In this document: positions 1-26,136 of the stretch, in pieces
How positions within the stretch are numbered: the stretch's first letter is position 1
Layout of the letters: each line of letters starts with the position of its first letter
Origin: a virus
IMG/VR virus record: IMGVR_UViG_3300017987_000326
Span: 1-26,136 of that record
DNA: 26,136 nucleotides
Direction: 5' to 3' (one strand)
The notes under the pieces: generated by a model
What the model was told of the DNA's origin: nothing
The model's input: only the letters and a program-made list of their open reading frames with translations
The model's database searches: none
Translations under genes and position numbers: made by a program

Positions 1-140
1 ACTAATCCGTGCAGAAGTGGTACGAAGCGCGCGCCCTCCCAGGGGCTCCCACATCAGCGGGGCGGCATGGCGCCGTCGCCGCATCTGACTGTTGCCCGTG
101 CTGGCCGGGCTTCCTTGACCAGCAACAACAGGAGAACACA

Positions 141-395
141 ATGGTTGAATACCTCACTTTCGGTGAAGCGCTCGAGGCCCTCAAGGATGGAAAGCGTGTC
201 TGTCGGGACGGCTGGAACGGCAAGGGCATGTGGCTCGTGCTCATCCACCCCGGGAACGCCATGCACACCAGCATGGCCGGTGCCTTCGACATGCAGCCAT
301 GCATCGGCATGAAGACCGCGCAGGGCGTGATGCAGCCCGGCTGGCTTGCCTCTCAGGCTGACATGCTGGCCGAGGACTGGATGGTTTTGGGCTGA
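141..395 (+). CDS. tad2: Tad2-like anti-Thoeris protein (DUF2829 family)
   Basis: This 84-residue protein matches the DUF2829 family, whose characterised members are Tad2 proteins. Tad2 is a phage cytoplasmic sponge that binds the cyclic ADP-ribose-type signal made by Thoeris TIR proteins and so blocks that defence. The recognisable pieces are an N-terminal FGEALEALKDGKRVCRDGWN block (about residues 6-25), the GKGMWLVLI strand after it, an IGMKTAQG segment and the highly diagnostic C-terminus WLASQADMLAEDW. The length is near that of known Tad2 proteins (about 90 residues). I chose the ATG at 141 because GGAG lies 7 bases upstream and the family homology begins there; the frame stays open to a GTG at 9, but those residues look non-coding. 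The gene points opposite to the lysis genes and stops 3 bases short of the end of the convergent gene, with no visible terminator. Family membership is confident; ligand choice cannot be read from sequence. Confidence 0.88.
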   Translation: MVEYLTFGEALEALKDGKRVCRDGWNGKGMWLVLIHPGNAMHTSMAGAFDMQPCIGMKTAQGVMQPGWLASQADMLAEDWMVLG

Positions 396-398
396 CCC

Positions 399-938
399 TC
401 ACTCCCACCACGCCGTAGCCCCAGCACCGAGCCACACGCCGCCCGCTGCCGCCCCTGTGACGGCGAGGGGCAGCCCCACGCCCAGGGCCCACCGAAGCAC
501 CCGCTCCCGGCTCTCTACGTCGCTGTGAGCCGCCTGGAGGGCCCTGTAGCGCTCGTCAGCTGTGGCCCGGTCCAAGAGCCGCCCGTGACGCTCTGCGACC
601 GCTGTGTCCTGCCAGTAGCGCACCAGGTCGGCCTGGCGTTCGTACCAGAGCACGGTCGAGGTAGGCAGCGCCATCCCATCACAGGGCGCGCCCCATGCCT
701 CCCATCCGTCTTGGTTCGCGTAGATGGGCCACTCTCCGACCAGGGGCAGGCCCTCGGCTTCGTGGGGCGGGCTGGGGATGAGCGCGACCTCAGGGCAGCC
801 GTCGTAGCTGTCGATCTCGGCTTGCTCCTCGGGCGTCCACTCAAGGAGCTCCGCGGGGGGATCGAGGGGCGGAAGGTCGTGCCAGTGCTGGGGAGGCTGG
901 TGGGGGACGCAGGCGATGAGGAGGGGGAGCAGGGTCAT
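399..938 (-). CDS. Candidate unimolecular spanin (lipobox plus C-terminal membrane segment)
   Basis: This 179-residue protein has a lipobox-like LIAC at residues 7-10, a proline-rich stretch, a charged and probably helical region at about 98-147, and a hydrophobic C-terminal segment at about 149-171. A lipidated N-terminus joined to a C-terminal inner-membrane anchor is the definition of a u-spanin, which bridges both membranes and disrupts the outer membrane in the last step of Gram-negative lysis. Its place at the end of the lysis block, overlapping the preceding gene by ATGA, supports this. Two points argue against it: the signal would be only 9 residues with no positive n-region, and the basic residues just before the C-terminal segment would have to be periplasmic. 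It could instead be a tail-anchored membrane protein. The gene is well supported; the function is a structural inference. Confidence 0.62.
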   Translation of the reverse strand: MTLLPLLIACVPHQPPQHWHDLPPLDPPAELLEWTPEEQAEIDSYDGCPEVALIPSPPHEAEGLPLVGEWPIYANQDGWEAWGAPCDGMALPTSTVLWYERQADLVRYWQDTAVAERHGRLLDRATADERYRALQAAHSDVESRERVLRWALGVGLPLAVTGAAAGGVWLGAGATAWWE

Positions 939-1222
939 CGCCTCCCCCTCAACACCCTCCGCAGCGCCCGCGCCCGCTCTGCCCTGTCCTCGATGGCCAG
1001 CACGCCGCGACGCTCCTCCTCGGTGGCCCCCAGGGCCTCGAGGCGCCTGTCGGCCTCCTCGTCCTCCTGTTCAGCGATGATGGCCGCCACGCTGACCTCC
1101 TCGGAGTCGTCGGGGATGATCGCGCGTTGCTTCCGGCGCCAGAGCCAGGAAAGCCCCGCGACGACGGCACAGGACAGGGTCAGGGCTCCGAGGGCGGTGA
1201 GGATGTGGATGGCTTCGGGCAT
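935..1222 (-). CDS. Small membrane protein of the lysis block
   Basis: This 95-residue protein starts with a membrane segment (about residues 5-28), followed by RRKQR and a highly charged, probably helical tail rich in Glu and Arg. I chose the ATG at 1222 because it follows the upstream stop by two bases and gives an N-terminal membrane segment; a longer in-frame version to 1312 would only overlap the neighbour. Its stop overlaps the next start by ATGA. In a lysis block, a membrane segment plus charged helix suggests an i-spanin-like protein. However, the basic cluster right after the segment predicts the tail stays in the cytoplasm, which is wrong for an i-spanin. A holin-associated or antiholin-like role is equally possible. 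No family was recognised. Confidence 0.65.
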   Translation of the reverse strand: MPEAIHILTALGALTLSCAVVAGLSWLWRRKQRAIIPDDSEEVSVAAIIAEQEDEEADRRLEALGATEEERRGVLAIEDRAERARALRRVLRGRR

Positions 1223-1224
1223 GG

Positions 1225-1437
1225 TCAATACCCGCAACTCGGAATGCGGCCCATCATCGCCGCGGCCTGCCTCAGGGTCACGCGCGAAGATCTGCGCGCA
1301 ACAGTGGCCCACTGGCTGTATGGGCGTGGTGAAGACGGGGGCTGGGCCTCGCTGATCTGCGCGGCCTTGTACCGCTCCCGGATCTCACGCTGCTTCTCGC
1401 GACGGGCCGCTCGCTTCTGGCGGGTGGATTCGCGCAT
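1225..1437 (-). CDS. Small basic protein in the lysis block
   Basis: This 70-residue protein was not recognised. It is very basic at the N-terminus (RQKRAARREKQREIRERYK), which reads as an amphipathic, nucleic-acid- or membrane-binding helix, and it has no membrane segment. The ATG at 1437 overlaps the stop of the upstream holin-like gene as TGATG, and an in-frame GTG lies directly before it at 1440. The stop is two bases before the ATG of the next gene. This tight coupling on both sides is the main evidence that it is a real gene. The composition is consistent with other GC-rich genes here, so a spurious frame cannot be fully excluded. Confidence 0.5.
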   Translation of the reverse strand: MRESTRQKRAARREKQREIRERYKAAQISEAQPPSSPRPYSQWATVARRSSRVTLRQAAAMMGRIPSCGY

Positions 1438-1652
1438 CACGCCCCCGGCAGCCGCAGCTTGCTGAACTTCTCCAGCGTCTCCCCGCCGATGAACACGGCA
1501 GCCAGGATCAGCCAGTGCAGCGGATCGATCTTGTCCACCAGGAGCAGGCCCGAGCCGCCCAGCATGACCGCGAGCCGGCGCCAGGACAGCTGCTTGGACC
1601 GGCCGAGGAAGTAGTCGGCGGTGGACTTGAGGGCGTTGAGAAGCTTCTCCAC
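1437..1652 (-). CDS. Holin-like small membrane protein
   Basis: This 71-residue protein has two hydrophobic segments, about residues 26-39 and 44-60, separated by the short charged turn DKID, plus a charged C-terminus. Size, two membrane segments and position directly after the endolysin fit a small holin, which makes the inner-membrane lesion that releases or activates the endolysin. The start is taken as the GTG at 1652 because GGAGG sits 5 bases upstream. The frame is open further upstream to 1859, but that part is the shadow of the endolysin gene and has a Ser/Arg-rich composition unlike a real protein. The stop overlaps the next start. It could also be an antiholin or another small lysis-linked membrane protein. 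Confidence 0.68.
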   Translation of the reverse strand: MEKLLNALKSTADYFLGRSKQLSWRRLAVMLGGSGLLLVDKIDPLHWLILAAVFIGGETLEKFSKLRLPGA

Positions 1653-1665
1653 GATGACCTCCAGG

Positions 1666-2154
1666 TCAGGACACGAGGCGGTAGCCGTCCGCCCGAGACC
1701 AGGTGAGCGCCTGCTGGCACTTGTGGGCAGGGCGAGACCCCACCAATGACAGGTGGATCCACCGCGGCGGATCCCCCTCGAGGATGAGCTGGCCGAACTT
1801 GAGCCCGCTCTCCAGGCGGATCCAGTCGAAGACGTCCACGAGCTCCACGCCCTGAACATGGAAGTCCGCAGCCTCGCCCTTCATGTGCTGGCTGGTAGCG
1901 GACCCCCCGATGTGGGCGTTCAGCTCCGGGCACCGGATCCCGCTGTGGACGAACACGGGCTGGCCGAAGTGGTCGCGGATGTGCTGCAGCATGGTGGCCA
2001 CGCGCTTGAGCTCGGAGCGGTGCTCCCAGGCGAACGCGAGGTTCTGTTTCGCGAACTCGGTGTGGCCGGTGTAGGCGAGCTCTTCGATGGTGAAGTTGGG
2101 CTCGAGCCTGGACGGGCGGCCGAGAGACATGTCGGACTCGGTTGGGCTGGTCAT
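1666..2154 (-). CDS. Endolysin, peptidase M15A family (D-Ala-D-Ala carboxypeptidase-like)
   Basis: This 162-residue protein carries the M15A zinc-peptidase pattern: SGIRCPELN at residues 71-79, the zinc motif SQHMKGEAADFH at 88-99 giving H90 and D97, and WIHLS at 132-136 giving the third ligand H134. Phage members cut peptide cross-bridges or stem peptides of peptidoglycan at lysis. There is no signal peptide or added wall-binding domain, so it is a short globular enzyme that would depend on the neighbouring holin. The start at 2154 is fixed by GGAGG 5 bases upstream; an in-frame ATG at 2175 and longer versions to 2511 run through the divergent promoter region and are rejected. Some phage tail-tip proteins carry the same fold, but the adjacent holin-like gene favours lysis. 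Confidence 0.88.
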   Translation of the reverse strand: MTSPTESDMSLGRPSRLEPNFTIEELAYTGHTEFAKQNLAFAWEHRSELKRVATMLQHIRDHFGQPVFVHSGIRCPELNAHIGGSATSQHMKGEAADFHVQGVELVDVFDWIRLESGLKFGQLILEGDPPRWIHLSLVGSRPAHKCQQALTWSRADGYRLVS

Positions 2155-2210
2155 AAACGCCTCCGTGCCCCACATGGTAGCACGCCCCACCCCGCCCCCG
2201 CACGTTCCCC

Positions 2211-2239
2211 TTGCACCTATCCGCAGGCGGTGGTATTTA
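2211..2239 (+). promoter_or_regulatory. Candidate promoter for the plus-strand cassette
   Basis: A TTGCAC box at 2211-2216 and a TATTTA box at 2234-2239 are separated by 17 bases, 41 bases upstream of the ATG at 2281. The -35 matches 5 of 6 consensus bases but the -10 matches only 3, so this is a weak call. The spacer contains CCGCAGGCGG, a small dyad that could be an operator. The region is divergent between the endolysin gene and the cassette, so a promoter somewhere in it is expected. Confidence 0.35.
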
Positions 2240-2280
2240 CATGGGGCGGCACCTTCACCCTGGCCGCAAGAGGAGAGAGG

Positions 2281-2691
2281 ATGAAACCCCTTCGAGTCAC
2301 CATCCCCACCAAGCACACTGCCCGCATCGACACCATCCGGCGGGCCATGGAGCGCGATCCAGACGAGGCTCGCGGGCAGATCATGCTCGGAGACGTGGTT
2401 CGCGAAGCCATGGTGATCGGCCTCGCCGCCATGGAGAAGCGGATCCCGGCGGTCACAGCCACCACGGCCAACGACAGCGACGGCCGCTACCGCGTCACCC
2501 TGCTCGACCATGGGCCGAAAAAGATCGCCTGCATCAAGGCGATCCGTGAACTGACCGGGCTAGGGCTCAAGGAGGCGAAGCAAGCCAGTGAGCAGGCTCC
2601 GATCACGCTGCTCACGACAGACGAGCGCGCCTTGGCGAACGAGTGGATCCGGCGCCTGCGCGAGACTGGCGCCTCGGCGGCGGTGTTCTGA
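2281..2691 (+). CDS. RHH-like N-terminus fused to ribosomal protein L7/L12 C-terminal domain
   Basis: This 136-residue protein has two parts. Residues 1-52 begin with a short beta-like strand (LRVTIPT) and two helices, a layout like ribbon-helix-helix DNA-binding proteins. After a linker of about 16 residues, residues 70-136 match the C-terminal domain of ribosomal protein bL12, including KKIACIKAIRELTGLGLKEA and the end ETGASAAVF. Residues I85, K86, R89 and K100 line up with E. coli L12 I69, K70, R73 and K84, part of the surface that recruits translational GTPases. The normal L12 N-terminal domain that docks on L10 is missing. AGGAG lies close upstream of the ATG at 2281, and the stop overlaps the next start as TGATG. 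L12 domains are known in some phage genomes; the role here (translation control, or a DNA-binding adaptor) is inference. The domain call is strong, the RHH call moderate. Confidence 0.85.
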   Translation: MKPLRVTIPTKHTARIDTIRRAMERDPDEARGQIMLGDVVREAMVIGLAAMEKRIPAVTATTANDSDGRYRVTLLDHGPKKIACIKAIRELTGLGLKEAKQASEQAPITLLTTDERALANEWIRRLRETGASAAVF

Positions 2692-2912
2692 TGCCCCGCC
2701 CCCGCATCCTCCCCTCAGATTGCCCCTGGGCCTCGCTCGTCGAGGCGGGGCTGATCAGCAAGAGCCAGGCCAACAACTACCGGAACGGGCACGCGAAGCC
2801 CACCCCGATCGCCATCACGCACTTCCGCAGCATCGGCTACGAGGTCACCATCCAGGACGGTCGCGCCGTGTGCGAGCGGTGGCCGGGGATGGGTGGGGGG
2901 GGTGCCGAATGA
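2691..2912 (+). CDS. Small possible helix-turn-helix protein
   Basis: This 73-residue protein is tied to its neighbours by TGATG at the start and ATGA at the end. The central part (about residues 13-50) reads as helices with a Cro/YdaS-like spacing: an alanine/leucine helix ending GLISKSQANNYRNG, then a second helix IAITHFRSIG. That resembles small phage repressor-like or antitoxin-like HTH proteins, but there is no decisive motif. The C-terminus ends in a low-complexity glycine run. An earlier in-frame ATG at 2643 lies inside the preceding gene and is not favoured. It may regulate the cassette; no function is assigned. Confidence 0.6.
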   Translation: MPRPRILPSDCPWASLVEAGLISKSQANNYRNGHAKPTPIAITHFRSIGYEVTIQDGRAVCERWPGMGGGGAE

Positions 2913-3379
2913 GTGACCACCACCTGCTCGCGTCCGATCTACCGGGGGTACTGGAGGGCTGGTGCGGGCCTGTCCTCCTTCGCGACAGCCACGGCACGGA
3001 GGAAGGACACATCGAGAACGGGCGCTGCTGGACCGTCGAGAACGGGCGCAACGCCTGCCTCTGGTACACCGAGCACCCCGAAGTGTCTGTCCGCCTCGAC
3101 CTCGCCCGCCCCGAAATCCAGCACCACATCTGCCTCACCTGGGGGCCGCGGGTGGACGAGCGGTGGCGCATGGAGTTGGGGCGATTCGGGATGGTGTACT
3201 TGAGTGGCATGTGTGGGACATGCTGCACGACCCCGCTCGACTACAAGAGCACCACCATGGACAGGGATGACTACATGCAAGAGCGCATCCGCGCCCACTG
3301 GCTCTCCCTCCTCGGCAACCCAGCCGCCATCGCCGTCGAGTGCCGGGCGGTGGTCGAGGGGGTGCAAGATGAGGGGTGA
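2909..3379 (+). CDS. Hypothetical phage protein, cysteine-containing
   Basis: This 156-residue protein was not recognised. It starts at an ATGA overlap and ends overlapping the next gene by 11 bases, so it belongs to the same coupled plus-strand unit. It is soluble, has no signal peptide, and mixes acidic and aromatic residues. A Cys-rich patch GMCGTCCTT lies at about residues 100-108, with further cysteines at 19, 40, 50, 75 and 145; a metal site is possible but no complete motif is clear. The C-terminal third looks helical (about 119-150). The coding call rests on overlaps, consistent composition and lack of a better frame. Confidence 0.7.
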   Translation: MSDHHLLASDLPGVLEGWCGPVLLRDSHGTEEGHIENGRCWTVENGRNACLWYTEHPEVSVRLDLARPEIQHHICLTWGPRVDERWRMELGRFGMVYLSGMCGTCCTTPLDYKSTTMDRDDYMQERIRAHWLSLLGNPAAIAVECRAVVEGVQDEG

Positions 3380-3584
3380 CGAGCTCGATAGGTGCCCGTA
3401 CTGCGGAGAGGAACGCCCGTGCGGGTGTCCAAACGCCGAGATCGACAGGCTCCGCGCGAGGCTTGCCGGTCTCGAGGATCAGTTGGACCACTGGAGTGAG
3501 CGTGCGACGAAGGCGGAATCTGAACTGGACGCGATACGCAGCGTCATGAGGAAACTGTTCAGGTTCATGGAGTCGAACCGATGA
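3369..3584 (+). CDS. Small zinc-ribbon plus coiled-coil protein
   Basis: This 71-residue protein begins with a compact cysteine cluster, CPYC at residues 9-12 and CGC at 18-20, which is a plausible half or complete small zinc knuckle. The rest (about 23-70) is a continuous charged helix with heptad-like spacing (IDRLRARLAGLEDQLDHW), suggesting a dimeric coiled coil. The start at 3369 overlaps the preceding stop by 11 bases and the homology-like N-terminus begins there; the frame is open upstream to 3204 but that is the shadow of the preceding gene. The end overlaps a tiny downstream frame. Short zinc-plus-coil proteins are common accessory products in phages; function is unknown. Confidence 0.62.
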   Translation: MRGDELDRCPYCGEERPCGCPNAEIDRLRARLAGLEDQLDHWSERATKAESELDAIRSVMRKLFRFMESNR

Positions 3585-3664
3585 CCCTCACCCAACTCAC
3601 CCTTTCCCGCGCCCTCGTCGCCCGCGGGTACTACGCCCGGAAGTGCGCAGGCCGTCAGTCCTGA
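3581..3664 (+). CDS. Possible 27-residue peptide at end of plus-strand cassette
   Basis: A 27-codon frame starts with an ATGA overlap on the preceding stop and runs 10 bases into the convergent structural gene. The peptide is basic (MTLTQLTLSRALVARGYYAR at its start). Only the coupling to the upstream gene supports it, and at this length the frame could be chance. Confidence 0.3.
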   Translation: MTLTQLTLSRALVARGYYARKCAGRQS

Positions 3665-4170
3665 CTGTTGATCCGCCCCACGGCACCGCTCATCGCGCTC
3701 CGGGCCGCCTCTCGGCCTCGGCCATGGTGGACGGAGCTGTGGTCATGGAGCCTGTCGCTGTAGGCGTCGAGGCGGCTGTCCAAGCGCTGTAGAGCGCTCT
3801 TGACCTCTTGCCACTGCGCTGCGATGGCATCTCGGAGCGCCTTGTCCCTGGCGTCGTCGGCTTTGGCTCGCTCCTCCGCTGCGGCCTCGAGCGCGGCGAG
3901 TTTGCCCGGACCCGTGCTTGCGCAGCCCTCCACGGCCTGGATGCGCCGCTCGTGCGCCTCGATGCGCCCGTGGAGCTTGCCTGCCGAGAACGCCCAGCCA
4001 AGCAGCGTGACGAGGGACACCCCGCCAGCGCCCCAGGCGACAGGACCGGCCACGGTCTGCGCTTGCTCGGCCACAGGGCCGGCCAGCACAGGGCAGGCCC
4101 AGACCACTGCCGCGACGATGGCGACGAGAGCACTGAGAGAGACGGCTGCTTCGAGGCGGGGAGAGGGCAT
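3655..4170 (-). CDS. Membrane protein with two N-terminal membrane segments and a coiled coil
   Basis: This 171-residue protein has hydrophobic segments at about residues 9-30 and 44-63, followed by a long charged helix (about 66-148) that looks like a coiled coil and a short basic tail. It is the last gene of the structural block, overlapping the tail-protein gene before it by ATGA, and on the minus strand the next gene downstream is the endolysin. That position fits a lysis-linked or virion-release membrane protein, or a protein exported with the tail. It has no recognised family; it is arranged in the reverse order to haemolysin XhlA, which has the coil first. It converges on and overlaps the plus-strand cassette by 10 bases. 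Confidence 0.68.
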   Translation of the reverse strand: MPSPRLEAAVSLSALVAIVAAVVWACPVLAGPVAEQAQTVAGPVAWGAGGVSLVTLLGWAFSAGKLHGRIEAHERRIQAVEGCASTGPGKLAALEAAAEERAKADDARDKALRDAIAAQWQEVKSALQRLDSRLDAYSDRLHDHSSVHHGRGREAARSAMSGAVGRINSQD

Positions 4171-5078
4171 CAGCTGCTCCAGCGGTACCAGACCGCGACA
4201 TCGGGCCAGTTCAGAGTGACCGTCGGAGAAGTTCCCTGCTGGGTCACGTACAGGCCCAGCTTCACCGTGGTGAACGTGCCGCCGCTCACCAGTTCGGTCG
4301 CGGTGTAGCGCCGTGTGACGCTGCTGCTGCAGCGCGCGGTGGCTCCATCCGAGGTGGTACCCTCGTTGACGAACGCGACGCTGAGCAGCGCTTGTAGGTC
4401 CGTCGAGCCCATCGCCGTTCCGGTGGCGGTGTTGCCCGAGCCCACGCGGTTGACGGTAGAGCCACGGTTGAAGCCAGAGGTGTTTTTCGTGATCGCGGTG
4501 TGAAAGCCCTCGGTGCTGGCAAGAGGCGTCGCGGGGAACACCACGATGCCGAGGGAGGAGTTTGCGGGGGAGGGGTTCTCCGGCGCGTCTCCGCAGTCCA
4601 GCCGGACGTCCAGGCAGCGGCCAGCGACGGCGCCGATGTCCACGTACCGCACCCCGCAGTCGGCGGTGGCGTCAATGTAGCCATGCACCTGCGCGACCTG
4701 GATCGTGGCTGGGTGAGACCAGTCGGTGCCACCGCCGAACATGGAGGCGTACAGGGATGTACCCGATGGAAGGTCGAGAAGGAACCAGCCGACGGGGCCG
4801 GCGAATGTCACGACATGCACCGCCGTCACGTAGCCCGAGCCGTCCACCTCCTCGATATAGTGGTCGCCGGCCATGGGGTAATCGGAGGTGTCTCCGTCGC
4901 CGTCGGTCAGGTGAGCGCTCTGGTCGCTGCCGTCTGGGGCGGTCCAGGTCCAGGTTGTTCCGCCGCCGCTAGTGCTGGTGAACGATCCCGGGGCGCTCTG
5001 GGCCGTTGTTTGGGGTGTGACCTCGTAGCCGCCGCCGTCTCCGAATCCTGGAACCTGTGGGGTGATCGCCGCGGTCAT
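4170..5078 (-). CDS. Putative tail-tip or fibre-associated structural protein
   Basis: This 302-residue protein is rich in Gly, Ser, Thr and Val with few charged residues, and reads as mostly beta strand. The N-terminus is low complexity (GGG and Thr-rich, about 13-45). It has a Cys-containing middle (ADCGVRYVDIGAVAGRCLDV) and ends in WYRW. Such composition and its place after the receptor-binding and hub-like genes suggest an exposed virion protein, perhaps part of the distal tail or a fibre. A strong GGAGG precedes the ATG at 5078, and the stop overlaps the next start. No family was recognised, so the role is from context only. Confidence 0.62.
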   Translation of the reverse strand: MTAAITPQVPGFGDGGGYEVTPQTTAQSAPGSFTSTSGGGTTWTWTAPDGSDQSAHLTDGDGDTSDYPMAGDHYIEEVDGSGYVTAVHVVTFAGPVGWFLLDLPSGTSLYASMFGGGTDWSHPATIQVAQVHGYIDATADCGVRYVDIGAVAGRCLDVRLDCGDAPENPSPANSSLGIVVFPATPLASTEGFHTAITKNTSGFNRGSTVNRVGSGNTATGTAMGSTDLQALLSVAFVNEGTTSDGATARCSSSVTRRYTATELVSGGTFTTVKLGLYVTQQGTSPTVTLNWPDVAVWYRWSS

Positions 5079-5081
5079 GGG

Positions 5082-5882
5082 CTACCTCCCGGCGCAGGTG
5101 AACGCGCTCACGCTCGCGGTGATGGTGTTGGCGTCGGGAACGATCTTCACGTAGAGCCTCTGCGCGGCGTTGACCAGGAAGCCGGGCCGCGCGTTGGGGC
5201 TGATCCGGTCAGCGAAGACACCGCCAGCGATGTTGATCGTGGCGCTGGTCACGAGGACCAACTTGGACGCGCCAGGGGTCGCGCCGCTGTCACGGAACAG
5301 GTAGACGGTGACGCTCGAGGACCCAGAGCCGCCGTCGTCGGTGCCCTGGACTTCGATACTGTCCACGTATCTGGACGCGCCGACAGCGGGAGCCACGCTC
5401 GGGGTCAATGTGATGTCCGCGGTGCCGTCGTAGCCGGTGGTCGCCGTCCCGGACCACTCGATCAGGTCGTCCTTGGCGATGATGGTGTCCTGCTTGGCCT
5501 CGGTTGCGGGCGCGGCGATGAGCTTCGAGACCACGGCCTGGATCGCGGACTCGGTGTCGCCGCCGGACTCGAGCGCGGTCTTGATGTCGTCGAGCCTGGA
5601 CGCTGAGTAGCCTCCCGACGTCAGGGCGTTGGCGATGGTGTTGAGCCTGGAGCCAGAGTAGCCGCCAGCGTCGAGAAGGCCCTGGATCGCCGTCTCGATT
5701 ACGATCTGATCGTCCTGCTTGGCCTCGGTCGCCGCCCCTGCTGGCAGGGCAGAGCCCTTTACGTTGACGCTAGCGTATCCGTTGGAGTCGCCGTGCAAGG
5801 CCTGGAAGTCGGAACCGTCCCAGAGGAACGTGTAGGAGCCCATCGAGGGGCCGCTGGTGGGGGTGGTGGGCTTGTTGGCCAT
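5082..5882 (-). CDS. Virion structural protein with internal repeats
   Basis: This 266-residue protein has a pattern common in phage structural proteins: LPAGAATEAKQD near residues 47-57 and a second ATEAKQD at 126-132. Between them are two 17-residue-spaced repeats, GGYSGSRLNTI (73-83) and GGYSASRLDDI (90-100). The C-terminal half (about 141-266) is beta-rich and probably a globular domain of jelly-roll type. Together these suggest a trimeric fibre-like or adaptor protein with a helical stalk and a beta head. GGAG lies 9 bases upstream of the ATG at 5882. The family is recognised only loosely. Confidence 0.65.
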   Translation of the reverse strand: MANKPTTPTSGPSMGSYTFLWDGSDFQALHGDSNGYASVNVKGSALPAGAATEAKQDDQIVIETAIQGLLDAGGYSGSRLNTIANALTSGGYSASRLDDIKTALESGGDTESAIQAVVSKLIAAPATEAKQDTIIAKDDLIEWSGTATTGYDGTADITLTPSVAPAVGASRYVDSIEVQGTDDGGSGSSSVTVYLFRDSGATPGASKLVLVTSATINIAGGVFADRISPNARPGFLVNAAQRLYVKIVPDANTITASVSAFTCAGR

Positions 5883-5891
5883 GGTGGTCTC

Positions 5892-7640
5892 CTATGGCTC
5901 CGATAGTATCACGAGATCAGCGTAGCAGACACCGCCGAGCCAACCAGCCCGCCGGACGTATGCGACGCGAGAAGAGAGCGAGTAACGGTCAGAAGTCAAG
6001 GACACGCACATGCCTGGCTCGAAGGCTGCAAAGTGTCCGCGGTGGTGGAGCCCGTCCGAGACGACACGCAGCACCCTGGCAGGTTGCGAATTCACACGCG
6101 ACCACCAGGAAAGGATCCGATCCGCGCTCCGGTCGGCGTATACCATGTCCGTGGTGGTGACCTGCTCGCGCGCAAGGTAAGCGGATCCGCGCCTCGAGCC
6201 ATAGCGCTGCTGGGCTCTGGCCAGGTGCAGACTGATGGTCTCTCGCGCGGTCTCACGCGCGGTCTTTCCGTGCCAGGTCGCGCGCCTGCGGTAGGTGCCA
6301 CCGTAAAGCCCGCTGGCGTAGTCGAGCACATGACGTGACAGCGGGTCTCCGTCGTTCTTGATCGGGCCGCTGATAGTGCAATCGAGGCCGTCTGTCAGCC
6401 TCGCGTCCGCTGTGTAGCTGGTCGCATTCAGGCGCCACAGCACGGGATAGACGCCGTTCGGGCCGGCGACCCAGGAGCAGGGCAGGAGCGGGAACACGTT
6501 GTCCACCAGCCACGCCCACGGCTCGCAGGGCTGATCCCAGAATCCCGCGAGTTTGTAGCGGTCGAGGACGGCGAGCGCGCTGGTGGTCCGGCGCCAGTCC
6601 ACTGTCACGTCGGAGCGCTCGAGAGCCCAGCGGATCAACTCTCCGGCACCCGTAACACCGCCTGTATAGGTATTGTTCGGCACGCCTCCGCACGGGCTGC
6701 GGATCGCTGCGTAGTAGTTGCGCCCGACCTGGAAGCCTCCACCAGACGGGAAGACCTCTGTCGTTCCGTTTGCCCATGCAAGGGTACACTTCTGCCCGAG
6801 CGCATCAATGAAGTAGTGCATTGAGCACTCGAGGCTTTCTGGCGGAACCGTCGCGGGTGTCGTCCCTGTGTCAACGAAGACCTTGATCCGGCCCTTGTTC
6901 GTTCCCTCGCCCGGGTAGAGCCAGCCATACGACAAGAACAGGAACTGGAACGGAGCGGCGCCGAATGGAGTCGTCGCCCAGTCGGCTACCCTGCCCCACG
7001 GGACATATGCCTGCCGCCCTTGAATAGCGGTGTTGAAGCCGACCGGAATCGCCGGCACCGCCGTCACGTCTGCCGGACTTCCGCCTGATGTAATCTCCCC
7101 AGCAGAGCCGAACACCGTCGGGTAGGCATCGCCGTCGTTCTTTGCGTCAAAGTACCTATTCGACGTCGCGTCTCCCCACGTATCGTCGTTGACAGTCGCC
7201 TCGCTTGGCGGCCACGTTCCCGGCAACTCAGCGGGGTCGTCTGCGGTCACCTTGAGCCGGATCGGCTTGCCTTCGAAGCCGTCGCTATCGATCTCCACCG
7301 GCCCGGTAAGGTAGATGCGAGCCTGACCGTATTCGTTGCCCTCGACGATCTGCGCGACCGTGGCCCGGATCTCGCTCGGGTCGTGAAACTCTGCCACGAG
7401 CGACGCGATATCGGCATCCGGCAGGACGTCGAATGTTTGGCTCTGCGGCTCGTTCTCCCCGCTCTGGCCGCTTTCCTGGTACAGGTCGATGCCTGCGAGG
7501 CCGCCGCGATAGAGGCGCGTCACCCCGTCCCACTCTTCGACATCGATGGGCCTGCTGGACAGGCGCCAAACCCGGCCCGCGTACTCCAGTCGGAGCAGCG
7601 TTACCGGGGCAACGTCTAGGTTCTGGGAAGGGGCCGGCAC
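5892..7640 (-). CDS. Large tail-tip (baseplate or hub-like) protein
   Basis: This 582-residue protein starts with a beta-rich domain (LLRLEYAGRVWRLSSRPIDV, about 15-34) of the kind seen in tail-tip proteins of long-tailed phages, then a spacer and a second half rich in Trp and Tyr. It lies directly after the receptor-binding candidate in the transcription order tape measure, receptor-binding protein, this gene. The start is a GTG at 7640 that overlaps the previous stop as TAGTG. It probably forms part of the tip complex closing the tube and contacting the host surface. No enzymatic motif was seen. A distal-tail or hub role is likely but not distinguishable here. Confidence 0.62.
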   Translation of the reverse strand: MPAPSQNLDVAPVTLLRLEYAGRVWRLSSRPIDVEEWDGVTRLYRGGLAGIDLYQESGQSGENEPQSQTFDVLPDADIASLVAEFHDPSEIRATVAQIVEGNEYGQARIYLTGPVEIDSDGFEGKPIRLKVTADDPAELPGTWPPSEATVNDDTWGDATSNRYFDAKNDGDAYPTVFGSAGEITSGGSPADVTAVPAIPVGFNTAIQGRQAYVPWGRVADWATTPFGAAPFQFLFLSYGWLYPGEGTNKGRIKVFVDTGTTPATVPPESLECSMHYFIDALGQKCTLAWANGTTEVFPSGGGFQVGRNYYAAIRSPCGGVPNNTYTGGVTGAGELIRWALERSDVTVDWRRTTSALAVLDRYKLAGFWDQPCEPWAWLVDNVFPLLPCSWVAGPNGVYPVLWRLNATSYTADARLTDGLDCTISGPIKNDGDPLSRHVLDYASGLYGGTYRRRATWHGKTARETARETISLHLARAQQRYGSRRGSAYLAREQVTTTDMVYADRSADRILSWWSRVNSQPARVLRVVSDGLHHRGHFAAFEPGMCVSLTSDRYSLSSRVAYVRRAGWLGGVCYADLVILSEP

Positions 7641-10600
7641 TACACGATCTCCCTGAACACAAGCTCTTGAATACGGGCCTGTTCGTCATACTCCTCATCG
7701 CCCCGGACGTTGTCGAGGTCCGCGGAGCTGACGATGCGCGCCAGGAACGAGCCTGCAGCCCAGTGATCAGCGCGACCAGATCCAGACTCGTCCACGCGCG
7801 GGACGACAACGACAGGGGTAAGCGCGCCCTTGAGCGCGCGGAGCTGATCGCTGACCTCGTTCGGCGTGTCGTGCCGGAACGCGAGCGGCTGACCAGCTGT
7901 TTTCGCCGCCATGAAGCCCGGGTCGCTCTGGGTCAGGGTGTCGTACATCGGCACTCCCTCGGCCCAGGACCATGTCAGTTCGCGGCGTGTTGGCTGGCGC
8001 TGGTATGGGATGTCCGTCCCGTCTTCTGCTGTGGTCAACTCGACGTCTACCTCGGTGGTCAGGCGCCTACCGTGGCTCGGGCTCCATCCGAACGCCCAGA
8101 CAGGGCCGGCGGCGAATGTCGCGATCTCGTAGTAGGTCTCAGGCGGATACTTCGGCGGGCTGTATGGGCCAGGCGCAAGCGACTCCAGAGGGGCCCGGAT
8201 CTGAATCGCCTTGAGGCGCGTTGACAGGGTCTCGAGGTCGATGATCAGCAACGCGCGCCGAGGGTAGATGCGCAGGACAGGGGTCGCGGTAAATGCCGAC
8301 GCGTCCCGGTCGAGGAGCAGGCGCAAGGGCAGAGATGTGCCAGACGACGTGTCCATGTGCCCGGGGCTGTTCTCGAGCACACGAGCCTGTGCGGTGACGA
8401 AGCCGCCGACGATCTCTTCGGCGAGGCAGCCCACGAGCTCATCGCGGCGAATGACAGCGCTATTGCTCCCGGTCCCGGACGTCAGCACGAGCGAGTCGCC
8501 GTGACGCGCGAAGGTGGCCGACCAGTATCCGAGCGTGGCCGCGAGGTTGTAGCCGCCGCCGTAGTCGAGGTAAATGCTTGGCTGGCCGAAGTTGAGGCCA
8601 TCCATCAGCACCCCGAGCCGGATCGACCCGATGTTCTCGTCGCTGGTTGCGCGCTGCCAGGTCCAGCGGATCGTGTGGTCGTTGTATCCGATGGCCGTGG
8701 TCGTTCGGTGAACGTGCCTCGGTGATGGGCTCACGGTCGGCAGCATGGCACCTGGCGGATAGTCGGCCGTCACCTCGATGTCCCACTCGTCGCCGGTTGC
8801 TGCAGGCCCGGTGACGGCGGACAATTTCACGCCCTTGCCGGCCCACGACGGAGACTCGATCAGGTTGCGCCCGAACTTGAGCCGGTCGGGCTGGCTGGAG
8901 AGGTTTAGACCCGCGAATGCGCCAGCGCAGAACGCCCACCAGTCGAGGTATGCTGTTGACAGGCCCTGCGTCTCCATCCGCACGAGGTTGTTGCCGCCGC
9001 CGCCGCCGTTGACAAGCGTGCTCGAGGCGCCAACAAGCGTCCAGTCGCGGTCCTCGTCCGAGAGCAGGTAGTCGGTTGATAGCGAGGAGTTGTCGCCCCT
9101 GACCCAGCATTCGCCGCCTGCGCTGTTCAGTGCGAGACGAATCACGACGCGCTGGCTGTTGTGAGTGATCGTGCTGCCGAACTGGGTCCCGCCCGCGTTG
9201 TTCAGGTCCCAGATCGTGACCTGGGTGGAGGTCACGCGCGCCTCGATATAGTAGTCGTTCGCGGCCCCGTCGCTGATGCGCAGGATGACGTGGTGAGACC
9301 CGCTGTCCACCTCGCAGGCGTTTTCGAAGATCGCTCCCTCTGCGACGGTGGCGGTGAAGATGTAGCTGTCACGGACAGTCGTACCCGCGCCACCCGTGTT
9401 GACGACGCGGCTGTTCGTCAAAGTCTGGGAGGCCCCGGCGCCCGTGACGTTGGTCCATAGGCCCTCGCTGGGGAGATGTGTGCCGCACCCGGTCGCGTCC
9501 CAGGCCACACGCGTCTGTGGTGACATGGTCTGGGACAGGGGCGGCATCGGTACTGTCTGCCACCCGCCGAGGCAGAGCTCGCCGATGTGGTTCTGACCGA
9601 CTCCAGCGCGGTCCCAGTTGAAGACGATGATCCCACGCCCGCGCTGGTGGACCCCTACGAATTCAGTCAGCTGGTTGTCCGGGTCCACGAACAACAGCCC
9701 AGGAGCGCCGGTGTTCCACCAGACAGATCCGTTGTAGCCAGGGGCTGGGTAGGTCTGGTGATCGCCCATCACGGTCCAGGAGTCGGCGCCGTCCGTGCTG
9801 CGAATGATGGGGTGCGCTCCGTCGTCGGCGCCTGTGCAGTGCCGGCCGGCGCAGTAAAGCACCTGGAGGTCATCCGTCCAGAGCGCCATTTCGCCCTCGG
9901 AGATGTACTGATCCTGTGGTGAGCCGGGGTTGACGTAGACGCCCCAGTTTTGCGCGCTGCTGAGCGCCGATGGGCTGCTGTCGTCGCTGCCTGACGTCCA
10001 CGGATACCAGGCGGTAGCGAGGCGCCGGAACGCCGGAACGACACTGCTCGTGCCGCTGTCGTAGATGAGGCGACCGAGCACGAACTCGCCGCGCCACGTC
10101 GTCAGGTCGATCCACGCTCCGGCGTTGTCGAAGTCGCTGCCGTCGCTGGTGACGATGTGCGTGAACGACCCGCCGCCGTCCTTGCTCGCCCACTGCACGA
10201 TCCTGTCGCGCTCGATGTCGCCGCTCGAGTCCGTGTAGCGCACATGCCCTACGAGCAGAACCTGACCATTCAGGTACGCGGCTCTGATCCGGTATCGCTG
10301 CGTAACGCTGCTGGTGTCGAAGTCCTCGCGCAGAACCACGCCGTCGTCTACCCATGTGGCTCCGCGGTCGTCGCTGTGGTGCGCTCGGATCTGGGTCCCG
10401 CTCTGGCTCCAGTGGTACAGCATGAGCCGGTAGCCATCGACCCGAGGAATCACACACATGCAAGGATAAGTATTACCCGCGGACAGCGTGTGAACGGTGA
10501 CCTCGGTGCCCCACAAGCCGTCGTCCGGCTCCCTGGTGCGGCTGTAGATGGTCGCGCCGCCGACTGCGGTGTAGCATGCAACCACGTAGTCATCCGGGAG

Positions 10601-10981
10601 CGTGACGGCGTGCGGGTTGATCCTGGTGTTCGTGTCCTCTACTGGCTGCCAGGACGACATCGGCACAGGCAGGTCGCATCCCCGATACTTCGTGGCACCG
10701 TCGCCGTCCTTGCGCCACAGGTAGGACATCTCGTCAACTATGGGCAGGCCCCGGCGGTTGCAAAGAATGTCGAGATCGTCCGTCTGCTCTCCTGACGCGC
10801 GCAGGGCCATGTCCGTGCTTTGGGCGGGCACGGCGATGCCGGTTCGCGGCGCGGCGCTGCTAATTCCAGTGACCCTGGTTCCGCCCGAGTCATAGATCCC
10901 GCTTTCGTCGGCATCGAAGGTCAGGTAAGGGTCGGGGCGGATGATTCCGCGCCAGCGCTCTGGAACGTAGCGAACTCCCAT
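7640..10981 (-). CDS. Large tail protein with sialidase-like Asp-box propeller, probable receptor-binding protein
   Basis: This 1113-residue protein is the largest here. It contains three Asp-box (BNR) motifs of the form S-x-D-x-G-x-x-W/F: SDDRGATW at 203-210, SKDGGGSF at 266-273 and STDGADSW at 395-402. Those mark a beta-propeller of the sialidase type over about residues 90-470. A beta-sandwich-like region follows (about 490-700), then more beta-rich sequence. The C-terminus (about 960-1113) ends in a conserved-looking tail module with GRADHWAAGSFLARIVSSAD and ELVFREIV, which probably anchors it to the tail. A glycan-binding or glycan-cleaving role at the host surface is likely; catalytic Arg/Glu/Tyr residues were not assigned, so enzyme activity is unproven. 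The start overlaps the tape-measure stop as TGATG. Confidence 0.72.
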   Translation of the reverse strand: MGVRYVPERWRGIIRPDPYLTFDADESGIYDSGGTRVTGISSAAPRTGIAVPAQSTDMALRASGEQTDDLDILCNRRGLPIVDEMSYLWRKDGDGATKYRGCDLPVPMSSWQPVEDTNTRINPHAVTLPDDYVVACYTAVGGATIYSRTREPDDGLWGTEVTVHTLSAGNTYPCMCVIPRVDGYRLMLYHWSQSGTQIRAHHSDDRGATWVDDGVVLREDFDTSSVTQRYRIRAAYLNGQVLLVGHVRYTDSSGDIERDRIVQWASKDGGGSFTHIVTSDGSDFDNAGAWIDLTTWRGEFVLGRLIYDSGTSSVVPAFRRLATAWYPWTSGSDDSSPSALSSAQNWGVYVNPGSPQDQYISEGEMALWTDDLQVLYCAGRHCTGADDGAHPIIRSTDGADSWTVMGDHQTYPAPGYNGSVWWNTGAPGLLFVDPDNQLTEFVGVHQRGRGIIVFNWDRAGVGQNHIGELCLGGWQTVPMPPLSQTMSPQTRVAWDATGCGTHLPSEGLWTNVTGAGASQTLTNSRVVNTGGAGTTVRDSYIFTATVAEGAIFENACEVDSGSHHVILRISDGAANDYYIEARVTSTQVTIWDLNNAGGTQFGSTITHNSQRVVIRLALNSAGGECWVRGDNSSLSTDYLLSDEDRDWTLVGASSTLVNGGGGGNNLVRMETQGLSTAYLDWWAFCAGAFAGLNLSSQPDRLKFGRNLIESPSWAGKGVKLSAVTGPAATGDEWDIEVTADYPPGAMLPTVSPSPRHVHRTTTAIGYNDHTIRWTWQRATSDENIGSIRLGVLMDGLNFGQPSIYLDYGGGYNLAATLGYWSATFARHGDSLVLTSGTGSNSAVIRRDELVGCLAEEIVGGFVTAQARVLENSPGHMDTSSGTSLPLRLLLDRDASAFTATPVLRIYPRRALLIIDLETLSTRLKAIQIRAPLESLAPGPYSPPKYPPETYYEIATFAAGPVWAFGWSPSHGRRLTTEVDVELTTAEDGTDIPYQRQPTRRELTWSWAEGVPMYDTLTQSDPGFMAAKTAGQPLAFRHDTPNEVSDQLRALKGALTPVVVVPRVDESGSGRADHWAAGSFLARIVSSADLDNVRGDEEYDEQARIQELVFREIV

Positions 10982-12972
10982 CAGATACTCCGGTATTTGA
11001 CGCTGCGTCCCACGCGGCCGGCACGGCGGGTGATCTGCGCTTGGGTCGGGCCGCCACGCTTGACGCGCTTTGCGATGACGATGTCGGTCTGCTTGCCGTC
11101 TACGTAGTTCTCGAACACCATCATGCCGCCCATGTCGTCGCCTGTGCGGCCCTGTGGGACAACCTGGAGCTGTTCGCGGGTGTGGACCTCTGCGGAGACC
11201 AGGGCTCCGTCTGGGTCAGCGTAGGCGCTCCTCACGGTGCCGCCGCCATATAGGGACGGGGGAGGGACGGCTGCGATTGCTGCGAAGTTGGCGGCACCCT
11301 GTGCCGCGGCGATGGCCATCGGAATCGCGTTGTAGGGAGGCGGCGCGCTCGCGGATGCCTCGGAAACACCGAGGTAGGTGTTCAGCGCTGCCTGAGCAAG
11401 CGCTCCGGCGCGCTGCGCCTTCCACGCGCCCATCTCGGTAGCAGACGCGGCGCCCGCGATGCTGTCGTAAATGGAAAACGCGGCGTCTGCGGCTTGCTGT
11501 TGGTAGCCGATCCGGGTCAGGGTTTCCTCGCGGGCCGCGCGAGCCGCTTCCTCTGATGCCTTCTTGGCGGCTTCGGTCTCTGCGTGACGCTGCTCGAGGT
11601 ACTTCTGATGGGCTTCGTCGCGAAGTGTGGTCAGGTCCCGATCTCGCCTGGCAATAACCTCAGCGGCTGCGGCGTCTGCAGCAAGCCACTCCTTGCTTCC
11701 CTCTTCGTAGGCGTCCATGATGTCGAGCAGCGCGTCGTATCGCTGTTGGTAGGCGTCGCGGATCCGCTGTTCGTCTGACACGAGATCGGAGGTCGCCTTC
11801 TTGCTGATGGCCGCGATCTCCTCGAGTGCCTTCTTCGACTGGTCGGTATTGTCCCCACCCGGGCCCGTGCCGGGGCCGCCGCCGGGGCTAATGGCAAGCG
11901 GCGTGCCCTTGGTAGCAGCGTCCCAGTCGGCGTTGAACTGCTGGACGGTCGAGCGAAGGTCCTCGAGAAAGTTGGTGTCCGCGTCTTCCTTGAGCTGTTT
12001 TTGCCACTCGCTCATCGCTGCGGCCGGGCCGTCTTCGATCAGCCTGTCGAGAACAGCGATATTCGATGTAATGTCGTCGAAGTACTCTCGCGCGAAGAGG
12101 CTCGCTGCTGTCCATGTGGTGACCAGCGTGCCAGCCACATTCTTCGTGACAGACCCGAGCTCGCCCGTGCCCGTGACGATTTCTGCGAGATCGCCCTTGA
12201 TGCCGCTCCAGACCATCCCCAAAGCCGCGAACTCGCGCTGATTGCGCGCTGCCACCTCTGCCGCTTCCGGGCCGACATCGACACCCCAGCGCTCTGCAAA
12301 GTGGATGTAGGCGTCGAGTTGATCGGCCCCGCCTGCCAGCGCCTGCACCATCTTGCCGCCGCTGCGACCGAAGATGTCCGCGGCCCTCGCGGCGCGCGTG
12401 GTCGGATCCTCGATGCGGCCAAGTTGCTCGACGATGTCACGAAGCACATCGTCTGCTGAGCGCATGTCTCCGTTGAGGTCGTGGGTCTCGACGCCGAGCT
12501 TTGCAAACGCGTCGATCTGCCTCTTGCTGCCGGCCTCGACGTCTGCAAGCAGCTTCGGGACCTTTTCTACGACCTTCACCCATGACGAGAACTCTTGACC
12601 GCTACCCTCCGCGGCAAGCTTCAGGCCCTGCAGTGTGGTGTTCGTCAAGCCCGTGCGGGTGGCTGCGTCGGTGATCTCGTTCTTGTAGTCGATGATCTCT
12701 TTCGTGAGGTCCGCGACGGCGGTGAGGGCCTGCTTGGCAAAAGCGGCAATCGCTGTCACAGAGATCGCCGTAAACGCGGCCTTCCACGCCTTCGACGACT
12801 TCTTCGCGGCCCTGGCCTGGTTCTTCGCCATCTCGTCCGCGCGCTTTTTGTCGGCGCGGGCCATCTTGATACCCTCTCTGGCCGCCTGCTTTTCGGTAAG
12901 CCCGAGCTGCTTGACGAGTTGGGCCTGGTACTTTTGCGCGTTGAGGATCAGGTCGAGTTGTGCTGTAGCCAT
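10981..12972 (-). CDS. Tail tape measure protein
   Basis: This 663-residue protein sets tail length and is threaded through the tube. It shows the usual layout: a charged helical N-terminus (about 1-60), a hydrophobic segment (about 63-90), long helical regions including FGRSGGKMVQAL, a Gly/Pro-rich linker at about 360-375, another charged helical stretch, an Ala-rich hydrophobic region, and a basic C-terminus. By the common rule of about 0.15 nm per residue it implies a tail near 100 nm. The ATG at 12972 is chosen because it follows the upstream stop by two bases with GAGG in front and starts with plausible sequence; the frame is open back to 13050 within the upstream gene. It lies after the chaperones and one intervening gene, as expected. 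Confidence 0.9.
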   Translation of the reverse strand: MATAQLDLILNAQKYQAQLVKQLGLTEKQAAREGIKMARADKKRADEMAKNQARAAKKSSKAWKAAFTAISVTAIAAFAKQALTAVADLTKEIIDYKNEITDAATRTGLTNTTLQGLKLAAEGSGQEFSSWVKVVEKVPKLLADVEAGSKRQIDAFAKLGVETHDLNGDMRSADDVLRDIVEQLGRIEDPTTRAARAADIFGRSGGKMVQALAGGADQLDAYIHFAERWGVDVGPEAAEVAARNQREFAALGMVWSGIKGDLAEIVTGTGELGSVTKNVAGTLVTTWTAASLFAREYFDDITSNIAVLDRLIEDGPAAAMSEWQKQLKEDADTNFLEDLRSTVQQFNADWDAATKGTPLAISPGGGPGTGPGGDNTDQSKKALEEIAAISKKATSDLVSDEQRIRDAYQQRYDALLDIMDAYEEGSKEWLAADAAAAEVIARRDRDLTTLRDEAHQKYLEQRHAETEAAKKASEEAARAAREETLTRIGYQQQAADAAFSIYDSIAGAASATEMGAWKAQRAGALAQAALNTYLGVSEASASAPPPYNAIPMAIAAAQGAANFAAIAAVPPPSLYGGGTVRSAYADPDGALVSAEVHTREQLQVVPQGRTGDDMGGMMVFENYVDGKQTDIVIAKRVKRGGPTQAQITRRAGRVGRSVKYRSI

Positions 12973-12974
12973 CG

Positions 12975-13574
12975 TTAGATCCTCGCCACCTTGACCGCGG
13001 TTCCGATCTTGGCCGGTACCTCGTTCCAGCGCTTGCGGGCGTCCTGCCATGCGCCACGGGTGTGGCCGACGAAGGTGTACTCAGCGCCGCTGATGAATCG
13101 GACCTCGAGGCCCGCTGCGGCACGGCCCCAAACCAGTGACAAGGCTGCACGGCTGGCCCCGGAGTAGACCGGCCAGTTGTCCCAGATGTCGGAAGCCGCC
13201 CCCGCTACCATCACGTCGGTTTCGCGGATAACAGCGCGCATGAATGGGTCCGTGACTACGGTGAGCGCCTCGGCGAGGCCTGCGACGTCGAGAGGCGTCT
13301 TCCCCTGGACGTGGCGCCCTTTGTTTGTGCGGTACGAGACTTGCGCGACGCCGCTTTGCTCGACGTTTTTCGCCTCGTTGATCTCCCGACGGCGACCCCA
13401 TGCGAGCAGGCGATCCCGAGCCTTTACGGCCTGGAGCTTGTTTTCCTCTGTGGCCGAAAAGCCGCCCAACTGACCCCAGGCCCGGCGCAGCCTTGCGCCC
13501 TGGCCAGCAGACCACGCGTCCCGCTTCTTGCGAAACTCGAGGGTCTGTGGAATCTTCTGGGCGATGGTCGGCAT
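12975..13574 (-). CDS. Tail or neck protein, possibly HK97 gp10-like
   Basis: This 199-residue protein has a basic, helical first half (about 10-80) and a second half with the spacing of gp10-type neck proteins: VYSGASRAALSLVW (about 140-153), then ISGAEYTFVGHTRGAW. In that family a small residue motif after a helix, an aromatic-Ala strand and a polar residue near the end recur, and the protein helps join head and tail. It lies between the chaperone pair and the tape measure, an unusual place for such a protein, so a separate minor tail role is possible. The ATG at 13574 follows the stop of the frameshifted chaperone by three bases. Confidence 0.58.
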   Translation of the reverse strand: MPTIAQKIPQTLEFRKKRDAWSAGQGARLRRAWGQLGGFSATEENKLQAVKARDRLLAWGRRREINEAKNVEQSGVAQVSYRTNKGRHVQGKTPLDVAGLAEALTVVTDPFMRAVIRETDVMVAGAASDIWDNWPVYSGASRAALSLVWGRAAAGLEVRFISGAEYTFVGHTRGAWQDARKRWNEVPAKIGTAVKVARI

Positions 13575-13577
13575 GTG

Positions 13578-14101
13578 CTACCTGCGTGAATGGAGGAGCG
13601 GGCACGCACGGGAATCTCGCTCCGACAAAGCCCAGAGCGCCGCCCGCTCCTCCGAGGTGTATCCGCCCTCCGTTTCCGACAGCAGCCAACGGAGCGCGTT
13701 GCCCTCGTAGCGGGCGGAGATCATCATCCCGTGCCCGATCCCGGAGGCGTCGAGGATTCCCCCAACTGGGTCACCTCGTCTGCGGTCGGAATCAGGCCAA
13801 GCTCGCGAACCCTCTTGAAGCCAGCGGTGATCCACTCGTCGGCAGTCTTCAGCAGTTCTGCCGGAGCGCAGCCTTGCTCTACCAGCCAGCTGTAGACCAT
13901 CTGCCCGTACAGCGCGTACTGCATGCCTTGTGGGCGGTGTGGGGGCTTGATGCCGCCTTTGATGGACAGGCCGAGGTAGGCAAAGTCCAGCATCCACCGC
14001 TCGACAGGGTGCTCGTTGTAGGTCGAAAGGATCCCCTGCGCGAACAGCACATGCGGATGCTGCAGGGTTGCGGTCTGTTGGCCGATGCGGAGCGAGTTCA
14101 T
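13578..14101 (-). CDS. Tail assembly chaperone GT, -1 frameshift product
   Basis: A second frame with good coding character continues from the end of the shorter chaperone to 13578. Read with a -1 slip near 13760, the fusion is about 174 residues: 114 from the first frame plus about 60 including GMMISARYEGNALRWLLSE and ending in a basic stretch. Such a pair (lambda G and GT) is nearly universal between the tube and tape-measure genes of long-tailed phages, where the T part binds the tape measure and the G part the tube subunits. The overlap, direction (-1) and place all fit. The slip efficiency and exact site are inferred. Confidence 0.7.
13724..14101 (-). CDS. Tail assembly chaperone G
   Basis: This 125-residue protein is the unshifted product. 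It is mostly helical, with WMLDFAYLGLSIKGGIKPP around residues 36-54 and AELLKTADEWITAGF at 81-95, and it ends in a Gly/Ser/Pro tail that is probably unstructured. It follows the tube gene by 12 bases with GGAGG 5 bases ahead of the ATG at 14101. Its place between tube and tape measure and the downstream overlapping -1 frame identify it as the G-type chaperone, which coats the tape measure during tail assembly and is absent from the finished virion. Confidence 0.76.
   Translation of the reverse strand: MNSLRIGQQTATLQHPHVLFAQGILSTYNEHPVERWMLDFAYLGLSIKGGIKPPHRPQGMQYALYGQMVYSWLVEQGCAPAELLKTADEWITAGFKRVRELGLIPTADEVTQLGESSTPPGSGTG
13757..13763 (-). promoter_or_regulatory. Candidate -1 frameshift site GGGGGAA
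   Basis: The minus strand reads CAG TTG GGG GAA TCC in the G frame. Five G residues at 13763-13759 let the tRNA on GGG re-pair with GGG one base back, after which the -1 frame reads GGA ATC CTC and continues open to 13578. The heptamer is not a canonical XXXYYYZ site because the second codon would re-pair imperfectly. No strong downstream pseudoknot was seen by eye. Confidence 0.5.
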
Positions 14102-14113
14102 CGGGGCCTCCGT

Positions 14114-14602
14114 TTAGGTGAGCAAGACGGGGTTGTTGGCGCTGCCGTCGCGGTAGCAGGTGAAGGACAGCGACAGGGTGTTTCCGTCGTTGGCCGCGGC
14201 GTAGTCGCTGACGAAGCGCGCGTTGTTGACGGTGAAGGTGTCCACGCCACCGCCGGGGTAGGTCACGGTCACGACGATCTTGAGCATCCAGACGCGGCCC
14301 TCGGGGTCGGTCGTGACGTCGGCGGCCACCGCGCCCTGGTGCAGAAGCATGTCACCGATTTTTTGCGACACTGCGTCGGTGAGGCGCCCGTCGTGCTTGA
14401 TCGTGACGGTCATGGTCGGGAAGACGTCGTCGCCCTCCACCGCGCCCACGTAGGTCCCGCGGTCCAGGACCGGGACAGCCTCGGTGAAGTCTGCCTCGAG
14501 CCCCGAGAAGTTGACGTCGCCTTCATAGGTGTCGAGGGTGTACTGCGTAGCGCTGCCGGTCTCGAGGACGACGGCGATCATCTTGCGGGTGGTGATAGCC
14601 AT
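14114..14602 (-). CDS. Major tail tube protein
   Basis: This 162-residue protein is beta-rich, with a strand pattern typical of tail tubes: MTVTIKHDGRLTD in the middle and NDGNTLSLSFTCYRD near the end. It lies directly before the chaperone pair and after a terminator-like gene, the standard place for the tube subunit that stacks in hexameric rings. The ATG at 14602 follows the upstream stop by one base. No decoration domain is attached, so it is a minimal tube protein. Confidence 0.74.
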   Translation of the reverse strand: MAITTRKMIAVVLETGSATQYTLDTYEGDVNFSGLEADFTEAVPVLDRGTYVGAVEGDDVFPTMTVTIKHDGRLTDAVSQKIGDMLLHQGAVAADVTTDPEGRVWMLKIVVTVTYPGGGVDTFTVNNARFVSDYAAANDGNTLSLSFTCYRDGSANNPVLLT

Positions 14603-14603
14603 G

Positions 14604-15107
14604 TCAGGCTCCCAGGGTGTCGAAGTAGAGGATCGGGATTCGGACGTGGCCCATGTGCCAGTCCACAGTCATGGGCATCACGCGGAATGCGGTCAGGCCC
14701 TCATCTGTCAGGGTGGTGATCTCTGCAATGCTCGAGTCTGCGTCTGCGAGCACGTACCAGAGATGGCGTGTCCCGGCGAGTGCCTGGCGGAACGAGTTGA
14801 TCGCAGCGCCTGTGCCGTCTTCGGTCTCGCCGCGGGTCTGGATCATGAACATCGCATAGGCGTCGATGGTGGCGCGCATCTGCAGGCGAGACCCAACAGC
14901 GGACACGGGGCCGACCTCGCGGGCTTCGATGTAGTACATCAGATGCTTGAGGCCCGCGATGTCTTCCGGGATCAGGTCCGGCGCGAAGGGCTCATAGGCG
15001 GCGTTCCAGGCGTCCGTGGTCAGCTGCTTGTACTCCTCCAGCGCCGCCGTCCCGCTTACGAGAGCGTTAAGCGCTGAAAGCAGCTGATCGGGCCGGAACG
15101 TGGTCAT
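14604..15107 (-). CDS. Putative tail terminator or tail completion protein
   Basis: This 167-residue protein starts with a helix (FRPDQLLSALNALV), has a middle that looks alpha/beta (LKHLMYYIEA, MRATIDAYAMFMIQT), and ends in VRIPILYFDTLG. It lies immediately before the tube gene, where the tail terminator (lambda gpU type) commonly sits; that protein caps the tube and joins it to the head. Its length fits. Sequence similarity is not decisive, so the function is from place and size. Confidence 0.5.
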   Translation of the reverse strand: MTTFRPDQLLSALNALVSGTAALEEYKQLTTDAWNAAYEPFAPDLIPEDIAGLKHLMYYIEAREVGPVSAVGSRLQMRATIDAYAMFMIQTRGETEDGTGAAINSFRQALAGTRHLWYVLADADSSIAEITTLTDEGLTAFRVMPMTVDWHMGHVRIPILYFDTLGA

Positions 15108-15109
15108 AC

Positions 15110-15616
15110 CTACGCGCTGTCTCCGATTGCGGTGACCTGGATGGTGACGGTTTCGGCGCCGCCCTCCTCGTTGATCAGGATCTCGTCCGCGGAGCCGCCT
15201 GTGACGATGGCGCCGTTGTAAGAGACGAAGATGTAGCAGTCGTCGTCTGTCGCGAAGGTCTGCGTCTTGTCGCCGACCGCGGCCAGGTGCAGAATCCCGG
15301 AGGCCGGGATCTCGACGCTGAACGAGCCGTCGCCGTCGGTCTTGCGAACCATCAGGGCCTTGAGTCTAACCATGGCGACCGCAGAGCCGTCTGCCTGCTC
15401 GAGGCCGCCTCCGGTGGCCAGATCGAGCGTGAGGGTTCCGCCAGCCGCGATTACGTGGCCCTTGTCGTACACCACATCCGCCTGTCCGTCGCCGGTCCCG
15501 TTCGGCCAGGTGCGCTCGCTCTTGTTCTCGGTGCGAGAGCCGCCGATGAGCGGGGCGGTGAAGTTGGGGGCGTCCGTGAGGCTGAGTAGGGTGCGGGAAC
15601 GATGGGTGATGGCCAT
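15110..15616 (-). CDS. Small beta-rich virion protein
   Basis: This 168-residue protein was not assigned to a family. It is beta-rich, with Gly/Asp turns, and ends in ETVTIQVTAIGDSA. The starting part (MAITHRSRTLLSLTDAPNFT) and the central LTLDLATGGG and SFSVEIPASGILHL strands suggest one compact sandwich domain. It is embedded between connector-like and terminator-like genes and overlaps the former by ATGA, so a head decoration, neck or minor tail role is likely. Confidence 0.6.
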   Translation of the reverse strand: MAITHRSRTLLSLTDAPNFTAPLIGGSRTENKSERTWPNGTGDGQADVVYDKGHVIAAGGTLTLDLATGGGLEQADGSAVAMVRLKALMVRKTDGDGSFSVEIPASGILHLAAVGDKTQTFATDDDCYIFVSYNGAIVTGGSADEILINEEGGAETVTIQVTAIGDSA

Positions 15617-16365
15617 CAGGTCCTCCGGTAGTATGCCCCGGTCGAGCCGAGGACGAGCACGGGAATGGGGGCACGGCGAACAGGATCACGCCCGTTTTCG
15701 GCGCGGTCATAGTCGAATGAAAGGTCTCGCCACATCGCGAGGAAGCGCCCGCGATGCGTCTTGGACAGGCCCAGCCAGTCGCGGTCGCTACTGCGCTGGC
15801 TCATGCCGATGTCTTCCAGAATGTTCGATAGCGTGAGCTCGCGGTGGACGTCGAGGAATGCGCTTGGGTCAGTGATGAGCCATGGGCGGCGCTCGAGCTT
15901 GAACAGTTCACGCTGAATCTCATCCCACGCCGAATCGATGAAGTCCTGCCAGGACGTCTCTCCGGTCGCGAGGTAGCGGTTCAGGTTGGTGTACCTGCCC
16001 TCAGTAAGGTCGAGGCTGGTCAGCACCGGGTACAGCTTCCGGAGCACGAGCGCGGCGCGGTTGTCCGGCTTGTACTCACGACTGTCCGCCATCGTGAGCG
16101 TCCACACCACCTTCCAGTCGGCCGAGAGGTCGAGGCTGGTGGTGTCGGCGGCATCGAGCGTGAAGGTGGCCAGGTCGTCCGTGACGGTGATCGACCCGGT
16201 CTTGATGGTGTTCCGGCTCGCGTCGTAGACAGTGCATGTCCCGGAAACCGGGGCGACACGGGACCCATCCGATCGCGCCTCGACAAACAGCACCTGATCC
16301 GCGGCCCGTTCAATGACGTCAGGGCCGGCAAATCGGAAGCTATAGCGGGTGGATCGGATGGGCAT
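15616..16365 (-). CDS. Putative head-tail connector with N-terminal beta domain
   Basis: This 249-residue protein appears to have two parts. Residues 1 to about 100 are beta-rich and resemble an immunoglobulin-like or adaptor domain (SITVTDDLATFTLDAADTTS). Residues about 110-235 are helical, with TSWQDFIDSAWDEIQRELFK and LTLSNILEDIG, which resembles the helical head-tail adaptor that binds beneath the portal. It lies after the repeat-bearing fibre gene and before terminator and tube genes, a normal adaptor position. It overlaps the next gene by ATGA. The adaptor call is an inference from layout and secondary structure. Confidence 0.5.
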   Translation of the reverse strand: MPIRSTRYSFRFAGPDVIERAADQVLFVEARSDGSRVAPVSGTCTVYDASRNTIKTGSITVTDDLATFTLDAADTTSLDLSADWKVVWTLTMADSREYKPDNRAALVLRKLYPVLTSLDLTEGRYTNLNRYLATGETSWQDFIDSAWDEIQRELFKLERRPWLITDPSAFLDVHRELTLSNILEDIGMSQRSSDRDWLGLSKTHRGRFLAMWRDLSFDYDRAENGRDPVRRAPIPVLVLGSTGAYYRRT

Positions 16366-16375
16366 CTGTCACCTA

Positions 16376-17710
16376 CTACGAGAACGCATGCGTGTGGCCG
16401 GCGTCGGTGTAGGTGGTGGCGCAACGGTAGGCCACGAGGTAGTCGTTGGTGCCATCCAACGGATCGTCGGTGACGGAGACGAGGCCCGCGGGGGAGATGG
16501 AGCTCGAGCCCATCACGGTGCCAGCGGACAACTCCTTGGTCGCCACAAGCGCGGCGGATCCGAAGATCGGGACCGCCAGCGCAAGGCCGGTCTGCACGGT
16601 GGCTGTGCCGGCGCTGTGGGTGCCAAGGTTGCGGACGCGGGTGATGTAGATCCACCCCTCGACGCCCTGGACGGTCGCGCCAGGGACCGCGGTGATGGTC
16701 TCGGTCGCAACGTTTCCGTTGGTCTTGAGCCCGGTGATCTCGATGTCGCCACCGTCCCAGTCCGGACCAGCGCTGAACACAACCTGTGCGTTCTGGCCTC
16801 CGCGGCCACTGTCGGAGGTGTCAGGCTGGGTAATGTTGCCCCATGTGCTCTCGTCCACATCGCCCGCCAGCGGGGCCACGATGTTGGCGGGGGCTTTGGG
16901 GTTGGTGAATCGCTCGACACGGAACGCGGGGGTATCCTCGGTGACGCTTGCGGTGGAACTGTCCGAGGTGTTTACGGAAAGCACGCCCGCGGTCGCGGTC
17001 AGGCCGGTGCCTGCCTGCGCGGTGGCGAGAGATGCGAGCGTGTCACGCCTCGAGGCGCTGCCGTCGCTGACATCCTCGAAGGTGATGTAGTCGGTGGCGA
17101 CGTCCAGCGTGGTCGCGGTCAGATCGCCCAGGTCGAAGTCGAAGGTGCCGACGTTGTTGTTGATGCCGTCGCCGGCCATCTGAGTCGCCACGTCGTCGAA
17201 GGTGGTTTTCTTGGACGCGTTGGAGTCGCTGGCGTCGATGAAGGCCAGCGAGTCGGCTGCCACATCGAGCGTGGTGTTGGTGAGTTCGGTCAGCGTGATC
17301 CCAAGCACGCCAGCGGTGGCGGCCAGGCCCTCGCCCGCGATGCTGGTAGCGTAGTCCGCAGCCGATTCCTTCTTGCTAGAGTTGCTGTCGTCCGCGTCGA
17401 TGAAGACGATGGAGTCTGCGGCTGGGTCGAGCACACCGGAAGAGAGCAGGTTGAGATCTACGGCGCCTGCGTCGATCGCTGACCAGTTGGTTCCACCGTC
17501 AACGGTCAGATAGGCGAACCCGTCGGTGCTCGAGGCGTCCTGTCGGTAGTAGATGGCCGCCTGGCTAGTGGCAAGAGTCTTGCCGCCGACGGTCGCCCCG
17601 GAGGGCGCTCCGTTGCCGGCCAGAACCATGACCTCGGCGTCGAGCACGGAACTGGTAGAGGTTCGGAGGGCGATGCCCAGGGTACGGGTGCCGGGTCGGT
17701 TGTCGCTCAT
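16376..17710 (-). CDS. Repeat-bearing fibre-like virion protein
   Basis: This 444-residue protein carries three copies of a repeat spaced exactly 54 residues: ADSIVFIDADDSNSSKK (98-114), ADSLAFIDASDSNASKK (152-168) and TDYITFEDVSDGSASRR (206-222). Each is followed by a helix-like segment and a Gly-rich turn. Similar aspartate/serine repeats occur in phage fibre shafts. The C-terminal part (about 250-444) is beta-rich and ends in DAGHTHAFS; HxH motifs are known to bind metal in some trimeric fibre tips. It lies between the capsid and connector genes rather than with the tail-tip genes, so a head fibre or neck whisker is as likely as a tail fibre. GGAG precedes the ATG at 17710. Confidence 0.62.
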   Translation of the reverse strand: MSDNRPGTRTLGIALRTSTSSVLDAEVMVLAGNGAPSGATVGGKTLATSQAAIYYRQDASSTDGFAYLTVDGGTNWSAIDAGAVDLNLLSSGVLDPAADSIVFIDADDSNSSKKESAADYATSIAGEGLAATAGVLGITLTELTNTTLDVAADSLAFIDASDSNASKKTTFDDVATQMAGDGINNNVGTFDFDLGDLTATTLDVATDYITFEDVSDGSASRRDTLASLATAQAGTGLTATAGVLSVNTSDSSTASVTEDTPAFRVERFTNPKAPANIVAPLAGDVDESTWGNITQPDTSDSGRGGQNAQVVFSAGPDWDGGDIEITGLKTNGNVATETITAVPGATVQGVEGWIYITRVRNLGTHSAGTATVQTGLALAVPIFGSAALVATKELSAGTVMGSSSISPAGLVSVTDDPLDGTNDYLVAYRCATTYTDAGHTHAFS

Positions 17711-17777
17711 GGCTCAGTCTCCTGACTCAACCCTTGCGGATTCAGCCGTTGAGCGGAAGGCAGCGATGTCGTCAGGA

Positions 17778-18494
17778 CTAGCGCTTGCCCCCCTTGTTAG
17801 TGTTCTTGCCCTTGTTGGGCGCTTCGGTTTCGGTCTCGTCTGCGCCCGGTCGCATGTTCGCGGGCAGGAGCGAGATCAGGTAGGTCTTTCGGCGCTGCGC
17901 CTTCTGATCGTAGGGCGGGCGCGTGTCGAGGTAGTCGAGCTCTGCGCGGATGCCGCGAAGGGCGTCGTCGATCACCGCAGAGTTGAGGTTGGAGTCCTCG
18001 GGGTACAGCAGGCCGTGGCACAGCTCCAGGAACTTCACGTATCCGTCCTTGTCGCGCTTCCACTTCGGTTTCCCGCCGATCTTTTCGAAGGACTCCCACA
18101 CGGTGGTGTGGTGCGCGTGCTTGCTGCCGATCCGCTTGTGAGCGCGACAGTAGCCCTTGACCTCCTCACCGAACGCTTCGACGATGATGTCGGTCGGAAC
18201 AGGGCGTCGGCCCCATTCCTCCTGCTGGCGGATCATGGTGTGAAGCTCGCCCTTCGGCCCGATGTGGCCGACGCCAGGGCGAATCAGGATCTTGTGCAGG
18301 CGCGGAAGAAAGCGACCGTCGATCAGTTGGTAGTCGCCGTGACCGATGAAGAACACGAACGGCCCGGACGGGTTCCTGACATCGGTCTTGGTCAGGCGCT
18401 CCTCTTCGGACGGACGGCGCCCTGAGAGGTCGATCTGGAAGGTGTTGACGTCTGCGGGTTGGTTGCCAGCATCGGAGCGGGGCTTGATAGCCAT
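17778..18494 (-). CDS. Hypothetical protein downstream of the capsid gene
   Basis: This 238-residue protein was not recognised. It is mixed alpha/beta, polar and basic, with FVFFIGHGDYQLIDGRFLP at about 46-64, and it ends in a low-complexity tail rich in Lys, Asn and Gly (about 220-238). Being the first gene after the major capsid protein, it may be a capsid-associated or head-completion protein, but nothing in the sequence proves it. The ATG at 18494 follows a 73-base gap that contains a strong hairpin, so its expression may be lower than that of the capsid gene. Confidence 0.65.
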   Translation of the reverse strand: MAIKPRSDAGNQPADVNTFQIDLSGRRPSEEERLTKTDVRNPSGPFVFFIGHGDYQLIDGRFLPRLHKILIRPGVGHIGPKGELHTMIRQQEEWGRRPVPTDIIVEAFGEEVKGYCRAHKRIGSKHAHHTTVWESFEKIGGKPKWKRDKDGYVKFLELCHGLLYPEDSNLNSAVIDDALRGIRAELDYLDTRPPYDQKAQRRKTYLISLLPANMRPGADETETEAPNKGKNTNKGGKR

Positions 18495-18524
18495 GCGGGC
18501 CTCGGTGGTTGGGGGTGAGGATGG

Positions 18525-18558
18525 GCCCCGGGGCGTAGAGGAGGGAACGCCCCGGGGC
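18525..18558 (-). terminator. Strong hairpin after the capsid gene, probable partial terminator or mRNA stabiliser
   Basis: A perfect 12-bp inverted repeat (GCCCCGGGGCGT and its complement) encloses a 10-base loop, starting 9 bases after the capsid stop. There is no T-run after it on the minus strand, so it is not a classical intrinsic terminator. Because downstream genes are on the same strand and needed for the virion, attenuation or protection of the capsid mRNA 3' end is most likely. Confidence 0.6.
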
Positions 18559-18567
18559 GGTGGCGGA

Positions 18568-19497
18568 TTAGACCGCGGAGATCACTTCGGTAGCCGCGCC
18601 GTTCTGGGCGATGGCGGCGGCCGAGTAGCCGGTGGTCACAACGGCGGTCTTGTCCTTGCGGGCGTAGCGGTCGAGCTCGGCACGCATCCAGCCCATCTGC
18701 ATGGCGTTGACCACGCTGGGATCGGGCACGGGGGCGCGGGTGAGCATGCCGAAGGCCTCGGGGCCGAAGACGCAGCCGGAGTAGTCGGCGCCACCACCGA
18801 CGGTGGTGATGATGCTGGAGTCGGCGGTGAAGATGTCGAGGTCGCCGTTGAGGAAGCGGCCCTTGTAGCTGTAGCCCTGGGAGCCGCCCATGAAGCCGCG
18901 CATCTCGGGCTGGTGTTCGATGGCGCCGCCGAGGGTGAGCGCGTCACCGGAGACGTCCTGCCACTGCTTGTCCTCGAGCATGGCCACCTGGATCCCGCGG
19001 GAGCCGGCGGCATGGTTGGTGTCCACGGCGGACTTGAGCACAGACCAGGACAGGGCCACGCCGGTGCTGCCGACCTGAGCAGTGATGGACGGGAACAGCG
19101 CGGCCACCTGAGCCATCAGGCGACGCTGGCCGCCGAGGAACAGGGCCAGAGCCAGGCGCTCCATGTCGATCTGACCGTCGAGAGCGTTGAACAGGCCGTG
19201 GACTTCCATCTGGCCGGTCTGACGCGCGGGGGTCAGGGTGTAACTGGTGCCAGACGGGGTGATCTCGTCCGCATCATCGTCCTCGGCTTCCTCGGCCAGT
19301 TGGTCGAGGCCCAGGCCGATGACGGGGACCTCGGCGGCAACGGCCTGGAGGAATCCAGACTCATCGCGCCAACCAGCCATCACGGTGGGGTGCATGAGGA
19401 ACGAGGTGTCGCGGTCGCCGATGGTGAGGACGTACTGCGCGATTGCGGTCGCGGCGAGCATGTCCGAGCCGGGGGATGTGCCAGTCTTCCAGGCCAT
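18568..19497 (-). CDS. Major capsid protein
   Basis: This 309-residue protein follows the scaffold gene in transcription order, the usual place for the major head subunit, and has the size and mixed alpha/beta character of an HK97-fold capsid protein. A helical N-terminus is followed by an acidic stretch (about 68-78), long helices around AALFPSITAQ and the central LSWSVLKSAV, then beta-rich segments and a C-terminal helix MGWMRAELDRYARKD. No attached protease or delta domain is seen; a separate scaffold precedes it. GGAG lies 7 bases before the ATG at 19497. Its own leader with direct repeats and the hairpin after it suggest separately boosted expression. The call is mainly positional. Confidence 0.75.
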   Translation of the reverse strand: MAWKTGTSPGSDMLAATAIAQYVLTIGDRDTSFLMHPTVMAGWRDESGFLQAVAAEVPVIGLGLDQLAEEAEDDDADEITPSGTSYTLTPARQTGQMEVHGLFNALDGQIDMERLALALFLGGQRRLMAQVAALFPSITAQVGSTGVALSWSVLKSAVDTNHAAGSRGIQVAMLEDKQWQDVSGDALTLGGAIEHQPEMRGFMGGSQGYSYKGRFLNGDLDIFTADSSIITTVGGGADYSGCVFGPEAFGMLTRAPVPDPSVVNAMQMGWMRAELDRYARKDKTAVVTTGYSAAAIAQNGAATEVISAV

Positions 19498-19600
19498 TTC
19501 TGTCTCCAGGTGTTGCGTAGGGTGGTGAGTCTTGCTCTGGCCCTATGCGCACTCTGGAGCGTTTCGGCTCCCTGGGTAGCGAAGCACCCGATGGGCTACA

Positions 19601-19630
19601 GTGACAGGCTTACATTACCTGTGACAGGCT
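19601..19630. repeat. Two direct repeats GTGACAGGCT, 20 bp apart
   Basis: The ten bases GTGACAGGCT occur at 19601-19610 and 19621-19630, exactly 20 bases apart, in the gap between scaffold and capsid genes. On the minus strand a TTGACA box at 19635-19630 touches the distal copy, and the proximal copy covers the place of the -10 (TAAGCC at 19612-19607, 17-bp spacer, poor match). Two sites about two helical turns apart beside a -35 suggest an activator or repressor site for a capsid promoter. Confidence 0.55.
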
Positions 19631-19631
19631 G

Positions 19632-20366
19632 TCAACCGCCAGCAAGCTGTTTCTTGTAGCGCTCCATCACGGCGCGGTAGGCCTCTGGGCCTTCCTTTGA
19701 TGCCGCGATGATGTCAGCTGGGGTCACCTGTCCAGTCTTCGTCGGTGCGCGGTTGCGCTCTGTGCTGACATGGCCGACCTTGTCCGGGGCGCCTGGCGCG
19801 GGCAGGTACCCGAGCAGAGTTCTTGGCACGCTCGGGGCGGCCACGTTTTCGGGGTCTGCGAGGTGGGCGTTCTGGGTCTCGACGATCTGGGACCACCATG
19901 ACGCGGCGTTGTCGGCTTCTCCGCGCTTGTCTTCTGGTAGGGCGCCGAACGCGTCGCCGACTGCTTTGCGCCCCAGGTCCTCGCGGATGCCGAGGTCGGA
20001 CAACTGCAGGTGCTGCGCGTGCATGCCCTGGAACTGCTCGAGGGCCTGTGTGTGCTGTTCACGCTCTGCCTGCAGCGCGGCTTCGAGGGCTTGCGCGCTG
20101 CTCTGGCGGAACTGGTCGTGTTCGCTCTTGACCGTTCCCAGCCCCTCGAGGAGTTCGCGGTTCGCGGTGATCGCTTCGCGGTACTTGCTTGTCAGGTCGC
20201 TCACGCGCTTCTTGAGTGCGCTGACGTCGGCACCAGGGTCTCCCTCGGCTTCCATGTCGTCCATGGCGCTTTGCACCTTGGCCGCGAAGGAATCGAAGCG
20301 CTGCTCGAGCGCGGTGAAGCGGGCGTCGAATTCGTTGGGCTGTCCGCCCTTGTTGTTGTCAGACAT
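19632..20366 (-). CDS. Capsid scaffold protein
   Basis: This 244-residue protein is highly charged and almost wholly helical from residue 12 to about 140, with coiled-coil character (LKKRVSDLTSKYREAI, then an Ala/Gln/Glu-rich helix), followed by a Pro/Ala-rich part and a C-terminal helix ending MERYKKQLAGG with basic residues. That layout, a helical body with a positively charged C-terminal capsid-binding helix, is the scaffold signature, and its place between portal and capsid genes confirms it. The start at 20366 overlaps the portal stop by ATGA; the longer frame to 20711 is a shadow inside the portal gene. No protease residues are evident. Confidence 0.82.
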   Translation of the reverse strand: MSDNNKGGQPNEFDARFTALEQRFDSFAAKVQSAMDDMEAEGDPGADVSALKKRVSDLTSKYREAITANRELLEGLGTVKSEHDQFRQSSAQALEAALQAEREQHTQALEQFQGMHAQHLQLSDLGIREDLGRKAVGDAFGALPEDKRGEADNAASWWSQIVETQNAHLADPENVAAPSVPRTLLGYLPAPGAPDKVGHVSTERNRAPTKTGQVTPADIIAASKEGPEAYRAVMERYKKQLAGG

Positions 20367-21778
20367 CAGGTCGGAGCTCCTTGTCTGTTGTCGATCATGG
20401 TCCGGATCTTGTCGATCTCGGTGCGATAGAGAAGGCCGTAGCCGCTCTCGGGGAAGTCGGTAGTCTGCTCGTCGGGGTCGGCCGCGGTCCCGGTGTTGAT
20501 GGTCGCGGCGATCATCTCGAGAAGGGCGGAATCGTACTTGCGGCAGATGGGGTAAAGCCGCTCCACCTCGCGCTGAAGGCTTTGGACCATGTGTTGTAGC
20601 GGGTCGCCCGGGACGTTCGTGATGTCGGCCGGAACGCTCTGCTCGTCCAGCATCTGGCGATAGGACCGGATCGCCTTGCCCAGCTTCTCCGGGTCGGCGC
20701 CTGGCTCCCATTGGTGGAACTGACCAGGCTTCTCCGGATTGTCGTCGTCCCAGACCTTGATCGCGGCTGGGTCGTTGGGCAGGCTCCGGGGCTCGTCGTG
20801 GTCCTCCGCCGCAGCGCCTACGAGGTTGAGGCCTCGCACGTTGCGGTCGGGCCAGCTGGCATCGCGGCAGACGTGTAGCCAGAAGCTGTTGAGCACGCCG
20901 GCAGTCAGCGTGCCCTGTGTGTCCTCGCTTCCGCTCGAGCGGTCAAAGAGGCTTTCTGGGTAGTGCTTGTGGTAGACCTTGACCGGAATGAACGGGAGGC
21001 CGGCACGCCTGCCCTGTGTCCAGCGCCAGGTGTAGTTCTCGCCCTCGCGCGCGGTCTCGCCGTCGAGCACCTTCGCGGTGATGTCCTCGCCGCCATCATA
21101 GCTACCGTCCTCGTTCCACTTCGGGCCGCGGAGGATCTTGTAGCTCGGAGACGACGGGTTTCGGGTATCCCAGATGTCCCAACTGTCGGGCTCGTAGCGC
21201 CCGTCAACCGTTACTGGCCTGTTCCAGCCAAGCAGGATCGGGGTCCCTGGGTCCTGCGGGTCGCCCTGTCCGCGCATGGCAGAAGCGCGGATCCGCTGCT
21301 TGACGAGTTGCCCGTCGGCGTAGTTGACGAAGATTCCGGCGTCGTTCGTGGCGAGCCAGTACCGTTGCGCCATGCCAAGAAGCCAGGACAGGTCCGAAGG
21401 CATGGGGGCAGACATGCTGTCGATCTCGATCTGGGCGGCGATGTCCGGATAGATCGTGATCAGGTCGCCCACAAGGCTCGCGTAGTCGATCTTGAGCCCG
21501 AAGCCGCTGTTGTCCCCGATGATGCTCGCCATGCTGGGGTCGAGCCCGGTGACGAGAGGGGGCGGCGAGTAGCAGACAGCGCGGGCAACGACCTTGTCGA
21601 GCAGCGGGTTTTGCGAGACGTCGGCGATCCCGTTGATTTCCATGCGCTGCTTGCCGAGTTGGCGCTCCATCTCGTTCCACAGCGAATAGACCCACCGACC
21701 CTCGAGCATTTCCTCACGGAGCTCGATGTCCTGCAGGTCGGAGCGGACGTAACTGCTCGCGTTCTGGCCTCGGCCCAT
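20366..21778 (-). CDS. Portal protein
   Basis: This 470-residue protein has the size and order of features of a phage portal: a helical N-terminus (about 15-50), alpha/beta wing region with GLPFIPVKVYHKHYPESLFD (about 264-283), and a helical C-terminal half, including the LEKLGKAIRSYRQMLDE-like stretch (about 355-375) and a long helix MVQSLQREVERLYPICRKYD. It is preceded by the packaging genes and followed by the scaffold. The dodecameric portal forms the DNA entry channel at one capsid vertex. GAGG precedes the ATG at 21778, and the stop overlaps the scaffold start. The call rests on length, architecture and gene order. Confidence 0.8.
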   Translation of the reverse strand: MGRGQNASSYVRSDLQDIELREEMLEGRWVYSLWNEMERQLGKQRMEINGIADVSQNPLLDKVVARAVCYSPPPLVTGLDPSMASIIGDNSGFGLKIDYASLVGDLITIYPDIAAQIEIDSMSAPMPSDLSWLLGMAQRYWLATNDAGIFVNYADGQLVKQRIRASAMRGQGDPQDPGTPILLGWNRPVTVDGRYEPDSWDIWDTRNPSSPSYKILRGPKWNEDGSYDGGEDITAKVLDGETAREGENYTWRWTQGRRAGLPFIPVKVYHKHYPESLFDRSSGSEDTQGTLTAGVLNSFWLHVCRDASWPDRNVRGLNLVGAAAEDHDEPRSLPNDPAAIKVWDDDNPEKPGQFHQWEPGADPEKLGKAIRSYRQMLDEQSVPADITNVPGDPLQHMVQSLQREVERLYPICRKYDSALLEMIAATINTGTAADPDEQTTDFPESGYGLLYRTEIDKIRTMIDNRQGAPT

Positions 21779-21806
21779 GGATGCCTCTGGTGCGCGCTAC
21801 AGAGAG

Positions 21807-21836
21807 GGCATACCACAGGCTGGCTTGTCTTGTCAA
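21807..21836 (-). promoter_or_regulatory. Candidate promoter before the portal gene
   Basis: On the minus strand TTGACA at 21836-21831 is followed after 18 bases by TATGCC at 21812-21807, preceded by TGG to give an extended -10 (TGnTAT). It lies 29 bases before the portal ATG, in a 76-base gap. The -35 is perfect; the -10 matches only in its first half. Confidence 0.45.
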
Positions 21837-21867
21837 TCTGTCAATCGGCCGAGACTATTCGTCAATC
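21832..21867. repeat. Three direct copies of GTCAATC near the portal promoter
   Basis: GTCAATC occurs at 21832-21838, 21840-21846 and 21861-21867. Spacings are 8 and 21 bases, so the outer copies are close to helical register. The first two contain the TTGACA boxes of the minus strand. These may be operator half-sites or simply duplicated -35 sequence. Confidence 0.4.
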
Positions 21868-22121
21868 TCCCGGACGTTGAGCACCCCGTAATTGTGGGCC
21901 CAGACCCCGCGTGGCCTTTCGTCGCTGGCATGGCCGATCACCTGGCCGTGGTCTTCGGTGACAGACATCCAGACCCACTGCGGCCAGCGTCCGGTGTCCT
22001 GCTTGAACTTCGGTGCGGCTTCGTCCATAGCGTCAGCGGCGAGGCCGATCAGCTCCTTGGTCATCGCGGCGAGTTCTGGCGCGGGCTTGGGTAGGTCAGG
22101 GATCACTACGCGTTTGGTCAT
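21855..22121 (-). CDS. Hypothetical protein, last gene of the accessory cassette
   Basis: This 88-residue protein was not recognised. It has a Pro-rich start (VIPDLPKPAPELAAM), a helix (TKELIGLAADAMDEAAPKF) and a Trp-containing strand region (WPQWVWMSVTEDHGQVIGHA) and ends acidic. It is soluble with no signal. The ATG at 22121 overlaps the preceding stop by ATGA; the frame open to 22181 is a shadow. It closes the six-gene coupled unit, and the three GTCAATC repeats begin in its end. Confidence 0.65.
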   Translation of the reverse strand: MTKRVVIPDLPKPAPELAAMTKELIGLAADAMDEAAPKFKQDTGRWPQWVWMSVTEDHGQVIGHASDERPRGVWAHNYGVLNVREIDE

Positions 22122-22552
22122 GGCTGGTCTCTCATCTTCCTGGCCTCGCGCCATGCTGTGGCGATGGCGAGCGGTCTGCACTTCTCATTGAAACCGAACT
22201 CGTGCATCCATGAGAACGAGTCGCCCCAGTCCTTACTCACTCCAGCCGCAAGAGTCATGCTGTGTGGCCAGTCGCTCCAGAAAGCCACGCACTCATCTAC
22301 AGCCTCCTCCGGCGCCCCGAGGAACAGGGCCAGGCGCGCGACGGCTTCGCGGGCGGTTGGGGGGTGGGTGAGGCCTGGGACGAAGAGCGCCCACGGTTCG
22401 CGCCCTGTCTCGGGGTGATCGTCCCACGACTCGTCACGGACCTGCACGCGCCCGCCGTCGAGCACGGCGACCACGAAGTCTCCGTCGTCGGTCTTGCAGC
22501 CATCCCATGGCGGGATGCAGGCCGCGATCTCTTGCCAGGTCTGGTCAGGCAT
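22118..22552 (-). CDS. Hypothetical protein of the accessory cassette
   Basis: This 144-residue protein was not recognised. It is acidic and Trp-rich (at least seven Trp), with beta-like segments around DGDFVVAVLDGGRVQVRDES (about 23-42), a helix PTAREAVARLALFLG and a helical end TAWREARKMRDQP. No catalytic motif, membrane segment or signal is visible. The ATG at 22552 overlaps the preceding gene by 8 bases and starts a protein with clear secondary structure; the longer frame to 22678 is a shadow of the neighbour. Coupling suggests joint expression with its neighbours. Confidence 0.65.
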   Translation of the reverse strand: MPDQTWQEIAACIPPWDGCKTDDGDFVVAVLDGGRVQVRDESWDDHPETGREPWALFVPGLTHPPTAREAVARLALFLGAPEEAVDECVAFWSDWPHSMTLAAGVSKDWGDSFSWMHEFGFNEKCRPLAIATAWREARKMRDQP

Positions 22553-23048
22553 TGAGCACCTCCCCGAGTCCCACGGCGCGGAGCAGGGCGAGGCAGCAAA
22601 CAAGGGCCGGAAAGTCCCCGGTCTCATGCCTTGGTAGGCCCCTGTTGTCATCGAAGTACGCGCACCACTTGGGCTCATCCTCGAGCGCCGTCAGTTCCAG
22701 GAGCAACTCACGAGAGCGCGCCCACGGCTCGACATCGCGCATGAAGGCGTCGAGGGAGGTGGTGTAGGGCGGGACCCACACCAGGCTCGTCGGCGCCGTG
22801 CACGGCCGGAGCGGAGGAAGCGGGTGCAGACTGTACGGCCGATCCACCTCTGTCGCGGCCCTGTGCGTGCTGGGCCACGGGACCTTGCTTCGTTCGCGGT
22901 GGAACAGGACCCACCAGCCTTGATCGCTTTCTGCGTTCACGCGCGCCTCCCACCCCACTACCATCGCCACAGCAGCCCGCACCCTCTCCCCCTCCGGCAG
23001 CTGCGCGACGAGGCGGAGGATTTCGGCCTTGCGTTCATCGGTGAGCAT
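22545..23048 (-). CDS. Hypothetical protein of the accessory cassette
   Basis: This 167-residue protein was not recognised. It starts with a clear amphipathic helix (TDERKAEILRLVAQLPEGER), continues with Trp-containing strands, a Pro-rich stretch (about 75-92), and a helical second half (SRELLLELTALEDEPKW), ending in FPALVCCLALLRAVGLGE. It is soluble or weakly membrane associated. The ATG at 23048 overlaps the preceding stop by ATGA, and the stop lies 8 bases inside the next gene. The longer frame to 23303 is the shadow of the membrane-protein gene upstream. Confidence 0.65.
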   Translation of the reverse strand: MLTDERKAEILRLVAQLPEGERVRAAVAMVVGWEARVNAESDQGWWVLFHRERSKVPWPSTHRAATEVDRPYSLHPLPPLRPCTAPTSLVWVPPYTTSLDAFMRDVEPWARSRELLLELTALEDEPKWCAYFDDNRGLPRHETGDFPALVCCLALLRAVGLGEVLNA

Positions 23049-23323
23049 CAGAACCTCACAGTGCAGGACTTCATCAGCCCGCAGCAGACCAGGCCCTCGA
23101 CCCGCTGGCCGTTGCTGTTCGTGGCCGTGAACTCGGTGTGGAACGCATCGGACTGGCCGCAGCCGAAGTAGCGATAGCTGCCGGGCTCGATGTCGGTGAA
23201 ACCTTGGGCCTCGAGCGTGGACACCGTGCGATCCGGGTCGGTGCAGGACGGCATGACGAGGCCGACGACGACCATGCTGCCGATGACGAGCAGGAGGGCC
23301 CAAAAGAACTCGCTATCCATCAT
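23048..23323 (-). CDS. Small exported or membrane-anchored phage protein
   Basis: This 91-residue protein has an N-terminal hydrophobic stretch (about 7-24) ending in MPSC, near to but not a classical lipobox, so it is either a lipoprotein or a membrane-anchored protein facing the periplasm. The rest is small and Cys-containing: LEAQGFTDIEPGSYRYFGCG, then FTATNSNGQRVEGLVCCGL and KSCTVRF. This pattern (a beta strand, a single aromatic turn, and a CCGL-type end) recurs in unnamed small phage proteins I have seen, with no known role. ATGA overlaps at both ends. An exposed anti-superinfection or host-surface role is only a guess. Confidence 0.68.
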   Translation of the reverse strand: MMDSEFFWALLLVIGSMVVVGLVMPSCTDPDRTVSTLEAQGFTDIEPGSYRYFGCGQSDAFHTEFTATNSNGQRVEGLVCCGLMKSCTVRF

Positions 23324-23790
23324 CCCTCCACCGAAAGACTTAGGCCGTCGGCGGTGCAGGGCTCAAGCCTGACAGAATACGAGCGCGGATCGGTGTCGTG
23401 AGCCGCCACCACCACGGAACAGTGCCCGTGCATCCCGTCATCGATAGCCGACTCCACGGCCCTATTCACAGCATCGACGACACCGGGATCCCGAAAACCA
23501 AAGGCGTGCTCGCTGACCTGGAATGACAAGCCGCTGTCGTGGGTGATCGTGTGGTAGTCGCCGAGCAAATCTGGGCGAGAGGTGAAGCTCGGCATGACCT
23601 CAAAGATGTAGCGCGGAGCGTCCACGGGTTCGGAGGCCTGGCCTGCCGAAGCCAGCAACAGGTCCCTCGCCCACGTCGCCGTCCCCCACGAGACGGAGCC
23701 GCGGGGGCGTTGGCGCTCGGCTTCGGCGTCGAGCTTGATGCGCTCGTCGGTGGTGAGCGGGATGCGGAGGGTGTTGGTGCGGGCGGGCAT
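23320..23790 (-). CDS. Hypothetical protein with RHH-like N-terminus
   Basis: This 156-residue protein begins TLRIPLTTDERIKLDAEAER, a strand followed by a helix, and continues with a second helix around TATWARDLLLAS; this is the spacing of MobC-like or ribbon-helix-helix DNA-binding proteins (about 6-48). The second part (about 60-156) is mixed, with beta-like segments (YIFEVMPSF, GLSFQVSEHAFGF) and a His-rich stretch (MHGHCSVVVAAHD), and is unrecognised. The ATG at 23790 abuts the preceding stop and the stop overlaps the next start. It could regulate the cassette promoter, but no operator has been shown. Confidence 0.62.
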   Translation of the reverse strand: MPARTNTLRIPLTTDERIKLDAEAERQRPRGSVSWGTATWARDLLLASAGQASEPVDAPRYIFEVMPSFTSRPDLLGDYHTITHDSGLSFQVSEHAFGFRDPGVVDAVNRAVESAIDDGMHGHCSVVVAAHDTDPRSYSVRLEPCTADGLSLSVEG

Positions 23791-24180
23791 CTACTTGGCC
23801 TCCCAGCGCAGCACGGCTTCTTCGCCGTACCACCCATTCGACTCTCCGAACCAGCGGATCTGCATGTCACCGCCAGTGGTCCTGATCTCGTAGAAGGTCC
23901 ATGTGTAGGAGTCGTCGAGGTAGTCGCGCTCGGCGGGCGGGTCGTCGCTGTTGCTGCGGGCCTCGAATACGACGACCGTCTGACCGATGAGGCTTGCGGC
24001 GTCGCCGGTGAAGTCCTCGACCTCGACCGTTTCGCAGCAGTCCGGCTCGTGGAGCATTCGCATCGTCCCGCGATCCGTCTCGAAGACCACTTCCTCGCTG
24101 CCCTTCTTGAGCCCAGTGATCGACAGGATCTTCGCGCCGATGATGTGCTGGCACTGGTTCTCCCAGTAGTAGTCGCTCAT
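23791..24180 (-). CDS. DUF7448-like phage protein
   Basis: This 129-residue protein matches a widespread phage family of unknown function (DUF7448, recalled from its pattern). Recognisable pieces are HEPDCCETVEVEDFTGD at residues 44-60, SYTWTFYEI at 91-99 and QIRWFGESNGWY at 107-118. It is a small all-beta-type soluble protein with two adjacent Cys (C48, C49). GGAGG lies in front of the ATG at 24180, and it is the first gene after the strong promoter. It leads a coupled unit of six genes. The family name is from memory; the pattern itself is distinctive. Confidence 0.75.
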   Translation of the reverse strand: MSDYYWENQCQHIIGAKILSITGLKKGSEEVVFETDRGTMRMLHEPDCCETVEVEDFTGDAASLIGQTVVVFEARSNSDDPPAERDYLDDSYTWTFYEIRTTGGDMQIRWFGESNGWYGEEAVLRWEAK

Positions 24181-24211
24181 GATGCTTCCTCCTCTTGTCT
24201 GCATCATGGCT

Positions 24212-24240
24212 ATTGTATGGGCAGGCTATGGCGCTGTCAA
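24212..24240 (-). promoter_or_regulatory. Near-consensus sigma-70 promoter for the accessory cassette
   Basis: The minus strand reads TTGACA (24240-24235), a 17-base spacer and TACAAT (24217-24212), 11 of 12 consensus bases at ideal spacing. The predicted start site is about 24205, giving a leader of roughly 25 bases that contains the GGAGG of the gene at 24180. The -35 begins 4 bases after the large-terminase stop. This is the strongest promoter seen in the window and would be read by the host polymerase. Confidence 0.82.
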
Positions 24241-24243
24241 ACC

Positions 24244-25677
24244 CTACCGCTTCTCCCTCGTCATATCCACCACGATGTAGCGCAGGGCATCGATCCCGTC
24301 CTTGTGCGGGTCCGCTCTGTCTCCGCGCCACTCCAGCAAATCCTCGTGCAGGTGAACGCACGCAGGGCTGAACTCGATCATGTAGGGATCCGCGACCATG
24401 AGCCGGTGCAAGATCTCGCAGCCGTCCCAGATGCTACCGTCGTACTTGCGCGGCACGTACATGCTCGACAGGGGCTTGGGCAGTTTCCGGCGCCAGGTGC
24501 GGGTCTTCTTCGGGTCCACGCTGCGGAGCCTGCTGAATGCCTGCATCAGGCGTAGGTTCGACTTCTTGCCGCCGTACTTGTCGCCGTGGTGGGCGCGGTC
24601 TCCGACCCAGTGATCGACATCCTCGAGGCGCAGGCCGTGGCGCTCAATCATGGACATGATTCCGCGAGCGTCGTCGTCCGTCTCTGTCCTGCCGTCAGCC
24701 TTGTACTCGTCCAAGACCCAGACCTTGCTCTTGCCCTTGACGATTGCGGTCGCGATCATGACGGCACGCTGGGCGCCGGGCTTGCTGCCGTGGTCGATGC
24801 CGATTCCGACGCGGGCGTTGAGTTCGGCCAGGCGCCCGAGGTCGGGCTGGTTGTGGAGGTGGGATCCGTAGGCGTCGAAGAACCTCGCGGCGGTCTCCGG
24901 AACCCTCGATCGGCCCATTCGGCAGTCTCTGACCTGGGCTGGGCAACCGCGCTCGAAGCGGTCGATCTCCTCCTGGGTCATCCATGGAATCTCTGCGAGG
25001 CCTCCGCGTGGGGTAACGGCATCGAGGGTGAGTGGAACCTGAATCTCTCCGGCGAACGTGGCTTTCGGATCGTCTACAAGGTCCCACAAATACTCGAGCT
25101 TGTGCGCGGTGCCGAGGGTTGGAGTGAACCCCATCCGCAGCTGGCCGTTACGACCGAGCAGGCGGGGCCACAGCTCAGCGAAGATCTGGTGTGGGAACGG
25201 CTCGTCTGCGATCACGTAGTGGTAGCGAGGGCCGGCAAGGCGTTGCGCTCCAGCGCTGAACGTGCCCATGCGCAGAACAGAACCCTTGCCTGGGCCGTCG
25301 ATCACGTCGTAGATCGGCATTCGCTGGCCGGCTAACTGGCCGTCCTGGAAGTGGACCTTCTCGCGGAACCATCGCTTATCAACCGAGTCCCAGAAGTATT
25401 TGATAGTCGAACCGAGCTGTTGCCATGTCTCGCCGAACAGCCCGACGCTGACGGGGCCATCTGCTACCGGGTTGGCAAGGGTTCCCTCGATGGCGCGACG
25501 AGCGTATTCGGCGAGCACGACCGATTTCCCGGCGCCGTTGCAGCCCCAGAGCACGAGCAGGGTGCGCGGGTCGTTCAGGAACGCAGACTGTGGGTTGGTC
25601 CAGCGCCGGAACGTTCCGGACCTGTGCCAGTGCCGCCTTGCGATCGCTGACGAGTGCTCGCGGGGGTCGAGGAGCAC
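24244..25677 (-). CDS. terL: Terminase large subunit (packaging ATPase and nuclease)
   Basis: This 477-residue protein has all expected motifs. The ATPase part shows Walker A GCNGAGKS at 45-52, Walker B YHYVIADEP with D158 and E159 at 152-160, and the coupling motif GFTPT at 183-187. The RNase H-like nuclease part has D295 in GIDHG, D323/E324 in the VLDEY strand, and a C-terminal D in KDGIDALRYIV (about 459-469). The enzyme pumps DNA into the head and cuts concatemers. Length is normal. The start is a GTG at 25677, three bases after the stop of the gene ahead; there is no strong ribosome site, so it may be translationally coupled. Packaging strategy cannot be judged from these motifs by eye. 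Confidence 0.93.
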   Translation of the reverse strand: MLLDPREHSSAIARRHWHRSGTFRRWTNPQSAFLNDPRTLLVLWGCNGAGKSVVLAEYARRAIEGTLANPVADGPVSVGLFGETWQQLGSTIKYFWDSVDKRWFREKVHFQDGQLAGQRMPIYDVIDGPGKGSVLRMGTFSAGAQRLAGPRYHYVIADEPFPHQIFAELWPRLLGRNGQLRMGFTPTLGTAHKLEYLWDLVDDPKATFAGEIQVPLTLDAVTPRGGLAEIPWMTQEEIDRFERGCPAQVRDCRMGRSRVPETAARFFDAYGSHLHNQPDLGRLAELNARVGIGIDHGSKPGAQRAVMIATAIVKGKSKVWVLDEYKADGRTETDDDARGIMSMIERHGLRLEDVDHWVGDRAHHGDKYGGKKSNLRLMQAFSRLRSVDPKKTRTWRRKLPKPLSSMYVPRKYDGSIWDGCEILHRLMVADPYMIEFSPACVHLHEDLLEWRGDRADPHKDGIDALRYIVVDMTREKR

Positions 25678-25680
25678 GCT

Positions 25681-26076
25681 CTACCCAGTCTGCCTGTACC
25701 GAAGCTGCGCGAATCCGCCTTCCATGACGATCACCGCACCGTGCTGCCTGGCCCATGCTTGGACATACGGCTCGAGCTCAGGCGCCTCGAGTTGATTCGC
25801 TACGCCTGCGTGGTAGTCGATCCATTCCTCTGGGGTCATGTCGGCTGCGTCGAGTTTGTCCCTGTCCTCAGCCATCTGTTCGGCCTGTCGTAGCTTTTCC
25901 GCATCGAGCTCGCCGCGCAATGACTGCAGTTGGCGATGTAGCGCAGCCACCGCAGAGTGAGATCCGTCATTTTTCGCGTCCCTGAGGCTGCTCTTGACAG
26001 AGCGCATTTCCGCGTAGAGCCAGTCAATGCGGGCTTGCGTGACTTTCGTCGGCGTGGTGTCCTGTCGCTTTCCCAT
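25681..26076 (-). CDS. Putative terminase small subunit
   Basis: This 131-residue protein is highly charged and helical: residues about 12-75 form a long helix with coiled-coil character (KLRQAEQMAEDRDKLDAADM), followed by TPEEWIDYHAGVANQL and a small C-terminal domain. It sits directly before the large terminase and is the first gene of the packaging unit, which is where the DNA-recognising small subunit normally lies. There is no clear classical helix-turn-helix at the N-terminus, so the call is positional. The ATG at 26076 has no strong ribosome site; a weak GGAT is present upstream. It could also be another packaging accessory protein. Confidence 0.58.
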   Translation of the reverse strand: MGKRQDTTPTKVTQARIDWLYAEMRSVKSSLRDAKNDGSHSAVAALHRQLQSLRGELDAEKLRQAEQMAEDRDKLDAADMTPEEWIDYHAGVANQLEAPELEPYVQAWARQHGAVIVMEGGFAQLRYRQTG

Positions 26077-26136
26077 ATTACGAATCCGTTAGAAATATGG
26101 CGTTTGGGACGGGGTTATGATCCGACCACACATTGG

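Follow-up and report, generated by a model that had tools for sequence, protein, structure and literature searches.

The window analysed here is a complete linear IMG/VR record of 26,136 bases, starting at position 1 of that record. Close to its left end, on the plus strand, lies a Tad2-like (PF11195) gene at 141-395, which runs from ATG to TGA and encodes a protein of 84 residues with a single domain and no N-terminal extension. The ATG is only 140 bases from the end of the record. It is directly preceded by AACAGGAGAACACA, and a Shine-Dalgarno-like element, AACAGGAGAAC, can be read from the sequence at 126-136 (+). A longer version of the gene starting from the GTG at position 9 (128 residues) was considered and set aside, since its additional N terminus bears no resemblance to the domains that precede Tad2 in longer relatives and the ribosome-binding site belongs to the ATG at 141. 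At the other end, the TGA is 3 bases from the end of a convergent open reading frame, 399-938 (-). A terminator scan of the region near 1-1400 found none, and the sole promoter-like match, at 115-142, runs into the start codon, for which reason we do not believe it.

The gene adjoins the lysis region, marked by an M15 endolysin gene, and, as the initial annotation stated, the endolysin gene and its neighbors are encoded on the opposite strand. Two overlapping small genes beside the endolysin, 399-938 and 935-1222 (both on the minus strand), look by eye like a spanin pair: one has a lipobox-like start (MTLLPLLIAC) and a hydrophobic segment near its C terminus, and in the other a hydrophobic N-terminal segment leads into a charged stretch. 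Neither gave anything above the cut-off in Pfam or PHROG. The initial annotation also suggested that further accessory genes may lie on the plus strand just beyond the left edge. A group of small plus-strand genes is present inside the window as well, where four of them occupy 2281-3584. The product of the first (2281-2691) is 136 residues long and contains the C-terminal domain of ribosomal protein L7/L12 (PF00542, E = 3.4e-15). The head, tail, and terminase genes follow on the minus strand (3655-26076), their TerL, portal, and capsid labels being assigned from size, order, and weak profile matches only. Most of the structural proteins had no match in the PHROG search. Among 50,697 phage records, TerL had one weak match, and the portal and a large tail protein had none; scans of viral contigs with TerL and a capsid-region protein found no contig. 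Judging from these comparisons, the phage apparently represents an undescribed lineage of tailed phages.

The assignment of the 84-residue protein to the Tad2 family was computed in several ways, and the profile, the sequence search of the PDB, the alignment, and the fold all agree with the DUF2829/Tad2 homology proposed in the initial annotation. The PF11195 profile (Tad2-like; Thoeris anti-defense 2-like, DUF2829) covers residues 6-82 with 93.4 bits (E = 1.2e-26), for a curated cut-off of 25 bits. A phmmer search of the PDB recovered every solved Tad2, i.e., SptTad2, HgmTad2/AcrIIA7, ModTad2, and SPO1 gp34.65, with a best E value of 2.6e-17. The AlphaFold2 model of the monomer, for which L059 was left out of the input rows, has a pLDDT of 82.7 and a pTM of 0.71. 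When this predicted fold was compared with the PDB, all 24 matches with E < 0.001 were Tad2/AcrIIA7 chains, and the next match had an E value of 0.65. The TM-scores of the significant matches, normalized by query length, range from 0.64 to 0.75, and the matches include SptTad2, ModTad2 with hisADPR, HgmTad2 with 1',2'-cADPR, and SPO1 Tad2 with gcADPR. PADLOC and NCBIfam gave no match for the protein. With profile, PDB search, alignment, and fold in agreement, 141-395 is a new member of the widespread and already known Tad2 family.

The nearest relative is the Tad2-like protein of another viral locus, L002 (IMGVR_UViG_3300035380_000021), with 77% identity over 82 aligned residues. The two sequences differ strongly in composition, with a G+C content of 65% in our window and 42% in the L002 locus. 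Their differences fall at codon positions 1, 2, and 3 in the numbers 22, 8, and 57, and synonymous sites are saturated (pS of about 1), with a pN of 0.17. Relative to L002, the open reading frame is thus under strong purifying selection, and the combination of saturated pS, low pN, and codon-position bias shows that it is a conserved coding gene.

According to a review (PMC12043709), Tad2 proteins are tetramers whose ligand pocket is built from two protomers, the first contributing the beta1-beta2 loop, the beta3-beta4 loop, and strand beta4, and the second contributing the beta1-beta2 loop, the beta4-alpha3 loop, and helix alpha3. Two segments of our protein fall within this pocket region. 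The beta1-beta2 loop, RDGWNGKGM (residues 22-30; 204-230, +), keeps the residues that are invariant in the family. The beta4-alpha3 loop and helix alpha3 (residues 68-80; 342-380, +) read WLASQADMLAEDW, as in the C-terminal ending quoted in the initial annotation. In an alignment with L002, Goe10 gp34.65 (a near-identical stand-in for SPO1), ModTad2, HgmTad2, and SptTad2, our protein has the conserved residue at each of the 18 invariant positions, among them those of the GWNGKGM loop and of the W..S..D..A.DW segment. A broader comparison, with 54 relatives drawn from contigs of viruses and bacteria, left 10 invariant columns, again all kept (A10, R22, W25, G27, W68, D74, L76, A77, D79, and W80). 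Hence, at the level of motifs, the alignments show no loss of residues in the pocket region. This complete retention of the pocket-forming motifs bears on the idea that the Tad2 fold has a role here outside Thoeris, either binding some other nucleotide or serving in structure or regulation. Phages carry the family very widely, the function of few members has been assayed, our protein has a short beta3-beta4 region that it shares only with L002, and the domain often lies at the C terminus of longer proteins; since some relatives are built in this way, the fold may have other uses. With the motifs intact, we nevertheless regard such a role as unlikely for this protein.

From strand beta2 to strand beta5, the intervening segment (residues 31-67; 231-341, +) is shorter than in all four characterized types of Tad2. 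Counted between M30 and W68, it has 37 residues, compared with 42 in the SPO1 type, 42 in ModTad2, 54 in SptTad2, and 60 in HgmTad2. The long insertion that marks the subtype binding cyclic dinucleotides is thus missing. The ligands of the family are known to be diverse. The initial annotation took the signal to be a cyclic ADP-ribose isomer, which holds for SPO1 Tad2 with its gcADPR isomers, but not for MoTad2/ModTad2, whose ligand is His-ADPR (PMC13299392). No binding of 3'3'-cGAMP is seen with SPO1 Tad2 (PMC11722364), and HgmTad2 and SptTad2 additionally bind cyclic dinucleotides by means of the long beta2-beta5 insertion (PMC12043709). Because the segment is short in our protein, the cyclic-dinucleotide site is probably absent.

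This matters for the alternative of a dual sponge that would also, or mainly, sequester cyclic dinucleotides and thereby block CBASS, as SptTad2 and HgmTad2 do. The beta4-alpha3 segment of our protein, GWLASQADMLAEDW, is nearer to that of HgmTad2 and SptTad2 (GWLASQTDM.A.DW) than to that of SPO1 Tad2 or ModTad2, and the best fold match in the PDB is SptTad2 with cGG. However, the insertion in which the cyclic-dinucleotide site resides falls 17 to 23 residues short of its length in SptTad2 and HgmTad2. Since this argues against a pocket for cyclic dinucleotides, a sponge restricted to Thoeris is likelier than one acting on both Thoeris and CBASS, and we hold the dual activity to be improbable. 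As to the Thoeris signal itself, the GWLASQ.DM segment resembles HgmTad2/SptTad2 more than it does SPO1/ModTad2, so both a gcADPR isomer and His-ADPR stand as candidates from sequence. A further alternative, that of a Cas9 inhibitor of the AcrIIA7 type, originates in nomenclature: HgmTad2 and AcrIIA7 are one and the same PDB chain, which is why the Tad2 family bears the AcrIIA7 label. Reports on AcrIIA7 activity are conflicting (PMC13131331), ligand complexes show HgmTad2/AcrIIA7 structurally as a nucleotide sponge, and our protein has no link to Cas9. An anti-CRISPR function would therefore be very surprising.

Taken with these alternatives, the most likely function that we infer for the 84-residue protein is anti-Thoeris activity, and we are fairly confident that 141-395 encodes a Tad2 sponge of minimal size that takes up a Thoeris signal of the ADP-ribose type and is devoid of the cyclic-dinucleotide pocket. 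By analogy with the solved members of the family, the protein would form a homotetramer whose inter-dimer pockets could hold the ADP-ribose-derived alarm nucleotide produced by the Thoeris TIR protein. Sequestration of this nucleotide would keep the ThsA-type effector off, and the infected cell would not abort the infection. The conclusion is in itself an ordinary one, adding one more phage carrier to a known counter-defense family.

Relatives of the gene are indeed found in very different phages. A tblastn search identified relatives in 393 phage records, none of them reaching 60% identity, among them phages of Vibrio, Escherichia (including N4 gp49), Klebsiella, and Listeria. The scan of bacterial genomes for Tad2 revealed only relatives with 42-52% identity, in several phyla. 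In L020, L012, and many other viral loci, the Tad2-like domain forms the C-terminal half of longer proteins, in which the N-terminal domain is of the GYISWSPADVFDRAYR type and has no Pfam match. One locus (L034:7605-8282) encodes tandem Tad2-like domains in a single protein of 226 residues, with two Pfam stretches, the first of which has degenerate motifs.

Within this diversity, our protein and that of L002 group together in the tree (100/98), which is otherwise poorly resolved and does not place our protein with any characterized Tad2. The two share a 37-residue beta2-beta5 segment with IHPGNAMH..FDMQPCIGMKTA. The L002 protein differs in having about 45 additional N-terminal residues, and its gene lies upstream of terminase genes in a phage unrelated to ours, the two loci showing no synteny on inspection of the open reading frames of L002. 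One could propose that the two proteins form a compact subfamily recognizing a Thoeris or TIR signal for which no Tad2 is yet known, carried by a phage lineage that is unrelated in other respects, but we give this little credence.

Among the characterized proteins, SPO1 Tad2 (gp34.65) resembles ours in its fold, in being a small stand-alone protein, in its invariant motifs, and in having no long insertion. The identity is 39% (measured on the Goe10 homolog), and the SPO1 type has AWVPSQTDVLAEDW and the longer beta2-beta5 segment noted above. ModTad2/MoTad2, the His-ADPR sponge of a Myroides odoratus prophage, shares the fold, the length class, and an identical GWNGKGM loop, with 42% identity, but has TWTPSVSDILAEDW where our protein has GWLASQADMLAEDW. 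Their beta2-beta3 regions also differ, so a His-ADPR ligand should not be assumed for our protein. The highest identity (47-51%) is with SptTad2 and HgmTad2 (AcrIIA7), which share with it the GWLASQ.DM.A.DW segment but carry the long insertion holding cyclic dinucleotides. This compact Tad2 from an apparently undescribed tailed phage of high G+C content could hence be a natural test case for the parts of Tad2 that govern ligand choice, since it combines a C-terminal pocket segment like that of SptTad2 and HgmTad2 with the absence of their cyclic-dinucleotide insertion.

Follow-up and report, generated by a model that had tools for sequence, protein, structure and literature searches.

The locus considered here encodes a small phage protein, P0001, in which the C-terminal domain of ribosomal protein bL12 (L7/L12) follows a basic N-terminal half. 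It raises the question of what this N-terminal half is, and whether such a protein would act on the ribosome or away from it.

The P0001 gene and its phage context

The window, that is, the whole stretch of DNA that was analyzed, is the entire IMG/VR virus record IMGVR_UViG_3300017987_000326, with 26,136 bases and a GC content of about 65%. Tape-measure and M15 endolysin matches in Pfam and PHROG profile searches indicate that the record comes from a tailed phage. No tRNA genes were found in its 26,136 bases. The P0001 gene heads a chain of four genes with overlapping ends (Table 1). Its codon-position GC is 0.65/0.49/0.84, resembling that of the terminase, portal, and capsid candidates of the record, and the antisense frame gives 0.84/0.47/0.68. 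The Shine-Dalgarno-like sequence, the codon bias, and the operon argue that the gene is real.

Table 1. Features of the P0001 locus and their basis
Feature	Position	Strand	Basis or remark
Endolysin, peptidase M15_3	1666..2154	-	Divergent from the L12 gene; start chosen at 2154, listed open reading frame extends to 2511
Intergenic stretch	2155..2280	.	Separates the divergent endolysin and L12 genes
Shine-Dalgarno-like AAGAGGAGAGAG	2268..2279	+	Read from the sequence
L12 C-domain protein P0001, 136 aa	2281..2691, stop included	+	Open reading frame, PF00542, codon-position GC
Basic N-terminal segment, residues 1-53	2281..2439	+	Extended at 1-9, followed by a helical hairpin; RHH resemblance seen by eye, unproven (models, pI)
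Linker, residues 54-69	2440..2487	+	Probably flexible; pLDDT <50 at 55-64 (model)
bL12 C-terminal domain, residues 70-136	2488..2688	+	Profile, model, alignment; face K81, I82, I85, K86, R89, K100
Second operon gene, 73 aa	2691..2912	+	Start overlaps the L12 gene stop (TGATG); product without family match in profile searches
Third operon gene, 156 aa	2909..3379	+	No assigned family; CxxCxxCC E 0.032, below cut-off
Fourth operon gene, 71 aa	3369..3584	+	Cysteine pairs precede a coiled-coil-like part; matches fall below cut-off

The terminase and capsid candidates have hardly any detectable kin, suggesting a poorly sampled phage lineage. The terminase candidate (24247-25677, minus strand) has a single partial match (24%) among 50,697 phage records, and the capsid candidate (18571-19497, minus strand) was guessed from gene order. 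Neither has IMG/VR kin in an exact 8-residue peptide scan, which reaches close kin only. The record also encodes a Tad2-like (Thoeris anti-defence 2-like) domain at 9-395 on the plus strand (E 4.1e-26) and a DUF7448/phrog_2650 protein at 23794-24207 on the minus strand (E 1.9e-19 and 8.1e-36).

The C-terminal half and the bL12 fold

The first-pass annotation had assigned residues 70-136 to the L7/L12 C-terminal domain, and both profile and fold comparisons bear this out. PF00542 matches residues 71-133 with 56.6 bits against a cut-off of 25.9 (E 3.4e-15), and phmmer matches bL12 chains in the PDB with a best E of 2e-11. The AlphaFold2 model was built with the C-domain pieces of 19 relatives, taken from 158 loci (L005-L162), while the N-terminus entered without relatives; over residues 71-136 its block means of pLDDT are 94-97. 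It superposes on E. coli 1ctf at 1.0 A (Z 13.8, 68 residues aligned), on 1dd3 at 1.1 A (Z 13.6, 72 aligned), and on 8yeq at 1.8 A (Z 14.1, 71 aligned). Among the matches listed from a viral fold library, the high-ranking ones that carry names are phage L7/L12 proteins and ClpS.

The residues of the factor-binding face are also conserved. Alignment to a Salmonella L7/L12 equates K81, I85, K86, R89, and K100 of P0001 with K65, I69, K70, R73, and K84, in agreement with the four equivalences proposed earlier from the sequence (I85, K86, R89, and K100); the bL12 positions follow E. coli mature numbering. The C-domain is 40% identical to Salmonella bL12. Identity is concentrated in residues 81-100, which correspond to helices 4-5 (15/20, versus 13/47 elsewhere; Fisher p 4.5e-4), a contrast that does not single out a function in this phage because these helices are the best kept part of bL12 generally. 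In bL12, a conserved positively charged site on helices 4 and 5 of the C-domain is described as the place where IF2, EF-Tu, EF-G, and RF3 bind (PMC6753160). Judged by sequence and model, residues 70-136 of P0001 are a genuine bL12 C-terminal domain with an intact factor-binding face.

ClpS has the same overall fold as the L12 C-domain, and ClpS chains match the model at Z of about 9-10, as they might if the domain served as a degradation adaptor. However, the sequence and surface of P0001 are those of L12. In the fold list most ClpS rows are 9-13% identical to P0001 (one plant ClpS1 is 20%), versus 31-46% for bacterial bL12 rows, and Pfam at E<=1 gives Ribosomal_L12 and one weak unrelated family but no ClpS. 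With the L12 face intact as well, an adaptor role is extremely improbable.

The N-terminal half

P0001 shares its fold and factor-binding residues with bL12, but the dimerisation and uL10-docking domain of bL12 (L12_N) is not detectable in its sequence. PF16320 (L12_N) has no match in the record at E<=10. TIGR00855 scores 53.4 bits against P0001, below its equivalog cut-off of 84.4, and aligns from residue 56 on. A profile made from bacterial bL12 N-domains gives -2.3 bits, a score equalled by 477 of 1000 shuffles and by 375 of 1265 controls, the latter being the N-termini of distinct ATG open reading frames of at least 80 amino acids in all six frames of the viral loci, and hence a mixture of genes and chance frames. 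HHalign with a single-sequence query gives the bL12 N-domain a probability of 0.1%.

The segment that precedes the C-domain has few matches of any kind. In a phage collection 13 records match P0001, all over the C-domain only; the three that were examined are ordinary bL12, and three more are annotated as L7/L12. Relatives in genome contigs number at least 578, and the 80 loci retained from these resemble ordinary bL12, a few of them truncated where a contig stops. No close relative of P0001 was found in IMG/VR with the exact 8-residue peptide scan, which detects close kin only. A tblastn search with residues 1-53 found no match in phages and one match in plasmids, at E 6. Residues 1-70 and 1-60 have no Pfam, PHROG, or NCBIfam match (the Pfam scan of residues 1-70 was run at E<=1 with filters on).

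Two other leads for this segment were followed and dropped. The phylum of a Myxococcaceae MAG was chosen for a supposed resemblance that did not hold up, and of 140 genomes from it two match at E<=0.01, neither convincingly. Residues 14-50 have a TPR-like likeness, but TPR_19 gives no match at E<=10, and the other TPR profiles were covered by the Pfam scan, in which residues 1-70 are without a match. Designed TPR proteins are matched by phmmer with a best whole-sequence E of 1e-5, which arises from their repeats; the single stretches listed for the top-scoring protein have i-Evalues of roughly 200 or higher. A single TPR-like genomic match of the N-terminus reaches E 0.0067 (43% over 37 amino acids), and the match at locus L171 lies antisense to a long open frame.

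The first-pass annotation held that the docking domain had been replaced by a ribbon-helix-helix (RHH)-like segment. The first part stands insofar as PF16320 and TIGR00855 detect no docking domain; the second has not been confirmed. Under this explanation residues 1-53 would form an RHH dimer on phage DNA, for example on the intergenic stretch upstream of the gene for autoregulation, and the L12 heads would be an effector or a tether for translation GTPases. The likeness to RHH regulators of the CopG/Arc/NikR type is seen by eye as a strand-helix-helix-like pattern, in which an alternating strand, LRVTIP, is followed by a helix and then by GDVVREAMVIGLAAME. In addition, residues 1-53 are basic (pI 9.7), and the gene is the first after the divergent intergenic stretch. 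However, RHH_1 (PF01402) and RHH_3 (PF12651) have no match in the record at E<=10, and an RHH-like N-terminus is unsupported by any profile tried. In the intergenic stretch no sigma-70-like site was found, and repeats, including inverted ones, are only 6-7 nt long.

Custom profiles gave scores near those expected by chance. An RHH profile from nine bacterial loci scores 2.5 bits on residues 1-53, which 35 of 1000 shuffles equal, and one from 20 bacterial loci scores 0.6 bits on residues 1-58, equalled by 42 of the 1265 controls and 80 of 1000 shuffles. When the strand with the first helix and the second helix were scored as two pieces, with a long connection between them cost-free, both halves fell in register with the profile (15 of the 1265 controls do as well, as do 18 of 1000 shuffles), which is a weak hint only because this test was chosen after the first had been seen. 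HHalign with a single-sequence query gives RHH (the nine-locus set) a probability of 1.2%. Fold searches with the N-domain alone were uninformative, with a best Foldseek E of 3.7 and a best VIA Z of 3.2 among 13 chains. Four of the 13 have a VIA Z of at least 2, and one of these is a chain of NikR, an RHH protein; its own Z of 2.0 is at noise level.

The models show an extended basic N-terminus followed by a helical hairpin. Folded alone as a single sequence (pLDDT 85), the N-terminal segment is extended at 1-9, with helices at 10-25 and 27-54, and in the whole-protein model the helices are at 10-25, 27-33, and 36-53. There is no strand, and the connection between the helices is partly helical and atypically long for RHH proteins; these models are of monomers, and the RHH strand pairs only in the dimer. 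Overall, an RHH regulator is an unlikely explanation of P0001.

A different protein of the same phage, encoded at 23320-23790 on the minus strand, also has an N-terminus that is RHH-like by eye. It scores 3.3 bits with the RHH profile, higher than P0001 and equalled by 9 of the 1265 control N-termini; its second half scored nothing in the piecewise test.

L12 domains in phages and the possible role of P0001

L12 C-domains are known from some phages, as the first-pass annotation noted. Mizuno et al. (2019) described phage L12 domains joined to varied partners, so that their mosaic nature is already published (PMC6375957), and huge phages likewise encode L7/L12 (PMC7162821); the term "L12" is absent from the available text of a jumbo-phage review (PMC7824862). 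A scan of IMG/VR with two peptide patterns from an L12 C-domain alignment, confirmed by tblastn similarity to the C-domain of P0001, gave 76 viral loci (L087-L162). After 14 proteins identical to another were dropped, 62 distinct proteins remained. Their starts were taken as the first ATG of the frame, so some of the N-termini are uncertain.

Most of these proteins have no detectable docking domain. PF00542 is found in all 62 and PF16320 in 12, and our own N-domain profile likewise finds 12. One of the other 50, L133, is truncated by the end of its contig, where L138 also starts. Since L140, a near twin of the truncated L133, does have the docking domain, the stricter count is 49. All 62 proteins could be anchored in the alignment used to compare the face. 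At the position of R73, 47 of the 50 proteins have R and 3 have K; at K84, all 50 have K; at K70, 48 have K and 2 have R; and at K65, K or R occurs in 43. Without L133, R73 is R in 46 and K in 3, and K84 is K in 49. Conservation of R73 and K84 was not forced by the search, since both lie outside the two peptide patterns (K70 and K65 fall inside one of them), but a tblastn match to the domain of P0001 was also required of every locus, which leaves some bias. The 50 proteins without a detectable docking domain keep R73 and K84, and by sequence P0001 joins this phage class of "detached stalk heads".

The partners of the viral L12 domains are diverse. The only Pfam families shared by two or more of the 62 at E<=0.01 are the two L12 domains. 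By pattern, a module of the type MIPxEHK...YGxEEGxxLW...KGxIFFAMLTG precedes the C-domain in 14 of the 62 (L108, L116, L124-L126, L128, L129, L136, L137, L148, L154, L157, L159, and L161), and the L12 domain lies near the N-terminus in 17 of the proteins without a docking domain. In six distinct proteins (L099, L102, L103, L104, L109, and L112) the C-domain lies close to the N-terminus and a conserved GEDELANEILQLVLAEKLRR-type tail comes after it; L102 and others have a C-terminal EILQLVL tail. A zinc ribbon precedes the C-domain in L120:5863-6393 (Zn_Ribbon_1 and Zn_ribbon_3 match 1 of the 62, the member being assigned by eye), and the L12 domain occurs in further arrangements as well. The 247-residue protein L114:5761-6504 has a start that is winged-helix-like by eye, without Pfam support, and then the C-domain; it is a possible parallel for a DNA-binding-like partner.

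P0001 resembles the proteins of Mizuno et al. in having an L12 C-domain with foreign flanks and in the conserved EF-G/EF-Tu contact residues (PMC6375957), but its partner is a basic helical hairpin, which also differs from the YGxEEGxxLW module, zinc ribbon, and EILQLVL tail of the IMG/VR proteins. An RHH partner was not found by Pfam (E<=0.01) in any of the 62, so the exact partner of P0001 is new in this sample. The suggestion that the fusion as such looks new was too strong, given the published mosaic proteins (PMC6375957) and the 50 of 62 without a docking domain. "DNA-binding" and "helix-turn-helix" are absent from the available main text of PMC6375957. A literature search found no paper joining RHH, ribosomal protein, L12, phage, and fusion and, among the matches listed and judging by title, no other paper on phage L12 fusions. 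The present analysis adds that most of the collected phage L12 proteins show no docking domain yet keep the face, and it adds one more partner.

In the samples covered, which are IMG/VR and one bacterial phylum, detached L12 heads seem to be typical of phages. Of 80 genomes sampled from the phylum to which an Acidimicrobiales MAG belongs, PF00542 is present at E<=1e-5 in 78; two have a second place with this domain, one of them a contig-end fragment.

Two helices, a hinge, and a C-domain are also the layout of bL12 itself. The N-terminus could thus be a degenerate L12_N that has kept the ability to dock on uL10, and P0001 would then join host ribosomes; a 2019 study detected a phage bL12 peptide in ribosomal fractions (PMC6375957). 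PF16320 is nevertheless empty for P0001 at E<=10, whereas 12 of the 62 viral proteins match it, and the N-domain profile score is one that many controls and shuffles reach. A divergent but functional ribosomal bL12 is accordingly improbable, even more so than an RHH regulator.

The reading that we favor, and to which we give about an even chance, treats P0001 as a detached stalk head whose factor-binding face engages translational GTPases, or some other ligand, away from the ribosome. It would be a non-ribosomal protein in which a flexible linker joins the displayed bL12 C-domain to a small, basic, helical N-domain. The N-domain would stand in place of the uL10-docking domain and is probably an oligomerisation or anchoring part. 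Through helices 4-5 the protein would bind EF-G, EF-Tu, IF2, and RF3 off the ribosome, and it could compete with or supplement the host stalk, altering host translation during infection. We infer this binding and its effect on translation from the conserved face and the model. In the 2019 study, attempts to purify the tagged phage bL12 together with ribosomes failed, yet a peptide appeared in ribosomal fractions (PMC6375957), so that such proteins may act on or off the ribosome.

The ligands could also be something other than translation GTPases. As decoys, the L12 heads might titrate defence toxins that dock on the stalk, such as the CARF-RelE ribonuclease Cami1, or other stalk ligands. Cami1 belongs to type III CRISPR and is known as a toxin that is "ribosomal stalk-captured" (Mogila 2023, cited in PMC11229360), and its ribosome complex 8phj is among the fold matches of P0001. 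The many phage records that carry L12 heads without a detectable docking domain, and the Tad2-like gene on the same contig, fit a decoy, but PADLOC finds nothing for P0001 or for the Tad2-like protein. Tad2-like domain proteins are moreover common in phages. There is only a slim chance that P0001 is such a decoy.

A more elaborate possibility, which we consider doubtful and put on a level with the decoy, is a phage RHH-type dimer that carries two L12 heads. Placed on phage DNA or nearby nascent mRNA, it would act where phage genes are expressed, concentrating translation GTPases there or catching toxins that dock on the stalk, such as Cami1. If this were true, the stalk surface would have been transferred from the ribosome to a nucleic-acid-bound regulator.

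P0001 is small enough for NMR, and the question of binding is directly testable with standard factors. Many phage records hold the translation-factor-binding head of the stalk without its docking domain. Should such heads prove to bind EF-G, EF-Tu, IF2, RF3, or toxins that dock on the stalk, phages would have in them a general means of steering or protecting translation.
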